Of a stretch of 64,000 nt of DNA, positions 1 to 64,000 are shown piece after piece. A program made the position numbers and the translations under genes. Within the stretch, counting starts at the first letter, position 1. Each line of letters starts with the position of its first letter. The stretch is taken from contig NZ_SJSL01000002.1 of assembly GCF_004331695.1 (NCBI RefSeq), positions 620,001 through 684,000 on the forward strand. Direction: 5' to 3'. The notes under the pieces were generated by a model that saw only the letters and a program-made list of their open reading frames with translations, made no database searches and was not told where the DNA came from. Source of the stretch: Pedobacter psychroterrae (GTDB lineage Bacteria; Bacteroidota; Bacteroidia; Sphingobacteriales; Sphingobacteriaceae).

Positions 1-21
1 ATAATTTTTTTTGCAGTAAAA

Positions 22-37
22 ATGACCAATCGGTCAT
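22..37. promoter_or_regulatory. TetR-type inverted-repeat operator candidate
   Basis: The sequence reads ATGACC-AATC-GGTCAT, two perfect 6-base arms around a 4-base centre, 45 bp upstream of the first gene. A GACC-N4-GGTC core of this kind is typical of operators bound by TetR-family repressors of the NemR sort (family knowledge). A second copy of the core lies at 1292-1303. No tetR gene is in the window, so the regulator is either off the left edge or distant. Confidence 0.5.
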
Positions 38-82
38 AAACGAAATAATTTGAATATTTGACACTTTTAAAAAAACAAAAAA

Positions 83-802
83 ATGAACGATTTACTTCAA
101 TTAGCAGTTGACGCACATGGAGGCATGAAAAGATGGAATGAGCTTTCCGAGGCTTTTGTAACGATGAAGATCGGTGGAGTGCTTTGGGAATCCAAACAGG
201 TACCCGGGTTCGCATCAATCGGCAGAATCAGGGCAAAGCTACATGAGCAGATTTACTTTAACGAGCCATTTTTGAAAGAGGGTCAGAGAAGCCATTTTCA
301 GAACGGAACGATCGCTATCGAGACTCCAGACGGAAGTGTCATCAAAGAGAGAACCCATCCCCGTGAAGCTTTCAAAGGCCACACCATGGAAACCCCTTGG
401 GATGATTTGCATCTGGCTTATTTCAACGCTTACGCTACATGGACCTATCTCACACTTCCTTTTGTGCTGACCTATGAGGGATTTCAGGTTGAGGAAGTTG
501 AAGGCAGAATGGATAATGGAGAAAAATGTCGCGTCCTGAAAGCTACTTTCCCAGATTATCTGGCTTACCATTCAAAAGAGCAGAAATTTTATTTTGGACC
601 GAATGGACTGTTGAGAAGGCTGGATTACGATGTGGAGGTCTCCAAAGGGGCATCTGGCGCTCATTATGTTCACGACTATCAGGAGTTTAACGGGATTATG
701 GTACCTACCAAAAGACTAGTATATCCACCCGATGAGAACAATGATCCGATAAAAGACCTCTTGGTGGTATCGGCAGAACTAACTGAAGTCTCTTTTAAAT
801 AA
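83..802 (+). CDS. LolA-like cytoplasmic protein, 239 aa, function unknown
   Basis: The protein begins with a helix containing AVDAHGG, followed by alternating beta strands that resemble the open-barrel fold of outer-membrane lipoprotein-sorting (LolA/LolB-like) proteins. It has no signal peptide, lipobox or membrane segment, so it probably stays in the cytoplasm and may bind a hydrophobic ligand rather than sort lipoproteins. The ATG at 83 follows an A-rich stretch typical of Bacteroidota leaders. The gene sits 45 bp behind a TetR-type inverted repeat and 15 bp before a secreted NTF2-like gene, so the two are probably co-transcribed. Proteins of this kind often accompany SDR and oxidoreductase genes, as here. 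The fold assignment is by sequence feel, not by a profile search. Confidence 0.55.
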   Translation: MNDLLQLAVDAHGGMKRWNELSEAFVTMKIGGVLWESKQVPGFASIGRIRAKLHEQIYFNEPFLKEGQRSHFQNGTIAIETPDGSVIKERTHPREAFKGHTMETPWDDLHLAYFNAYATWTYLTLPFVLTYEGFQVEEVEGRMDNGEKCRVLKATFPDYLAYHSKEQKFYFGPNGLLRRLDYDVEVSKGASGAHYVHDYQEFNGIMVPTKRLVYPPDENNDPIKDLLVVSAELTEVSFK

Positions 803-817
803 TTAAAGTCAACTAAA

Positions 818-1273
818 ATGAAAAAGACACAAACACTATTGGGCGCTGTTCTAATTTTAGGCTCCCTCACAATTCCCACTGCTCATTTAAATGCACAGAC
901 ACAAATACAAACAAAAAATGCTGCGGTAACACCCGTTTCGGTCATGGATAAAGCCGTATATAAACATTTCGAAGTTTTAAACATTAGTAGTAGTGAGAGA
1001 AGATTAAGCGAAATGGGTAAAATTTATAGTTCGGATTTTCATATAGTAGATACTTTTTTTGAGCATTTCACTTGTAAAGACTTCAACAACGCTGTAAACG
1101 AAATCCATAAAAAATTCCCAGGTCAGAATTTTACGCTAGTGGAGGTTAAAACACTTAACAATGTAGCCAGGGCCACCTGGAAATTAGGTGACGCGCTGAA
1201 CGGAGAAAATATATTCTTGTTCAAGGACGGTAAGATCACTGATATCATCGCATTTGTATCCGTAAATAAATAA
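818..1273 (+). CDS. Secreted SnoaL/NTF2-like protein
   Basis: The 151-residue product starts with a Sec signal peptide (MKKTQTLLGAVLILGSLTIP, likely cleavage after HLNAQ near residue 27). The mature part has an N-terminal helix pair, a YSSDFHIVDTFFEH segment and C-terminal beta strands ending in GKITDIIAF. This is the layout of small SnoaL-like/NTF2-superfamily cone-shaped domains, which bind or turn over small ligands. The best guess is a periplasmic ligand-binding or accessory protein. It follows the upstream gene by 15 bp and precedes an operator-like repeat and an SDR gene. No catalytic residue can be assigned. Confidence 0.6.
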   Translation: MKKTQTLLGAVLILGSLTIPTAHLNAQTQIQTKNAAVTPVSVMDKAVYKHFEVLNISSSERRLSEMGKIYSSDFHIVDTFFEHFTCKDFNNAVNEIHKKFPGQNFTLVEVKTLNNVARATWKLGDALNGENIFLFKDGKITDIIAFVSVNK

Positions 1274-1291
1274 TTTTTTTAAACAAAAAAA

Positions 1292-1303
1292 GACCGAAAG
1301 GTC
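1292..1303. promoter_or_regulatory. Second GACC-N4-GGTC operator candidate
   Basis: GACC-GAAA-GGTC lies 17 bp upstream of the SDR start codon. It has the same half-sites and the same 4-base spacing as the repeat at 22-37, so both transcription units could answer to one TetR-family repressor. The position close to the start codon fits repression by occlusion. Confidence 0.45.
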
Positions 1304-1320
1304 ATAAATAATTCTAAAAT

Positions 1321-2139
1321 ATGTCAAAAATAATCTTGATTACAGGCGCTTCACGTGGATTTGGTAGAATCTGGGCCGAAGAATTTTTAAAGCGCGGCGA
1401 TAAAGTTGTTGCTACCGCCAGGGACATAAATGCTCTGTCAAACCTAAAGGAAATATACGGCGATCTTATTCTGCCACTTGAACTGGATGTCAACGATCGT
1501 AAGCAGGGAATAGACGTTGTAGTAAAGACCAGGGCACATTTTGGTAGGATTGATATATTGATCAATAATGCTGGTTATGGAGTGTTCGGTGCAGTCGAGG
1601 AAACAACAGAAAAGCAGGCACGGGAACTGTTTGAGACGAATTTCTTTGGCCTGTTATGGCTAACACAGGCGGTTCTTCCGGTAATGCGGGAGCAAAAAAG
1701 CGGTCACATTATCCAGGTATCAAGTTTTCTTGGCATAACAACGCTTCCGGCCCTGGGACTTTACAATGCGACAAAATTTGCCGTTGAAGGCCTGAGCGAA
1801 ACGCTTGCATCTGAAGTGAAAGGTTTTGGGATAAAGATATCCTTAGTGGAGCCTAATGGTTTTTCAACAGAATGGGGAAGTGCCTCGGCTGTGCAGACCA
1901 TACCAATGCCAGAATACCAGCCCATCAAGGATGCAATATTCGGTAATCCGAATCCGGATCTTTTCGGGGATCCGAAGGCTACCGCAGAAGCGATTCTGCA
2001 GCTTGCAGATGCGGAAAATCCGCCTTTGCGCCTACTGCTCGGCAAAGTTGCCTATCCGGCAGTCAGGGAAGCGTATCAGCGGAAAATGGACGAGTGGGAA
2101 CAGTGGAAAGAAGTTTCGGATAAAGCACACGGAATTTAA
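1321..2139 (+). CDS. Short-chain dehydrogenase/reductase (SDR)
   Basis: This 272-residue NAD(P)-dependent oxidoreductase shows the classical SDR order: the cofactor glycine motif TGASRGFG at residues 8-15, the NNAGYG motif near 81, a catalytic Ser in QVSSFLG and the YNATK (Tyr-x3-Lys) active site near 148-152. The extended C-terminal segment after the active site is typical of the oxidoreductases often labelled SDR family NAD(P)-dependent oxidoreductase. The substrate cannot be read from sequence. It starts a group with the MDR and hydrolase genes downstream (29 bp to the next gene) and has an operator candidate immediately upstream. Confidence 0.85.
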   Translation: MSKIILITGASRGFGRIWAEEFLKRGDKVVATARDINALSNLKEIYGDLILPLELDVNDRKQGIDVVVKTRAHFGRIDILINNAGYGVFGAVEETTEKQARELFETNFFGLLWLTQAVLPVMREQKSGHIIQVSSFLGITTLPALGLYNATKFAVEGLSETLASEVKGFGIKISLVEPNGFSTEWGSASAVQTIPMPEYQPIKDAIFGNPNPDLFGDPKATAEAILQLADAENPPLRLLLGKVAYPAVREAYQRKMDEWEQWKEVSDKAHGI

Positions 2140-2168
2140 TCATTCAACATTAGATAATATATAGAGAT

Positions 2169-3095
2169 ATGAGAGCTATTGAAATAACAGGACCGATACA
2201 GATCGAGGATATACAAATTAGGGAAATTCAAAAGCCTGCGCCTGCGGGCAAGGAAATACTTGTGAGAATATTTGCGGCCGGAATAAATCCCGTGGACTGG
2301 ATGGCACCGGCTTATAATATGTTCGATGTTCTGGGAATGCCGACACCCTATATCATGGGCAGCGATTTTTCAGGGATAGTGGAAGCTGTCGGTCCGGAGG
2401 TGACAGGGTTTAAAAAGGGAGATGCCGTGTTTGGGACCCTGGAACTTAAAAAACAGGGTTCATTTGCTGAGTATGCAGTACTACATGAAGATCTAGCCAT
2501 TTTAAAGCCTGAAGAGCTTTCCTTTGAAACAGCTGCGGCAATACCTTTGGCTGGACAGACCGCACAGGAGGCTCTGTTTGAAAAGCTTAATCTGAAAAAA
2601 GGAGAAAAGATATTGATACAGGCTGCGGCCGGAGGAGTGGGTCTGTTTGCCGTTCAGCTTGCTCATAGGGCAGGTGCCTACGTGGTGGCGGTAGCCTCAG
2701 CAAAAAATGAGACATTTCTGAAATCACTTGGTGCTGACGAGGTTTTCGATTACCATAATGGCTACCAAGCTTTATCATCTGATTTTGATGCAGTGCTGGA
2801 TAGTGTAGCCTCAGCAGACCAAACTCTGAAACTGGTAAAAAAGGGCGGACGTTATATTTCACTGACGTCAGCACCTGATCAGGATCTTGCAGCTTCTCTT
2901 GGGGTAAGTGCGGGTAACTTTCTTTACCAGCCCTCTTCCGATAGACTTAAGCGGTTGAGTAATCTGATTGCTGCGGGTAAACTGGAAGTAATTCTGGATA
3001 GAAATTTCAGATTCGACGATATCGTCGAGGCTTTGAAATACCAGCAGGCAGGACATAGCCGAGGTAAAAATATTCTTACAATAGGCGCAAAGTAA
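2169..3095 (+). CDS. Zinc-independent MDR, quinone-oxidoreductase-like
   Basis: The 308-residue product has a GroES-like N-terminal half (NPVDWMAP, GSDFSGIVEAVG, GFKKGDAVFG) and a Rossmann cofactor half with the AAAGGVG nucleotide-binding loop near residue 157. The Cys/His zinc ligands of alcohol dehydrogenases are absent, which places it with the NADPH:quinone oxidoreductase/zeta-crystallin-like branch of the medium-chain superfamily. Such enzymes reduce quinones or enones. It lies 29 bp after the SDR and 31 bp before the alpha/beta hydrolase. That tight packing suggests one operon acting on reactive carbonyl or quinone compounds (inference). Confidence 0.85.
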   Translation: MRAIEITGPIQIEDIQIREIQKPAPAGKEILVRIFAAGINPVDWMAPAYNMFDVLGMPTPYIMGSDFSGIVEAVGPEVTGFKKGDAVFGTLELKKQGSFAEYAVLHEDLAILKPEELSFETAAAIPLAGQTAQEALFEKLNLKKGEKILIQAAAGGVGLFAVQLAHRAGAYVVAVASAKNETFLKSLGADEVFDYHNGYQALSSDFDAVLDSVASADQTLKLVKKGGRYISLTSAPDQDLAASLGVSAGNFLYQPSSDRLKRLSNLIAAGKLEVILDRNFRFDDIVEALKYQQAGHSRGKNILTIGAK

Positions 3096-3126
3096 AAAAA
3101 AATAGTCAATTAAAATATAAAAAATA

Positions 3127-3987
3127 ATGAAAACTAGAAAAATTAATTCAACAGTCGTAGGCCACAACCACCAAACAGCACCAACCCAGTTTTTAGATGT
3201 AAACGGAACTGATTTCGCTTACCGTTCTTTTGGCAGGGATAAAGGTATTCCGGTAATCTTCCTGCAACATTTTACTGGTACAATGGACAATTGGGATCCG
3301 GTCCTTACCGACGCCATCGCGCTGCAACACCCAGTAATCCTTTTTAATAATAGGGGAGTGAGTAATTCCAAGGGCACCACGCCCACAACAGTAAGTGAAA
3401 TGGCGCAGGACGCCGTAGCTTTTATAAAGAGTCTGGGATATACAAAAGTAAATCTGCTGGGATTTTCCCTTGGCGGTTTTATAGCCCAGCAGATCGCAGC
3501 CGACTATCCGGATCTAGTGAACAGGCTGATCCTGGCTGGAACCGGACCGATCGGGGGCAAAGCAATAGCGCAGCTGGAATCCTCCTTGGAAAAAGCCATG
3601 GCCGACGGTCCCGAAAGAGTACTTATAAATTTGTTTTTCAGCAAAACGCCGACCAGTATTAAGGCAGGGGAAGCCTTTTTGGCAAGACTTTCGGAAAGAA
3701 AGCAGGATAGGGATCCCCAACTTAGCCAGGAAACATTTGCTAATCAGGCAAAGGCCATTGTGGCTTATGGTTTAGCAGACCATCAAGACTACAGCCAGCT
3801 AAAATCAGTCAGCCAACCTACCCTGATTGTTAACGGGAATGAAGATATCATGGTAGACTCTATCAATTCCTACATAATGCTGCAGAACATTCCCAATTCA
3901 AGACTGTTGATGTGGAGCGATTCCGGTCATGGAGCATTGTTTCAATATAATTTGGATTTTGCAGTTGAGGTTAACGCATTCCTGTAA
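3127..3987 (+). CDS. Alpha/beta hydrolase
   Basis: The 286-residue protein carries an alpha/beta-hydrolase fold with the nucleophile elbow GFSLGG near residue 113 (catalytic Ser). A following acid lies in the VNGNEDIMV strand-loop and a C-terminal catalytic His in SGHGALF. An oxyanion/HG-type segment, FLQHFTGTMDNWD, precedes it. There is no signal peptide, so it is cytoplasmic. The substrate is unknown; relatives include chloroperoxidase-like hydrolases and esterases. It closes the rightward SDR-MDR-hydrolase group. Confidence 0.85.
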   Translation: MKTRKINSTVVGHNHQTAPTQFLDVNGTDFAYRSFGRDKGIPVIFLQHFTGTMDNWDPVLTDAIALQHPVILFNNRGVSNSKGTTPTTVSEMAQDAVAFIKSLGYTKVNLLGFSLGGFIAQQIAADYPDLVNRLILAGTGPIGGKAIAQLESSLEKAMADGPERVLINLFFSKTPTSIKAGEAFLARLSERKQDRDPQLSQETFANQAKAIVAYGLADHQDYSQLKSVSQPTLIVNGNEDIMVDSINSYIMLQNIPNSRLLMWSDSGHGALFQYNLDFAVEVNAFL

Positions 3988-4142
3988 AAATAATATTGGA
4001 ATATAGGAATTCCTTTGGTCCAAACTAGAGAAACCATCATTCCAAATAACCTACTTCCTTTGTTATTTGCAACACTTCATTCGATTCTCGCAATCCCTTA
4101 GCCCATCCAATCCGGATCTTTGTTTAACAAAAACAGAGAAAA

Positions 4143-4496
4143 ATGATAATGATAAGAATTTTTACGGCAGTACTGCTGATTGTGGTGGTCATAATGGGGT
4201 TCAAGCAGGGCATAGCTATGTTCAATGGGAACGAAGTTGTGTTGGAGATGTTCGGTAAGTTCAATTTTAGCAGGTTTTGGGTGAAGGTACTTGGGGGACT
4301 GACCATATTGGCGGTAATAATGGTGCTGTTCCCACAAACTTATGTGGTCGGCAATGTACTGATGGCCTCCCTGATCCTTTTGATCTTGTGCCTCCAACTT
4401 TCAATAATGGATATCAGGGGTGCAATGATCGAGGTACCTTTTCTGTTAATGAATCTTGCACTGATCTATTTTCAGTATCCAACAGTAAAAAAATAG
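4143..4496 (+). CDS. Small four-helix membrane protein, DoxX-like
   Basis: The 117-residue product is almost entirely hydrophobic, with about four predicted transmembrane helices (roughly residues 3-20, 47-64, 69-87 and 97-112) and a short loop FNGNEVVLEMFGKF after the first. Size and layout match DoxX-like membrane proteins of Bacteroidota, which are often found next to AraC or TetR regulators and redox enzymes. It is separated by 155 bp from the hydrolase and by 154 bp from the AraC gene. The family call is tentative because no diagnostic residue is visible. Confidence 0.5.
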   Translation: MIMIRIFTAVLLIVVVIMGFKQGIAMFNGNEVVLEMFGKFNFSRFWVKVLGGLTILAVIMVLFPQTYVVGNVLMASLILLILCLQLSIMDIRGAMIEVPFLLMNLALIYFQYPTVKK

Positions 4497-4650
4497 CACT
4501 TCGACAGCCCTCATTTTCAAATTTATTTAGTCAGCAGCGACAGATGTGGGTTTTGGTTCTAAGGACCAAAGCCCTTATTTCGTTACGGCAATTCATGGCA
4601 GATTGTGTATTACGGAATTACTTGGTAATTTTAACAAGAATTCGACGCGC

Positions 4651-5592
4651 ATGAAAGAGGAAAAGTTAAGGATCTTCAATGATCTCCATGAACAGTACAA
4701 GCATCTTGGATTACCTGTCTCGCTAATCGACCGACAGAGCGATTTTACCATCTTCAACCTTGCGGACATCAGGGATATGATTACCATTCGCCCGCCCATC
4801 AGCAGGCTGAATTTTTTTGTGTTTGCATTTGTGAAGAACGGTCAGGGGAACTACACGATCGATGAACAGCGTTTCGATATCCGTCCCAGTACTGTCTATT
4901 TTACCAACCCCGGACACTCTCGATCATTCGATTGGGCAGAGGTCGGGGAGGTTTATCTGATCACCCTTAGCGAATCCTTTTTAAAGGAGAATGTGCATGC
5001 AGATATATTCGAGGAGTTTCCCTTTCTGCTGGCCGAAACCTTTCCGGCACGGGTGCTGGCCCCCGAGGTATTTGAAGAATTTGAACGACTTTACCTACAG
5101 ATTCACAAAGAGTACCTGTCCCATTCGCCATTTCGCAACCGCCTTATCGGAAATCTTTTTGTTGTGCTGCTGCTGAAGATCAAGGAGTACTTTTGGCTTG
5201 ATTATAATCCCATATACGAGGGCAACAGGAGTTCGCATATCGTAAAGAATTTTAAGAGACTTCTTGAAAAGCACTATCGGGACCTTAGTGGCGGCATGTT
5301 GGATCGTGCCTTCCGTGTACAGGAATATGCGGATGACCAGAACCTGCATCCCAATTACCTCAGCAGCGTGATCAAGGCAAAGACAGGAAAGGCAATTGGC
5401 ACTTGGATAGCGGAAAAGACCATAGCGGAGGCAAAGTCCCTTTTGCAGAATTCATCTATTTCAATCAAGGAAATCAGTTTCAGGTTGGGATTTTCTGAAT
5501 CGGCACACTTTAGCAACTATTTCAAGAAGCACACCAAGATTTCCCCTGCTAGCTTCCGCAGTGAACACATCCTCAAGCTTTCCAAGGGGTAA
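4651..5592 (+). CDS. AraC-family transcriptional regulator
   Basis: An N-terminal cupin-like sensor domain (RFDIRPSTVYFTNPGHSR) is followed by two C-terminal helix-turn-helix motifs of the AraC/XylS family. The second contains SSISIKEISFRLGFSES and HFSNYFKKHTKISPASFR. I use the ATG at 4651 (313 aa) because translation from it begins with a sensible helix. The frame is open 105 bp further back (to 4546), but that extension looks non-coding. The likely targets are the adjacent rightward genes or the convergent SDR operon (inference from position). Confidence 0.88.
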   Translation: MKEEKLRIFNDLHEQYKHLGLPVSLIDRQSDFTIFNLADIRDMITIRPPISRLNFFVFAFVKNGQGNYTIDEQRFDIRPSTVYFTNPGHSRSFDWAEVGEVYLITLSESFLKENVHADIFEEFPFLLAETFPARVLAPEVFEEFERLYLQIHKEYLSHSPFRNRLIGNLFVVLLLKIKEYFWLDYNPIYEGNRSSHIVKNFKRLLEKHYRDLSGGMLDRAFRVQEYADDQNLHPNYLSSVIKAKTGKAIGTWIAEKTIAEAKSLLQNSSISIKEISFRLGFSESAHFSNYFKKHTKISPASFRSEHILKLSKG

Positions 5593-5630
5593 AAACTCTC
5601 CACCTATTTACAGAAATTCCCATAAAAAAA

Positions 5631-5658
5631 ACTGGCATGAATTCTACTTCATGCCAGT
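5631..5658 (-). terminator. Rho-independent terminator of the SDR-DUF1097-SDR operon
   Basis: An 11-bp perfect stem (ACTGGCATGAA / TTCATGCCAGT) encloses a 6-base loop between two convergent genes. On the minus strand the hairpin is followed by seven T residues, the classic intrinsic-terminator layout. On the plus strand there is no T tract, so it mainly serves the leftward operon. Confidence 0.85.
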
Positions 5659-5690
5659 CAAAACAAATAGTTGCCCGCTAATATTTTAGC

Positions 5691-6443
5691 TTAGTTGGTC
5701 GCCCCACCGTTTACCAAAAGGTGCTGGCCGGAAATGAACGAAGAAAGGTCACTTGCAAAGAACTCTGCCGCATTGGCCACATCTTCTACTTCCGCCAAAC
5801 GCCCCATTGGGCAGCTGTCCAACAGTTGCTTACGGAGCTCTGGATAGCTATCGGCTTCCGCAAAGATTCCAGAATGGTCAACGGCGAATGGGATAATCGT
5901 ATTTACCGTAACTCCCTTGTGGCCAATCTCCTTTGAAAGGATTTCTACAAGGTATTTTGGAGTGGTCTTGCTACCTCCATAAACCGCCATTCCTGGGACT
6001 GGATATGAAGTTGTACTTGAGGCGATATAAATGATTCGGCCATTATTGGTTACGCGCTTGGCGGCCTGCTGCATCGTAAAATAGGTGCCTTTGGTATTGA
6101 TGGAAAATACACGGTCGAATTGCTCTTCGGTAAAATCGGTTACCGGCGTTTCTACCAGTTCGATACCTGCATTTGCCACTACGATATCTATCTTGCCGAA
6201 GGTACTGATCGCTTCTGCAAAAAGTCGCTGTACATCTGCTACCTTGCTAACGTCTGCCTTTACGGATATTACCCTTACGCCCATGGCTTTGATGTTGCTC
6301 ACTACTTCGTCTGCGGATGCCTTATCGCGTGAGTAGTTAATGATGATGTCTGCGCCCAATGCTGCATAACGTTCTGCGATTGCTTTACCTAGACCTCTGG
6401 CTGATCCTGTGATCAATGCTACTTTATTTGTTAAATTTGTCAT
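5691..6443 (-). CDS. SDR family oxidoreductase
   Basis: This is a 250-residue classical SDR with TGSARGLG at residues 12-19, VANAGIE near 88, Ser in IASSTTS and YGGSK as the Tyr-x3-Lys pair. The C terminus (ISGQHLLVNGGATN) matches the G-x-x-x-x-V-D/N-G-G ending of FabG-like enzymes. It is the last gene of the leftward operon, 23 bp after the DUF1097 gene. The substrate is unknown. Confidence 0.87.
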   Translation of the reverse strand: MTNLTNKVALITGSARGLGKAIAERYAALGADIIINYSRDKASADEVVSNIKAMGVRVISVKADVSKVADVQRLFAEAISTFGKIDIVVANAGIELVETPVTDFTEEQFDRVFSINTKGTYFTMQQAAKRVTNNGRIIYIASSTTSYPVPGMAVYGGSKTTPKYLVEILSKEIGHKGVTVNTIIPFAVDHSGIFAEADSYPELRKQLLDSCPMGRLAEVEDVANAAEFFASDLSSFISGQHLLVNGGATN

Positions 6444-6466
6444 GATTTGAATAGTTAAAATGTTTG

Positions 6467-6958
6467 TTAATGATTTTGGTTAAGAGAATGGTTGGTTTTT
6501 TGGGCGTTTACTTTTTCTACAGCAGAGTCGTTAAGCCAGGCGAATAAAAACCCAAAGAATAATGGAATGGCTAGTTGTAAGATCGGGAGTGGGGCCAAGG
6601 GTGGATGTACGCCGAATACGACGATCAACCCCAGGAACCACGCCGGAATATTATTCAGCGTTTTTGTTCTGGCGAAATAGGCCAGTGATCCGATAAAGAT
6701 GAACACGGCAATCGGAAAGCCCAAAGTGCCAATCACTTTGCCCAGTACGCCTCCAGTTAGCTGGATCAGCACGCCCATCAGGATGCCAAGCCCTATCTGT
6801 ATGAAGACCTTAAGTGAGGACAATACCGTCTTCCCAAATAGGTAATAGCTTACCCAGGCGATGAACATTACCCACGTTGGCCATGCCATGGCGAAGGATA
6901 TACTTACTGCAACTGCGCCGAACAGGCCGAAAATGATTGCGGTTATAAACGTTTTCAT
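6467..6958 (-). CDS. DUF1097-type inner-membrane protein
   Basis: The 163-residue protein consists of about five or six transmembrane helices starting directly at the N terminus (MKTFITAIIFGLFGAVAVSI) with a short polar C-tail. The AMAWPTWVMFIAWVSYY segment and the FARTKTL...IPAWFLG region are in keeping with DUF1097/YcdZ-like proteins. Function is unknown. It is sandwiched between two SDR genes (51 bp and 23 bp spacers), so all three are probably one transcript. It could move a substrate or product of the reductases, but that is only inference. Confidence 0.65.
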   Translation of the reverse strand: MKTFITAIIFGLFGAVAVSISFAMAWPTWVMFIAWVSYYLFGKTVLSSLKVFIQIGLGILMGVLIQLTGGVLGKVIGTLGFPIAVFIFIGSLAYFARTKTLNNIPAWFLGLIVVFGVHPPLAPLPILQLAIPLFFGFLFAWLNDSAVEKVNAQKTNHSLNQNH

Positions 6959-7009
6959 AAATTTTAAGATTAATGGTTGTGGATTATGATTTGATTATTG
7001 ATTGCGTAG

Positions 7010-7750
7010 TTAGGCCATGGCGCCATTGGCTCCGATATTCTGTGCCGAAATCCATTTGGCATCATCGCTAGCAAGGAAGGAAACAATTTTTGCAATATCT
7101 TCGGGCTCACCGATGCGGTTAAAGGCTGAAAGTGAGGCAAGACGGTCGATAACCTCTTGTGGTTTCCCTTTTGTGAAAAGCTCGGTATTGGTAGGTCCTG
7201 GAGATACGGAATTCACATTTATGCCCCTTGCACCGACTTCTTTGGCAAATACTCGGGTAAGTTGTTCAACTGCGGCTTTCGAAGCTACATAGGTGCTATA
7301 GGTAGGCATCATCACCCGGGTGGTGGTTGAAGAGAAATTAATAATGCTGCCATTGTCGGCAAGCTTGGTAGCTGCTTCTCGCATCGTATTAAAAGTTCCC
7401 TTTACATTGATATCAAACTGACGGGTGAAATCTTCATCGGTTGTATCCTTAAGGAGTTTTGTAATCATGATACCGGCATTGTTAACCAGCACATCGATTC
7501 TTCCATAACGGGCGATGGTAGCATCAAAAAGATTTTTTACCTCGTCAGTTTTGCTCACATCAGCCTTGATGGCAATAGCATCGCCACCGTTTGCTCTTAT
7601 TTTCTGCAACTGCTGCTCAACTGCATTTTCATCTCCCGCAAAATTGATGATTACTTTGGCCCCGCGAGCGGCTAATGTATTTGCAATTGCTGCTCCAATT
7701 CCTCTTGATGCTCCGGTTACTAAGATTACTTTTCCTGTTAAATTTTTCAT
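7010..7750 (-). CDS. SDR family oxidoreductase, FabG-like
   Basis: The 246-residue enzyme shows TGASRGIG near residue 12, DVSKTDEVKNLF, NNAGIM near 90, Ser in NFSSTTT and YVASK, then PGPTNTE, all in SDR order. It resembles 3-oxoacyl-ACP-reductase-like SDRs but lies outside any fatty-acid locus, so FabG activity should not be assumed. It is the first gene of the leftward operon. The two SDRs here differ clearly in sequence, so they are not a recent duplication. Confidence 0.88.
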   Translation of the reverse strand: MKNLTGKVILVTGASRGIGAAIANTLAARGAKVIINFAGDENAVEQQLQKIRANGGDAIAIKADVSKTDEVKNLFDATIARYGRIDVLVNNAGIMITKLLKDTTDEDFTRQFDINVKGTFNTMREAATKLADNGSIINFSSTTTRVMMPTYSTYVASKAAVEQLTRVFAKEVGARGINVNSVSPGPTNTELFTKGKPQEVIDRLASLSAFNRIGEPEDIAKIVSFLASDDAKWISAQNIGANGAMA

Positions 7751-7902
7751 GTTGTTGTTATTTTAAGTTTTTGTTTCTTTTTGATATACCAAAGGTCTAC
7801 TTAAAACAGAGGGGAAAAATGCAGGATCCAAAGCATTATATGCAAAATTCAAAGACTATAATTTTAAAAGTCAAATTCAGCTGATCTGAATAAAAATCTA
7901 CC

Positions 7903-8019
7903 ATGAAAATGGGTACTATAACAAAACGATGCGGCAAATCAATATCATGCTGGCGCAGGTCTTATATGAATAAGAGAGGTGAATATGAGGTTTGCCAAAA
8001 ATGCAATGATGGCAATTAA
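7903..8019 (+). CDS. Possible 38-aa zinc-ribbon-like small protein
   Basis: An ATG-initiated 38-codon frame encodes a basic peptide with two cysteine pairs: C10/C16 and the C-terminal EVCQKC (C31/C34). The second pair is the knuckle of a zinc ribbon, preceded by RGEYE. It lies alone in a 717-bp gap on the strand of the downstream kinase. It could be a real small metal-binding protein or the tail of a lost larger gene. The first pair's five-residue spacing is atypical, which lowers confidence. Confidence 0.3.
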   Translation: MKMGTITKRCGKSISCWRRSYMNKRGEYEVCQKCNDGN

Positions 8020-8027
8020 ACCTTGAA

Positions 8028-8111
8028 TTATTCCAAAGGATCTTCGTCAATCTTTGAAATTCTAGTCAAGTCATCAAGTAAATTTCTTGAAAAGTACACA
8101 GTCTCTGGAGC
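8028..8111. repeat. 84-bp imperfect direct repeat, copy A
   Basis: This segment matches 12022-12105 in the same orientation with 11 mismatches over 84 positions and no gap. Read on the minus strand it encodes a peptide tail, YFSRNLLDDLTRISKID, ending in a TAA stop, and the other copy encodes almost the same tail. Many differences are synonymous or conservative. Both copies therefore look like the 3' end of one protein-coding gene that was duplicated and truncated. The pair brackets the kinase/regulator genes. Confidence 0.8.
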
Positions 8112-8112
8112 C

Positions 8113-8142
8113 AATGCCCTTCACGATATCGTGAAGGGCATT
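8113..8142. terminator. 30-bp perfect palindrome, terminator-like
   Basis: AATGCCCTTCACGAT is followed directly by its exact reverse complement, so the transcript could form a 13-14 bp stem with a minimal loop. It is followed on the plus strand by TTCTATTTTT. It abuts the end of repeat copy A by one base. A terminator is the simplest reading; a recombination or protein-binding site is possible because the palindrome has no loop bases. Confidence 0.55.
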
Positions 8143-8467
8143 TCTATTTTTAGCTGATTTTCAAATCGTTGCATAGTGCAAATGGAGACCGATTTTTGGT
8201 TCGAGCCCAGTGTCCGCACCCTAACGGTGCAAACGTTAATCAACTTCTGAAAGTGAAGTATAACCTGTTGCTTTTAAATTGTTTATGATTTAAGCTGTGA
8301 GTTTTTTTGGTTCGATGTCTATAATTTTTCTGTATTGTAGATTTCTTGTGATCCAATTTAGAAAAAATAATTTACTAGGGATGTTTTGATGGACTCAATG
8401 TGGCCCGCTACAGTAATTTTAATTTTTAAATAATATAACCTATCTTCAAGGGTTACTAAAACCAAAA
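8143..8467. other. Gene-free leader upstream of the kinase, with a tRNA-T-arm-like segment
   Basis: No convincing coding frame is visible here. Around 8197-8220 the sequence GGTTCGAGCCCAGTGTCCGC looks like the T-arm and 3' acceptor strand of a tRNA, but no cloverleaf precedes it and no proper CCA end follows, so it is not an intact tRNA. It could be a fragment left by tRNA-targeted integration. The A/T-rich stretch 8400-8460 probably contains the kinase promoter. Confidence 0.4.
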
Positions 8468-11400
8468 ATGATTAATATAAGAACAAGCCAAAATCGATTT
8501 GTTTTCTTTGCAGCTACCCTTGTGATAGGCATCGGTGTTTTAGTTATGATTGGCTGGTTTGCCCATATACCCATTTTAACAAGTTTTATCAATGGGTATG
8601 CCACAATGAAAATAAATACGGCATTTGGTCTAATTTTACTCGGCTCAGCCTTATTAATTCAAATTGTTCTTCAAAACAAGAAATGGCTATTTTTAGCTAG
8701 AATATTTTCTTTACTAACCATAGCGTTAGGTACTTTAACGTTAGCGCAAGATATTTTCAATATAAACCTGAAGTTAGATGAGATTTTTACTTCAGACTTT
8801 GATGCAACACTAAAAGGTAATCCCAACCCTGGGCGCATGTCGCCCATAGCGGCTATCTGTTTCGTTGCAATGGGAACATTTCTACTAGCTCATCTGTCCC
8901 AGAAAATTATATATAGATTAATCGCACAATGGTCAACACACCTTGTGACCTTCTTCACATTCCTTGCAATAGTTGGCTATTTATTTAATGTTCCGGTCTT
9001 TTATAAACTGTCATTTCTAACGTCAATGGCAGTTCATACTTCACTTTGTTTGTTTGTCCTCTCTATCTCCGCCTCTTTAATTCATCCGTCATTGGGTATA
9101 AGCGGAATTTTTACAGGTACTCGGCTCGGCAATGTTATGGCAAGGAAACTATTCATGCAAATGACGATCGCCGTTCTAATTCTCACTTTTTTAAGAATAG
9201 AATCCGATCGACTTAAATTGGTTAGTGTAGAATTTGGCATTGTGTTATTTGCCATATCCTTTATTATGGTTTCACTATTCTTGATATGGCGAACAGCAGA
9301 GGCCATGAACAAAAGTGACTTAAAAAAATCAAAAGCTGAATTCAACTTTGCCCAGATTAAAGCTTTTTTGAATTCTACGCCAGATCCAATTTTAATCCTC
9401 AATTCGTCTGGAATCATACAATTAGTTAATGATCGTACAGAAATGGTTTTCGGCTATTCAAAAGACGAACTTATTGGTAGAAACATTAACATCTTAGTGC
9501 CTGAACGATTTAGGAATAGTCAATCAATGACCAAACTACTTGATTCGGTAATTGATGAAAGCGAACTTTTTGCCTTGTCTAAGGATGGATTAGAAATACC
9601 AGTTGAAGTAAACCTTAGTCCATTTGAAGCTAACGAACTAGACTTTATATCAGCCTCCATCAGAGATGTATCAGAGCGCAGAAAAATAATGTCTGCACTA
9701 AAGACCAGCGAGAAGCGAAATAGAATATTCATTGAACAATCACCAAATGCGATTGCAATGTACGATGCGGATATGCAGCTAATGGCAGCCTCCAAGAAAT
9801 GGATTACTGACTATCAAATTGAAGATAGAGAAATTATTGGCCGTACCCATTACGAAATATTCCCAGAAATTGGAGAAGATTGGAAGAAAATCCATAATGA
9901 TTGCTTGAAGGGAGCTATACACACTTGTGATGAGGCGGAATTTGAAAGAGAAGATGGGTCGACACAGTGGATTACCTGGGATGTAAGACCTTGGTATGCA
10001 TCTGAAGACCATATTGGAGGTATCATTATGTACACTGCTGATATCACAGTTTCGAAACAAAAAGATGCTGAACGAAGGAAAATTGAAAACATCCTCGAAA
10101 GAAGTAATCAGGTTGCAAAGATAGCCCACTGGGAGATTGATGCCAAAACTGGAAAAGTTTCTTGGAGCAAGCTTGCAAATGAAATTTATGAGTTACCCGA
10201 TAATTATCAGCCCGATAGGGAGTCTATTCTTAAGTTTTATAAAAAAGGCCCAAACTTAGACAAATTATTACTGGCAGTAGAAGAAAGTAAGAAGAAGGGT
10301 AAATCTTACGATTTAGAGGTAGAGCTCGTAACGGCAAAAGGGAATAACAAATGGATCCGTATTATTGGTGATGCCGAATTCAAAAAAGGATTTTGCATCA
10401 GACGGTTAGGTATTTTTCAAGATATCACGAAGACGAAAAAGATTGAGGAAGATATTATCCGAATAAATGAAGAGTTGAATGTAGTTCTCAATTCTGGTCA
10501 CGTTTCCATTATTGGCACCGACCCGAATGGAGTAATTACCCATTTCAGTAGTGGTGCAGAAAAATTGCTATTGTATCAAAAGTCTGAAATGGTTGGTATT
10601 CAATCCCCAGAAATTCTTCATCTTCAAACGGAGGTTGAATTAAGGGGAAGCGAACTAAGTACACATTACGGAAGAGAAATTAGCGGCTTCGATGTTTTTA
10701 CCGAACCCGTACGAACAGGGAGCTTTGACTCCCATGAGTGGAGTTACGTACGAAAAGATGGGACGATCTTTCCTGTGCAATTAGTTGTTACTGCACTAAG
10801 AAATGGTAATGGTGAAATCTATGGATTTTTGGGGGTCGCCACAGACATTAGTGATATTAAGAAGGCAGAAAAAGAATTAGTACAATTAATGGAAATAACT
10901 AACGGTCAGAATGAACGATTAAAAAACTTTGCCCACATCGTATCCCATAACCTAAGATCGCATGCCGGCAATTTTGCAATGATGCTTGATTTGTTAGCAC
11001 AAGAGGAACCGGAAATTGCGGAGCATGAATATATCAAACTTGTAAAAAAAGCCTCAGACAACCTCACAGAAACAATTGCAAATTTAAATGAGGTGGTGCT
11101 GATGAATACTGCAGTAGAACAAAACCTAGTTCCGATCGAACTAAAGCACGCCGTATCCGCTGCCATTCAAAATGTGAGCATCTTAATCAAAGATGCTGAA
11201 ATTACAATCACCAATGATGTTGAAGATGAGGTAAAGGTTTTGGGAGTTTCTGCATATATTGACAGTATCGTACTGAACTTTATTACCAATGGCATCAAGT
11301 ATAGAGCTCTTGATAGGCCTGGAATAATCAAATTATCCTCGCACAAAGAGAATAATTGGGTGGTACTTACAGTAGAAGATAATGGGGTAGGTATTGACCT

Positions 11401-11584
11401 CATAAAGCATGGAGCAAAATTATTTGGGATGTACAAAACCTTCCATCCAAACCCAGATGCTAGGGGAATAGGCCTTTTTATTACAAAAAACCAAGTAGAA
11501 GCATTGGGGGGAAAAATAGATGTTAGCAGTGTTGTGAATGAGGGAACCATATTTAAAATATTTTTAAAACATGAAAAAAGTTGA
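8468..11584 (+). CDS. Multi-PAS membrane sensor histidine kinase
   Basis: The 1038-residue protein starts with a hydrophobic sensor of about eight transmembrane helices (residues about 10-275). Four PAS-type domains follow (approximately 295-400, 425-535, 550-655 and 670-800). The dimerization helix carries the phospho-acceptor His827 in VSHNLRSHAGN. The C-terminal HATPase has an N-box (NFITNGIKYRA), a G1 box (VEDNGVGIDL) and a GIGLF G2 box. There is no receiver domain, and the receiver is supplied by the overlapping downstream gene. The ligand is unknown; the HNLR core is common in Bacteroidota kinases. The two-gene unit lies between two copies of an 84-bp repeat. Confidence 0.9.
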   Translation: MINIRTSQNRFVFFAATLVIGIGVLVMIGWFAHIPILTSFINGYATMKINTAFGLILLGSALLIQIVLQNKKWLFLARIFSLLTIALGTLTLAQDIFNINLKLDEIFTSDFDATLKGNPNPGRMSPIAAICFVAMGTFLLAHLSQKIIYRLIAQWSTHLVTFFTFLAIVGYLFNVPVFYKLSFLTSMAVHTSLCLFVLSISASLIHPSLGISGIFTGTRLGNVMARKLFMQMTIAVLILTFLRIESDRLKLVSVEFGIVLFAISFIMVSLFLIWRTAEAMNKSDLKKSKAEFNFAQIKAFLNSTPDPILILNSSGIIQLVNDRTEMVFGYSKDELIGRNINILVPERFRNSQSMTKLLDSVIDESELFALSKDGLEIPVEVNLSPFEANELDFISASIRDVSERRKIMSALKTSEKRNRIFIEQSPNAIAMYDADMQLMAASKKWITDYQIEDREIIGRTHYEIFPEIGEDWKKIHNDCLKGAIHTCDEAEFEREDGSTQWITWDVRPWYASEDHIGGIIMYTADITVSKQKDAERRKIENILERSNQVAKIAHWEIDAKTGKVSWSKLANEIYELPDNYQPDRESILKFYKKGPNLDKLLLAVEESKKKGKSYDLEVELVTAKGNNKWIRIIGDAEFKKGFCIRRLGIFQDITKTKKIEEDIIRINEELNVVLNSGHVSIIGTDPNGVITHFSSGAEKLLLYQKSEMVGIQSPEILHLQTEVELRGSELSTHYGREISGFDVFTEPVRTGSFDSHEWSYVRKDGTIFPVQLVVTALRNGNGEIYGFLGVATDISDIKKAEKELVQLMEITNGQNERLKNFAHIVSHNLRSHAGNFAMMLDLLAQEEPEIAEHEYIKLVKKASDNLTETIANLNEVVLMNTAVEQNLVPIELKHAVSAAIQNVSILIKDAEITITNDVEDEVKVLGVSAYIDSIVLNFITNGIKYRALDRPGIIKLSSHKENNWVVLTVEDNGVGIDLIKHGAKLFGMYKTFHPNPDARGIGLFITKNQVEALGGKIDVSSVVNEGTIFKIFLKHEKS

Positions 11585-11963
11585 AATTGCCTGTATCATA
11601 GATGATGATCCAATATATATATTCGGTACACGAAGAATAATGGAACTATCTAATTTTTGTGAAACCTTTATGATTTTTCATAATGGCAAAGAAGCATTAG
11701 ACCGATTAACCGCCATCATCTCGATCGGCGAAAAGCTCCCAGATATTATCTTGCTCGACCTTAATATGCCTATTATGGATGGCTGGGAATTTCTGGACGA
11801 ATTCACTAAAGTTCCATCTAAAAAGGAAATTCTAATTTATATTGTAACTTCATCTATCGATCCTGCAGATATTGAGCGTGCCAAAAAATACGATGATATT
11901 AACAATTATTTAGTTAAGCCAATAACAATGGCAACATTGAAAGAGCTCTTTAATGGATTTTGA
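11571..11963 (+). CDS. Single-domain response regulator (CheY-like)
   Basis: The 130-residue protein is one receiver domain: acidic triad DDD at 11-13, phospho-acceptor Asp63 in LLDLNMPIMDG and the conserved Lys116 in LVKPI. It has no output domain, so it must act by protein contact or phosphotransfer. Its ATG lies 14 bp inside the end of the kinase gene, a strong sign of translational coupling. The kinase is the obvious phosphodonor. Such stand-alone receivers paired with PAS kinases are common in Bacteroidota (family knowledge). Confidence 0.9.
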   Translation: MKKVEIACIIDDDPIYIFGTRRIMELSNFCETFMIFHNGKEALDRLTAIISIGEKLPDIILLDLNMPIMDGWEFLDEFTKVPSKKEILIYIVTSSIDPADIERAKKYDDINNYLVKPITMATLKELFNGF

Positions 11964-12021
11964 AAGCTAACATTAACAGAATAGCTTTAAAACTTAATAA
12001 TGATTTTGTGCTATTGTTTTA

Positions 12022-12105
12022 TTATTCCAAATAATCTGCATCAATCTTTGAAATTCTAGTCAAATCATCAAGCAAATTTCTAGAAAAATACACAGTATCG
12101 TGAGC
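12022..12105. repeat. 84-bp imperfect direct repeat, copy B
   Basis: This is the partner of 8028-8111. The minus-strand reading ends in the same LLDDLTRISKID tail and stop codon, with changes confined mostly to the last few codons and third positions. An in-frame stop lies just before the conserved part, so this is a fragment, not a gene. It runs into a 30-bp segment (12102-12131) that recurs at 22960-22989. Confidence 0.8.
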
Positions 12106-12131
12106 TCACAATCAGTGAGTTAGCCCCACTC
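12102..12131. repeat. 30-bp dispersed repeat, copy 1
   Basis: This stretch matches 22960-22989 at 27 of 30 positions in direct orientation, beginning GAGCTCACAATCA. In both places it reads in one frame as ELTI-N/S-ELAPL. It contains the small inverted repeat CTCAC-AATCA-GTGAG. In the second copy the 3' half is also a hairpin arm, which is lost here. Confidence 0.65.
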
Positions 12132-12351
12132 CATGATGGATAGTAATGTACCCTAATCTAATACAATGTTGGTAGTTGATGCATTGATTAAAGCAAATAG
12201 AACATTCGACTTACTATTGTTTCCTAATAATGTACATACTTTTGGAGCATTCGATTTTTACATGACACGAAGAAGATGGGATTATTTTGTAACCAATCTG
12301 TTAAACGCTACGCCTCCTAAAGATTACCAAATGGGAGGTGCAAGGAATTAA
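12124..12351 (+). pseudogene. 3' remnant of an S9-family (DPP IV-like) peptidase gene
   Basis: The reading frame gives the C-terminal end of a prolyl-oligopeptidase-type serine peptidase: MMDSNVP around the catalytic-Asp loop, then MLVVDALIKANRTFDLLLFP, the His loop NNVHTFG and the tail RRRWDYFVTNLL. An in-frame TAA at 12154-12156 interrupts it where homologues have a short linker, and a TAG precedes it at 12121. All upstream parts, including the nucleophile Ser domain, are missing. The ATG at 12166 would start a 61-residue peptide but is internal to the family. It is a decayed gene end next to dispersed repeats, consistent with a rearrangement breakpoint. Confidence 0.75.
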
Positions 12352-12445
12352 CATAACTTGAATTTTAGCTGAGTTCCCCTGCATTCTAACTATTTTTTTG
12401 TAGATTTATTAATAATTTCATAAACTTAAATTTATACAAATCACC

Positions 12446-13045
12446 ATGACTGGTCAATTTCTTCAAAACGATCACGACCTGATGGTTCGCCTTAAATCAG
12501 GCGATAGGGAGGCTTTCGCTACTTTATATAAATTATATGCTGAACAAATTTTTAGACGTTTGATGCGCCTTGTTAAACAAGAGTCTATTGCTGAAGAACT
12601 GCTTCAAGATGTTTTTATGCGTATATGGGAGAATTTGGAAAACATCGATTTGGAAAAGCCATTCGGTGCTTACTTGTATCGAATAGCACAAAATCTGGTT
12701 ACAGATCTATTTCGCAGAGCAGCCTACGAAAAGCAATTGCTGGATTATCTTATCGCAGGGATGACGGAACTTTATAACCCTGTTGAGGAAAGCGAACATA
12801 AAGCGGAAGTCAAACATTTATTGCAGCAAGCTATCGATACATTGCCCACACAGCGAAGAAAAGTATATATACTTTGTAAATTAGAAGGCAAAAGCTATGT
12901 TGAAGTCAGCCAATTATTAGGTATTTCTGTTTCTACAATTAGTGATCATATTGTAAAAGCATCTAAAACTTTAAAAAATTATGCTACCAATCGAAAAATT
13001 TCTATTGTCTTAATAGCAACTTTGTTAGTCTTCGACCTGGTGTAA
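12446..13045 (+). CDS. ECF RNA polymerase sigma-70 factor, FecI-like
   Basis: The 199-residue protein has sigma region 2 (ESIAEELLQDVFMRIWENLE) and region 4 (LPTQRRKVYILCKLEGKSY, then the HTH GISVSTISDHIVKA). It ends with a hydrophobic tail, as many Bacteroidota FecI-type factors do. It is followed by the FecR anti-sigma gene and a SusC protein that has an STN domain, the standard trans-envelope signalling set: substrate binding at SusC releases this factor through FecR. Its target is most likely the SusC/SusD promoter downstream. Confidence 0.92.
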   Translation: MTGQFLQNDHDLMVRLKSGDREAFATLYKLYAEQIFRRLMRLVKQESIAEELLQDVFMRIWENLENIDLEKPFGAYLYRIAQNLVTDLFRRAAYEKQLLDYLIAGMTELYNPVEESEHKAEVKHLLQQAIDTLPTQRRKVYILCKLEGKSYVEVSQLLGISVSTISDHIVKASKTLKNYATNRKISIVLIATLLVFDLV

Positions 13046-13131
13046 TTCAAAAAGCGTATTTTTCATATTTATTTTTTTCAGAGCAGAGGTTGGATGGCAT
13101 CTCATTCGTATATAGTTAAAAGAGCCCAAGT

Positions 13132-14280
13132 ATGCCTGAATTGGATGTTATTAAAAAATTATTTGAACGCTTCGTGGCTGGCCACTGTACTCCAGCCGAG
13201 GTAAAGCAGTTGATGCAGTATTTTCATGCTGACGAAATTGGAGAACTCAATCAGCTGATCCTCGCTGAACTAGAAGGGCCAGAGGAAAGCATTAACGTAG
13301 ATTATCATGAAAATATTGACAGGGTTTATGGACGGATACAGATAGGCTTAAATCCAGAGAAAACCGCACGGAAATTGTGGTTTAGTATCGCAGCTGCATC
13401 AATCTTAATTTTAATCGGAGTAGGAACGTTTCTGAGCAGTCGTCCTTCCAAAAACAACCTATTATATACAGCCGATGTTAAACCTTATACCCAACAAACA
13501 ATATTAAAGACAGCTAGCGGCAAAAGTTTTGTTCTGAGTAATACAGGGAATGATACTACTCTCCAGCAAGGCAGTACCATGATACGTAAAATTGCTGGTC
13601 AGCAGCTGGCCTATAGCGTTTCTGGAAATACAACCGCCCCTCTTTATGATACCATTGAGGTGCCCGCAGGTGGTAGACCGCAAATGCTAATCTTGTCTGA
13701 TGGCAGTAAAATCCTGTTAAATACCTCCACTACTCTCCGTTTCCCGCAAAATCTACATAACGATAAAGGCAATGAGATCGAGTTAATTTCAGGCGAAATA
13801 TATTGTGACATCATACATAACCCCAAATCAACGTTAAAGATAATCACCCCGACGCAGATAACGGAGGAGATTGGTACAGTGTTTAACATCAGTGCATATG
13901 GTGACGAACCCATTAGCCAAACTACACTCATCAAAGGATCGATTAAGGTTAGTTCTGGCACTACCTCTAAAGTACTTCAGCCCAATGAAAAAGCTGTCAC
14001 TTTGAATAAGCAAATGAGCATACAGCAAGCTGATATAGAGGAGATTCTTGCGTGGAAAAATGGGTATTTCCGTTTTAATGGCGAAGATCTACCCAACATC
14101 ATGCGACAGCTATCTCGCTGGTACAATATTGAAGTTGCCTACACAGGAAGGATAACGAATAATGGATTTTACGGTAAAATTTCCCGCTCTAAAAATATAA
14201 GCGAAGTGCTTGCAATGCTCGAAAAAACAAAAACGGCGCATTTTAAAATACAAGGAAGGAGGATTACCGTTATGCCATAA
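13132..14280 (+). CDS. FecR-type anti-sigma factor
   Basis: The 382-residue protein has a cytoplasmic N-terminal region, one transmembrane helix (about residues 83-101, FSIAAASILILIGVGTFL), a periplasmic FecR domain (YDTIEVPAGGRPQMLILSDG to GTVFNISAY) and a C-terminal DUF4974-type domain (FRFNGEDLPNIMRQLSRWYN). The N-terminal part should hold the ECF sigma factor and the C-terminal part should contact the STN domain of the SusC transducer. The order sigma-FecR-SusC supports this. The start at 13132 gives a typical family length. Confidence 0.93.
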   Translation: MPELDVIKKLFERFVAGHCTPAEVKQLMQYFHADEIGELNQLILAELEGPEESINVDYHENIDRVYGRIQIGLNPEKTARKLWFSIAAASILILIGVGTFLSSRPSKNNLLYTADVKPYTQQTILKTASGKSFVLSNTGNDTTLQQGSTMIRKIAGQQLAYSVSGNTTAPLYDTIEVPAGGRPQMLILSDGSKILLNTSTTLRFPQNLHNDKGNEIELISGEIYCDIIHNPKSTLKIITPTQITEEIGTVFNISAYGDEPISQTTLIKGSIKVSSGTTSKVLQPNEKAVTLNKQMSIQQADIEEILAWKNGYFRFNGEDLPNIMRQLSRWYNIEVAYTGRITNNGFYGKISRSKNISEVLAMLEKTKTAHFKIQGRRITVMP

Positions 14281-14423
14281 ACGCTACTTTAACATTAAAA
14301 AAAGCCACTCCTGCATAGCTGGAATGACTTTAGAATGGATCAATAATTAACTTACTATTTGTCATCACGCTGGCCCCAGGGTCTTGGAAAACACAAGGCA
14401 AGCGCTAAATCCAAACTAAACAA

Positions 14424-17400
14424 ATGTACTATATTTATTTTAAAAAGATTGTACGTCCACATTCACGTGGCTGTATTCGCAAACTGTTGATGGTCATGAA
14501 AATAACCTTACTCATAATGATCACTGTTATGCTGCATGTTAGCGCAAAAACGCTTGCGCAAAAGGTCACTTTGTCTGTAAAGAACGCCAGACTAGTTGAT
14601 GTATTTAACCAGATCAACAACCAGACTGGCTATGATTTTCTCTTCACTACCGATATTCTTAAAGATGCAAAAACTGTTACCCTAACTGTTAAAAACAAAG
14701 AACTTAATACCGTTCTTCAACAAATATTCCTTGGTCAGGCACTAGAGTTTTCTATTGAAAACAAATCTGTCGTCATTTCCAAAAAACCTGTTGAACTGAT
14801 TGAAAAGCTAAAAAATGCCCTAAACCTTAACAGCATCGATGTGACAGGTATTGTGCTTGATGAGCAAGGTGCGCCGCTGTCTGGTGCTACTGCCACAGTA
14901 AAGAAGACTGGCAAAGCTATTATCACAGATGTTCAGGGCCAATTTACACTGAAAAATGTGTCTGAGGATGCCACAATAGTTATTTCCTTCACTGGGTATC
15001 AAAAACAAGAACTTCCCGCCGCACCTAGTATGGGAAAAATAAATATGGTTCTTGCCAATAATAAATTAGATGCGGTACAGGTGATTGCGTATGGAACAAC
15101 GACGCTGAGGTTGAGCACAGGAAATGTCGCTACTGTTTCAGCCGATGACATTGAGCGGCAACCCATAACTAATCCGTTACTGGCGCTTGAAGGAAGGGTG
15201 CCTGGCATTTTTGTGGCTCAAACAAGCGGTGTACCCGGTTCGCCCATTACCATACAGATACAGGGGGTAAACAGTATTGGCCAAGGTAATACCCCTTTGT
15301 ATGTGATAGATGGTGTGCCCTACAACTCCAAAGTGAATAGCCAGGGGTCTTTTGCCGGTGCCACTAACCCCTTAAATTATATCAATCCAATGGATATCCA
15401 AAGTATATCGGTATTGAAGGATGGTGAGGCGACATCAATCTATGGTTCAAGGGCCGCAAACGGAGCCATATTGATCACGACCAAAAAAGGCAAGGCCGGT
15501 CAAACACTTGTTGAATTTAATTTTCAGGACGGATTTTCTTGGAACAACCGTTTTATCCCAACTTTAAATACTCAGCAATATTTAGGTATGCGGGAACAAG
15601 CTTTACGAAATGACGGTCTGGTTCCCAGCGCCAATCCCAGCAATCCTGGTTATGCCCCTGACCTTACAATCTATGACCAAAATAGGTATACCAATTGGCA
15701 AAAAGTGCTGGCAGGAGGTATGGGCCAAAATATTAATACCTCTGGCACTATAAGCGGTGGTAGTGAAAGTACCCAATTCCTGGTAAGCGGAACGTATAAT
15801 AAAGTGACCAGCATTTATCCCGGTGATTTCAGCAATCAAAATGCTTCGGTACACATGAATATGAACAATACTTCACCTAATAAAAAACTAAAATCAAATT
15901 TCTCGGTGAACTTTCTTCATAACGACAATAGTTTGCCTGGAGTAGATCTTGTAAATCTTGCAATAAGATTACCCCCAAACGCTCCGGCGCTTTATAACCC
16001 AGATGGCAGCTTAAATTTTGCACCCAACTCGGCTGGGAACAGCACTTGGATTCCCTATTCTACTAATCCGCTTGCTTTTACCTTAGCAAATTACAATACA
16101 AAAACTAATAATTTGGTAGGTAGTGGATTTATCAGCTATAATATTATATCGGGTCTGGATGTCTCGGCTAATTTTGGTTACACCTATCAGCAGACATACG
16201 AAATGCAAAAAAACCCTTTATCATCACTTCCGCCAGAACAGCGGGCCTCTAGCCGAAGCTCAGCTACCTACATAAATAGCAACATTAATTCTTCAAACAT
16301 AGAACCGAAAATTAATTATAAACGAGTTTTGTTTGGGGGAACAATAAACGCTTTAGTTGGAACTACGTTTCAGCAAGAGAGTGGCTTGAATCAAAGCGTA
16401 ACCGGTGGAGGTTATGCCAGTGAGCGCAACCTAGCCGACCTTGGTTCTGCGGCAACCGTAGGAGCTAAGAGCTCCAAGGAATATTTATATAAATATGAAG
16501 GTATTTATGCTCGCGTAAATTATAACTGGGGCGATAAGTACTTAATGAATCTTTCGGTTCGCAGAGACGGCAGTAGCAGATTTGGTTCAGCCAACCAATT
16601 TCATAATTTTGCCTCAGCGGCGGCAGCCTGGATATTTTCAAAGGAAAAATTGATACAAGATAATTTTTCTTTTTTAAGTTTTGGAAAAATTAAAGCTAGT
16701 TATGGAACTACCGGAAATGATCAAATCGCAGATTATGCGACGTTGAGTGTATATAATCCAACGTCCTATCCTTATCAAGGCGTGACCGGACTGCTGCCTC
16801 AAAATTTATCAAATCCGTACTTGCAATGGGAACTAACTAAAAAAACAAATCTAGGTTTAGATTTGGGTCTTTTTAAAGACAGAATTCTCATTTCTGCAGA
16901 TTATTTTAAAAACGTCACCTCAAATCAGTTATTAGCTTATACTCAACCCGCTACCACCGGCTTCGGCAGCATAGCGGCTAACTTTCCGGCTGTTGTAAGG
17001 AATTCAGGATTGGAACTCACCCTAAGCACCAAAAATATTAAAACAAAAGATTTTAATTGGACTACATCATTTAATATCACTTTTGCTAAAAATAAACTTG
17101 TTGCTTTCCCTAACCTTTCAAGTAGTTCTTATAATTCTTCTCTCGTTGTTGGCGAATCTATAAATGTGAAAAAATTATACCATTATTTAGGTGTGGATCC
17201 CGCTACAGGTGGATATTTGTTTGAAGATAAAAACGGGCAACCGACTACGACTCCCAAATCCGGAACAGATAATTATGTGCTTAAAAATACCGACCCTGAA
17301 TTTTATGGAGGTTTCCAAAATAGCTTTACCTATAAAGGCTTTCAGCTAGACATCTCATTTAATTTTACAAAGCAAAATCAAAACGCTACTACTTTTGGTT

Positions 17401-17783
17401 ATGGTTTTGGACCGGGAACTAAAAGCTCCGGAAATCAACCTCTTTATGTACTGAATGCCTGGCAAAAACCTGGGGATGTTGTTACAACACCAAGATATAC
17501 CAACGGGTTCAATTTATTTGTTCCATTCCTGGCTGCCGGTAATTCTGATGCAAGCTATTCAAATGTTATTTATTGCCGACTGAATAACGCTTCACTTTCT
17601 TGGCAGGCACCAAAAACCTGGTCAGAGAAATTGAATTTTAAAGATATAAGGATTTTCGCACGCGGTCAGGAGCTGCTCACCTTTAGCAATTACAAAGGCT
17701 CTGATCCAGAAACCCGTGTAAGCGGTATTCCCGGAACTCCACCGCTAACGGTATTGGTGTTGGGTATAAAAGCAAGTTTATAA
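14424..17783 (+). CDS. SusC/RagA TonB-dependent transducer with STN domain
   Basis: The 1119-residue outer-membrane transporter has a long basic leader and signal peptide (cleavage near AKTLAQ, about residue 47). It then has an STN domain (about 48-118, VTLSVKNARLVDVFNQI), a carboxypeptidase-regulatory-like domain (about 137-215), a plug (QGVNSIGQGNTPLYVIDGVP, SIYGSRAANGAILITTK) and a large beta barrel. The STN domain is the part that signals to FecR, so the gene both imports and senses its substrate. It is paired with SusD 19 bp downstream. The ligand (glycan or peptide) cannot be told from sequence. Confidence 0.93.
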   Translation: MYYIYFKKIVRPHSRGCIRKLLMVMKITLLIMITVMLHVSAKTLAQKVTLSVKNARLVDVFNQINNQTGYDFLFTTDILKDAKTVTLTVKNKELNTVLQQIFLGQALEFSIENKSVVISKKPVELIEKLKNALNLNSIDVTGIVLDEQGAPLSGATATVKKTGKAIITDVQGQFTLKNVSEDATIVISFTGYQKQELPAAPSMGKINMVLANNKLDAVQVIAYGTTTLRLSTGNVATVSADDIERQPITNPLLALEGRVPGIFVAQTSGVPGSPITIQIQGVNSIGQGNTPLYVIDGVPYNSKVNSQGSFAGATNPLNYINPMDIQSISVLKDGEATSIYGSRAANGAILITTKKGKAGQTLVEFNFQDGFSWNNRFIPTLNTQQYLGMREQALRNDGLVPSANPSNPGYAPDLTIYDQNRYTNWQKVLAGGMGQNINTSGTISGGSESTQFLVSGTYNKVTSIYPGDFSNQNASVHMNMNNTSPNKKLKSNFSVNFLHNDNSLPGVDLVNLAIRLPPNAPALYNPDGSLNFAPNSAGNSTWIPYSTNPLAFTLANYNTKTNNLVGSGFISYNIISGLDVSANFGYTYQQTYEMQKNPLSSLPPEQRASSRSSATYINSNINSSNIEPKINYKRVLFGGTINALVGTTFQQESGLNQSVTGGGYASERNLADLGSAATVGAKSSKEYLYKYEGIYARVNYNWGDKYLMNLSVRRDGSSRFGSANQFHNFASAAAAWIFSKEKLIQDNFSFLSFGKIKASYGTTGNDQIADYATLSVYNPTSYPYQGVTGLLPQNLSNPYLQWELTKKTNLGLDLGLFKDRILISADYFKNVTSNQLLAYTQPATTGFGSIAANFPAVVRNSGLELTLSTKNIKTKDFNWTTSFNITFAKNKLVAFPNLSSSSYNSSLVVGESINVKKLYHYLGVDPATGGYLFEDKNGQPTTTPKSGTDNYVLKNTDPEFYGGFQNSFTYKGFQLDISFNFTKQNQNATTFGYGFGPGTKSSGNQPLYVLNAWQKPGDVVTTPRYTNGFNLFVPFLAAGNSDASYSNVIYCRLNNASLSWQAPKTWSEKLNFKDIRIFARGQELLTFSNYKGSDPETRVSGIPGTPPLTVLVLGIKASL

Positions 17784-17802
17784 TCATTTAACACAACGAA
17801 CA

Positions 17803-19251
17803 ATGAAACGATCAATATATGTAAAAGGGATGGCGACACTACGTACTGTTGTCATTTTGATAATACTTTTTAGTATAACCGGGTGTAAAAAATACTTACA
17901 AATCCCAGCACCGTCTAATTCCATCAGTTCTCAAAGTGTGTATATAGAAGATGCGACTGCAATAGGAGTATTAAATGGCATTTATATAAGAATGCAGGGC
18001 AATACAGATTTATCTATTTATCCTGGATGTTCGGCTGATGAGTTTAGCTTATCGAACACCTCAGCGGCAACTTTTAATCTCACTTACAGCAATAACCTGA
18101 ATTCAGATGCTACTGGAAATAGGGATTTCTGGTCTGCTTTTTACAAGCACGTTTATTATGCTAATGCCGCAATTGAAGGATTAACTCAATCTTCTACACT
18201 TACACCTGCAGTAAAGCAGCAGCTTATAGGTGAGGCTAAATTTGTGAGGGCATGGTGTTATTTTTACCTCGTGAATTTTTATGACGATGTGCCCCTGGCA
18301 TTAACAACGGACTATAAGGACAATGCCGTTCTTGCCAGAAGCCCAAAGGCCCAGGTTTACCAGCAGATTATAGCTGATCTGACCGACGCCCAAACTAAAC
18401 TTAATACCAATTTCGTTGATGTAACTTTGCTAAAAACTACTACAGAGCGGGTACGGCCAACCAAATGGGCAGCTACAGCTCTACTCGCAAGGGCCTATTT
18501 GTATTATGGTAACCTTATGGGTGACGCCACTAATTACCAAAAAGCTGCTGATCAGGCATCTGCGATAATACAGAACTCTTCGCTATTTAGACTGGAACCT
18601 TTAAACAATGCATTTTTAAAAAATAATCAAGAAGCGATTTGGCAATTAGAAGCTACGCCAACGAGTGTAGGTGGGTATACACAAGAAGCATATGTTTTTA
18701 TAATTCCTGTTACCGGCCCGAGCGTGACTAATCCTGTTGTTATTAGCCCTTTTTTGTTAGCTGCGTTTGAACCGGGTGACCAGCGCCAGACTAGCTGGAT
18801 AAACAATGTGAATATTAGTGGAACGACTCTTTATTATCCTTATAAGTACAAAAACAATGTATTACGTTCGCCCGCAACCGAATATGAAACCGTATTTCGT
18901 TTGTCCGAGCAATATTTGATTCTGGCAGAAGCAAAAGCAAGGCAAGGCGACTTGAGTGGCGCCGCCTTAAGTCTGAACATGGTACGGGCCCGTGCGGGTT
19001 TGCCAAATACCACTGCGACAAACCAACCGGATATGTTGGCTGCCATCCAGCATGAGCGCCAGGTAGAGTTTTTTACAGAATTTGGCCACCGCTGGTTCGA
19101 CCTAAAAAGGACAAATACCGTAAATGCCATCATGAGCGTAGTTACTCCTAAAAAAGGAGGAAGAAGTTGGGATCCTAACCAGGCCTTGTACCCAATTCCC
19201 TTATTGCAAATTCAAGCAGCCCCTTCCTTAAAACAAAATTCAGGCTATTAA
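17803..19251 (+). CDS. SusD/RagB surface lipoprotein
   Basis: The 482-residue product has a lipoprotein signal (VILIILFSITGCKKYL, lipobox Cys near residue 28) and the SusD fold signatures RFVRAWCYFYLVNFYDDVPL-like helices, RPTKWAATALLARAYLY and the C-terminal ERQVEFFTEFGHRWFDLKR. It caps the SusC barrel on the cell surface and captures the substrate. The C-terminal motif (YPIPLLQIQAAPSLKQNSGY) is complete. The gene overlaps no neighbour and is followed by a hairpin. Confidence 0.93.
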   Translation: MKRSIYVKGMATLRTVVILIILFSITGCKKYLQIPAPSNSISSQSVYIEDATAIGVLNGIYIRMQGNTDLSIYPGCSADEFSLSNTSAATFNLTYSNNLNSDATGNRDFWSAFYKHVYYANAAIEGLTQSSTLTPAVKQQLIGEAKFVRAWCYFYLVNFYDDVPLALTTDYKDNAVLARSPKAQVYQQIIADLTDAQTKLNTNFVDVTLLKTTTERVRPTKWAATALLARAYLYYGNLMGDATNYQKAADQASAIIQNSSLFRLEPLNNAFLKNNQEAIWQLEATPTSVGGYTQEAYVFIIPVTGPSVTNPVVISPFLLAAFEPGDQRQTSWINNVNISGTTLYYPYKYKNNVLRSPATEYETVFRLSEQYLILAEAKARQGDLSGAALSLNMVRARAGLPNTTATNQPDMLAAIQHERQVEFFTEFGHRWFDLKRTNTVNAIMSVVTPKKGGRSWDPNQALYPIPLLQIQAAPSLKQNSGY

Positions 19252-19268
19252 AGCCGCACACAAAACAG

Positions 19269-19320
19269 CCCCGACCCACGCTTGGCAAGGCGAATACCCT
19301 TGTTAAAAACCCGGTCGGGG
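19269..19320 (+). terminator. GC-rich hairpin after the SusD gene
   Basis: CCCCGACC and GGTCGGGG form an 8-bp outer stem around a 36-base interior that itself contains a CAAGG/CCTTG stem. It lies 18 bp after the SusD stop. The T tract after it is very short (GTTAATC), so it could attenuate or stabilise the transcript rather than end it. The ABC-transporter genes begin 93 bp further on. Confidence 0.5.
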
Positions 19321-19412
19321 TTAATCGAGTATAGTGCAGCGAAAATAACGAGGAAAATCCTGTAGAGGTATATCTATACTGTGGACAGCGATTTAAACTT
19401 TAAACATTATAT

Positions 19413-20345
19413 ATGGAAAATTCAATTTTGAGTATTAAAAATCTATCGCACCGCTATAACACTTCCTGGGCCATCCGCAACATTGACCTAGAAATAAACA
19501 GGGCCGGTATCTTAGGCCTGCTGGGTTCCAATGGGGCAGGTAAATCAACCACCATGAACATCATGTGCGGTGTTTTAAACCAGACGGAAGGGAGTGTACT
19601 GATCAATGGGATAGATATTCGTGAAAAACCTGAGTTGGCTAAAAGGCAAATAGGCTTTCTTCCCCAAAATCCCCCTTTGTACCTCGACCTTACGGTAGAT
19701 GAATACCTCATTTATACGGCTGAATTACGGAAAATGGATTACCGGGATATTAAACCAGCCCTGGGAGAAGCCAAAGAACGTTGCGGCATTTCTCACTTCA
19801 GCAACCGCCTGATCAAAAACTTATCGGGCGGTTACCGGCAGCGGGTAGGTATTGCGCAGGCTATTATTCATAAACCCAAACTGGTGGTAATGGATGAGCC
19901 AACCAATGGCTTAGATCCAAACCAGATTACCGAGGTGCGGACACTGATCAAAGAAATTGCTGTAGAACATGCCGTTATTTTTTCTTCCCATGTTTTATCA
20001 GAAGTGCAGGCGCTATGTAAAGAGATTAAAATGATAGCTGATGGCCGTATTGTTTTTTCCGATACAATGGACGTCTTTAATAATTACGTAGAACCACATA
20101 GTGTATTGATGCAGATGGAAAACCCGCCGGTGGCAGCAGAGCTATTGAAGATACACGGTGTAGATAAAGTTGAGTTTGTAAAAGAACGGCAAGTACGCGT
20201 TTATTTTACCAGCGACCGGGAAATTACGGAAAGGCTTATAGGTGCAAGTGTTCATAACGGCTGGCGTTTAAGTGAGATCAGTCTTGATAAAACAGCCATT
20301 GATGAGATCTTCAAACAACTATCTACCAAATCAACACAATCCTAA
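19413..20345 (+). CDS. ABC transporter ATP-binding protein, GldA-like
   Basis: The 310-residue ATPase has Walker A GSNGAGKST at residues 38-46, a Q-loop (LPQNPPLYLDLTV), the signature LSGGYRQRVGIAQ, Walker B LVVMDEPTNGLD and a switch His in FSSHVLSE. The C-terminal extension after residue 220 is typical of the CcmA/GldA-type exporters. The permease gene starts 12 bp downstream, so the two proteins form one transporter. Gliding-motility GldA itself works with separate GldF and GldG proteins; here the partner is fused, so a motility role should not be assumed. Confidence 0.9.
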   Translation: MENSILSIKNLSHRYNTSWAIRNIDLEINRAGILGLLGSNGAGKSTTMNIMCGVLNQTEGSVLINGIDIREKPELAKRQIGFLPQNPPLYLDLTVDEYLIYTAELRKMDYRDIKPALGEAKERCGISHFSNRLIKNLSGGYRQRVGIAQAIIHKPKLVVMDEPTNGLDPNQITEVRTLIKEIAVEHAVIFSSHVLSEVQALCKEIKMIADGRIVFSDTMDVFNNYVEPHSVLMQMENPPVAAELLKIHGVDKVEFVKERQVRVYFTSDREITERLIGASVHNGWRLSEISLDKTAIDEIFKQLSTKSTQS

Positions 20346-20357
20346 TTTATTCCTTTA

Positions 20358-22748
20358 ATGAAATTAATTTTTAAAATAGCAAAAGCAGAACTGCGCAACC
20401 TGTTTTACTCTCCTATAGCCTGGTTTTTAACCATCGCTTTTATGGTACAATGCGCACTTACCTATACCAAAATAATAAACAATCTCGCTATCACACAAGA
20501 AATGGGTGGTAGAGGATTGGCATACATGGCTCAATTAACAGTAAGAGTCTTTTCCAGCCGAGAAGGATTATTCACTGATATTATGCAGAACTTATACCTG
20601 TATATTCCCTTATTAACCATGGGGCTTATCAGTCGTGAAATCAATGGTGGCACCATTAGCCTGCTCTATTCTTCCCCGGTAAAAATAAGGGAAATTGTTT
20701 TCGGCAAATACCTGGCAATGATGGTCTACAGCTTTATACTGTTATCTGTGGTCGGCATTTTTATGGTAGCGGGTATTTTGAACATCAAGTCGGCAGATTA
20801 TGGAATGCTTTTGGCAGGCGCTCTTGGTTTTTACCTGCTATTGTGTGCTTATTCGGCCATAGGCCTTTTTATGTCCAGCCTTACCAGTTACCAAATCGTC
20901 GCGGCGGTAAGCACCTTTGTAATGATAGGCATCCTCAGTTATATCGGCACCTTGTGGCAGAGTGTAGATTTCGTACGCGACCTGACCTATTTTCTATCCC
21001 TTTCAAACCGAACCAACCATATGCTGACAGGATTTATCACCACTAAAGATATAATCTATTTCATCGTTATTGTGTACATTTTCCTGGGATTAACAATCTA
21101 TAAATTACAATCTGGGCGTGAAACAAAGGCATTGCACATCATTGTCGGTCGTTACGTTGCCATTGTTGTTTCCGCACTGGCTATCGGTTATATCAGCTCG
21201 CTTCCAAGCCTGACCGGTTACTGGGACACTACAGCAAATCAACGCAATACACTTACCCCTAATGTACAACAGATCATTAAGGAAATGGGCGATGGTAAAT
21301 TACAGGTTACCGTCTATACTAATTTATTAGATAGGTATTTTTATCTCGGATTGCCGGATAGACGTAACGATTATTTATCCAATTGGGACTCCTATATGCG
21401 GTTTAAGCCGGATATCGATTTTCATTTTGTAAACTATTATGATATGCCCTATTCCTTAAGTTACGACCTGTTTGGTTATTACAAGGGCAAAACAATGAAG
21501 CAAATAGCGGAACAAACAGCCAAGGCGATGGATTTAGACATGGCTCTTTTTAAGACCCCGGAACAAATTCATCAAGAAATTGATCTGAAGCCTGAATTGA
21601 ATAGGTTTGTATTGAAACTAACTTATAAGGGCAGGTCTACCTTCCTTAGGGTTTTTAATGATCTTTATATCTTGCCAATGGAGGCTGAAGTTTCGGCTGC
21701 TTTTAAAAGACTCCTGCAAGCTAAAATGCCTAAAATCACTTTTACAACAGGCAATGGGGAAAGATTAACCGGTAAGAAAGACGATAGGGAATACAAAACA
21801 TTAACTGTTGAAAAGACTCATCGCTATGCATTGATCAATCAAGGCTTTGACATTGATTCCCTTTCATTAAAAACCCAGGATATCCCCGATAATGTTAAAA
21901 CTTTAGTAATTGCCGATCCTCAAAGTGAGTTGAGTGCAGCAGCCATACAAAAGATAAAGGCTTATATCGCTAAAGGAGGGAATTTGCTGATAGCCGGTGA
22001 GCCAGGCAGGCAGCAAATATTAAACCCTTTACTGAAAACATTAGGCGTACAGTTAAAAGATGGTATGCTGGAACAGGGAAATAAAGATTTTTCACCCACA
22101 TTAGTATTGCCGCATTTAACAAAAATCGCCATCGGTTTTTCGAAAACATTGGATAGGCCTTCGGTAGATACGTTGCCTGTTTCGATGAATGGTGTAGCAG
22201 GGTTATCCTATCACGATACCAATGGGTTTCATATTCAGCCATTGCTGATCACTAAAACCGGAGTTGTTACTAATACCATGAGGCGCAACCCTGATCTTGA
22301 TTCGGTAAATAAAATAGATAACGCTAGCACAGGTTCAGCCGGAGTAACGCAAGCTTTGTCTCTGGGTAATGCCACAAAACGCACCGCTTTAATGCCTGTA
22401 GGAAAAAGTACTTCGAAAGAGGCCTATACTACTGCAGTAGGCTTAACGCGACAAATTAATGGCAAAGAGCAGCGCATCATCATCAGCGGTGATGCCGACT
22501 TTTTAAGTAATGCAGGGTTAGGAAACACAAGCCTGGAATTAAGTAACTTTTATTTCGGCCCCGCTTTATTCAGTTGGTTAAATTATGGCGAATATCCTGT
22601 AGATACCACGCGCCCTGATCCTAAGGATAACCGGGTAACAGTTAGTACAGACCGTGTATCTTTTTTAAAAATAGTATATATATATATATTGCCAGGGTTA
22701 ATGTTCATCTTCGCCGCGATCTTTTTAATCCGTCGTAAGCGAAAATAA
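20358..22748 (+). CDS. Fused ABC-2 permease / GldG-family protein
   Basis: The 796-residue protein combines an ABC-2 permease of about six transmembrane helices (roughly residues 15-240) with a further helix near 265. A long extracytoplasmic GldG/ABC_transp_aux-type domain follows (about 285-760, including NTLTPNVQQI and VIADPQSELSAAAIQKIKAY), and there is a final helix (about 772-790) with a basic tail RRKRK. GldF and GldG are usually separate; fusion into one chain is seen in many non-gliding relatives. With the ATPase 12 bp upstream it makes a complete exporter of unknown cargo. It may belong to the SusCD operon or be independent. Confidence 0.85.
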   Translation: MKLIFKIAKAELRNLFYSPIAWFLTIAFMVQCALTYTKIINNLAITQEMGGRGLAYMAQLTVRVFSSREGLFTDIMQNLYLYIPLLTMGLISREINGGTISLLYSSPVKIREIVFGKYLAMMVYSFILLSVVGIFMVAGILNIKSADYGMLLAGALGFYLLLCAYSAIGLFMSSLTSYQIVAAVSTFVMIGILSYIGTLWQSVDFVRDLTYFLSLSNRTNHMLTGFITTKDIIYFIVIVYIFLGLTIYKLQSGRETKALHIIVGRYVAIVVSALAIGYISSLPSLTGYWDTTANQRNTLTPNVQQIIKEMGDGKLQVTVYTNLLDRYFYLGLPDRRNDYLSNWDSYMRFKPDIDFHFVNYYDMPYSLSYDLFGYYKGKTMKQIAEQTAKAMDLDMALFKTPEQIHQEIDLKPELNRFVLKLTYKGRSTFLRVFNDLYILPMEAEVSAAFKRLLQAKMPKITFTTGNGERLTGKKDDREYKTLTVEKTHRYALINQGFDIDSLSLKTQDIPDNVKTLVIADPQSELSAAAIQKIKAYIAKGGNLLIAGEPGRQQILNPLLKTLGVQLKDGMLEQGNKDFSPTLVLPHLTKIAIGFSKTLDRPSVDTLPVSMNGVAGLSYHDTNGFHIQPLLITKTGVVTNTMRRNPDLDSVNKIDNASTGSAGVTQALSLGNATKRTALMPVGKSTSKEAYTTAVGLTRQINGKEQRIIISGDADFLSNAGLGNTSLELSNFYFGPALFSWLNYGEYPVDTTRPDPKDNRVTVSTDRVSFLKIVYIYILPGLMFIFAAIFLIRRKRK

Positions 22749-22959
22749 ATATGCTATTTTACTTTGAGGGTAGCTAGTCAAACCGGACAAAAAGCGGGAT
22801 ATAAGAAGAACAGGGCTTTTGATAAGGCTTTTATTTAGACCTCATCGTACAGTTCATCAAACACCATAAACAAGAAGAACGAAAAGATTGGTTGTTACCT
22901 AGAATGTGCTAATTTAGCCAAAAAAGTAATAATTTGTTACGAGAAACGCCCATATAAAA

Positions 22960-22989
22960 GAGCTCACAATCAATGAATTAGCTCCACTC
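22960..22989. repeat. 30-bp dispersed repeat, copy 2
   Basis: This is the partner of 12102-12131 with three mismatches. Here the repeat continues into an intact hairpin and an open frame of about 30 codons (ELTINELAPLGMSGAFYLHY and onward), so this looks like the less decayed copy. The parent element is not recognised. Confidence 0.65.
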
Positions 22990-23003
22990 GGAATGAGTGG
23001 AGC
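22981..23003 (+). terminator. Terminator-like hairpin
   Basis: GCTCCACTC and GAGTGGAGC form a perfect 9-bp stem around the loop GGAAT and are followed by ATTTTATTTG on the plus strand. It may end transcription from the ABC-transporter operon 230 bp upstream, or belong to the dispersed repeat that overlaps its left arm. Confidence 0.55.
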
Positions 23004-23276
23004 ATTTTATTTGCACTATAAAACATACAATCGCAGTAAAAAATAATTTTCCATACATAAATTTCGGCCTATGAAATCTGTGGTTGTCCTTTTGCAATTC
23101 GGAAATAAATAGTCGATAACACCAGTCGTGGAACTATATCTACTGATCGAGGTTTCAATGAGCGGTTTTCACAAAATCCTCACTTCGTAGGAGAAAAGGT
23201 GAAAACGAAGGGGGAAGAGCTTTGGCCGTTTTCACAGGCCGCAAGTGCGCGAGAGGATTTTATTTAGTAAATTTGT

Positions 23277-23408
23277 CTACTCAAACTTCAAGTACGTACG
23301 ATAGATATGCCAACGCTTGTTTTCTGCCTGCAAAAGTTCGTTCTTGCTTTTGCTCTTAAGGGGTAGTCTATAGACGTTTTGATTACTTTTGAATAGCCTA
23401 CTTTCCAT
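23277..23408 (-). CDS. 43-aa basic protein, translationally coupled to the AbiEii-like gene
   Basis: The start codon overlaps the stop codon of the upstream nucleotidyltransferase gene by one base (TGATG on the minus strand), a classic coupling arrangement. The peptide is Lys/Arg-rich, begins MESRLFKSNQNVYRLPLK and ends HIYRTYLKFE. It has no cysteine pair, signal or membrane segment. I do not recognise a family. It is too short for common gene finders and would normally be missed. Its position at the end of a toxin-antitoxin-like operon suggests a third component or an accessory of the mobile element (inference). Confidence 0.5.
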   Translation of the reverse strand: MESRLFKSNQNVYRLPLKSKSKNELLQAENKRWHIYRTYLKFE

Positions 23409-24130
23409 CAAATCCCCAAGCCATCACCTTGTTCTTTACCATTGTCTCGTTGTTTCTTAGTCTGAATTGACTTCACTTGACTTTTATCGCCTATCTCCAT
23501 TTCGGGAAAAAGGCGCTGCGGCTGCATCGTCATCTGCCCCAATCTTGTTTCTATCGATTTCCAGTTGTATTTGCTTCCAAGCATCTGAATTGGTTCCAGA
23601 AAATCAATATCCTTATGATAATCCAATGCCTTAACCAACATGGCTGGGTTACGGTTTCCGTATTTTTCGCAGAAAGCATCGATCATTTGTGAAAGACTGA
23701 GGGAAGAAGACAGATAGGCAACATCGATAAAGTCTTTAAGTCGTGTACCATTTCCAGATATGGAATTAAGCTTCATAGCGGCGATATCCTCGGCAGATGC
23801 CATGCGGACATCTTCCACAACTAGCAGATCGTTGACAAGCGGGTAATTGTGTGTAATAAGGTCAACCTGCACCCCGTCGATACTTCCCTTTAGCGTATGC
23901 CTAGCTTGGTAGTTAAGTTGGAAGGGATACCTGAATTCGATTTCTGCGAGCAACTGGTCGGCATCAAATGGTTTCTTCGAGAAAAGGTCAATGTCAATAC
24001 TCAACCTATGGCCAATCTGTAGTGCAAGTGCAGTGCCACCGACGAGAAAAAAATCCTCCAATAAAGGATCTTTCATCAAAGTGGTTAGGAGTTCCAGTGT
24101 AGATTGGCTGACTGTTTCTTTTCGTAACAT
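23408..24130 (-). CDS. AbiEii/AbiGii-type nucleotidyltransferase toxin
   Basis: The 240-residue protein has the minimal nucleotidyltransferase core of AbiEii-family toxins: VGGTALAL (Gly31-Gly32), then H41 and SIDIDLF with catalytic Asp46 and Asp48. A later acidic strand (GVQVDLITH) and the MASAEDIAAMKLNSISGNG segment also fit the family. Related toxins transfer nucleotides to tRNA and block growth, acting in phage defence or element maintenance. The C-terminal 25 residues are Gln/Lys-rich and unlike the fold. Its start overlaps the preceding DUF6922-like gene by 46 bp, indicating tight co-expression. Confidence 0.85.
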   Translation of the reverse strand: MLRKETVSQSTLELLTTLMKDPLLEDFFLVGGTALALQIGHRLSIDIDLFSKKPFDADQLLAEIEFRYPFQLNYQARHTLKGSIDGVQVDLITHNYPLVNDLLVVEDVRMASAEDIAAMKLNSISGNGTRLKDFIDVAYLSSSLSLSQMIDAFCEKYGNRNPAMLVKALDYHKDIDFLEPIQMLGSKYNWKSIETRLGQMTMQPQRLFPEMEIGDKSQVKSIQTKKQRDNGKEQGDGLGI

Positions 24131-24429
24131 TTCATTTCACTTAAGGGGATACCAAACTGATGGCTGACAAAATACATGTCCTTGTCATTCAGGTATCCGA
24201 TTTTCTTGATTGACTCCTTGATACCTGCAACACCATAGTAGTTGAGGATAAAATACCAATCCTGCGGCCATCCACGTTCGATCACTCGTTGTACTACAAC
24301 ATTACGCAGGCTGTTAAGTTCGATCTTATCAAGGTCGTATTCCCAGAGCAGTTTCATGTCCAGCTGGGCATCGGGAAATTGTTTATAATTGTCGAAATAC
24401 ATAGGCTTGCCTCTATCAAAAATACGCAT
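24085..24429 (-). CDS. DUF6922-like antitoxin candidate
   Basis: The product is 114 residues from the ATG at 24429 (the frame is open to a TTG at 24450; another ATG is at 24402). It contains LLWEYDLDKIELNSLRNVVV, then VIERGWPQDWYFILNYYG and a final helix ending in FGIPLSEMKCY. This is the pattern of short DUF6922-type proteins that commonly precede AbiEii-like nucleotidyltransferases in Bacteroidota. It probably neutralises or helps the downstream protein, with which it overlaps by 46 bp. The family name is from memory and should be confirmed by profile search. Confidence 0.65.
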   Translation of the reverse strand: MRIFDRGKPMYFDNYKQFPDAQLDMKLLWEYDLDKIELNSLRNVVVQRVIERGWPQDWYFILNYYGVAGIKESIKKIGYLNDKDMYFVSHQFGIPLSEMKCYEKKQSANLHWNS

Positions 24430-24505
24430 TTTTCTCGATAATAACAACAAAAACTAGGACGAAAGGATGTAGGAGCTATCCATTAACAGGTATCTGGATT
24501 ATTTT

Positions 24506-25030
24506 TTATTCCTCTTTTTTTTTGGGTTCTGGCAGCTGTAAAAGCGAATCGGCAACAGCCAACAACCCTTCGCTGTTATTGTGATAGGCCTCGTCCAGTT
24601 GTTTGGACTGCAGTGGATAGAATGCCCTTACTACCCGATACTTTTCGGCATCGGTAGATAATTGGTGGTTTCTGATCAGCATTGATATACAACTTCCCGA
24701 ACTCGCCGACACCGTGATAAAGATCGCGAACAGCCACCATAGCCTTGACCTGCTTCTAATATCCAAGTGGTGATAATGTATGGTCTCCGACTTTTTTGAA
24801 TTGAGCTCCATCTTTTCGCGTAATTGCGAGAGCGAATTTTTTACCTCATTTAAACTTGCCTTCTGGCCCATGCGCCTTAACAGCGTGATTATTGACTGTA
24901 GGGTTTCTCCATAATCCTTTGGCTCACTCTCTGCAAGACCGCCAACTACAATTTCTATATTCCTGCACCTGCCGATCAATGCCTCGATGACCTGTTCCAG
25001 TGATTCTATCTTTTCCTCCAGTTTATCCAT
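24506..25030 (-). CDS. Single-pass membrane protein of a mobilization region
   Basis: The 174-residue protein has an N-terminal coiled-coil stretch (MDKLEEKIESLEQVIEALIG), a central helical region rich in Lys/Glu, one transmembrane helix (about residues 96-115, LWWLFAIFITVSASSGSCI) and a polar tail. It lies 11 bp downstream of the truncated relaxase frame, so it was probably co-transcribed with it. Proteins of this shape often sit next to relaxases in Bacteroidota mobilizable elements. The specific role is unknown. Confidence 0.6.
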   Translation of the reverse strand: MDKLEEKIESLEQVIEALIGRCRNIEIVVGGLAESEPKDYGETLQSIITLLRRMGQKASLNEVKNSLSQLREKMELNSKKSETIHYHHLDIRSRSRLWWLFAIFITVSASSGSCISMLIRNHQLSTDAEKYRVVRAFYPLQSKQLDEAYHNNSEGLLAVADSLLQLPEPKKKEE

Positions 25031-25041
25031 GTTCTTGTTTT

Positions 25042-25389
25042 TTATAGCCCAAATCCGAGCTCGTATGGTTTGTCCTTTTTTCTCCTACCGATCGACCCAA
25101 GGGATTCCGATTCTGCGTATTCCTTTCTGAGCAATAAATCCAGGATATGCGTTTCGGTACTATGACTTTGATTTTTATCCATTACCGAAGTTTCTTGAAC
25201 ATTTCCCTCATTTCTTTTTCCTGTAACATTCTTGGAAAGATTCTGACCAAGTTGCTGCTGGATTGCGGGCAGGCTCATTTTCCTGTCAACGGCTGATCCT
25301 TTCAGTGTAACCTCCCCATACTTAAAGGAAATGCCCTGTATGGCATTCCTTTTCAGTAAAAGATAATCCTCAACTAGATCAAGCTTGAC
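25042..25389 (-). pseudogene. 5'-truncated relaxase/mobilization-protein gene (C-terminal stub)
   Basis: The minus-strand frame is open from a stop at 25390-25392 to the stop at 25042 and encodes about 115 residues (KRNAIQGISFKYGEVTLKGS, then MSLPAIQQQLGQNLSK, then ILDLLLRKEYAESESLG and RRKKDKPYELG). The only ATG (25278) would start in mid-domain. The basic C-terminal end with a LLLRxEY motif resembles the tails of Bacteroidota MobB/relaxase proteins. The catalytic N-terminal part is missing and unrelated sequence begins at about 25390, so the element was cut here. The relaxase assignment is inferred from the tail and context and is not certain. Confidence 0.6.
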
Positions 25390-25438
25390 CTAAAGTATTT
25401 GGTCATGCAATTATACTATCTTTAATAAAAACTCTTTG

Positions 25439-26320
25439 ATGATGCGTCTATTGTTCATACTTATTGTTGTCGGCAGCATCTTCCCTGCAAGGGGGCAAAG
25501 TGTACATATTCAATCTGATATGGCAAGGACGAAATTTGAAAATGATATCAGGAAGGCCGATTCCCTGGCTGGGCTTAAACATTTCAAGAGGGCTTTTGTA
25601 ATTTATAAAGCGCGAATTGACGATTTATTATCTGGTAAACTACAAGTAGAGATAAGTGCTGATCAATGGGAATCAGTATTGCGCAGGGCTGCAGACATGG
25701 GCTGGCGATGTGACAATACAAATTTGGCCGTTAGGTATAATAATATGGCCTTAGGCACTAAGGGCGAAAAACTAAGGGAGAAGATTGAATTCTTAGCGCA
25801 ATTGGATGTAGAACAATATTATATCTATTTACCTTCCTCTATCGGGGGAACTGGGCACAGCCTGGTTGTAGGAGGGTGCAGTCTTAGTGATACCAGGTAC
25901 CTTATATGGTTTCATAAAGACAAATGCTTTGTTCAGAAATTTGATGACTGTGAGAGTTACAAGCCTGCGCAGTTTACAGATACCGCACTCTACAACCTGT
26001 TCGATAGTTCCAGTGAGGAAATGATAGGAGAAAAAATAACCAGGTTGAAGGTAGGGTACAATCACGTAATGCATTATAGTATTACATTCCCGTCGGACTC
26101 AGGAGAAGTAAGTAGAAGATTTAGTATTAACGACGTAAGTGAGTACAAAGCGGGAAGTAAGGAATACAAGAGGCTATCGGAAGTAAACCAACTGGATCAA
26201 TATTTACATAACATGCAGACAAAGCTGAAGCTTTTCAACGAATATAGTTATGCTCTTATAGAGAAATATAATAAATTCCTTAACTCAGCGGTTGAAAGAC
26301 AAAAGGTGGGTAAGCTTTGA
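25439..26320 (+). CDS. Secreted protein of unknown function, 293 aa
   Basis: A signal peptide (MMRLLFILIVVGSIFPARGQ) precedes a helical N-terminal region (FENDIRKADSLAGLKHFKRA, suggestive of a TPR-like start) and a beta-rich part with three cysteines (GGCSLSD, KDKCFVQ, DDCESY). The C terminus is a long helix. I do not recognise the family. The ATG at 25439 is preferred over an in-frame TTG one codon earlier; a second ATG follows immediately. The gene begins about 50 bp after the break point of the mobilization remnant. Confidence 0.65.
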   Translation: MMRLLFILIVVGSIFPARGQSVHIQSDMARTKFENDIRKADSLAGLKHFKRAFVIYKARIDDLLSGKLQVEISADQWESVLRRAADMGWRCDNTNLAVRYNNMALGTKGEKLREKIEFLAQLDVEQYYIYLPSSIGGTGHSLVVGGCSLSDTRYLIWFHKDKCFVQKFDDCESYKPAQFTDTALYNLFDSSSEEMIGEKITRLKVGYNHVMHYSITFPSDSGEVSRRFSINDVSEYKAGSKEYKRLSEVNQLDQYLHNMQTKLKLFNEYSYALIEKYNKFLNSAVERQKVGKL

Positions 26321-26326
26321 GTATGT

Positions 26327-26460
26327 AATTTAAGACCGATTCTGGTCTTGAGTACAATGATAAGGTTTCTCATGGCGGCATATTGGTATTAACAACTAAT
26401 CCATTGGCACAGTTACTTATTGATGCATTTACAAAACACATTGAAGAGACACTGGGTTAA
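26327..26460 (+). pseudogene. In-frame-deleted second copy of the gene at 27401-27862
   Basis: Bases 26327-26354 equal 27423-27450 exactly, and 26355-26477 match 27757-27879 with three substitutions. The 306 bases between (27451-27756, 102 codons) are missing here, with a 2-base TA microhomology at the joint. The surviving frame reads FKTDSGLEYNDKVSHGGILV and ends ...FTKHIEETLG before TAA. A stop (TAA at 26326-26328 region) sits directly before it, so it is not translated as a protein start. It is a relic of a tandem duplication. Confidence 0.85.
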
Positions 26461-26604
26461 TAACCAATAGAAACAACCTGATAGCAGCTTATAAAACACA
26501 TGCTTCCCTTAATAGCTTCTAATGTTGTGAATTATCGACTGCCTCGGAGAAGAAACAATAATGATTACAGATTCTTTTGCATAAATTCACATAAAAGAAC
26601 CACC

Positions 26605-27159
26605 ATGAAAATAATATCGCTTCTCGTCGTCCTTATTCCTATGTCCTTACTGTTAAAATTGCCTGCATACGCACAAATTAAAAGCACCGGCGACGCAGAT
26701 TATTTACTAGGAACCTGGATAGGTATGACCGCCAGGATTGTGAGTGATAACATTCCTCCAGAAAGACATTCAGTCAACTGGAGAATTCACAAAATAGATT
26801 TGAAAAAGAATCAGTTGGAAATGACGGAGTTCTATCACAAGCTGATTGCGCATGATTCAAATAGCATAGAAAGACCCAGGAAGGTCTATTCTGCCCGTTT
26901 AGTGGATAAGTCATTATTTGTTGAATTGAAAGACATCAAAACCGACACGACATTCACCTTGAAACTTTCGCCAAAAATGATGCAGGAGTTCCCGACTTTG
27001 CAAAACGAAAAAGGGGACTTGCTAGTCAGAAACGAACAGGTTGTTTTTGTCTTAAGTAAAATAAGTAGTGACACCACAAATTTTTTGCCCAAAGATCAGC
27101 GCCAGAAAATCACCGTAGATGTGTTACCGCCGCCGCCAGTACCGCCTAAAAAGCAGTGA
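26605..27159 (+). CDS. Secreted beta-rich protein of unknown function
   Basis: The start is taken at the ATG 26605, which gives a clear signal peptide (MKIISLLVVLIPMSLLLKLP, cleavage near AYAQ) and 184 residues. The open frame extends 105 bp further upstream, but that part is not signal-like. The mature part (LLGTWIGMTARI and following strands) suggests a lipocalin-like beta barrel, with a Pro-rich C-terminal tail DVLPPPPVPPKKQ. The gene separates the deleted and intact copies of the duplicated gene, so it was inserted or captured with the duplication. Confidence 0.65.
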   Translation: MKIISLLVVLIPMSLLLKLPAYAQIKSTGDADYLLGTWIGMTARIVSDNIPPERHSVNWRIHKIDLKKNQLEMTEFYHKLIAHDSNSIERPRKVYSARLVDKSLFVELKDIKTDTTFTLKLSPKMMQEFPTLQNEKGDLLVRNEQVVFVLSKISSDTTNFLPKDQRQKITVDVLPPPPVPPKKQ

Positions 27160-27248
27160 TATAAAACTTACGCATGATGATTATTGGGTATAAATTATAT
27201 TTTTAATTACCTTTGTTATATAGTTGATAAAGCTAGAACAGGTTTGAT

Positions 27249-27395
27249 ATGAACAATACTAATAAAGATAAAAATCCTACACCTAAAAACCCAATCATTA
27301 GGATGATTGAGGATAAGGATAAGATTGTTGAAGCAATTCGCAGTGGGAAAGATTTATCTAAATTAAAAGGTATTAAATTTGTCTCTCCGATATAG
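27249..27395 (+). CDS. 48-aa small protein
   Basis: An ATG-initiated 48-residue frame encodes a polar peptide with a helix IIRMIEDKDKIVEAIRSGKD and the end LSKLKGIKFVSPI. It lies directly upstream of the ATG-less 150-residue gene (6 bp between its stop and the first usable codon there). Short proteins of this appearance precede such genes in other Bacteroidota as I recall, which would make them partners. Function is unknown. Confidence 0.55.
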   Translation: MNNTNKDKNPTPKNPIIRMIEDKDKIVEAIRSGKDLSKLKGIKFVSPI

Positions 27396-27400
27396 CTTAA

Positions 27401-27862
27401 CTAAAACAGATCAAGGTATATCAATTTAAGACCGATTCTGGTCTTGAGTATAGTGTATTTTTTACTTTCTATTATTTGACTGATGCAGATGGGAACGAGC
27501 ATGTAGCTTATAGTTTTGGTTTTGATCGGGCTGGTATTTTTGAAAATGACAAATTTCAATATGAGTATGACCCAAAGATAAGAAACACAGTTGTACACAT
27601 CATTAAAGAATTCTTTAGTAAAAACGTCGACAGCGGATTGTTATACTTCTGTTATCAAAAGGATGATTTTTCGAGACATCGCAGCATTACTTTTAGAAAA
27701 TGGTGGAAACAAGAAACAGAAAGTGGAATAATATTTAAGCCAACTGCAGTAAATTACAATGATAAGGTTTCTCATGGCGGCATATTGGTATTAACAACTA
27801 ATCCATTGGCACAATTACTTATTGATGCATTTACAAAACACATTGAAGAGACACTGAGTTAA
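27401..27862 (+). CDS. Conserved Bacteroidota protein (possibly DUF6169), start codon unclear
   Basis: The frame is open from a TAA at 27398-27400 and encodes about 153 residues, beginning LKQIKVYQFKTDSGLEYSVF and ending in FTKHIEETLS. It contains no methionine codon at all; the only conventional alternative start is a TTG at 27476, which would discard the well-formed first 25 residues that the duplicate also retains. Either a rare codon (such as ATC at 27410) starts translation, perhaps coupled to the 48-aa gene, or the start codon has been lost. The FGFDRAGIFENDKFQYEYD and GLLYFCYQKDDFSRHRSITF parts are well structured. The DUF number is from memory. Confidence 0.5.
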   Translation, partial: LKQIKVYQFKTDSGLEYSVFFTFYYLTDADGNEHVAYSFGFDRAGIFENDKFQYEYDPKIRNTVVHIIKEFFSKNVDSGLLYFCYQKDDFSRHRSITFRKWWKQETESGIIFKPTAVNYNDKVSHGGILVLTTNPLAQLLIDAFTKHIEETLS

Positions 27863-27963
27863 TAGCCAATAGAAACAATCCTAAACCAAAACTAATGCCG
27901 TTTTAAACGGGAGTGTTTCGATGAAAGCTAAACTCATTAACGCATTTGCTTCGTATATATAGA

Positions 27964-28854
27964 ATGATCGCATACATTTTAAAAGCACTGCCGCTCATTA
28001 CCTGTCTACAGCTTACCATTTTGACACATGGCCTGGCACAGGGCGACTCAAGCCATAATGAGCGCAGTTATCTGGAAATTTACAAGAACAATAGGGTGTT
28101 TTCTTACGTATCGCCAAAGGGAGAGTTGGGCGGGCCAACGAAATTTGTGTTGACAGGCAGGGTCACAACCAGTTACTTTTTATTGGCTAACCCGAAAATA
28201 CCTGTTTTTTTCGCGTTAGTGCAGGACTTTACTGCGAAGGTTCTGGATCAGAAGTCTGCGGCTGTTCGAACTCCAAGTTTAAAACTAGGAGGTGTCTGGT
28301 ATGTACAAATGGGACAAAATGCTACAAATTATCGGTATGCAAGCCTCAAATTTATGCACCATTCTAACGGTCAAGATGGTCAGAGCTTGAATCCGGATCT
28401 GTCTATTAACACCCGCGACGGGAATTTCAGTACCAATTATCTGGTGCTTTCCTATCACTTCGGCGACAATGTCGAGCAAGGAAAGCAAGGATACACATTA
28501 AACCATGATGCCGGACTGCAATGGCATAAGTGGTTTGATTATGAAAAGGCATTGAGGGATGACTATGGTTTTACAAGGATCATCTATAACATCTCCTTCA
28601 GAAAGCAACTGGAAAACAGAGAGAACTGGCGATTAAACGCAGGTTTAAACTATGCCATTAACAATATGGCTGACTATAAGATGACTGCAGTAAAAAAGCG
28701 GCTTAATACAGAGGTTTCATTTCACTACAGCCTTCCGTTCATGCACAAAGCATACCTGATGGCTGCAGCAGGCTATTTTGGCGAAGATCCATACAATATT
28801 TACTATAGAGATAAGTACAGCTATTTGCGTTTTGGCGTGTCTACCAATCTTTAA
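27964..28854 (+). CDS. Outer-membrane phospholipase A-like protein
   Basis: The 296-residue product starts with a signal peptide (cleavage near THGLAQG, about residue 26) and is otherwise amphipathic beta strands ending in an aromatic-rich terminus, as in outer-membrane barrels. The motif MHHSNGQDG places His132 and Ser134 in the H-x-S-N-G active-site arrangement of OMPLA (PldA). LxNPKIP and LSYHFG-like strands agree. It would hydrolyse phospholipids in the outer membrane as a dimer. The ATG at 27964 is preferred to an in-frame TTG at 27946. No downstream partner is evident; a convergent large gene follows. Confidence 0.75.
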   Translation: MIAYILKALPLITCLQLTILTHGLAQGDSSHNERSYLEIYKNNRVFSYVSPKGELGGPTKFVLTGRVTTSYFLLANPKIPVFFALVQDFTAKVLDQKSAAVRTPSLKLGGVWYVQMGQNATNYRYASLKFMHHSNGQDGQSLNPDLSINTRDGNFSTNYLVLSYHFGDNVEQGKQGYTLNHDAGLQWHKWFDYEKALRDDYGFTRIIYNISFRKQLENRENWRLNAGLNYAINNMADYKMTAVKKRLNTEVSFHYSLPFMHKAYLMAAAGYFGEDPYNIYYRDKYSYLRFGVSTNL

Positions 28855-28886
28855 TTTTTTTTATATGACAAGCTGAAACTTAGGCT

Positions 28887-31754
28887 TTAGTATATCAAGG
28901 TGACGGAGCCAGAAAGAGGCTTACCCTTGGGACTGATCCTTATAAGGTAGTAATAAGTACCTGCATTGAGCGGCTGTCCCTGGTATGTTCCGTTCCATTT
29001 GTTATCGTAAGCATCTGAATGATAAAGAATAGTCCCGCTTCTATTAAATATCCGTAAAGAGATGGTTTCTCCGGCTGCTGATGGCAGTTCCCAAAAGTCA
29101 TTAATGCCATCGCCATTGGGTGTGAACGCACTGGGGAATGTTTTATGCTGCGGGTCTATCTGTACCTGTACAATATTACTTACTCCAGGCAGGGTACACC
29201 GTGCATCCGAACTCAACTCGCAGCTTACTTTGTCTCCTTCCTGAGGGTCATTAAGCTCGAATGTCGGCCTGTTCATTCCCATGGGAATGCCATTGACTTT
29301 CCACTGGTAGCTAAGCATGCCTTTTGCTCCATTAGTTATGGCGTTAAACTGAACAGGAGTGCCTTTTTTTACCGGATTTTCTAAGGCATGAATGCTGATC
29401 TGCATTTTTTCCGGCGGGCTGACGGTAAGTGTCCGGGTCTGCTGTGCAGGAATATACTGACCATTACCAGCTTGCTTAGCGGTAATCTGGGTAGTGCCTG
29501 GACCGGTAAGATGGATCAGGCCTGCAGGAGTAATGACTGCGACTGCAGGATTGCTACTGGTGTAGGTGATGGGAAGACCGGAGTCAGCGTTTGCAACAGG
29601 CCTGAAATCATCATCACATAAAGTCATGGTTGATATGTCAGGCATATTAACGATCTGAGCGGTTTTACCCCGATTGACAATAATGGTATAAGCGCGTGTA
29701 CTGTATTCGTCAGTAGCGGTTACCAATACCTCTATCGTATTGTCTCCCATGTTTAACGGGATAGGATTTGAAGGACTGCCACTGATGGCAGGTTCGCCAT
29801 TTATCGTAATAGTTGCACCAGGTACACTTACTGTAGCGGTAAGGGTTACACTGCTTTGGTTTGATGTTGCAAAGGCAGTATAATCAACTATCATAGGATT
29901 GAATACCTCATTAAGCCCCATTGGGCTAAGAATAAGCGAAGTCAGGGTAGTTTCATCATAGCTGGTCTGAAAGCTGGCAGGATTGCCCTGAGCAGGAGAA
30001 GTTAGGTAGAGCTCATGTCCTTCCATACCTTCATATTCACAAACCATTACCTGATACCTGGTAGCGGGATCAAGGCCGGACACACCGGTTGTAGTTCCAT
30101 TTCCATTATAAATGGCATACCAGCCACTGTTTAGTATCTGGTCTCCGTTCTTGTAAGTACTTTCTGCAGTATAAGTGGTTCCGTCGACCGGAACCGGACT
30201 TCCGGAATTGGGATCTGCCTTAATGAATACCACTCTTGAATTTCCATTCCCCTTGGTCCAGCTGATTTCAGCACTCCCAGAGGTGATGTCGCTGAAGGTA
30301 ATATTTGTGGCCTGCAGGGTGGGTCGGGCGGCAGGTTTGTTTTGATATATGGTAGCGGAACCGTCGCTATTTCTGACTACGACTACCTCGGGTTTGCCAT
30401 CGGAATCGAGGTCACTTATCGCCACCGCAAAAGGCGCACGGATCACCCTGAATGGTACTTTCGGTTGCAGGCTAAAACTGTTTGGAGAACTTGTATTTTT
30501 TAGCAGGGTAAGTCCTTCATCGACAGGTGCAGTCCAGTTCGCACTGGCGAGGTCTACTTTCCCGTCTCCATCTATATCACCGGAGGCGATCGCATAACCA
30601 GCTAAGCCACCTGGAAGGTGTTGCACCGGCGCCATGTTTACAGACCCGGGACTGCTGGTGTTTCGCAGTAAACTGACAGTGCCGTTATGAGCGGTCGCAA
30701 CGTCCAGTCTCCCGTCGCCATCCATATCAGCAAGGGTAAGATTCCTCGGCCCATCACCAGTAGCAAAGTCTTTTCTAAGGGCAAAGGATATCGTGCCGGC
30801 ACTACCGGTGTTGCGTAGTATGCTAATGTAATTTGTAAAATCGGCAATGACAATGTCGGCTTTGCCATCGTTATCCATATCGCCCAAAGCGATCGCCAGG
30901 GGATTAAAATAAGCTTGAATTTCAATCTTGGGAGCGAAGGCTGGATTACCGGCAGTACCATTGTTACGCAGCAAAATGATCATCTTGTCCCTGCTCACCA
31001 CGGCAAGGTCTGAACGGCCATCACCGTCAAAATCTGCAATTGCGACATCCCCGGAATGCCGGCCCGTAAGAATCTCCATGCGGACAAAACTGATACTCCC
31101 CGGACTACTTGTATTACGCAGCAATGTAACAGTATTCGCATTACCATTTGCTGATACAAGGTCGATTTTTCCGTCCCCGTCAATATCACCTGCTGCAAGC
31201 GCCTGAGGTAAATCACCCACCCGGAAATCCTGCTTTTCAACAAAGTTTAGCTTCCCGGCTGCGGAAGTATTTCGACTTACCGTGATCATATCACTCGTGG
31301 AGCAGGCTACTGCTACATCCGCCAGTCCATCTCCATCCAGATCTGCTATTTTAAGGTCGACAGGTCCGCTGGCAGTCAGGAGTCCATAGGTAAATCCGAA
31401 ATCGCTGGTCTGCAGTGCGGCTCGGCCGGGTGGGGTTCTTGGCAGAAAGAAAGCCGAACTTTGTGCTAAGAGATGGGTCTGTGTATTTAGCACTTGTATT
31501 GCGCTGTAACTGGCCCCCTGTGGCACTATAACAGAAATGCTCGAGGTAGTGGCCGTCAGAATTTCACCTCTGGTAGCTCCAAAGCTGACCTGATTGCCTG
31601 CAGGTACATTGCTAAACCCGCTTCCCTGAATGGTAACGGTAGTGCCGGGAGCGCCTGAAAGAGGACTAATGCCTGTAATCACAACCTGAGCCATTAAGGC
31701 AGATTGCATACTAGTCAAGAGCATGGCTATTATAAATATGAAGCGTAATCCCAC
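28887..31754 (-). CDS. FG-GAP/IPT repeat surface protein with T9SS type B sorting domain
   Basis: The 955-residue secreted protein begins with a signal peptide and an IPT/TIG immunoglobulin-like domain (about 24-105). About seven FG-GAP/VCBS repeats follow (about 115-475, recurrent DLDGDGxxD calcium motifs), then a fibronectin-like segment (480-600), a cadherin-like beta-sandwich (605-700), two Ig-like domains and a CHU_C-type ending (FPSAFTPNGDGINDFWEL to the last residue) that targets type B cargo to the type IX secretion system. It probably acts as a surface adhesin or glycan binder. The start codon is GTG. Its leader and signal peptide closely resemble those of the deacetylase gene at 36941-38137. 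Confidence 0.88.
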   Translation of the reverse strand: MGLRFIFIIAMLLTSMQSALMAQVVITGISPLSGAPGTTVTIQGSGFSNVPAGNQVSFGATRGEILTATTSSISVIVPQGASYSAIQVLNTQTHLLAQSSAFFLPRTPPGRAALQTSDFGFTYGLLTASGPVDLKIADLDGDGLADVAVACSTSDMITVSRNTSAAGKLNFVEKQDFRVGDLPQALAAGDIDGDGKIDLVSANGNANTVTLLRNTSSPGSISFVRMEILTGRHSGDVAIADFDGDGRSDLAVVSRDKMIILLRNNGTAGNPAFAPKIEIQAYFNPLAIALGDMDNDGKADIVIADFTNYISILRNTGSAGTISFALRKDFATGDGPRNLTLADMDGDGRLDVATAHNGTVSLLRNTSSPGSVNMAPVQHLPGGLAGYAIASGDIDGDGKVDLASANWTAPVDEGLTLLKNTSSPNSFSLQPKVPFRVIRAPFAVAISDLDSDGKPEVVVVRNSDGSATIYQNKPAARPTLQATNITFSDITSGSAEISWTKGNGNSRVVFIKADPNSGSPVPVDGTTYTAESTYKNGDQILNSGWYAIYNGNGTTTGVSGLDPATRYQVMVCEYEGMEGHELYLTSPAQGNPASFQTSYDETTLTSLILSPMGLNEVFNPMIVDYTAFATSNQSSVTLTATVSVPGATITINGEPAISGSPSNPIPLNMGDNTIEVLVTATDEYSTRAYTIIVNRGKTAQIVNMPDISTMTLCDDDFRPVANADSGLPITYTSSNPAVAVITPAGLIHLTGPGTTQITAKQAGNGQYIPAQQTRTLTVSPPEKMQISIHALENPVKKGTPVQFNAITNGAKGMLSYQWKVNGIPMGMNRPTFELNDPQEGDKVSCELSSDARCTLPGVSNIVQVQIDPQHKTFPSAFTPNGDGINDFWELPSAAGETISLRIFNRSGTILYHSDAYDNKWNGTYQGQPLNAGTYYYLIRISPKGKPLSGSVTLIY

Positions 31755-31775
31755 TTCAGCAAATTAACAAAATTA
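31704..31775. repeat. Duplicated signal-peptide/leader segment, copy 1
   Basis: The first 15 or so codons plus about 20 bases of leader of the T9SS protein gene correspond to 38087-38158, upstream of and within the deacetylase gene. Most of the coding part is the same (MGLRFIF then I-M-L-T-M-Q), and the leader shares GCAAATTAA. The start codon is GTG here and ATG in the other copy. Confidence 0.7.
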
Positions 31776-31893
31776 TCCCAAAGGAAGAAGTTTCGGGTTC
31801 ATAAGCATTCAATTTTAAAAGAAAGCATATAATCTGTCTTTTTAATTTAGCCCCGGCTGGTAAATGAGATAAAACAAATTATAAATTAATTTG

Positions 31894-31909
31894 CTTTAAT
31901 CGTTTAAAG
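31894..31909. promoter_or_regulatory. LacI-type palindromic operator candidate
   Basis: CTTTAA-TCGT-TTAAAG is a 16-bp palindrome with a CpG-containing centre, the usual look of LacI-family operators. It lies 37 bp upstream of the LacI gene and in the divergent region shared with the T9SS protein gene, so it could serve autoregulation and control of both directions. Confidence 0.55.
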
Positions 31910-31946
31910 TAATTAATATTGAACTGTTATTCACAGCTAGCCAAGT

Positions 31947-32969
31947 ATGAAAAAGGTAAACCTTAAAGATATCGCAGAATATGTTGGCGTTTCGACGGCA
32001 CTGGTCTCCTATGTACTCAACGGTCAGGCAGTGGAAAAGCAGGTAAACAAATCTACAGCTGAACTGATCACTAAAGCCGCCCTGGACTTAAATTATCAGC
32101 CTAACCAAATTGCCAAAAGCCTCAAGACACAAAAAACAAATACCATCGGACTGATTGTTGCGGATATAAATTTCAAGTTTAGTACTGGAATTACCAGATC
32201 AATAGAAGAGGAAGCAAAAAAAAATAACTACACCGTAATTTACGGCAGCTCTAATGAGAACGCTGAAAAATTTTCCAAATTGGTTAATGTTTTGGTCAAC
32301 CGCAGGGTGGATGGACTGATTTTGGTTCCTACGGAAGGTTCAGAAAATGAAATAGAACTACTTCAGCGGTCGGGTATTCCATTTGTACTTATCGACCGTC
32401 ATTTTCCTGCAGTCCAGTGTAATTATATTGGACTGGATAACCATAAGGCAGCGTACAATGCAACGCAATACCTTATCGATCAGGGTCATCGCCGAATTGC
32501 TTTTGTAAATTACCGGACTACACTTTTTCATCTTTTGGAACGTAACAGGGGTTATTTTGACGCACTGAAGGATAACAAGATTCAATTTGAACAGTCATGG
32601 CTTCAACAAGTTGATAATTCTGCCGGACATAATGACGTCAGCCTTAACCTTAAGGATCTTATGAAGGAACCTGAACCTTTCGACGCCTTGTTCTTTGCTA
32701 CCGATACCCTTACCATAAATGGGCTAAAATACCTTAATAAGGAAAAAATAAGTGTCCCGGATCAAATCTCAGTACTCAGTTTCGACGAATCTGACGCATT
32801 TGATCTTTTTTACACGACCATCACATTTTCCAGGCAGCCATTGATGGAGATGGGTAGTCTTGCTGTAACCAATCTGATTGAACTAATGAACGGAAGTAAG
32901 CAGCTCAAGCAGATAAGTCTTGAGGCAGAATTGGTTAGCGGCGCTTCATGTAAAGAACGTTTAAGGTGA
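31947..32969 (+). CDS. LacI-family transcriptional regulator
   Basis: The 340-residue repressor has the N-terminal LacI helix-turn-helix (VNLKDIAEYVGVSTALVSYV), a hinge (NYQPNQIAKSLKTQKTNTIG) and a periplasmic-binding-protein-like sensor domain with LIDRHFP and QISVLSFDESDAF segments. It probably senses a sugar or sugar phosphate. The GH32-like gene starts 77 bp downstream, which makes that gene and the next the natural targets. A palindrome in its own leader suggests autoregulation. Confidence 0.92.
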   Translation: MKKVNLKDIAEYVGVSTALVSYVLNGQAVEKQVNKSTAELITKAALDLNYQPNQIAKSLKTQKTNTIGLIVADINFKFSTGITRSIEEEAKKNNYTVIYGSSNENAEKFSKLVNVLVNRRVDGLILVPTEGSENEIELLQRSGIPFVLIDRHFPAVQCNYIGLDNHKAAYNATQYLIDQGHRRIAFVNYRTTLFHLLERNRGYFDALKDNKIQFEQSWLQQVDNSAGHNDVSLNLKDLMKEPEPFDALFFATDTLTINGLKYLNKEKISVPDQISVLSFDESDAFDLFYTTITFSRQPLMEMGSLAVTNLIELMNGSKQLKQISLEAELVSGASCKERLR

Positions 32970-33019
32970 ATACGGGCTTTGGGTTTAATAAGCGAATAAA
33001 CTCATTTGCGTTGCCATTA

Positions 33020-33032
33020 AATGTTAAACATT
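33020..33032. promoter_or_regulatory. Small palindrome upstream of the GH32-like gene
   Basis: AATGTT-A-AACATT, two 6-base arms with a 1-base centre, lies 14 bp before the start codon. It is not the same sequence as the LacI-type palindrome at 31894, so binding by the adjacent regulator is uncertain. Confidence 0.25.
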
Positions 33033-33046
33033 ACAAGTAAAATAAA

Positions 33047-35119
33047 ATGATCAAAATGAAATTAAGCAATTATCGTGTTCTGGTATGGATGATTTGCGGT
33101 TGCCTTATATTAATGGGCTGCGCTGAAAAACGTAGCGCTGTTCAGCTTCAGCTGGCATCAGCTCCATGGCATTTTTCCGAGACGCCGGCAACCAGTATGC
33201 TTTCAGCAGTACAATCAAATGCAACGTTTACCGCACCTTCTGATAGCAGCAGATTTACAATTAAGATGAGGGTAAAGCTAAACCCGGAGAATGTTGGCAG
33301 CAATGTGCTAAACATCCCAGGTGTACTCAATGTGCGCACTTTTCAACACGACCAAAAAGATCGGAAAGATCAGAATTACCCATCTTTTCCAATGCCTGAC
33401 GGATCTGTGCCTGTTCTGGAAGCCGCTCTTAAGCTTCATCCTCCACTAGAAAATGAAGGAGCACTTGACATGCCAATTGGAATACCCCTGGCGATGTTGA
33501 AAGCGCCAGGAGGAGAGCACGATATTGTACTTCATTTCTCTGGCGTACGCTGGAGCTTGTATGTTGACAATGAACTGCTCGACAACGATTTTCCCCTTGG
33601 CTACCCAAAATGGGGAGAAAAAAGCTCCTGGGAAATAAACCCGCTGCTTGTTTCTAAAGCCGAAATCTTCTTCCAGGGAGCAGAACCGCAAAAAGTGGCG
33701 CTAACGAAACCGAGATATGCACCGGAAATTCAATATTGGACTCCTCCCGGCCATAATACCTGGGTCGGTGATGTAGCTACTTTCTATCATGAGGGACGCT
33801 ATCATATCTTCTATTTATTTGACAGAAGAGGTCATAAGAGTAAGTTTGGCAAAGGTGCGCATTACTTCGAGCACCTTTCCACAACGGATTTAAAAAACTG
33901 GATCGAACATGAGGCAGCTACCCCAATAGAAGAACAATGGGAGACTTTCGGAACCGGTACACCTTTTATCTTCAACAACAAATTGTCAATTAGTTACGGT
34001 TTGCATACTACACGGATCTATCCAAAAGAAAAAACCAGCCTTCCTTTGCAATGGGATTATTACAATAAACATGGCATGACGGGTTCCTTCCGCTACGATA
34101 CAATTCCCGGTTACCCTGCCGGATCTACGTATTCCATCAGTCAGGACGGCATTGCAAACTTTAAAAAGACCAAAATCCTGTTCCACCCCTGTGAAAACCC
34201 GAGCGTGTATACCGACCCTGAGGGTCGGCTGCGTATGTTGGCCAACTATGGTGCTAAAGGAACCTGGGAATCGAAATCTATCGATGGAGGCTGGCGGTCA
34301 GTCAATCCAAATTTCCCTCCCGGGGGCGACTGTACATTCTTTTTCCGCTGGGGGAACTATGATTACGTTATCGGTGGTTTTACCGGCTTTTGGTCAAAAC
34401 CAGCAAGCGCCGCCGAAGATAAATTCGTAGATGGTGTTAAAGCTGGCTTAGATTTTTATAATGGCCTCAACGTGCCGGCAGTAACTGAAATAAGCGATCG
34501 CCGTTTCCTGCTGGCAGGCTGGATCCCTATGGCAGGCTGGGGCGGAACACTAATTGTCCACGAAATGATCCAATCTCCCGACGGTAGAATCGGGACAAAA
34601 TGGATGAAAGAAATAATCCCCGCAACCCATAAAGAAAGATCATTATCCAAAGACCTCAAGGAGGATGCTTCCTTTTCTACAGGATCGTCCTCTTTCTTGT
34701 TGACTTTCGATGTTGAACCAAGCCAGGACATGACTGACAAAATTGGAGCGCTATTACTGGGGGCAGACGGCGAAAACAATGCATGTGAAATACAGATTAG
34801 CCCAGAAGCAAAAACAGCACAATATGCCAAAGGAAATCTCCAGCGTTTTTCCAATCCTGAGAAATCATTACGTGAAGGTGGTTCCCCCACCGCTGCAAGG
34901 AACTATGCCATTGAAAACCTGCAAAATACAGATAAGCCGTTTACCGTTCGCATGATAGTCAAGTATCAGGATAAATTCGGAGGTTCCCAGATCGACACTG
35001 AAATTGCAGGGCAGCGCACCATGATCGCATTCCGCCCTGATCTAAAGGTCGAAAAACTCCTGTTAAGATCAAAAGGTACGGGAATTAGAAATGTAAGAAT
35101 AGCTGCATTAAAAAACTAA
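33047..35119 (+). CDS. GH32-like glycoside hydrolase lipoprotein
   Basis: The 690-residue protein has a lipoprotein signal (lipobox Cys in LILMGCAE, about residue 25), an N-terminal beta-sandwich (about 40-220) and a five-bladed beta-propeller-like domain from about 225 with TWVGDVATFYHEGRYHIFYL and HPCENPSVYTDPEGRLRML. A final beta-sandwich follows. Layout and motifs point to family GH32 (fructan/sucrose-active) or a close relative. The canonical N-terminal WMNDPNG nucleophile motif is altered to NTWVGDV, keeping an Asp, so activity and substrate need care. It is exported to the periplasm or surface and follows the LacI gene. Confidence 0.7.
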   Translation: MIKMKLSNYRVLVWMICGCLILMGCAEKRSAVQLQLASAPWHFSETPATSMLSAVQSNATFTAPSDSSRFTIKMRVKLNPENVGSNVLNIPGVLNVRTFQHDQKDRKDQNYPSFPMPDGSVPVLEAALKLHPPLENEGALDMPIGIPLAMLKAPGGEHDIVLHFSGVRWSLYVDNELLDNDFPLGYPKWGEKSSWEINPLLVSKAEIFFQGAEPQKVALTKPRYAPEIQYWTPPGHNTWVGDVATFYHEGRYHIFYLFDRRGHKSKFGKGAHYFEHLSTTDLKNWIEHEAATPIEEQWETFGTGTPFIFNNKLSISYGLHTTRIYPKEKTSLPLQWDYYNKHGMTGSFRYDTIPGYPAGSTYSISQDGIANFKKTKILFHPCENPSVYTDPEGRLRMLANYGAKGTWESKSIDGGWRSVNPNFPPGGDCTFFFRWGNYDYVIGGFTGFWSKPASAAEDKFVDGVKAGLDFYNGLNVPAVTEISDRRFLLAGWIPMAGWGGTLIVHEMIQSPDGRIGTKWMKEIIPATHKERSLSKDLKEDASFSTGSSSFLLTFDVEPSQDMTDKIGALLLGADGENNACEIQISPEAKTAQYAKGNLQRFSNPEKSLREGGSPTAARNYAIENLQNTDKPFTVRMIVKYQDKFGGSQIDTEIAGQRTMIAFRPDLKVEKLLLRSKGTGIRNVRIAALKN

Positions 35120-35218
35120 AAGAGGAATAACGCAAAAGTGAGTTGATCTTAGATGCTATAAAAAATATTTCTATATTTAGATTAAGCAATAAAATTAAAT
35201 TCGATTTGCAACCTGGCT

Positions 35219-36913
35219 ATGGGCAATCTAAATTCTTCAAGAAGGCGCTTTCTGAATCATGTAAAAGGTTTGACGATCATTACTGTAGCCGGAAGTTATC
35301 TGGATACACTGGCTGGTGGTGCTGGCAGCTATAGTGCAGTAAATAGTCCTGGTGCCAGGCTCAGCGATGTAAACACTACTGATATAGCCGGAGCGATCGC
35401 ACTGGGCTGCGGGACCATGAGTCATGTTTTTAATGCGGACGATGATGATATTCCTTTTTTCGGCAGTTCAATAGAGGAGCAGTCCAGTGGTTTGTGGTTC
35501 AATGACTCGCATTCCGAAGCGCACATCCCCGGCAGGCATTTAAATGCATTGCTGAATGCAGAAGAGGTACTTGGCCTGAAAATCGGGAAGGATGTAATTG
35601 AAAAGCATAGTGCGGCAGCTTTTTACGCTTACAGCGGAAAAATTCCTATGCCGCTGAATAGAAAGAAGATAGGCGGAGAGCCTGTGAATTTTTTACCTCA
35701 CAACATTAGAGAGGGTTTTCATGCACTATACGCACTGGTGAAGTTTAGGAATTCAAAAAAGGCCAGGGCACTTGCGGAACAAAGCATCGAATTCATATTT
35801 GACAATTGGTCGCCGGAAAAAGGGTGGAACAGGCAATATATTGAAACAGAACTGGGGCTAAGCCTCATCGAGTGGAGGGGCCCGTTTATCACAGGGATAG
35901 CAAGAACGATAGGGCCGCTTGTCAAATATTACCAGGCGACGGGATATGGAAGAGCGCTGGAGCTGGCTTTGCTGTTGAAGCAAAAGGCACTGGATGAATT
36001 TTTCCTTCCGGATGGTGGTTTTGATGTCAATCTTTTCGGTACGCATACCCATTCTACGACCTGTGTGATGTCATCCCTGGCGCAGCTGGCTGATGCGACC
36101 GGCGATGTTCATTTGCTGAACAGGGTGAAGGCATTTTTCGATAATGGTCTTACAGAGATCAGTAATGCAATAGGCTGGTCTGTCGAGAACTGTCATCCGG
36201 ACGCAGATCCGGACCGGGGAGAGATCAACAACACGGGTGATATCCTGGAAACTGCATTGATCCTTGCCAAATGGGGCTACACTGAATATTATAATTATGC
36301 GGAACGGACCTTGCGTGCCCATTTACTGCCCGCTCAACTCAGGGACATTACTTTTATTAAGGAGCCTTTGAACCCCAAAAAGGAAGACGGGAAAAGTGCT
36401 ATCGCAGCACGTCATAGGGGAGCATTCGGATTTCCGGCCCCATATGGACACAGGCCGCTTGGCAATAAAGTGATTTCTTTTAACATGGATATTGTAGGTG
36501 GGGGAGTAGCATCGCTCTGCGAAGCGTACAGGTGCATTTATGCTTTTAAACATTCAGCACATTATGTGAATTTGCTTTTTGATTATGATGGGGAGTCTGT
36601 CAGGATCGAATCGCCTTATACACATGATGGGCTCTCTGTTTACGTAAAGAAACAGGCCCCGATTTTTATCAGGATCCCGGCTTTTGCAGACCGGTCAAAG
36701 CTGACAGTTAGTGAAAGTTATGTTTTCGATGGTGATTATTTGCTGATTACCAATCCCCCATTAAACAAAAAGATCAGTGTAAGATTTGATCTTAAGGAAA
36801 CCAATATCACATTGAAATATGGAAACAGAAGGATCAAAGCCATATTGCGTGGAGATAGTATCAAATCAATGGAAAATTTCAATGCTGATTTAACTTTTTT
36901 TGAACCGGTATAG
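35219..36913 (+). CDS. Tat-exported alpha/alpha-barrel protein, GH127-like
   Basis: The 564-residue product begins with a twin-arginine signal (SSRRRFLNHVKGL then a hydrophobic stretch). The body is rich in paired helices (ALAEQSIEFIFDNW, YYQATGYGRALELALLLKQK, ADATGDVHLLNRVKAFF, GDILETALILAKWGYTEYYN) as in (alpha/alpha)6 barrels, and the C-terminal 100 residues form a beta domain. This resembles GH127/DUF1680-type enzymes that release arabinofuranose or related sugars. The Cys ligands used by true GH127 enzymes are not obvious. It follows the GH32-like gene by 99 bp and is likely co-regulated. Confidence 0.55.
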   Translation: MGNLNSSRRRFLNHVKGLTIITVAGSYLDTLAGGAGSYSAVNSPGARLSDVNTTDIAGAIALGCGTMSHVFNADDDDIPFFGSSIEEQSSGLWFNDSHSEAHIPGRHLNALLNAEEVLGLKIGKDVIEKHSAAAFYAYSGKIPMPLNRKKIGGEPVNFLPHNIREGFHALYALVKFRNSKKARALAEQSIEFIFDNWSPEKGWNRQYIETELGLSLIEWRGPFITGIARTIGPLVKYYQATGYGRALELALLLKQKALDEFFLPDGGFDVNLFGTHTHSTTCVMSSLAQLADATGDVHLLNRVKAFFDNGLTEISNAIGWSVENCHPDADPDRGEINNTGDILETALILAKWGYTEYYNYAERTLRAHLLPAQLRDITFIKEPLNPKKEDGKSAIAARHRGAFGFPAPYGHRPLGNKVISFNMDIVGGGVASLCEAYRCIYAFKHSAHYVNLLFDYDGESVRIESPYTHDGLSVYVKKQAPIFIRIPAFADRSKLTVSESYVFDGDYLLITNPPLNKKISVRFDLKETNITLKYGNRRIKAILRGDSIKSMENFNADLTFFEPV

Positions 36914-36940
36914 CTAGATCTACTTAAAAACACAGATTTA

Positions 36941-38137
36941 CTACCACAAAATATTGATCAGGTTATGATTGCTCTTCCCGTTTGAGGTAATGCTTACCCC
37001 CTCGTTTTTTGGGACAATCAAGTCAAATTTCGAATTGGTATTGACAACTAAAGAAAGCGCATGATGCCTGAAAGAGGGTGGGGATTTTGGTAGGGTAATT
37101 TCAATGAATACTTCCCTGCCTTTGCGCGTTGTTTTGAGCACGGCCTGGTCCCTGAGCCATAGATATTCGTAGACTTCCTGCCAGGGTGCCATCCATAATT
37201 TGTCATCACCTGCTGCACCATGCCTGACGGCAAGCCTTGTCATATAATGTTTAAAATCAGGGAAAGTTAAACTTATGCCCCAAAGGTTGTCATTCCCTAC
37301 GCCATGTGAAAACTCGTTGTACCAGGTTGCACCAGGTTTCTGAAGCAGAGATGCTATATTTTTCAGGTGTTGGTTAATCAGCGCAAAGTTATTGCTGACA
37401 GTATCACTTCTGACGAATGTACGGTTGTATACCAGGTTGTTTAAGTCAAGGGGTTTGCTCACATCAATCACGGGGCCGGCACCGCTCGTCGTTGCGACAG
37501 AAAATAAGCCGTTCTTAAAAGCTGCTTTGGCATACTCCATATCGTAACCAGGGTCAGCTTCACCACCGGGCACCACAAAATGGGATAGCTCGAAGCCAAG
37601 CCCTTTGCTGATTGCTTGATTATTTTCTACAACTTGAGCTTCGTAATTGGTGCCATGTTTGGTAGAATGGCTAAAGCTATGATTTAGGATATCCCAGCCT
37701 GCATTATAAAAAATCTTCATTTCATCCCAGTTCAAGTTTCCGCGTTCTGGCCTGGTGTCATTAAAACTGGAAGCATTAACAGCTAAGGCTAGACGGAAAG
37801 GTACCCGATTGCCACATCCGTCAGAATAATAAAGGCCTTTTGACAAACTCCCGTCTCCTCCCTGATCTTTACTCCATCCGTCAACAAAAGCAGGGCTGAC
37901 CTTGCCACCATTCAGTAGTGGGTAAGCACATAAAAATGCGGAACGATAGCCATCATCGAGCGTAAAGCTAAGTGCCAGCTGCTTATTGTACTTTAAGGCT
38001 GCCTTCCTTATATGGATATCAGTACTGGAATTTAGCTTCAGTTTTAACTGAATCTTCTGCTGCTGTGGAGGAGAAGAAGTGGCGGTTTGCATACCCGTAA
38101 AGAGCATGATTATTACAAATATGAAGCGTAGTCCCAT
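36941..38137 (-). CDS. Secreted polysaccharide deacetylase (NodB-like)
   Basis: The 398-residue protein has a signal peptide (MGLRFIFVIIMLFTGMQTAT) and a NodB-homology domain: the Asp pair in LSFTLDDGYRS and the metal-binding His pair in LNHSFSHSTKH, followed by a PGGEADPGYD loop. It probably removes acetyl groups from a glycan or acts as a carbohydrate esterase (CE4-like). It is transcribed towards the GH genes and ends 28 bp from them. Its leader matches that of the T9SS protein gene, suggesting a shared origin of the signal sequence. Confidence 0.8.
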   Translation of the reverse strand: MGLRFIFVIIMLFTGMQTATSSPPQQQKIQLKLKLNSSTDIHIRKAALKYNKQLALSFTLDDGYRSAFLCAYPLLNGGKVSPAFVDGWSKDQGGDGSLSKGLYYSDGCGNRVPFRLALAVNASSFNDTRPERGNLNWDEMKIFYNAGWDILNHSFSHSTKHGTNYEAQVVENNQAISKGLGFELSHFVVPGGEADPGYDMEYAKAAFKNGLFSVATTSGAGPVIDVSKPLDLNNLVYNRTFVRSDTVSNNFALINQHLKNIASLLQKPGATWYNEFSHGVGNDNLWGISLTFPDFKHYMTRLAVRHGAAGDDKLWMAPWQEVYEYLWLRDQAVLKTTRKGREVFIEITLPKSPPSFRHHALSLVVNTNSKFDLIVPKNEGVSITSNGKSNHNLINILW

Positions 38138-38158
38138 GCTGGCAAATTAATGAATTTT
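38087..38158. repeat. Duplicated signal-peptide/leader segment, copy 2
   Basis: This is the partner of 31704-31775. About 45 coding bases match with some seven substitutions, and the leader resumes similarity at GCAAATTAA. Sequences beyond the signal peptide are unrelated, so the duplication covers only the export signal and 5' leader. Confidence 0.7.
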
Positions 38159-38261
38159 ATAGCAAAAACACCCACGATCAAACAAACTGCAACCATGCTT
38201 GTTATCGATGTAATTTTCAACCCGATACAAATTGACAGAAAAACAAGCAAACGCTCCCGGC

Positions 38262-39560
38262 ATGGGTATGAACATGCCTAAGATCTTATTGATCCTGGGC
38301 TTATCTATTTTGCTTATTGGCGAGGCTTTTTTTGGTTACCGCCTGCATCAGCTTTCGGAAAAGCAGGAGCAACTGAAGCATGACTATGCCCAAATGAATA
38401 ACATTATGCTGGGACTGTTTTCTATGGAGCAGTGGCAAGGCAAGATAGAAAATATCATTTCGCTGCAGTCCAAAAGGCTGGACATTAGCGATAAACATAA
38501 AAAGGAACTGCAAAAGGAAATCGAGGGGGTGATCATAGCGCTCATCGACAAGGCAGAGGCGCTGGTAACGGAACCTAAGAAGAAATCCATCAGGGGCAAG
38601 CTGGTTAAGTTTGCGGTAAAGAATTTTGTGGAGGTAGATACCATTAAAAAAAAGGTGCCCGGTATCGCCAGAACTATTATCAACAAGGTAGACAATCCCG
38701 CAATGAAAAAGCAGCTCGGTACTATGGCTATGGATAAACTGCACCAAATGGAAGAGACTGACTTTATAGACAGCACCCTTACTGCCAATGCCAAAAAAAT
38801 AAGTGCAGTGTATAGCAAATATAACGTGTCAGACCGAAAAGACTTTAATACTAAGGTTATAGCTGAACTGAAAAAGATCAAAGATGCTACCTATACTTAC
38901 AGTATTGCCATGCTCGGCGGTATCATCTTCTTTCTGCTGGCATGGTGGACCTTCAGGAAGCGCAAAGCACTGCACGCCACACTTTTCGTCCTGTCGCTGA
39001 TCTTCGCCTTTGTTTTACTGGCTGTGGGCCTTACCGCATCGATGATCGAGGTGGATGCGCGGATTAGTGAGCTCGACTTTGTGTTGTTGGGCGAACATAT
39101 CACCTTCCGCGACCAGGTACTGTTTTTTCAGAGCAAGAGTATTTTGGACGTGGTGATGATTCTGATTAGCGCTACGGCCATTGATTCGATACTGGTAGGC
39201 GTGCTGATATTAATTTTCAGCATCCTGTTTCCGGTAATGAAGCTCAGCTCGACAGGCATTCACCTGTTGGGCAAAAAGAAACTGGCAGAGCACAAGGTGA
39301 TCAAATACTTCGCTTTTCAGTCGGGCAAGTGGAGCATGGCAGATGTATTCATCATTGCTATCCTGATGGCCTATATTGGCCTGAACGGACTGCTGGAAAC
39401 ACAGCTACAGGAGCTGGACATTCAGGCTACCTCGCTCACGCTGATCTCTACCCACAATACCGCTCTGCAGCCAGGTTACATCATATTTATCGCATTTGTG
39501 CTTTTCGGACTGGTACTTTCTACGATCCTTAAATTTATCAGCCCGCATGATTCACACTAA
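38262..39560 (+). CDS. PqiA-domain membrane protein, first tandem copy
   Basis: The 432-residue protein has one N-terminal helix (KILLILGLSILLIGEAFFGY) and a long coiled/helical soluble domain (about 40-215). The C-terminal membrane domain has four or so helices; its motif FAFQSGKWSMADVFIIAILM is the hallmark of PqiA-type proteins (paraquat-inducible protein A). PqiA works with MCE proteins in envelope lipid transport. The frame is open to a TTG at 38232, but the ATG at 38262 gives a start that aligns with the paralogue. The next gene is a paralogue along its whole length. Confidence 0.75.
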   Translation: MGMNMPKILLILGLSILLIGEAFFGYRLHQLSEKQEQLKHDYAQMNNIMLGLFSMEQWQGKIENIISLQSKRLDISDKHKKELQKEIEGVIIALIDKAEALVTEPKKKSIRGKLVKFAVKNFVEVDTIKKKVPGIARTIINKVDNPAMKKQLGTMAMDKLHQMEETDFIDSTLTANAKKISAVYSKYNVSDRKDFNTKVIAELKKIKDATYTYSIAMLGGIIFFLLAWWTFRKRKALHATLFVLSLIFAFVLLAVGLTASMIEVDARISELDFVLLGEHITFRDQVLFFQSKSILDVVMILISATAIDSILVGVLILIFSILFPVMKLSSTGIHLLGKKKLAEHKVIKYFAFQSGKWSMADVFIIAILMAYIGLNGLLETQLQELDIQATSLTLISTHNTALQPGYIIFIAFVLFGLVLSTILKFISPHDSH

Positions 39561-39599
39561 TTTACCAGCAACAACCCTAACAACTCAAAAGAAACCTTG

Positions 39600-40928
39600 A
39601 TGAACCAACTTGCAAAAAAAGCGACCCTTGCCAATATCCTGCTTATACTGGGCCTTACTGTAGTGCTGGCTGGGGAATGCTATTGCGGTTACCAGCTCAG
39701 GAAGCTCTCCAGCGAGCAGGAACGGCTGAAGGAAGACTATGCGATGTTTAATAACATTACTTTTGGGGTATTTTCTGTAGACCTGTGGCGCGAAAAGATA
39801 GCTGATATCATCACCCAAAAAATAGAAGGATTTAAAGTAACTGACGAGCAGAAAAAAGAAATGCGCCGGCAGGTTGAGAAACAGCTTCATGGCATGGTAG
39901 ACCAGGTGGTGGCTGAGTTTAACAAACCACAAAAGGGTATTGTCGGCAAACTAAAGAAATTTGCATTTAAGCAGTTTGTGGAACCTAAGGAACTGCACGC
40001 TCAAGTGCCTTCTTTTGCCAGAACAATTATGGCCAGGATCAACAGTCCGAAAGCCACGCAAAAATTGAAGGGTATTGCCACCAGCAAGTTTGAGGAACTG
40101 GCGGAGCAAACCTACGATAGCACCGAGACGGCCTACCTAAAAATGACGCGGCATTTGTTTAAAGAACATGGTGTAAAAGACGGCCCTGCGTTTAACAAAT
40201 ACCTGGAAACCCGCTTGGAAAACATTAGAAAAGTTACCTATAATTATGCCTACGCTATGCTGGGCTGTGTCGGTTTTGTTGTTTTAATTTGGCTGATGTT
40301 GAGGAAAAAAGCACACCTGCATACTGCCTTATTCGTCATGTCGCTCCTTTTTGCCCTTGCCTTGCTGGTGGTAGGCGTGACGGTATCGATCATCGAGGTG
40401 GATGCGCGACTGAGTTCGCTGGATATCTTCTTGATGGGAGAAAAACTTACTTTTAATAATCAGGTGTTGTTTTTCCAGAGCAAAAGCATTTACGGGATTG
40501 CAGAAGTATTGATCCAGCAACCAAAGCCTGATTCTATTACCGTGGGTATTTTGATTATATTATTCGTCATTATCCTGCCACTTATTAGAATGACGGCCAG
40601 AGGTATACACTTGCTGTGCAAGCCTCCGATAGCTGAAAACGGCATTACCAGGTATTTCGCATTTGACTCTGGCAAATGGGACATGGCAGATGTCATGGTA
40701 GTAGGTATTGCGATGACCTACATCGGCCTGAACGGAATCCTGAAAAGCCAGCTTACCGACCTGAATATTAAAAATGAGTTTCTTACCACGACTACAGTTA
40801 ATTACACGGCTTTGCAGCCCGGATATATCATCTTCGTTGGCTACGTTATTTTTGCTTTTAACCTATCCTACTTCCTTAAAAAAATTATAGCGGCAAGGTG
40901 TGAGGTATCGCCTGGCAAGCCGGAGTAA
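39600..40928 (+). CDS. PqiA-domain membrane protein, second tandem copy
   Basis: This 442-residue paralogue repeats the layout: N-terminal helix (LANILLILGLTVVLAGECYC), a soluble domain with EQERLKEDYAMFNNITFGVF, and a membrane domain with EVDARLSSLDIFLMGEKLTF and FAFDSGKWDMADVMVVGIAM. Matching segments show roughly 40-50 percent identity by eye, so this is an old tandem duplication. Only 39 bp separate the copies. No MCE-domain gene is adjacent, so the lipid-transport role known for PqiA cannot be assumed. The ATG at 39600 follows directly on a TTG. Confidence 0.75.
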   Translation: MNQLAKKATLANILLILGLTVVLAGECYCGYQLRKLSSEQERLKEDYAMFNNITFGVFSVDLWREKIADIITQKIEGFKVTDEQKKEMRRQVEKQLHGMVDQVVAEFNKPQKGIVGKLKKFAFKQFVEPKELHAQVPSFARTIMARINSPKATQKLKGIATSKFEELAEQTYDSTETAYLKMTRHLFKEHGVKDGPAFNKYLETRLENIRKVTYNYAYAMLGCVGFVVLIWLMLRKKAHLHTALFVMSLLFALALLVVGVTVSIIEVDARLSSLDIFLMGEKLTFNNQVLFFQSKSIYGIAEVLIQQPKPDSITVGILIILFVIILPLIRMTARGIHLLCKPPIAENGITRYFAFDSGKWDMADVMVVGIAMTYIGLNGILKSQLTDLNIKNEFLTTTTVNYTALQPGYIIFVGYVIFAFNLSYFLKKIIAARCEVSPGKPE

Positions 40929-41004
40929 GGGTTAGGACTATATCTGAGTAAATTGTAAACATTTTCTTTACTATCGTGTTCTTTGATTACTAAAACAACA
41001 CCTT

Positions 41005-41709
41005 ATGTCATCAAGATTGTTAGCTATTGACTGGTCTGCATTTTTCATCGGAGAAGAGGATTGGGAATTTCTTATGGAGATAGCGCTCCGTACGCTGATT
41101 ATGTACATAATCATTCTTGTGGGCCTTCGATTGTTGGGCAAAAGAGGGGTGAAGCAGCTCTCTGTGTTTGAATTGGTTGTGATCATTTCTCTGGGTTCAG
41201 CGGCAGGAGATCCGATGTTTTATAAGGAGGTGGGACTGATGGTGCCGGTTGTGATCTTTGCGGTGATAGTAGGGGCGTACCGGGCAACTACCTATCTTAC
41301 TGCAAAGAGTACTAAAATTGATGACCTTGTAGAAGGGAAATGTACTTATCTGATTGAGGACGGAAGATTTTCTATTGAGAATTTTTCGAAAGAGTCCCTT
41401 GCCCACGATGAATTTTTTTCTGAACTAAGGCAGTACAGCATATCTCATTTGGGTCAGGTGGATACCGCAATTTTGGAAACTTCCGGTTCGATGAGTGTTT
41501 ATTTCTTCCCTGATGAAGCGGTCAAATTTGGGCTTCCAATTTTGCCGGCATTATTTGAAGCGGGTTGTTGCGAAATAGCAATATCCGGGAAATATTCCTG
41601 CTGCTTTTGCGGTAGTGTGGAAGATCTTGTGCCAAAAGAACGCCATGCTTGCAAAAAGTGTCAGCACGACAAATGGGTAAAAGCAATAAATTGCCTGAGG
41701 ATTAAGTGA
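41005..41709 (+). CDS. YetF/DUF421 membrane protein with C-terminal zinc ribbon
   Basis: The 234-residue protein has three N-terminal helices (about 27-110, IMYIIILVGLRLLGKRGVKQ) and the cytoplasmic YetF-type alpha/beta domain (SIENFSKESLAHDEFFSELR and following). Beyond the family core it carries CCFCGSVEDLV and HACKKCQHDKW, a CxxC/CxxC arrangement typical of a rubredoxin-like zinc ribbon. The DUF421 core is linked to spore/envelope stress functions in other bacteria; its role here is unknown. It is transcribed like its neighbours but has its own 76-bp leader. Confidence 0.85.
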   Translation: MSSRLLAIDWSAFFIGEEDWEFLMEIALRTLIMYIIILVGLRLLGKRGVKQLSVFELVVIISLGSAAGDPMFYKEVGLMVPVVIFAVIVGAYRATTYLTAKSTKIDDLVEGKCTYLIEDGRFSIENFSKESLAHDEFFSELRQYSISHLGQVDTAILETSGSMSVYFFPDEAVKFGLPILPALFEAGCCEIAISGKYSCCFCGSVEDLVPKERHACKKCQHDKWVKAINCLRIK

Positions 41710-41752
41710 TTCGGTGTTTTTACCTATATTTGGATTGATCAAATCTATAATC

Positions 41753-42357
41753 ATGAACGTAATCTCAACTCTCAAATCAGGAACTACTCTTATTTTTTTA
41801 TTATTTAGTTTGTCTTTAACGGCGCAGGAACAGCGTAAAGGGCATTACATCGGTCTTTCAAACGCGGCAGCCGCCTTAACAAAACTTACACTCCCGGGAG
41901 TAGTTGGTGCGGGTGGATATTACGGGAAGTCGACCTCAAAATTTGGAATCAATTATACCTATCAGTGGAATAAACGGCTTGCTTTGGAAACAGGGTTGAC
42001 CTATTATGATCATGACTATGAAACCTCCAATTTCTCTTCCACTGGATCCAATCAGCGTTTTGCAAATAACTTCACCATGCTGAACCTGCCTGTAAGTATT
42101 AAAATGTCTTTTTGGAATTATATGTACCTGAATGGCGGGTTGAATTTGGATATGGAACTTTCTAACACGAGCACCAGTAAATTTTCAGGTATAGGAGCTA
42201 TGCTAGGGTAGGGGGCCAGTATTTTTATAAAAATAAAATAGGTGTGTTTGTCAACCCACAGGTGCTACTTCATAGCTTAGCAAGTTTTAGCGAGTATAAT
42301 AGCCGGGAATTGGCGGAGGCCAGCCTTACCTTCGGACTGGCTTATAAATTGAAATAG
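41753..42357 (+). pseudogene. Outer-membrane beta-barrel protein gene with a frameshift
   Basis: From the ATG at 41753 a signal peptide (cleavage near LSLTAQEQ) and amphipathic strands run to GIGAMLG and a TAG at 42209-42211. Shifting the frame by one base just there lets the strand pattern continue (GGQYFYKNKIGVFVNPQVLL) to a natural end, FGLAYKLK, at 42357. The break falls at GGGTAGGGGG, a poly-G context prone to slippage or sequencing error. The intact protein would be about 200 residues, an OmpA-barrel/PorT-like size. It may be a recent pseudogene or an assembly error. Confidence 0.8.
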
Positions 42358-42363
42358 TGAGTA

Positions 42364-43479
42364 ATGAAAAAAATTATATCATTGACTTTTTTTGCGCTAT
42401 TATTAGCTGCAAATTCTGCTTTTGCGCAGAAAGAAGCCGTTTATAAAACGTGGAATCCTGCTAAAGATCAAACCAGTGTTGTAGCAGGACAAGGTTGGCA
42501 TGCCGGAATACAGGATTTTTATGATCGGCTACCTTTTAAATCAGAGAAATTAGTCCGTAAACCTGTCTGGAATTTATCTAAAAACAGTAGTGGATTAAAT
42601 CTGCAATTTAAGTCAGATGCACCCGAAATAGTTGTGAGGTATATGGTTTCCGGATCTGTACAGATGCCTCACATGCCTGCAACCGGGGTAAGCGGAGTTG
42701 ATTTATATGCCAAAGATGCTAATGATGGTAAGTGGCTCTGGTCGGCAGGAAAGTATTCTTTTGGAGATACTATAGTGTACCGTTTTATAAATCTAAAAAC
42801 AGCTGATAGTAAGGTGAGGGACTATACCTTATATCTGCCTTTATATAATTCTGTAAAATGGATGGAGATAAGTGTGCCTGAACAGAGTAATTTTACGCCT
42901 TCTGTAAATAAAGAAAAACCAATTGTAGTTTATGGAACCTCCATTGCACAAGGTGCCTGTGCCAGTCGCCCTGGATTAGCCTGGACTTCAATTGTAGGTC
43001 GTAAATTGAATACGCCTATGGTTAACCTTGCTTTTTCTGGTAATGGAAGATTAGAGAAAGAGCTAATAGAATTGCTTCCTGAGATAGACGCAAAACTATA
43101 TGTATTAGATTGCTTACCTAATTTGACGGGTGAAGCGTTCACAAATGCTGAAATTAAAAAGAGAGTTGAAGATGCAGTGGCTTATTTACAATTGAAAAAG
43201 CCAGGTGTGCCTATTTTGCTTACTGAGCATGATGGTTATACCGATGATGGGATAAACCTGGAGAGGAAGAAGTCTTATGAGCGGGTAAATCATGCTTTAA
43301 AAGCTGCTTTTACTGCGTTAAAAGCAAAAGGAGTAACAAATATTTTCATCCTGACTAAAGAAGAGATTAATCAAGATATCGAAAGTACGGTAGATGGTAC
43401 TCATCCAAATGATATTGGAATGATGCGCTACGCCGAAGCTTATGAGAAAACAATCAAAAAGATACTTTTGCCTATTTGA
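42364..43479 (+). CDS. Secreted SGNH/GDSL hydrolase
   Basis: A signal peptide (MKKIISLTFFALLLAANSAF) is followed by an N-terminal beta-sandwich (about 25-170) and a GDSL/SGNH domain with the nucleophile Ser in VVYGTSIAQGA, an Asn/Gly block FSGNGRL and the catalytic Asp-His in DGTHPND. The two-domain layout matches the GDSL-like hydrolases with an N-terminal jelly-roll found in Bacteroidota. It is probably an esterase of glycan acyl groups. Its end overlaps the convergent dnaE2 gene by 8 bp. Confidence 0.85.
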   Translation: MKKIISLTFFALLLAANSAFAQKEAVYKTWNPAKDQTSVVAGQGWHAGIQDFYDRLPFKSEKLVRKPVWNLSKNSSGLNLQFKSDAPEIVVRYMVSGSVQMPHMPATGVSGVDLYAKDANDGKWLWSAGKYSFGDTIVYRFINLKTADSKVRDYTLYLPLYNSVKWMEISVPEQSNFTPSVNKEKPIVVYGTSIAQGACASRPGLAWTSIVGRKLNTPMVNLAFSGNGRLEKELIELLPEIDAKLYVLDCLPNLTGEAFTNAEIKKRVEDAVAYLQLKKPGVPILLTEHDGYTDDGINLERKKSYERVNHALKAAFTALKAKGVTNIFILTKEEINQDIESTVDGTHPNDIGMMRYAEAYEKTIKKILLPI

Positions 43480-46400
43480 AGTTTCTGCCACCATGAAAGA
43501 CTGATTTTTCAGACTGATCAGCAGATTCGGTTACGGTAAGTCCTTTAAGAAGTTTGCTGAGGTCAAAACAACGGTTTACTACTACATGGATCACCAAGCC
43601 CTCGATCTGGACTTTACCTTCTACCATAAAGAGCCGGGATTGGAGGATCTCTTTTCTGTACTGCAGAAATACTTTTTCCCAAACTACCAGGTTGGCGAAA
43701 CCGGTTTCATCTTCTATAGTGATGAACAATACGCCTTTGGCAGTGCCGGGACGTTGCCTTACGGTGATTAAGCCGGCTACTTTAACGGTGTCACCGTTTT
43801 TGAGTTGCTGCAGCTTTGCTGTTTCAGTAACATGTAAAAGATTTAATTGCTCCCTCACAAAGCTCACCGGATGGGCTTTTAAAGAGAGTCCTGTGGCAGA
43901 ATAATCCTGCACTACATGTTCGGCAGCAGTCATAAATGGAAGTAATACCTGTCCTTCGTGAACGCTTTCAGAGGGTTGTCCGGCAAACAATGCGATGGGC
44001 TGGTCCTGTAGCGCAGAAAGTTCCCATAAAGCCGCACGTCGGTCAAGGTTGAGCGAACGGAAAGCATCTGCATCACTTAAGCCCTCGATGGCATCCTGCG
44101 GCACGCCTGCTTCGCTTAATTGGGTAATGCTGCTATATCCATGGACAGGTCTGTTGGTGATCAGTATATGCATATCTTCTGCGCTAAGCCCGGAAACTTG
44201 CCTGAAACCTAGTCTCACAGCACAGTATTTTCCATCCTTTTCCTCAAGGGTATTGTCCCATAGGGAATGGTTGATGTCTACCGGACGCATGACCACGCCG
44301 TGCCGCTCTGCATCAATCACAATTTGTGCAGGGCGGTAAAAACCCATGGGCTGGCTATTGAGTAATGCAGCAGCAAATATATCGGGATAATGACATTTGA
44401 GCCAGCTGGAGATATATACCAGGTGGGCGAAGCTGGCGGCATGGCTTTCAGGGAATCCATAGCTACCGAAGCCCTCCAGTTGCTTGAATACCCTTTCGGC
44501 ATACGCCTGTTCATAACCCTTTGCTACCATGCCATTGACCAGTTTTTCCCTGAATTCACTGACTAGTCCCTTAGCTTTAAAAGTAGCCATGCTACGGCGC
44601 AATTGGTCGGCCTCTGCTGGTGTAAAATCTGCAGCAACCATGGCTATTTCCATCGCTTGTTCCTGGAATAAAGGTACGCCCAATGTCCGGCTCAAGACCT
44701 TTTCCAGTTCCTCGCTTGGGTACGCAACAGGATCAATTTTATCCCGCCTCCTTAGATACGGGTGTACCATATCCCCTTGTATCGGCCCTGGCCTTACAAT
44801 GGCCACTTCAATCACGAGATCATAGAATACCCTGGGTTTTAATCGCGGTAGCATAGACATCTGTGCACGGCTCTCTATCTGAAACACGCCTAAAGTATCT
44901 GCTTTGCATATCATGTCGTAGACGGCAGTATCATCCTGAGGTACATTTTCAAGGCTTAGGCTTCGCCCATAATGTGCTTTTGTCAGGTCAAAAGCCTTGC
45001 GGATACAGGTAAGCATACCCAATGCCAGCACATCTACTTTAAGGATGCCCAGCGCTTCGAGGTCATCCTTGTTCCATTCCAGTTGGGTACGGTTTTCCAT
45101 CCGCGCATTCATAACCGGACAGATATCTGAAAGTTTGGTCTGGGTAATTACAAATCCTCCGGTATGCTGCCCCAGCTGCCGCGGAAAACCCACCATAGCT
45201 TCTGTAAGTTCCAGTACTTTCTTTAGCAAAGGATCATCAGGATTCAATCCCTGTTCCAAGACCCGTTCCCGGTCAAAGGAGTCTTCGTAATAATGCCAGA
45301 ACACACCTGAAAGCCTTTTAATCGTATCTTCAGATAAGCCCATCGCTTTACCTACATCTCTGACGGCCCCTTTGTGCCTTTCCTGGGTAACAGTAGCCAC
45401 TATGGCGGCATGATCACGCCCATAGGTTTCATAAATCCATTGAATGATTTCTTCCCGTCGCTCATGCTCAAAGTCGACATCCACATCGGGCCATTCATCC
45501 CGGGCGTCGGACATAAACCGGGAAAATAGCAATCGTGATTTAGCAGGATTTACGGAGGTAATTCCCAGGCAAAAGCAGACCGTACAATTCGCTGCGGAAC
45601 CTCGTCCCTGATGCAAAATGCCTAGTTCTGTCGCCTTGCTTGTGTATTCATAAATCCTTAGGAAATAAGGCGCCAGTTTTCGGCGCTTAAAGAAGTCGAG
45701 TTCAAATTCAATCTGCTCTTTGATCTTCTTAGTAAGCGTATTGCCAAATATCTTATTTGCGCCAGCCCAGGTAAGTACAGCAAGATGCTCATCTGCTGTT
45801 CGTCCATCCGGACTAGGCCATTCAGGCTCCAGGTATTTCAGTTCATCCAGCGAAAAATTGCAGACTGCAGCAATCTCCTGTGTTCTTTGTATCGCATCAG
45901 GATACAGATTGAAAAGCCGCAACAATTCCTCCTTTGATTTTAAATGACGCTCTGCATTGGCATGCAGGTGAAAGCCTGCATTGCTGATGGTGCATTTCTC
46001 GCGCACACAGGTTTGTACGTCCTGTAGTTCCCTGCGCTGAGTGATGTGGTAATGTACATCATTGGTGGCTACCATAGGGATATCCAGATTTGCCATGCGA
46101 TGGAAGCGCTTATTGTCATTCCCACCATAAGTGCGGGAGGCAGATATATACAGCTCGTCGCCAAATATTTTTTGATACTGTTGGAGATTAGTTTTAAAGT
46201 CATCATCAAAATCAAACCTGTTATTGAGCGCTAAAGGCGGGATGACGACAAACTTAATTCCTTTCTTATGTGCATATACATCTGCTTTATACAACTCGCA
46301 TTTACCTTTTTCAGTCCGCAGGTTGCCCAAGCTCAGCAAAGCGCATAAGCGCCCCCAAGCGGTAATGTCGGTAGGGTAAGCAAGTAAACTCGGTCCGTCT

Positions 46401-46609
46401 ACCAAATCAAGTCTGCAGGCTGGAATAAAGCCAATTCCCTTGATCTTAGCAGCCTGGTGCGCGCGTACTACGCCAGCCATGCTATTTCGGTCGGTAATGG
46501 CTATTTTGGTATAACCCAATGCTGAGGCACGGTTCACCAGTTCCTCGGGATGTGAACCGCCCCTCATAAAAGTGAAATTGCTGGTTACCTGTAGTTCTGC
46601 ATAATCCAT
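43472..46609 (-). CDS. dnaE2: Error-prone DNA polymerase III alpha-type, DnaE2
   Basis: The protein is 1045 residues from the ATG at 46609; the frame opens 33 bp further up but the family starts MDYAELQVTSNF. It has a PHP domain, the polymerase palm with PDVDVDF and VDVLALGML aspartates, the LGQHTGGFVIT segment, a HhH region and a C-terminal OB fold (VKVAGLITVRQRPGTAKG). It makes translesion synthesis over damaged templates, together with ImuB. The start lies 5 bp after the imuB stop, so the three genes form one operon. Family length is normal. Confidence 0.93.
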   Translation of the reverse strand: MDYAELQVTSNFTFMRGGSHPEELVNRASALGYTKIAITDRNSMAGVVRAHQAAKIKGIGFIPACRLDLVDGPSLLAYPTDITAWGRLCALLSLGNLRTEKGKCELYKADVYAHKKGIKFVVIPPLALNNRFDFDDDFKTNLQQYQKIFGDELYISASRTYGGNDNKRFHRMANLDIPMVATNDVHYHITQRRELQDVQTCVREKCTISNAGFHLHANAERHLKSKEELLRLFNLYPDAIQRTQEIAAVCNFSLDELKYLEPEWPSPDGRTADEHLAVLTWAGANKIFGNTLTKKIKEQIEFELDFFKRRKLAPYFLRIYEYTSKATELGILHQGRGSAANCTVCFCLGITSVNPAKSRLLFSRFMSDARDEWPDVDVDFEHERREEIIQWIYETYGRDHAAIVATVTQERHKGAVRDVGKAMGLSEDTIKRLSGVFWHYYEDSFDRERVLEQGLNPDDPLLKKVLELTEAMVGFPRQLGQHTGGFVITQTKLSDICPVMNARMENRTQLEWNKDDLEALGILKVDVLALGMLTCIRKAFDLTKAHYGRSLSLENVPQDDTAVYDMICKADTLGVFQIESRAQMSMLPRLKPRVFYDLVIEVAIVRPGPIQGDMVHPYLRRRDKIDPVAYPSEELEKVLSRTLGVPLFQEQAMEIAMVAADFTPAEADQLRRSMATFKAKGLVSEFREKLVNGMVAKGYEQAYAERVFKQLEGFGSYGFPESHAASFAHLVYISSWLKCHYPDIFAAALLNSQPMGFYRPAQIVIDAERHGVVMRPVDINHSLWDNTLEEKDGKYCAVRLGFRQVSGLSAEDMHILITNRPVHGYSSITQLSEAGVPQDAIEGLSDADAFRSLNLDRRAALWELSALQDQPIALFAGQPSESVHEGQVLLPFMTAAEHVVQDYSATGLSLKAHPVSFVREQLNLLHVTETAKLQQLKNGDTVKVAGLITVRQRPGTAKGVLFITIEDETGFANLVVWEKVFLQYRKEILQSRLFMVEGKVQIEGLVIHVVVNRCFDLSKLLKGLTVTESADQSEKSVFHGGRNFK

Positions 46610-46614
46610 GATGT

Positions 46615-48120
46615 TTAAGCAAAAAAACCATGTAAATACCATCCGGCGCGTTCGTCATTGTAGTGCCCGGACCGGAATACCCAATACCTTCTGCCTTCTT
46701 CATCTTCTACTACATAATAATCCCTATGCTGTCCCTGATCTTCCCACCAGCTCCTTTCGATCCGTTCGGCGTCATCCGCTTTTTTGATGATATGCCGTAC
46801 CCCTTTATAGATAAAAAGCATAGGAGGATTATCTGGTAATATAGATGATACTTCGATCTTTTCAGGCCTTGGTAATAACAGGGAGGGCCGGGGCCGGTCT
46901 TTCCGCCATACCGTAGCTGGCTGCTCGTCAAGCGATGAGGCCAGTCTGATAGATTGCTCCGGCCAATGCCGTTCTTCCGGCAAATATCTGTGGATCTTGT
47001 CTGCTCCAATCTTGTTGGCCAGCGTATCCAGCAGCTCAGCCAAACCTTTATCAGCTAATCCACAACCTTCAGGCGACCAAAGGAACTCCTGTTCGGTGTC
47101 TGTTTCTCCTACTTTTGGTGCTTCAAGGGTAAAGAGTTCAATACCTAATTTAGGTTTGATTGTTTCTATTTTCAATTCAAATAACTTGAACAATCGCATT
47201 ACCTGATTAGCCGGGTGATTGCTTCCAATCTGAACCTGTACCATTCCCCCATCTATCCGGTAACATTTTAAAACAGCGGTAAGGATGCCTTTTTTATCGG
47301 TATATAGCCGCTTACATAAGCGCTCTAGTAGTTCTTTAATGGCAAGCGCTATTCCTTCCCTTGTTCGGATAGGTTCTAAGCATGGCAGGCGTTCAGCGTA
47401 TGGCTCAATAGGCTGTAAGAGTTGCAAAGGTTCATCTTCATTGCCCAAAGCCTGGTCGAGCTTCAATATAAAATCCTGACCAAAACGACGGCGTAATGCC
47501 GTGCGACCTGTATGAATAAAGCTTTTGATGGTATGGAAGCCCAGCTTCAGGAGTCGCTCTGCCACGACAGCTTCCAGCCTCAGAGCTGCCGGTGGTAAGG
47601 GATATAAAGCCTGTTCTTGTTCGCCAGGCGCTATAATTGGCCTAACCTTTCCATATCGTGCGACAGCCCAGGCTGTACCAACCGTATCGGCCATCGCTCC
47701 ACGGACATGGTATCCCTTTGAGATCAACCGGGTTACAATTTCCTTTAAATATTCACGCTCTCCGCCCCATAGATGTGCGCAGCCTGAAATATCCAGTATC
47801 AGGCCTTCTGGAAAATCGATAGCGACCTGCGGAGAATACCGGATACACCATTCACCCAATGCATTGAGCAGTTTAGCTTCCTGACCGGATACGTGGGATA
47901 CGACTTCTAAACCCGGAATAATTGCATTTGCATCGGCCAGGGCCATTCCCGTATGTACGCCAGCTGCTTCCGCCAGGGAATTTGCTGCTACCACAACTAC
48001 ACGGTTACGCACAGGAGCAGCTATCACAAAAGAAAGGTTCTTAAGTTCCGGTCGTTTAAGTGTTAGCCAATCTGTTAGCAAATACCTGAACCATAGGGAT
48101 ACAAAGCGTTGATTTGTCAT
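46615..48120 (-). CDS. imuB: ImuB, inactive Y-family polymerase-like mutasome scaffold
   Basis: The 501-residue protein has the Y-family fold from its first residues (FVSLWFRYLLTDWL, NSLAEAAGVHTGMALADANA), a little-finger-like region and the typical C-terminal WYLHGFFA end. The acidic catalytic residues of Y-family polymerases are not preserved in the expected places, as in other ImuB proteins, which bind the beta clamp and recruit DnaE2. It overlaps imuA by 4 bp (ATGA) and precedes dnaE2. Confidence 0.9.
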   Translation of the reverse strand: MTNQRFVSLWFRYLLTDWLTLKRPELKNLSFVIAAPVRNRVVVVAANSLAEAAGVHTGMALADANAIIPGLEVVSHVSGQEAKLLNALGEWCIRYSPQVAIDFPEGLILDISGCAHLWGGEREYLKEIVTRLISKGYHVRGAMADTVGTAWAVARYGKVRPIIAPGEQEQALYPLPPAALRLEAVVAERLLKLGFHTIKSFIHTGRTALRRRFGQDFILKLDQALGNEDEPLQLLQPIEPYAERLPCLEPIRTREGIALAIKELLERLCKRLYTDKKGILTAVLKCYRIDGGMVQVQIGSNHPANQVMRLFKLFELKIETIKPKLGIELFTLEAPKVGETDTEQEFLWSPEGCGLADKGLAELLDTLANKIGADKIHRYLPEERHWPEQSIRLASSLDEQPATVWRKDRPRPSLLLPRPEKIEVSSILPDNPPMLFIYKGVRHIIKKADDAERIERSWWEDQGQHRDYYVVEDEEGRRYWVFRSGHYNDERAGWYLHGFFA

Positions 48121-48863
48121 GCGTAATGCCCTGCGATTCGTCTTTCCATTATTTCAGTTACTGTCTTTTCTTCTATGGTAATGAATTGATCCGCTGCCCA
48201 TTCCAGTTCCCAACTACCCGGATTTCCGTTGCGAACACGCAGCAGATCGACCTGCCAGCGGGGGAATCCCACTCCGGGTAATTCATCCTCAGGTTCGCTT
48301 GGTAAGGGACTGATCTTCCAGCGGGCTACGCAAGTATTGGCTCCCAGTTTTCGTGGGTCATTGCGCAATATAAAGCCGGTTCCTTTGCTGCTTTCTACAG
48401 CGAGTTGCAGCCTGCGGGACTGAATTATGCTGATCTCCTGTACTTCAGCAATTACCGCGGCCAGGCCTTCGCATTTTAATGCCTGTTCCATTACCCAAAG
48501 CACTTCTTTTTCTTCTTTGGCATCTATAAAAATTATCCGTTCCGGTGCGATGTTAAACATGCTTAAGGATGGAGGGAAAAGTTTTCTTGAAGTGCTGATC
48601 CATAGGCATGCACCTCCTTGTGACATCAGGGTTTTTAGTATGCCTGCTAGGAATCCGCTGCAGGCCGCTGCATGTTCAGTTTCTGTATTAATAAATTCGT
48701 GAATGGCGGCCGTTGGAAATACGGAATTGGGAAATGCATTTTCAATTTTTCCTAAGCCAAAGCGGGAGCCACTGCCTTTTGAGAGCGGCTTAAAACCTTC
48801 CAGCAAAAGAATTTCCTGTTGCAGACGGCTGAAGATTTCCTTTTTAGTATTGCTTAGTTCCAT
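48117..48863 (-). CDS. imuA: ImuA-like protein (RecA/SulA-related)
   Basis: The protein is 248 residues from the ATG at 48863 (a TTG lies four codons earlier). It contains AAIHEFINTETEHAAACSGF and GGACLWISTSRKLFPPSLSM, which correspond to the RecA-like core of Bacteroidota ImuA proteins, with a degenerate nucleotide site. RecA-type proteins of this kind help assemble the ImuB-DnaE2 mutasome. It is first in the operon and overlaps imuB by 4 bp. Its leader contains an AT-rich inverted repeat. Confidence 0.82.
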   Translation of the reverse strand: MELSNTKKEIFSRLQQEILLLEGFKPLSKGSGSRFGLGKIENAFPNSVFPTAAIHEFINTETEHAAACSGFLAGILKTLMSQGGACLWISTSRKLFPPSLSMFNIAPERIIFIDAKEEKEVLWVMEQALKCEGLAAVIAEVQEISIIQSRRLQLAVESSKGTGFILRNDPRKLGANTCVARWKISPLPSEPEDELPGVGFPRWQVDLLRVRNGNPGSWELEWAADQFITIEEKTVTEIMERRIAGHYA

Positions 48864-48882
48864 GATTGACAGCAAGCAAATA

Positions 48883-48913
48883 TAATACTATTATATTTAG
48901 CTTTATAGTATTA
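48883..48913. promoter_or_regulatory. Inverted-repeat operator candidate for the mutasome operon
   Basis: TAATACTA and its exact reverse complement TAGTATTA are spaced by 15 bases and begin 20 bp upstream of the imuA start codon. The position fits an operator for a DNA-damage-responsive repressor. The sequence does not match classic LexA boxes of other phyla, so the regulator is unknown, perhaps an S24-peptidase-type repressor encoded elsewhere. Confidence 0.5.
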
Positions 48914-48934
48914 TTTACTAAAATAATTAGCTAA

Positions 48935-49888
48935 CTATCCATGAGTATATTTGTAGTCTTCGTTTGAGTGTCTGACTATTTCATTGATGACAACGTCGAG
49001 TTGCTTTACCGATACATCTAAATTAATTAACAATTCCTGTTCTGACGCTACATTATTTTTATGCATTAGCAACTCCAGTATGCCTTTAATATTTGCCAGC
49101 GGGCGACGTATGATATGAGACTGAAGATAAGCAATCTCCTTTAGTTGCTCATTTCTGGCCTCAATTGCTTTGTTGTGCTCGATTTCAGATGCTGTTAATT
49201 TCGCATCCTTATTATTTTTTTCAGCTACTTCTCTATGCAGTTCCCGATATAGGAAAACTACCTGGAGTATTGTTTTGTCCAGACCTTTTAATAATTGACG
49301 GATCAGGATTGCCATGAGGAAATTTACAAATATAAAATTAACTGAAAAGATCAGCCATCTGTTTAAATCGAGGTTTTTTGAGAGAACAAACAGGATGCTG
49401 GGGTCAAAAAACAGGATTAACGAAATTATTGCGAAGACTAGAAAATTGAGCCCGACTACACCATAGGCCCATTTGTCCGAAAACTGAAGCGAACTGAAGA
49501 CTACTAATGCAAATAAATAGATAAATCCCATCACTATCATTCCCATAAACATGATCATCGATATTGCGAAAATAGCAACCGTTATCAACACCCATACCTT
49601 GCGTGAATGCAGTGTCTGATTTTGATTCAAAGCTATTGTTATCACGAATGCCATCATACAGATATCAGTTATGGCTACGTAAGGATGGCCGGCTTTAAGT
49701 TCTAGTATAACACTTGGGATTAATATCAGCAGACCTGTGGGCAGGGCATAGATGATTGCTTTTACAAAGAGTCTGTTTTGCCAGTATACAAGGTTTTTTT
49801 CAGCGCTTACCGAACTATCTTTCATTAGTCTTTCAACCAACTGTTTATAATTGGCCCATAATTTTTTGATAGCGCGGTGAGATAACAT
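48935..49888 (-). CDS. Membrane protein ending in a HisKA-like helix pair, no ATPase domain
   Basis: The 317-residue protein has about six transmembrane helices (residues about 40-215), a coiled-coil linker (LYRELHREVAEKNNKDAKLT) and then a dimerization/phospho-acceptor-like segment with His in AYLQSHIIRRPLANIKGILE. It stops after the second helix (VNEIVRHSNEDYKY) with no N, G1 or G2 box. Full kinases of this group continue with about 130 residues of HATPase. No such frame follows within the 14 bp to the inverted repeat and imuA. It may be a phosphotransfer partner, a truncated kinase or a pseudokinase. Confidence 0.8.
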   Translation of the reverse strand: MLSHRAIKKLWANYKQLVERLMKDSSVSAEKNLVYWQNRLFVKAIIYALPTGLLILIPSVILELKAGHPYVAITDICMMAFVITIALNQNQTLHSRKVWVLITVAIFAISMIMFMGMIVMGFIYLFALVVFSSLQFSDKWAYGVVGLNFLVFAIISLILFFDPSILFVLSKNLDLNRWLIFSVNFIFVNFLMAILIRQLLKGLDKTILQVVFLYRELHREVAEKNNKDAKLTASEIEHNKAIEARNEQLKEIAYLQSHIIRRPLANIKGILELLMHKNNVASEQELLINLDVSVKQLDVVINEIVRHSNEDYKYTHG

Positions 49889-50231
49889 TATGTAAATTTG
49901 TTTATCCGATTTTTTGTATAAAGGTGCGTAATTATTTATGTTTTATTGTCAGATTTTTATTGTATCTGTTATTTGTCTGTTTGCTTTGTGTTCGCTATTA
50001 CCAGAGGGTTGCCAGGAGGTTGATTCGGTTGCAGTCCAATTAACCCCCTGCGTGATACGTCAGTACCCCTACCATACCCCCTGGAGGAAGCGAACGGAGA
50101 GCGAGAACAGCACTGGCAGAAGCTGGAGAGATCGGGTAAAACATTCGTTTTTTGAGTAGAAATTTGGTATCTTTCTCTGCGGCGCAGGCCGATTTAAGAG
50201 AACGAACCGATTTTTTTACTACCTAATCATT
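49889..50231. other. Intergenic region before hflK
   Basis: The 343 bp separate the leftward HisKA-like gene from hflK. A 73-codon frame at 49938 was examined but has no convincing protein character. A near-match to the Bacteroidota -7 element (TATCTTTC, 50170-50177) may belong to the hflK promoter. I see no RNA gene or repeat. Confidence 0.4.
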
Positions 50232-51233
50232 ATGGAATTTAAGGAGAGAGACTTTACAAACCAAATTACCCAATCAACGATCCTGACCAGGATCAGAGAA
50301 AATTTAAGATTTATTTTAATTGCCATATTGGTGGTGATCCTGCTTTGGGGAACTATTTTTCAGATAGGTACTGAAGAAGTAGGAGTTATTACCCGGGTGG
50401 GTAGATACACCAGAACAGTAGACCCGGGATTGAACCTCAAAATGCCGTTTATAGAGACGGTGCATAAAGTACCCGTAGAACGCCAGCAAAAGCTGGAGTT
50501 TGGCTTCCGGTCGCTGGGTGCAGTGGACAATCAGTCTGAATATTCAAAGGATGGTTTAAGAGATGAATCGCTGATGCTGACCGGAGATCTTAACCTTGCC
50601 GATGTAGAATGGGTAGTGCAGTACAGGATCAATGATGCCTATAATTATTTATTTAAGGTGCGGGATCCGGAAAGTACACTCAGGAATATATCTGAAGCCG
50701 CCACCAGGCAGGTAGTAGGGGACAGGACTGTCAATGAGGTGTTGACCATAGGCAGAACCGAGATTACCGTAAAATTGCATCAGCTGATCCAGGAGATCTG
50801 TAATGAGTATAACATAGGGATTAAAATAGAACAGGTGGTGCTGCAGGATGTGAATCCACCTGATCCTGTAAAAGCAGCATTTAATGCGGTAAACGAGGCG
50901 CAGCAGGAAAAGGAAACACTGATCAACCAGGCCAAGTCTGAATACAACAAAGTAATCCCAAAAGCAAGCGGAGAGGCTAAGGCTACGATACAAAAAGCTG
51001 AAGGATATGCGATAGAACGGATAAACAATGCCCAGGGTGAGTCAACCAGGTTTAATGACCTTTACAATCAATACATAAAGGCACCTGAAGTAACTAAAAA
51101 GCGGATCTACCTGGAAAATATGACAACCATATTGTCCAAGCTGGGTAATGTGATCGTCACTGATCAAAATGGAGCGAATGTATTGCCGCTGCTCCAGATG
51201 CAACTGAATAAGGATAACACTAAAAAGAATTAA
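50232..51233 (+). CDS. hflK: HflK, FtsH-modulating SPFH protein
   Basis: The 333-residue protein has an N-terminal cytoplasmic stub, one membrane helix (about residues 27-45, FILIAILVVILLWGTIF) and an SPFH/band-7 domain starting GTEEVGVITRVGRYTRTVDP, then a long coiled coil (NAVNEAQQEKETLINQAKSE). With HflC it forms the periplasmic cage around the FtsH protease and limits its attack on membrane proteins. The hflC gene starts 1 bp downstream, so they are co-translated. Confidence 0.9.
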   Translation: MEFKERDFTNQITQSTILTRIRENLRFILIAILVVILLWGTIFQIGTEEVGVITRVGRYTRTVDPGLNLKMPFIETVHKVPVERQQKLEFGFRSLGAVDNQSEYSKDGLRDESLMLTGDLNLADVEWVVQYRINDAYNYLFKVRDPESTLRNISEAATRQVVGDRTVNEVLTIGRTEITVKLHQLIQEICNEYNIGIKIEQVVLQDVNPPDPVKAAFNAVNEAQQEKETLINQAKSEYNKVIPKASGEAKATIQKAEGYAIERINNAQGESTRFNDLYNQYIKAPEVTKKRIYLENMTTILSKLGNVIVTDQNGANVLPLLQMQLNKDNTKKN

Positions 51234-51234
51234 G

Positions 51235-52173
51235 ATGAGGGGAAAACAGATACTATTGGGATTACTTGCTTTTTTTGCGCTGTTGTGTTTGCTGACCAGT
51301 ACTTTTACTGTTAAGGAATATGAACAAGTGGTGGTTACCCAATTTGGAAGACCTATTGGCAATGCCATTACTACACCTGGAATAAATTTTAAACTGCCAT
51401 TTATACAGACTGCTAATGTTTTTGAAAAGCGCTTTATGGAATGGGTAGGTGATCCCAACCAGTTGCCTACAAAGGACAAGAAATTCATTTTTGTAGAGAC
51501 TTATGCCAGATGGCAGATTACCGATCCGCTGCAGTTCTTTAAAAGGCTTACAAACGAGCGGGGAGCTCAATCCAGATTGGACGATATCCTGGACGGGGAG
51601 ACAAGAAATGTTGTGGCCAAGAACAACATTGAGGAACTGGTAAGAAGCAGTAACAGAAAGCCAGAACTGGATTCGATAGGGGAGGTGTTGGGCGATTCCT
51701 TAACAAAAGTCTATGTAGGCCGGGACAAAATGCAGGAAATGATACTTAAATCTGCTAATAAGCAAGCCATTGAACTGGGCATAAAAATCCTGGACTTCAG
51801 GTTTAAAAGAATCAACTATGTGCAGGAAGTACAGACACAAGTTTACGAGCGTATGAAAAGTGAGCGTTTCAGGATTGCGGATAAGTTCAGGTCGGAAGGG
51901 CAGGGCGAGGCTTCCAAGATAAATGGAGATAAGGATAGGGAACTAAAGAATATTCAATCTGCGGCCTTTAAAAGAGCTGAGGAGATAAAAGGCAGAGCGG
52001 ATGCCAGTGCGGCATCCATCTATGCATCTGCTTATAATCAATCCGCTCAGTCTAAGAGCTTGTATGGGTTTTTAAAGTCGATGGAAACACTTGACAAGAC
52101 ATTTAGTGAAAAGACCTCGGTGATATTGTCTACCAACAGCGAGCTCTATCAATATCTGAAAAAGTCCAACTAA
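51235..52173 (+). CDS. hflC: HflC, FtsH-modulating SPFH protein
   Basis: The 312-residue protein has an N-terminal helix (ILLGLLAFFALLCLLTSTFT) and a band-7 domain (EYEQVVVTQFGRPIGNAITT) with the HflC-specific segment VETYARWQITDPLQFFKRL. The C-terminal coiled coil (EGQGEASKINGDKDRELKNI) pairs with HflK. Its end overlaps the convergent pgl gene by 4 bp. Confidence 0.9.
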   Translation: MRGKQILLGLLAFFALLCLLTSTFTVKEYEQVVVTQFGRPIGNAITTPGINFKLPFIQTANVFEKRFMEWVGDPNQLPTKDKKFIFVETYARWQITDPLQFFKRLTNERGAQSRLDDILDGETRNVVAKNNIEELVRSSNRKPELDSIGEVLGDSLTKVYVGRDKMQEMILKSANKQAIELGIKILDFRFKRINYVQEVQTQVYERMKSERFRIADKFRSEGQGEASKINGDKDRELKNIQSAAFKRAEEIKGRADASAASIYASAYNQSAQSKSLYGFLKSMETLDKTFSEKTSVILSTNSELYQYLKKSN

Positions 52174-52895
52174 CCTTCCAATAGGTTTGCTGCAGCTTTA
52201 TCCAAAAACCAGGTAACACTGCCATCAACAGGCTGTATCAATTGGGTAGGGTAAAGCTGCGGATTTTTGCTTTCATCTTCTATCACATGCTTCACTGCTT
52301 CAGCTTTTGATGATCCGAATACCAGGAAGGCAATGTTTTTCGCTTTATTGATCAACGGAGCTGTAAAACTGATCCGGTAAGTAGCTAGTTTTTCTACAAA
52401 TACAGAATCTATCTCGACTTCTTTGTTGGTCAATATGCTGGTGTCCGGAAATAATGATGCGGTATGGGCATCATCACCCATACCCAGCAATATCAGGTCA
52501 AAAGCAATATCTGCACCGTCAAAATGGGCAGAGATTGCTTTGTTATACTCTATGGCTGCCTTTTCGGGGGCCAGTGTGGTATTAACGTAAAATATGTGAT
52601 CTTCAGGGATTCCCAGTGGATCCAATATGGATCTTTTGGCCATTAAGCCATTGTAACTTTCATGAGTGGCCAATACATTGCGCTCATCGCCAAAAAAGAA
52701 ATATACTTTGCTCCAGTCAATCCTGTCTTTATGAGTGGTAGCCAGCAGCTCATAAAGTGCTTTAGGAGAATTACCACCGGTGAGTACAAAATTAAACCGG
52801 TCGTTTTCTTTTATGGCACTATCAGCTATCGAAACTATGTAATCTATCAGGTCTTCAAAAAGCTCTGCCTGGGTGTGGTAGATGAGTAGGTTCAT
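52170..52895 (-). CDS. pgl: 6-phosphogluconolactonase
   Basis: The 241-residue enzyme has the glucosamine-6-phosphate isomerase/6-phosphogluconolactonase fold: FVLTGGNSPKALYELLA, VYFFFGDERNV and LLGMGDDAHTASLFPDT. It hydrolyses 6-phosphogluconolactone, the product of Zwf. It is the last gene of the leftward pentose-phosphate operon, 4 bp after zwf, and overlaps hflC by 4 bp at its 3' end. Confidence 0.93.
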   Translation of the reverse strand: MNLLIYHTQAELFEDLIDYIVSIADSAIKENDRFNFVLTGGNSPKALYELLATTHKDRIDWSKVYFFFGDERNVLATHESYNGLMAKRSILDPLGIPEDHIFYVNTTLAPEKAAIEYNKAISAHFDGADIAFDLILLGMGDDAHTASLFPDTSILTNKEVEIDSVFVEKLATYRISFTAPLINKAKNIAFLVFGSSKAEAVKHVIEDESKNPQLYPTQLIQPVDGSVTWFLDKAAANLLEG

Positions 52896-52899
52896 TTAG

Positions 52900-54411
52900 T
52901 TAATCTTTATTTAATGGCAAAGTAAACCAATGAAATCCGTCTCTTGCTATCAGCGCTTCTGCATTTTCTGGCCCAACTGAACCCGCGGTATAATTAGGGA
53001 AGCTCAGGGATTTTTTTTGTTCCCAGGCATTGATTACCGGCATTAATAGTTCCCATGCAATTTCTACCTGATCGGCACGCATAAACTGAGTCTGATCGCC
53101 TGTCATCACGTCCAGCAGGAGTGTCTCATAGGCTTCCGGTGATTCGGTAGTATAGGTGCCTTTATAATCAAATACCATATCAACAGGATTCAGGATCATG
53201 TCTAGTCCGGGTCTTTTTCCCTGAACTTGTAAACGGATGCTCATTTCAGGTTGTATGCTGATGATCAATCTGTTTTGTTGCCAATTTTCAGCAGCTCCAC
53301 CCGGGAAAACCTGGTGTGGTACATCTTTGAACTGAATAGTGATCAATGAAGAAGATTGTGTAAGGCATTTTCCGGTACGCACATAAAAGGGGATGCCTTT
53401 CCAGCGCCAGTTGTCCACAAAGAACTTAATAGCAGCAAACGTTTCAGTGTTAGAATCATCCGGTACGTCTTTTTCAGACCTGTAGGCGGGTACTTCAGTG
53501 CCTTTGATCCAGCCTTTGCTGTATTGGCCACGAACCGTGTTAAAACGGATATCTTCGGCAGAGAAAGGACGCATTGCTTTCAGTACATCTACTTTTTTAT
53601 CCCTGATTTCATCAGCGTCAAAATTGATTGGGGTTTCCATACCGATAATGCAAAGGAGTTGCAAAAGGTGGTTTTGGATCATATCGCGAAGTGCTCCTGA
53701 CCCGTCATAATAACCACCACGGTCGCCCACGCCCAGCTGCTCAGTAACAGAGATCTGTACGTGGTCTATATAGTTTCTGTTCCAGAGAGGCTCCAAAAAT
53801 GAATTGGCAAAGCGGAAAGCCATGATATTTTGTACGGTTTCCTTACCCAGGTAATGGTCTATTCTGTAGATCTGTTTTTCTTTGAAACGCTCTTTTAAAA
53901 GTTCATTCAGTTCACGGGCGGTGTCAAGATCTTTACCAAAGGGTTTTTCGACTACAATGCGGCAGTTGTCTTCGTTTTCTGCCAGTTTGAATTTAGCAAG
54001 ACGCTTTGCAATAGCCGGGAAAAGATCCGGAGATACAGCCAGGTAATAAACGATCTGGGTTTCCGGGCCGAATTCATCTTTAAACTTTTCAATTACTATC
54101 CGAAGTTCATCAAACGATGCAGAATCCTTAACATCACTGGACTGGTAATAAATGTTCTTTGAAAAACTCTCCCATTTATCTTTATGCACTTTACCAGTAC
54201 GGGAAAAGCTATTTACGCCCTCCATTAACGTGTTTCTGAATTTGTCGTCGTCCAATGGTCTGCGGGCAGTACCAATGATGGCATATTTCTCGGGCATATA
54301 GCCTTCTGAATACAGATTGTAGAGTGCGGGCGCTAGTTTGCGCAGATTTAAATCGCCGGTACCACCAAAAATTACAATTATTGTTGGACTGAGGCTGATG
54401 CTTGTCTTCAT
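52900..54411 (-). CDS. zwf: Glucose-6-phosphate 1-dehydrogenase
   Basis: The 503-residue enzyme shows the NADP fold FGGTGDLNLRKLAPALYNLY, the substrate motif RIDHYLGKETVQNIMAFRFAN split here as RIDHYLGK plus the following helix, and VEKPFGKD. It oxidises glucose 6-phosphate and yields NADPH, the entry step of the oxidative pentose-phosphate branch. It lies 3 bp after gnd and 4 bp before pgl. Confidence 0.95.
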   Translation of the reverse strand: MKTSISLSPTIIVIFGGTGDLNLRKLAPALYNLYSEGYMPEKYAIIGTARRPLDDDKFRNTLMEGVNSFSRTGKVHKDKWESFSKNIYYQSSDVKDSASFDELRIVIEKFKDEFGPETQIVYYLAVSPDLFPAIAKRLAKFKLAENEDNCRIVVEKPFGKDLDTARELNELLKERFKEKQIYRIDHYLGKETVQNIMAFRFANSFLEPLWNRNYIDHVQISVTEQLGVGDRGGYYDGSGALRDMIQNHLLQLLCIIGMETPINFDADEIRDKKVDVLKAMRPFSAEDIRFNTVRGQYSKGWIKGTEVPAYRSEKDVPDDSNTETFAAIKFFVDNWRWKGIPFYVRTGKCLTQSSSLITIQFKDVPHQVFPGGAAENWQQNRLIISIQPEMSIRLQVQGKRPGLDMILNPVDMVFDYKGTYTTESPEAYETLLLDVMTGDQTQFMRADQVEIAWELLMPVINAWEQKKSLSFPNYTAGSVGPENAEALIARDGFHWFTLPLNKD

Positions 54412-54414
54412 TAT

Positions 54415-55827
54415 TTACAAATTATTAGAATTCCAGTCTGCATGAAAAATTCCTTCTTCATCTATGCGTTCAAATGTATGAGCGCCAAAGAAATCTCTTT
54501 GTGCCTGGGTTAAGTTTAAAGGTGATTTATCGGTTCTGAGTGAATCAAAATAGGTTAAGGCAGAAGCGTAACAAGGGACAGCTATGCCATTTTGAATGGC
54601 GCTGATCACAATGGCTCTGGTAGCTGGTATAATCTCTTCCAGCTGCTGTTGAATGCCCGAATCTGAATATAAATGCGGTAGTCCGGCTTGTTTTGAATAA
54701 GCCTGGTAAATATCTTCCAGCAGTTCTGCACGGATAATGCATCCTCCACGCCAGATCTGTGATATTTCCTTTAGGTTCAGTTCGTATTTGAACTCTTTTG
54801 ATGCCTGTTCCAAAAGGTGCAGCCCCTGGGCGTAGGAAGTGATCATGGCAAAATATAAAGCCTGTTCCAGCTGAACTTCAAAGGTTTTTTTGTCTGTAAT
54901 TTCTATGCGCTTATGAGGAAGTGCGTTTGACAAAGCAACACGTAAAGCCTTAAATTTAGAAAGATCACGAGAACTTACTGACTCATTAATAGTTGGAATC
55001 GGTAATTGAAGGTCCATTGATACCTGGGAGGTCCATTTACCGGTTCCTTTAGATTTGGCTTCATCTTTTATAAGGTCTAAGAGATAGCCTCCGGTTTTTT
55101 CGTCTTTGACTTTGAAAATATCACGTGTTACTTCCAGTAGGAATGATTTTAGTCTGCCGTTGTTCCATTTTTCAAATAAGCCATAAATCTGATCGTTGTT
55201 ATAACCAGCACCGTTCTTTAAAAGGTCATAGGTTTCGGCCAGGATCTGCATCATCGAATATTCGATGCCGTTATGCACCATTTTTACAAAGTGACCCGCG
55301 GCACCCGGACCGATATATGCTACACAGGGATCGCCGTTTACTTTGGCTGATACCGCCTCAAGAATAGGTTTTACTGCATTGTAGGCGGTTTTATCCCCTC
55401 CTGGCATCATGCTTGGTCCAAAACGTGCGCCCTCTTCTCCGCCGGAGATACCCATACCAAAAAAATGGATGCCTTCTTCTGATAGTTCTGTGGCCCGGCG
55501 GCTGGTATCTGTGAAATGTGAATTTCCACTGTCAATGATCATGTCACCTTTGTCCAGCAAAGGAACAAGTTCCTTTATTACACTGTCTACAATCTGACCG
55601 GCGGGTACCAATAGCATTACCCGTCTTGGCAATTCTAAACTCCGTATAAAATCTTCTAAAGAAGCGAAGCCTTTTAAATTATGGGCTTTGCCATCTTCCT
55701 CAAGCTTTTGCAGCATTTTAGGATCTTTGTCATATCCGGTTACCTTAAAGTCATTGTCGGCCATGTTGAGCAATAAATTACGGCCCATGGTTCCAAGGCC
55801 TATCATTCCTAAAGTAAATTTATTCAT
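54415..55827 (-). CDS. gnd: 6-phosphogluconate dehydrogenase, decarboxylating
   Basis: The 470-residue enzyme has the cofactor loop GLGTMGRNLLLNMAD, the substrate motif GISGGEEGARFGPSMMPGG and catalytic Lys/Asn in VKMVHNGIEYSMMQ, and the IWRGGCIIRAELL block. It converts 6-phosphogluconate to ribulose 5-phosphate with NADPH. Length is normal. It lies 2 bp after the kinase gene and 3 bp before zwf. Confidence 0.95.
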   Translation of the reverse strand: MNKFTLGMIGLGTMGRNLLLNMADNDFKVTGYDKDPKMLQKLEEDGKAHNLKGFASLEDFIRSLELPRRVMLLVPAGQIVDSVIKELVPLLDKGDMIIDSGNSHFTDTSRRATELSEEGIHFFGMGISGGEEGARFGPSMMPGGDKTAYNAVKPILEAVSAKVNGDPCVAYIGPGAAGHFVKMVHNGIEYSMMQILAETYDLLKNGAGYNNDQIYGLFEKWNNGRLKSFLLEVTRDIFKVKDEKTGGYLLDLIKDEAKSKGTGKWTSQVSMDLQLPIPTINESVSSRDLSKFKALRVALSNALPHKRIEITDKKTFEVQLEQALYFAMITSYAQGLHLLEQASKEFKYELNLKEISQIWRGGCIIRAELLEDIYQAYSKQAGLPHLYSDSGIQQQLEEIIPATRAIVISAIQNGIAVPCYASALTYFDSLRTDKSPLNLTQAQRDFFGAHTFERIDEEGIFHADWNSNNL

Positions 55828-55829
55828 TG

Positions 55830-56597
55830 TTATTTTTTGTTGTTAGGATGGTTGGTGTATACATGATATTTTTCTGCAACTTCCCACAGCTTGGCACCGC
55901 CTTTTATACCATCTTTATTAGTTACAAGTTTAATATTATGGTCAAGTTCAAAATTGATGTGCTTGGAATTTCCACCACCTATATATAAGGTATCATAATT
56001 GAAAACTGTTTTGTAAATCTCGATGATCCGCTGTAAGCGTTCGTTCCATTTTTTTTCTCCTAGTTTTTCAAATGCTTTTGTTCCGATATAATCGTCGTAA
56101 TCCTTATTTTTAGTAATAGGGAGATGGGCCAGTTCGAGGTGGGGAAGGAGTTCCCCGTCAAACACAAGGGCGGTACCGAAACCGGTACCTACTGTAAAGA
56201 CAATCTCAAATCCTTTTCCGCTTACGATTCCAAGAGCCTGCTGGTCTGCATCATTGATCAAACGAACAGGTTTGTTAAAAAGATTACTTACCTGCTGCGC
56301 CAGGTCAACATTGGCCCATTTGTTTTTAGCCAGGTTGGGTGCAGTTTCTACTTTCCCGAATTTCACGTAGCCTGGAAAGCCAATTGATATCCTTTCAAAA
56401 CTGTCTTCTAATGCAGAAGCCAACTCTTTAATACATTTGAGTACTGCTTGTGGAGTAGACTCTTCCGGGGTTGGGAGTTTTTTAAATTCAGATAGCAATT
56501 CGCCTTCCTGACTTAAAATGCAGGCTTTAATACTTGTGCCGCCAACATCTATAGATAATATATTGTTATTGCGCTCATTTTTGTTTTTAACTGACAT
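55830..56597 (-). CDS. ROK-family kinase, polyphosphate-glucokinase-like
   Basis: The 255-residue protein has the ROK ATPase-fold motifs ILSIDVGGTSIKACIL (phosphate-1), SIGFPGYVKFG, INDADQQALG with the catalytic Asp, and VFTVGTGFGTALVFDG (phosphate-2). ELAHLPIT replaces the zinc-binding ROK segment and resembles polyphosphate/ATP glucokinases (PpgK). It would phosphorylate glucose and feed Zwf. It is the first gene of the operon, and the divergent SusC gene starts 655 bp away. The phosphodonor cannot be decided from sequence. Confidence 0.8.
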   Translation of the reverse strand: MSVKNKNERNNNILSIDVGGTSIKACILSQEGELLSEFKKLPTPEESTPQAVLKCIKELASALEDSFERISIGFPGYVKFGKVETAPNLAKNKWANVDLAQQVSNLFNKPVRLINDADQQALGIVSGKGFEIVFTVGTGFGTALVFDGELLPHLELAHLPITKNKDYDDYIGTKAFEKLGEKKWNERLQRIIEIYKTVFNYDTLYIGGGNSKHINFELDHNIKLVTNKDGIKGGAKLWEVAEKYHVYTNHPNNKK

Positions 56598-56751
56598 ATC
56601 TTTTTATGGGATAAAGACCTTATTATTTAACATCCGTCAAAATAACAAATTTTCATTCATTAAACCCGACATGTTTTTACAATAATTACTGCTAATTGAT
56701 AATGTTTTAGCGGTATAAAAATACTAATAAGCGTATTATAAATCTGTTAAG

Positions 56752-56794
56752 AATACTATAACGTTGTAGATAGCAATACTATAACGTTGTAGAT
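56752..56794. promoter_or_regulatory. Two tandem 20-bp repeats with palindromic core
   Basis: The 20-base sequence AATACTATAACGTTGTAGAT occurs exactly at 56752-56771 and 56775-56794, a 23-bp period, close to two DNA turns. Its core CTATAACGTTGTAG is a 14-bp near-palindrome with one mismatched pair. Two dimers could bind side by side on one face of the helix. It lies 155 bp upstream of the kinase start. Confidence 0.7.
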
Positions 56795-56903
56795 GGAATT
56801 TATATCCGCTTAAATGCTTATTTTTCAACGAATTATGACAAGTGATACTTTTAAAAAAAAAATTAAACAAAAATTTGGATTGTGGTTTTTCTTTCGTATT
56901 ATT

Positions 56904-56947
56904 GTTATAGATAATCGATTTAGCAACTATAGGTCGTTATAGATAAC
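56904..56947. promoter_or_regulatory. Pair of GTTATAGATAAY palindromes
   Basis: GTTATAGATAAT at 56904-56915 and GTTATAGATAAC at 56936-56947 each have GTTAT/ATAA(C) arms around AG. Between them CTATA (56927-56931) and TATAG (56938-56942) give another inverted repeat. The sites share TAGAT with the tandem repeats upstream and may bind a related protein. Confidence 0.5.
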
Positions 56948-57252
56948 CAAATGCATACTTAATAAGCCAAACTATGAACCAAACTTTTACAAAAAATCTT
57001 GGGAGCGAACTTTCCACTCCTTATCCCGATTATTTTCCTAGAAATTGCTTGCTTTTGTCCAGGGACAAATCAACTCTTTGCTTACGAATTAACTACAAAG
57101 TATCGTAGCTAAAACGTTTTAAATTTAATTTAAATTAGATACGATTTACGCAACCTGTGTCGGATACAGGAGGGGTAAATTTTAGTATGTTTTTAAATAT
57201 ATCTACAATCAATTAATAGGATTTTCCATCAGTTAATACTTAATTATCTGTT

Positions 57253-60200
57253 ATGCGCATTATTGCAACTATAACTTTCCTGGGATTGTTGTGTTCTACA
57301 ACAGTTTCTTTTGGCAATACCGCCCGGTCTGCCTGTATTTCGAATAAGTTCCTTTTAACGGGAACATTTCAACAGACAGATACTGCTTCTAATGACACTA
57401 CTGCTATTGATAGTGCTAATTTGGGTAAGCTTGACGCGCTTAAGACTCAAAATGCTGTATTTAAAAAGCTTCAGTCTAAAAGCAACAACATCGATCCTAA
57501 AAAACTGGCTTTGTTCCCTGCGGTTTCGTTACAACAATTTTTGAAATCAGACGCTGCTGGTGTATATGTACAGGAGCAATCAGGTGAGCCGGGATCAGTT
57601 CAGAGCTATTTTATTCACGGAACTTCACAGCCATTAATTTCGGCACGTGAGCAGTTCCAAACACAACCATTGGTTATACTTGATGGTGTACCGCTAACTG
57701 GAGACCATCCTTTTGCTTTGGATATCCAGCAATTTAAATTTGAGCGGATCGGACCTGCTACAAATCCTCTTTCAATGATCAATATGGATAATATATTATC
57801 TGTTGAGGTGTTGAAGGATTTGGCAGCAACAGCTATTTATGGTCCGAAAGCCGTAAATGGCGCTATTGTATTGACTTCTAAGCAAGCCGGTGTAAAAAGA
57901 GAAATCTTTTTTGATTCTTATGTAGGTATGGCTCAGAAAAATTCGGTTACGACCATCAACGGTAAATTCGAAAATGATTTCAGAAGACAGTTTTACGATA
58001 AATATACCGCTAATGGTAAATATTCTGAAAACGACGTTTATCCATTGTACTTAAGTGATTCATTGAACAATGCCTATTATGGACCGTCCAACTGGAATGA
58101 TGAATATTATAGAAACGGACTCGATTATTCTGTAAATGCTGGTATATCAGGTGGAACTAATCGTGCCAACTTCCGCTTTTCATTAGGAAGTCTTCGTAAC
58201 GAGGGTATTGCTGATGATACAGGCTTAGATCGCTACTCAACGCGTTTTACGATTAATATGAAGCCGCTAACGTGGTTAACATTTACTGCAACTGTTAATG
58301 CTAACCGCCTTGACCGTCAGCGTAATAGAAATGTCAGAGATAGGTTGGCTCAGGTTAATTACATTCCGGATTTGAGTTCTCCGATCGCTCCAAGTAAAGA
58401 GAAATACGGACAATATTTAGCCGAATTTGATAAAGGGTTTGATGATAACAGAAGCAATCTTGTACAAGGATTGGCGAATGTTGGTGTCGACCTTGGAAAG
58501 TTTAAGTTTAACTCTTCGTTTGGAGTAGATTATAATGAGGGTTACCGTGATATCTTCTTCGCAAGAACGCTGCTTCAAACTACAAATTATGCTTCTAATT
58601 ATTATGGATACAATCAAAGATCATTCTTTGATAATGTTGCTACCTACGATCTGGAAGTAAATGAAGATAGCCGGTTCAACTTTACGCTGGGATCGTCTTT
58701 CCAGTATGATGCATATAAATATAACTATGCATATGCTTATAAGGGAAGTAATGATTTTATCAAACTGAACTTGTTGCGTTCAGATCCTGGGAATCAGGCC
58801 ACCTATTTAGAGCCTTTTGTATTTAACAGGTTCCTTGTTTACAAATTCTTAGATAAAACAAGAAACAATCTGATCTCTTTCAATGCTAAAGTTGATTACG
58901 ATTTCAAAGATAAATATACTATATCAGCCCACTTACGTGCTGATGGTGCTTCTAGTCAGCAACCAACCAGTCGTTGGTTTTATTCACCGATATTATCAGC
59001 AGGATGGAATCTGAAGAAAGAATTCTTTACTGAAAGTGCTACGATATCTGATTTAAACCTACGTGCAAGCGCAGGAAGAATGGGCAGACATGAGCATTTT
59101 GACAATTATGCCCAAGGCCCGCAGTATACGGCCTTTATCGGATTTACAGGTAACTTGATTGCACCTGGATACAATGGTTTTGCGACACTTACACGTCCTT
59201 ATTCAAGTGGTTCAATCGGTTATAACCTGGAGTGGGCATATTCAGATCAGTTAAATCTTGGTCTTGATGGTGCATTTTTCAACAACCGCGTACGTGGTTC
59301 CGTAGATGTATATTATAAAGGTGACAAAAATCAATTACTAGGTATTCCATCGGGTTCTGAGTATGGTTACAGCAACATTATCCAAAACGGAATGGACATC
59401 GTAAATACTGGTGTTGACCTTGTATTAAGTGCTGACATCTTACAGTCAACTTCAAGCGTTAGATGGACTTCTACCATTAACGCTAACTTTAATAGAAACG
59501 AGCTGACAGCTTTGCCAGGTGGATTATCTGAAATTGCAATTGGTGACAGACTGTTAAAGGTTGGCAGTTCAGTTGACAGTTATTTCTTATTATCGAATAA
59601 CGGTATCTATAATAGTGATGCGGAAGTTCCAACTGTTGGCGGCAAGAAACTGAGCTACAATGGAATTGACTTAAAAGGTGGTGATCCGAAATGGGCTGAC
59701 ATCAATGGTGACAATATAATAGACAACAAAGACAAAACATTGCAAGGACATAGCATGCCAATCGTAGCCGGCGGTTTTAACAATGATTTCGGAATTGGAA
59801 ACTGGAATATCGGTGTTAATTTCTATTACAACCTTGGTCGTGATTTGATGAACCAGGAAATGGCAAACAGGTTTGACTTTATCAACCGTGAGGGTCTTAA
59901 TGATATGAGTTCTGTGAGAGAGATCACTTTCTGGGAAAAGAGAGGAGATTATTCAAAGTATCCTTTATATAACCCATGGAGCTCGGTAGCGCCTTACCAG
60001 GTTAATCAGGATATTTTCCTTGAAGACGCTTCTTTCTTAAAATTGCGTACACTTTCATTGGGATATGATTTTACAAAATCTATTAAAAAGACGGTAAAAA
60101 ATATGGAGCGTTTCTACGTATATACTAGTGTAAACAATGTTTTTACATTGACTAAATATACTGGTCAGGATCCGGAGTTGGTAAACTATACTGGTTATGA

Positions 60201-60261
60201 TACTGGTTACGGAATACCAATGCCAAGAACCTACATATTAGGTGTTAAAATGGAATTTTAA
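57253..60261 (+). CDS. SusC/RagA TonB-linked outer-membrane protein without STN or CTD-like domain
   Basis: The 1002-residue protein has a signal peptide (cleavage near SFGNTARS, about residue 22), an unusual 70-residue linker rich in Asp/Thr/Lys, then a plug domain (LVILDGVPLTGDHPF, SVEVLKDLAATAIYGPKAVN) and a barrel ending YILGVKMEF. The N-terminal carboxypeptidase-like domain found in most SusC proteins is missing, and there is no STN domain, so no FecI/FecR signalling is expected. It pairs with the SusD gene 47 bp downstream. Confidence 0.92.
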   Translation: MRIIATITFLGLLCSTTVSFGNTARSACISNKFLLTGTFQQTDTASNDTTAIDSANLGKLDALKTQNAVFKKLQSKSNNIDPKKLALFPAVSLQQFLKSDAAGVYVQEQSGEPGSVQSYFIHGTSQPLISAREQFQTQPLVILDGVPLTGDHPFALDIQQFKFERIGPATNPLSMINMDNILSVEVLKDLAATAIYGPKAVNGAIVLTSKQAGVKREIFFDSYVGMAQKNSVTTINGKFENDFRRQFYDKYTANGKYSENDVYPLYLSDSLNNAYYGPSNWNDEYYRNGLDYSVNAGISGGTNRANFRFSLGSLRNEGIADDTGLDRYSTRFTINMKPLTWLTFTATVNANRLDRQRNRNVRDRLAQVNYIPDLSSPIAPSKEKYGQYLAEFDKGFDDNRSNLVQGLANVGVDLGKFKFNSSFGVDYNEGYRDIFFARTLLQTTNYASNYYGYNQRSFFDNVATYDLEVNEDSRFNFTLGSSFQYDAYKYNYAYAYKGSNDFIKLNLLRSDPGNQATYLEPFVFNRFLVYKFLDKTRNNLISFNAKVDYDFKDKYTISAHLRADGASSQQPTSRWFYSPILSAGWNLKKEFFTESATISDLNLRASAGRMGRHEHFDNYAQGPQYTAFIGFTGNLIAPGYNGFATLTRPYSSGSIGYNLEWAYSDQLNLGLDGAFFNNRVRGSVDVYYKGDKNQLLGIPSGSEYGYSNIIQNGMDIVNTGVDLVLSADILQSTSSVRWTSTINANFNRNELTALPGGLSEIAIGDRLLKVGSSVDSYFLLSNNGIYNSDAEVPTVGGKKLSYNGIDLKGGDPKWADINGDNIIDNKDKTLQGHSMPIVAGGFNNDFGIGNWNIGVNFYYNLGRDLMNQEMANRFDFINREGLNDMSSVREITFWEKRGDYSKYPLYNPWSSVAPYQVNQDIFLEDASFLKLRTLSLGYDFTKSIKKTVKNMERFYVYTSVNNVFTLTKYTGQDPELVNYTGYDTGYGIPMPRTYILGVKMEF

Positions 60262-60308
60262 TTCTTTATCACAGGTAATAACATTGAATACGATTTAAAT
60301 TTTAAGAG

Positions 60309-61853
60309 ATGAAAAAAATAGTTTTGATGAGTCTTATCTTTTTTAGCCTTTTGGCAGGAAGCTGTAACAAGGCATTAGAGATAAACTCGACCCGTGTGGT
60401 GAGTGAAGAGAATTTCTGGAATACCCTGGAAGATTCACGGGCTGCGCTGGTAGGTGTATATGGATTAACAAGGTCAGCAATGGCTGATAATAATGGACAT
60501 TGGCTGTATGGTGATGTACGTATGGGTACGTTTGATAGCCCTATCCGTCAGGATTTGAAGGCCATTATCAATAATGACCTGAACGCGCAATACCCTGTTG
60601 TAGAGTCACTTTCTAATTGGAGAAAGTTCTATGCAATAATAAATGCAGCTAACATATTCCTTGAAAGAATTGGTGAGGTAAAAGCAAATGACAAACGCTA
60701 TACTGAAAGCAACATGGTTGTTGATGTAGCACAGATAAGGTTTTTACGTGCATTCGCATATTTCTACATGGTTAGAATATGGGGTGATGTTCCATTTGTT
60801 ACCAGCTCCCGGGATGGAAGTTTTGAAAACAAACCTAAAACAAATGGTAAAGCAATACTTGAATTTGTGCAACAGGAAATGGAGACAGCAATTCAGGACC
60901 TGCCTTATTTATATAGTGCTAACGATATACAGCAACCTGGTCTTTATTATAATGAATCAAGATCAAGGTGGGATGGAACATTAGTAAGAAAATTAAGTGC
61001 ATATGCTGTACTTGCTCATGTTTGTGCCTGGCAAGGAAAATATGGTGATGTATCAGTTTATACCAAGATAGTTTTGGATAATATTTCAAGAGGAAGTATC
61101 AATTATATAACTACTGACTTTTTAACATCCAGAAACGGATTCTTTTTTGACAAAAGAAATGAGCATTTGTTGGCGTTTGCTTTTGTATTCGGACATCAGG
61201 ATGCTACATTCGTAGGGAATCTAGAGTCGTTGACACTGGCACAGCCTATCGTTAATAAGAGTCTTCCGGATATTTTCGTTCCAAAAGATTCAATTCTATC
61301 AATCTTTAAAGAAGTTGGTGATGCGAGGTTTAACATTGATACGGTTGGTGTTACCCACTCTGAGCGTTATTTCACCAATTTCCAGGGCAAATATCCAATT
61401 TTCAGTAAGGTGAAGGTGATGCAGGGTGGATCTTCCGATCCGACATTCAGAATTTATTCGAGCGCTGTTGTATTCACCAGACTGGAAGATATTACATTGT
61501 TAAGAGCTGAAGCTCTTGCAGTTTTGGGAGAGAGAGATGGAGCGATTACTGCACTTAATACAGTCCGCCAACGAAGGTACAATGTAGATAATGTGGGTCA
61601 GGCGACAAATAATAACGCTTTTGTGGCATACAGCGAAGCTAAAAGCGGATTATTAATCGATGCAATTTTCAGGGAACGTCAGAAAGAGTTAATGGGAGAG
61701 GGACACCGTTGGTATGATCAGGTTAGATATCACAAAATTAAGGGTGATGCTAAATGGACTGCAATGATTAATAGTGGAGAGATTTATTGGCCGATTTCCC
61801 GTGAGATTCTTAACCAGAACTCATTGCTTACACAGAATTCTTATTGGAAGTAA
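60309..61853 (+). CDS. SusD/RagB surface lipoprotein
   Basis: The 514-residue product has a lipobox (FFSLLAGSCNKAL, Cys near residue 19) and SusD helices (RFLRAFAYFYMVRIWGDVPF, VRKLSAYAVLAHVCAWQGKY) and the C-terminal FRERQKELMGEGHRWYDQVR. It forms the surface lid of the adjacent SusC barrel. It is followed by two further lipoprotein genes at short distances (15 and 26 bp), which points to one polysaccharide- or glycoprotein-utilization operon. Confidence 0.92.
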   Translation: MKKIVLMSLIFFSLLAGSCNKALEINSTRVVSEENFWNTLEDSRAALVGVYGLTRSAMADNNGHWLYGDVRMGTFDSPIRQDLKAIINNDLNAQYPVVESLSNWRKFYAIINAANIFLERIGEVKANDKRYTESNMVVDVAQIRFLRAFAYFYMVRIWGDVPFVTSSRDGSFENKPKTNGKAILEFVQQEMETAIQDLPYLYSANDIQQPGLYYNESRSRWDGTLVRKLSAYAVLAHVCAWQGKYGDVSVYTKIVLDNISRGSINYITTDFLTSRNGFFFDKRNEHLLAFAFVFGHQDATFVGNLESLTLAQPIVNKSLPDIFVPKDSILSIFKEVGDARFNIDTVGVTHSERYFTNFQGKYPIFSKVKVMQGGSSDPTFRIYSSAVVFTRLEDITLLRAEALAVLGERDGAITALNTVRQRRYNVDNVGQATNNNAFVAYSEAKSGLLIDAIFRERQKELMGEGHRWYDQVRYHKIKGDAKWTAMINSGEIYWPISREILNQNSLLTQNSYWK

Positions 61854-61868
61854 TTAAGTACTATAGAC

Positions 61869-63062
61869 ATGAAAAGATCAAATTTATACAAAGGGTACGT
61901 AGCAGCATTGTTTTGCAGTACGCTAATTTTCTTAATCGGTTGTACGAAAGAGAAGGGATATTACGAAACACCAAATGTAATTGTGGGAACCGATTTGAAT
62001 ACCTATGATTATTTGAAAAGTAAACCAGGTGTTTATGACTCACTATTGTTAGTTATAGATGAATTGGGAATGCAGGACATCTTGAGGGACAGCAATGTTA
62101 CTTTGTTTGCTGTGTCTAATCAGGGTTTTCAAATTGCCTTGAAAAACTTGAATAATACTAGAAAAGCTAAAGGACAACGTTCAATCTTTCTTAAAGAACT
62201 AGCCTCAGGGTTTTCAAGTATTCCAAGTCAGAAAGTTAAAGCTACTGGTGACAGTGCCAATCTGGATACCATGGTCGCCCGTTATATTGTTAGAGGACAG
62301 TTCAAAACAAGTGATTTTGCTGTTGGTGATGGGTTAGGTATCCTTTCAGTGAGAGGTGGTTATCCTATGCACGGCAGGCGTTTGTATGCAGATGCGGAAG
62401 GAATGCAAGGTGGTGGTTCTGAAATCATTGAATTTGCCAACACCAAAAGAAGTGTATTTACACCAAACTGGGCATTGGCAACAACGAGTTCAGTTAACAT
62501 TAAGACCAAAAATGGCGTAGTACATTTATTGGAGCCGGATCATGTGTTTGGTTATGATGAGTTTGCAAGTCGTTTAACTTATATCCCACCTCCACCAAAT
62601 TTGTTCCTGACGCCTGGTAGTACCTGGTTTATGCAGTTCCAGGACCCTAACGCAGTAGATGGAAGTGTGGATCCGGGTGAGAAATTTATTAAAGTACACG
62701 ATGGTAATGTGTTGACTAAGTTCATTGCTGTATTTAATCCGAACAGTAATAGAATTACCATGAACTGGGTGGCGCCTGAACCGGTTATTTCTAATGTTTA
62801 TACCCTTTCTACTGCCAACGATTCAGCCCCGAGGGATCCAAGAAGCTGGTTGGTTGAAGGCTCATTAGATGGTGTAAACTATGTTAGACTGGATAGTCGT
62901 CAGGATGTAGTTTGGGAATCTCGCTTCCAGATGAAAGTATTCGATTTTGATAATACTGTAGCTTACAAATATTACAGGGTGATCATATTGACGAACTGGG
63001 GAGATGGTTCACTAATGCAGTTGTCTGAATGGACGATGAACTACAGAGCACCAGTTAACTAA
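61869..63062 (+). CDS. Fasciclin/discoidin-type surface lipoprotein
   Basis: The 397-residue lipoprotein (lipobox Cys in LIFLIGCTKE) has an N-terminal FAS1-like (fasciclin) domain (LNTYDYLKSKPGVYDSLLLV, NVTLFAVSNQGFQIAL, about 38-232) and a C-terminal beta-sandwich (about 260-397, WLVEGSLDGVNYVRLDSRQD) like F5/8-type discoidin/DUF5000-like glycan-binding modules. It probably extends the substrate-binding surface of the SusCD complex. It follows SusD by 15 bp. Confidence 0.75.
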   Translation: MKRSNLYKGYVAALFCSTLIFLIGCTKEKGYYETPNVIVGTDLNTYDYLKSKPGVYDSLLLVIDELGMQDILRDSNVTLFAVSNQGFQIALKNLNNTRKAKGQRSIFLKELASGFSSIPSQKVKATGDSANLDTMVARYIVRGQFKTSDFAVGDGLGILSVRGGYPMHGRRLYADAEGMQGGGSEIIEFANTKRSVFTPNWALATTSSVNIKTKNGVVHLLEPDHVFGYDEFASRLTYIPPPPNLFLTPGSTWFMQFQDPNAVDGSVDPGEKFIKVHDGNVLTKFIAVFNPNSNRITMNWVAPEPVISNVYTLSTANDSAPRDPRSWLVEGSLDGVNYVRLDSRQDVVWESRFQMKVFDFDNTVAYKYYRVIILTNWGDGSLMQLSEWTMNYRAPVN

Positions 63063-63088
63063 TTACACAGAGATTTAAATTAAAAGAT

Positions 63089-64000
63089 ATGCAACACAAT
63101 AATAAATATATAGCATTTATTTTTCTGGCTACCCTGGTCTTGTCTTCGGGATGTAAGAAAATATTTGATCTTCCGGAGGAGAAAGATTACTTAAGTACTA
63201 AGATATCTTACGCTCAAATGGCTTATGAGCCGATCTTGGGTAGAACTACGGTGTTTGGTGGTAAATTTAACGCTGATAACTCTTCTTTTCCTATGAAGTT
63301 TGAAATCATCAATCCTCGATTTGGTGATGGTAGAGACGCGGATGACATGTTGACGAAGCGTGATGTACTTGTTTGGACGGCAGAATATACCGGGAGGGAA
63401 GAAAGTTTGGCCGAAATAGAAGCCAAACGTAAGGTGGAGTCGCGTCCAATGGTTGAACTGCGTGCTTCAGGTGATGTTATGGTTTGGAATTCCGCTAGCG
63501 CCGATATTTTGACACCGCGTGACTCAATCATCTTGCCTCAGGATAAAAGATATTTTGATATCAAAATAACAAATAGCGGTGGTACCAGGATAATTAAAGA
63601 CATCTCGATTGTACCCTGGAGAGAAAGACCATATTCTCCTGACGTGGATTTGAATCCTTATACTGGTCAACCTATGACTGAAGGTCCAAGGAGTAAAGTA
63701 CTGGTTCACATATTTCCGGGTATTGCGGGCATGGTGGGCGAGTCTACCGGTCGCGAGTTGAAATTGAATGACGGAGCAAATGGGGTAGTTTATACTTACA
63801 TCAGACGGGTACCTAATGGTCCGGGCAATACCATAAGATTTAAATTTTTAAACAAAGATTCAGCGGCAATTAACCCAGCACGGTTTAATGAAACGAAATG
63901 GGATAGATTGGTACATGGTTTCAATATGACCATGACCAATGAATATGTACAATATGACGTAGCCTATCCAATTCCGGTGGCTGCAATCCCGACCCGTTAT
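63089..64000 (+). CDS. DUF5007-like lipoprotein, cut by the window end
   Basis: From the ATG at 63089 the frame is open for 304 codons to the last base of the window with no stop. It begins with a lipoprotein signal (FIFLATLVLSSGCKK) and continues as a beta-rich protein (KISYAQMAYEPILGRTTVFG, KFEIINPRFGDG). Its place after SusC, SusD and a fasciclin protein fits the DUF5007-type lipoproteins of such loci. The 3' end, and thus the full length, lies outside the window. Confidence 0.7.
   Translation, partial: MQHNNKYIAFIFLATLVLSSGCKKIFDLPEEKDYLSTKISYAQMAYEPILGRTTVFGGKFNADNSSFPMKFEIINPRFGDGRDADDMLTKRDVLVWTAEYTGREESLAEIEAKRKVESRPMVELRASGDVMVWNSASADILTPRDSIILPQDKRYFDIKITNSGGTRIIKDISIVPWRERPYSPDVDLNPYTGQPMTEGPRSKVLVHIFPGIAGMVGESTGRELKLNDGANGVVYTYIRRVPNGPGNTIRFKFLNKDSAAINPARFNETKWDRLVHGFNMTMTNEYVQYDVAYPIPVAAIPTRY

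Follow-up and report, generated by a model that had tools for sequence, protein, structure and literature searches.

A histidine kinase gene and a response regulator gene of Pedobacter psychroterrae are very probably the cargo of a 4-kb integrative element (positions 8107-12105) that has no integrase of its own and belongs to a type in which large serine integrases (LSRs) target tRNA-Asn genes. Positions are those of the window, the whole 64,000-nucleotide stretch of this genome (G000) that was analysed. The segment is bounded on the left by a module termed B and on the right by one of two copies of an 85-nt repeat termed A (Table 1). A is the tail of an integrase gene that is split on insertion beside a tRNA, and the kinase/regulator pair is therefore most likely the cargo of an element without its own enzyme.

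Table 1. Features of the window around the kinase/regulator segment.
Feature	Position	Strand	Remarks
Right-hand part of 22.3-kb island	1-8026		Oxidoreductase and regulator genes; aligned to P. frigiditerrae at 91-98%
Left repeat, right end A of 22-kb island	8027-8111	-	27 integrase tail codons from 8111 to 8031, then stop; core 8106-8111
Module B, putative left end of kinase/regulator element	8107-8233	+	Hairpin GCCCTTCACGATATCGTGAAGGGC; ends tRNA-T-arm-like
GGTTCGA motif	8198-8204	+	Second copy at 8309-8315; possible recombinase recognition repeat
Histidine kinase, membrane-bound, PAS-domain, 1038 aa (cargo)	8468-11584	+	From domain matches
Single-domain response regulator, 130 aa (cargo)	11571-11963	+	Identity to the closest relatives in the genus 53% or less
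Right repeat, right end A of kinase/regulator element	12021-12105	-	Core 12100-12105
Outer flank, cut-off left-end hairpin	12106-12132	+	Of a kind seen after tRNA-Asn fragments at other elements

A repeat search recovered the two direct copies of A at 87% identity (74 of 85 bases) and a spacing of 3994, and a recount in the 84-bp frame of the initial annotation returned the same 73 of 84 identical positions. With the right copy as query, the genome yielded the copy itself (E 1.9e-38), the left copy (E 2.1e-23) and a next match at E 0.008, which excludes chance for the repeat pair. The genome also has a third copy, in a decayed state (74%), at G000:C8:606618-606703, which is 21 kb upstream of the left one and beyond the window edge. 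The left copy is 97.6% identical to a Pedobacter frigiditerrae copy and the right copy 89.3% identical to a Pedobacter planticolens copy, against 87.1% to each other; as each is nearer to the copy of another species than to its partner, the two are not sisters. Across the genus, the right copy matched 28 of 145 genomes at E 0.01, and 23 copies remained at E < 1e-6 in 17 genomes, P. psychroterrae included, one of these copies (in G089) being only 41 bases long. The outer flank differs at every copy. In GTDB, the encoded tail occurs at 17 loci (13 in Pedobacter, two in Aquirufa and one each in Mucilaginibacter and UBA7688); it was found in no plasmid or phage and confirmed in no viral contig, and the region of B plus A matched no plasmid or phage either. 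The initial annotation had weighed against its own reading that the repeats might be common dispersed elements unrelated to the pair: they are indeed dispersed, and elsewhere they end unrelated cargo. It had also described them as flanking exactly the pair, which they do enclose; because module B stands between the left copy and the kinase gene, the pair is not all that they flank.

As had been proposed, both copies encode the same C-terminal tail on the minus strand. This frame starts at the core and stops after 27 codons, giving APETVYFSRNLLDDLTRISKIDEDPLE and AHDTVYFSRNLLDDLTRISKIDADYLE, each followed by a stop. Among 22 copies (19 of 24 aligned copies and three from other genera, after five copies with indels were dropped), the synonymous share of single-base codon differences was 0.55, compared with 0.26 +/- 0.06 and a maximum of 0.47 in 300 column shuffles, related copies not being independent of each other. 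Twenty of the 22 copies have no stop within the tail frame, and third positions are the most variable, so A is derived from coding sequence. A Pfam search with the tail peptide gave no family. No body upstream of the tail was detected by tblastn in 399 family genomes, where tail-only frames reached at most 121 aa, or in the upstream frames at four non-Pedobacter loci of the 17 in GTDB. ARAGORN and Rfam returned nothing over the window, and A and tRNA-Asn have no more than about 6 bp in common. A transposon end was also tried as an explanation of A and rejected.

The parent gene was recognised at tRNA-Asn genes. Four ORFs, three with 482-502 open codons and a shorter one (loci L264, L265, L266 and L270), read into tRNA-Asn in the frame of A, and this frame enters the tRNA 3' end at the Ala-Pro codons where A begins. 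All three of the ORFs scanned scored above the cut-off for Pfam Resolvase and Recombinase domains, and one also for the zinc ribbon; in NCBIfam, the LSRs match CcrB and XisF distantly, with scores far below the family cut-offs. The last codons of these LSRs are antisense tRNA (...CLPTQAP SAGLEPATL). The repeats are thus truncated ends of one gene, as had been claimed, and that gene is an LSR whose C-terminus they encode. Traces of the junction between LSR and A persist in two genomes. The C-terminal LSR remnant FFIALIYQINSKLWAKKRGQATVLPCLPIM of P. frigiditerrae (32 aa, 69%, E 4.6e-8) continues in frame into A, APEAVCFSRNLLDDLTRMAKIDEDPFE, and in G136 a decayed LSR remnant with a stop directly precedes A. 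A 5.6-kb segment of Mucilaginibacter oryzae has A at one end and, on the same strand, the C-terminal remnant of an LSR at the other, with no tRNA-derived codons after the remnant; outside this segment, a MobB-type relaxase and a BfmA-type mobilisation protein are encoded (L192:2141-3742). A contiguous tRNA-Asn element with both an intact LSR and A was not found. Behind the LSRs of G043, G045 and G058 there is no A-like tail within about 59, 59 and 38 kb, respectively, and in G017 the LSR contig stops 263 bases behind the gene and A is on another contig. The one LSR of P. psychroterrae at E 1e-40 or better sits at tRNA-Arg rather than tRNA-Asn; its 113-aa neighbour, taken by eye for a mobilisation protein, gave no match and was dropped.

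Module B was matched in 29 of the 145 genus genomes, and its hairpin folds at z -6.18. At least seven of the 30 B loci listed (L101, L102, L104, L106, L108, L111 and L129) directly follow a tRNA-Asn 3' end, either whole or a fragment, ending in GGGAGC. Related copies follow tRNA-His and, in two cases judged by eye, an apparent tmRNA. B shows no similarity to LSR genes. Conversely, tRNA-Asn was present in six of 20 stretches around copies of A, each time pointing to A from 0.9 to 5 kb away, which together with the position of B identifies A as the far end of segments that start at tRNA-Asn. Several arrangements were seen beside these sites. The intact tRNA-Asn of P. psychroterrae is followed by an AbiE pair, a 42-base tRNA-Asn fragment, B and another oxidoreductase island (G000:C1:151292-153368, L132). 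Many Pedobacter genomes have tandem tRNA-Asn pairs about 140-160 bases apart (L140, L141, L076 and others), with elements inserted behind or between them. Other short C-terminal-like tails, beginning FVADLKRLADLK and HFVDELIELGGF, lie beside B copies at tRNA-His-type ends (L107, L112, L115 and L128) and, judged by eye, are probably the tails of tRNA-His LSRs.

The left window copy of A belongs to a different element from the kinase/regulator pair. A region from position -14152 to 8109 of the window (G000:C8:605848-628109) aligns to P. frigiditerrae (G061:C6:1169440-1141498) in pieces of 96.5, 91.5 and 98.0%, starting at a B copy outside the window and ending at A; the 98% piece spans window 4045-8109, with similarity lost where the left repeat ends. 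On the left, the outer flank is a tRNA-Asn fragment in P. psychroterrae but another A in P. frigiditerrae; on the right, it is B plus the kinase in the former and unrelated DNA in the latter. A common island with its edges at B and A but with differing outer flanks indicates the same element in two places. Within it, a short-chain dehydrogenase pair occurs in two copies that are 73-76% alike (window 5680-7750 and G000:C8:610328-611876).

Like the 22-kb island, the kinase/regulator segment has kept B and A as its two ends. Between them, no integrase or transfer gene is present, and the only credible genes are those of the kinase and the regulator, for which no relative within the genus exceeds 53% identity. 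The G+C content of the segment is 36.4%, compared with 41.6% for the window. A tblastn search found no LSR gene in the window, the weak C-terminal match (27%, E 0.003) falling within the kinase/regulator genes. Both window cores are altered (TGGAGC and GTGAGC, compared with GGGAGC). Positions 12021-12132 match L067 at 87.5%, and the bases that open after tRNA-Asn fragments in L215 and L207 are the same as at 12106. A short plus-strand coding stretch, labelled an S9-peptidase-like fragment in the initial annotation, lies at 12170-12350. No empty site of the kinase element was found; a search by way of the chloride-channel gene that stands beside A in two genomes matched this gene in just 10 of 145 genomes.

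These arrangements suggest how such units could arise. When a complete element is circular, its LSR gene would cross the attachment core and continue to the end of the 27 tail codons that A encodes. If the core then recombined with the tRNA-Asn 3' end (GGGAGC), the gene would be split: the LSR body would stay beside the tRNA and acquire a new C-terminus from antisense tRNA (...AP followed by SAGLEPATL and a stop), and the native tail (...AP followed by ETVYFSRNLLDDL) would be left at the far end as A. Elements without an LSR body but with A and another left end, B, could then stack in tandem, B and A presumably serving as recombination sites for an LSR acting in trans. The window would then hold the point where two such elements meet: the 22-kb island, which ends at 8111, and the kinase/regulator element (8107-12105), which presumably moved as a unit. 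The exchange of tails may also alter LSR activity, and it opens a direct way to test by what means a serine integrase might distinguish its integrated from its free state. A broader proposal, which we regard as tentative and on balance doubtful, is that in Bacteroidia a clade of LSRs specialised for tRNA 3' ends swaps, on integration, a conserved native C-terminus for a tRNA-encoded one as a built-in switch between an integrating and a resident form. Such integrases would gather units that have only a tail, the kinase/regulator element among them, into tandem rows of cassettes, so that a serine recombinase would underlie a system resembling an integron.

Elsewhere, the segments between tRNA-Asn and A carry an AbiD gene (P. 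boryungensis, G016), a class II pAgo gene with SIR2 (G106) and a gene for a beta-lactamase-fold hydrolase (G153), and Gabija genes lie upstream of A in P. planticolens (G086), where no left end was located. The AbiE genes of P. psychroterrae and MzaB of G101 lie outside A-ended elements and were not counted as their cargo. The conserved orphan tail can serve as a sequence tag for finding integrase-less islands, some of them with defence genes, and for fixing their bounds to the base.

Four other readings of the window were weighed. In the first, B and A are correctly assigned as ends, and the 4-kb segment is a deletion remnant of a larger LSR element or array that was never mobile as a unit. 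The changed cores, the third decayed A copy in the same genome and the lack of an LSR body in the window would all fit, but B and A also bound other short segments with intact single genes, such as those for AbiD in G016 and pAgo with SIR2 in G106 (the latter with tRNA-Asn and A), and we consider this reading unlikely, though a serious contender.

It is improbable that the repeats are attachment sites of a tyrosine integrase, although this is the usual enzyme at tRNA genes. The site of A-ended elements is indeed shared by elements that have a tyrosine integrase and ends repeating 43 bases of tRNA-Asn, as at L226 (G086:C2:1464000-1483900); G086 has two such integrases. Those ends carry 43 bp of tRNA, however, compared with about 6 bp in A, no tRNA 3' fragment recurs as a direct repeat at the far end of the window element, and LSR C-termini run into A, which was rejected as a tyrosine attP arm. 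In addition, four genomes with A or B (G016, G141, G157 and G093) have just two tyrosine recombinases, which from their size and score are probably XerC/D.

The initial annotation had seen in the repeats the end of one gene, duplicated around an insert as a scar of integration or unequal recombination that brought in the kinase pair. The repeats are direct, similar and coding-derived, which would fit such a scar, but each copy is nearer to those of other species, the left one belongs to a separate island, and the searches of family genomes and GTDB described above found no host gene with this tail. Integration and truncated gene ends are therefore the parts that stand, the repeats being the right ends of two different tandem elements, and a duplication scar is highly improbable. 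Least credible are true integron cassettes with A as attC: small cargo units do stand in tandem, each closed by a repeat, but A has no single-strand fold (z 0.00, -0.40, -1.04 and -1.13) and is coding-derived, and the associated recombinase is a serine integrase, so that membership is contradicted and a cassette-like working is possible at most.

Returning to the LSR-derived element that we favour, a sister family shows the intact form of such a gene. Its 36-aa tail was found in 52 of the 145 genus genomes (112 rows at E 0.1, 81 below 1e-6). In two of the 81 rows, both from G081, the tail ends a frame of more than 500 aa, whereas no other frame exceeds 101 aa. The two G081 LSRs align at 72-76% with the split LSRs of tRNA-Met genes along 505-508 residues, and divergence sets in at the core. 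The sister tails are coding-like as well (33 distinct tails, 0.635 compared with 0.243 +/- 0.057). On a single contig of G008, a split LSR lies at tRNA-Met (183857-185377) with tails at 165106 and 160446, one copy being 20 kb from the LSR in the same orientation. G050 has five tails in a row over 13 kb and a place where the cut-off C-terminus of one LSR continues in frame as a tail; it was rejected as a model array and is cited for these two features only, since its LSR, of another subfamily, stops about 350 bases before tRNA-Met and is unsplit.

The LSR query had matches in 87 of the 145 genomes of the genus and in 62 of 395 from the class. The fractions that follow come from the 60 best LSR loci examined and describe a clade rather than all LSRs, because the query itself was taken at a tRNA and several tRNA-Met loci are near-identical. 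A tRNA lies at the LSR 3' end at 28 of 31 genus loci (the best 30 and the P. psychroterrae LSR), comprising His (10), Met (7), Asn (3), Glu (3) and one each of Leu, Asp, Lys, Pro and Arg, and the two 3' ends overlap in antisense at 27 of the 31. At L276, where a stop interrupts the gene, 19 nt separate its end from the tRNA; L264 and L284 meet tRNA fragments, and L280 has the native tail. Class-wide, 24 of the best 30 loci overlap a tRNA (two of the 24 being Pedobacter), five have no tRNA and one was unrecognised by the script. The 60 bases after the tRNA fold at z -2.5 to -9.0 (mononucleotide shuffles) and carry a T run at all 28 genus loci; at the class loci, z is below -3 in 24 of 24 and a T run is present in 22. 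A terminator-like hairpin thus follows the tRNA, mostly inside the LSR gene, and part of an integrase gene doubles as the terminator-like hairpin of a tRNA.

SCC elements use Ccr serine recombinases, accrete at the 3' end of a conserved gene and have integrase-less relatives; the elements described here resemble them in all three respects and differ in target. With integrons they have in common short cargo units closed by a repeat, but the recombinase is of another class and A is not a folded attC.

In the passages cited, the Islander study of 2014 states that only tyrosine integrases were known to target tRNA genes (PMC4383910), whereas across the whole class searched here, the serine integrases that score best lie at tRNA 3' ends. 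Serine integrases were reported in 12 of 197 Bacteroidetes IME clusters (PMC6907783, in the part cited). Further passages cited are from PMC12884075, PMC12424338 and PMC6764341. The open-licence PMC literature yielded no description of a tRNA-targeting LSR clade with tail-ended integrase-less units and no paper that joins Pedobacter, a serine recombinase and a tRNA, although later island databases may hold such cases unstated.

Integrases split by their own att site are already known. According to the passages cited, attP lies within the integrase gene in phage Mx8 intP and in SSV-type integrases (PMC4383910, PMC4701971), and Mx8 integration swaps 112 C-terminal residues for 13, lowering activity (PMC4701971); the placing of att inside the gene is shared with tRNA LSRs, but these enzymes are tyrosine recombinases. 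The streptococcal rumA ICEs have their att site inside a serine integrase gene, as tRNA LSRs do, so that the excised form encodes another C-terminus, but their target is a protein gene and the passages cited describe no tail-ended integrase-less units (PMC4701971). In the terms of these systems, the window element is not an autonomous LSR element, as it has no LSR gene, yet its right end is an LSR gene tail; the antisense 3' overlap with a tRNA is a feature of its relatives and not of the element itself. CIMEs, in the passage cited, have lost integration and transfer genes, keep attL and attR and stand in tandem with relatives through accretion (PMC5704250). Segment 8107-12105 likewise has both ends, B and A, no integrase or transfer gene inside and a tandem neighbour, and it differs from CIMEs in that its conserved att half is the C-terminal coding sequence of an integrase.
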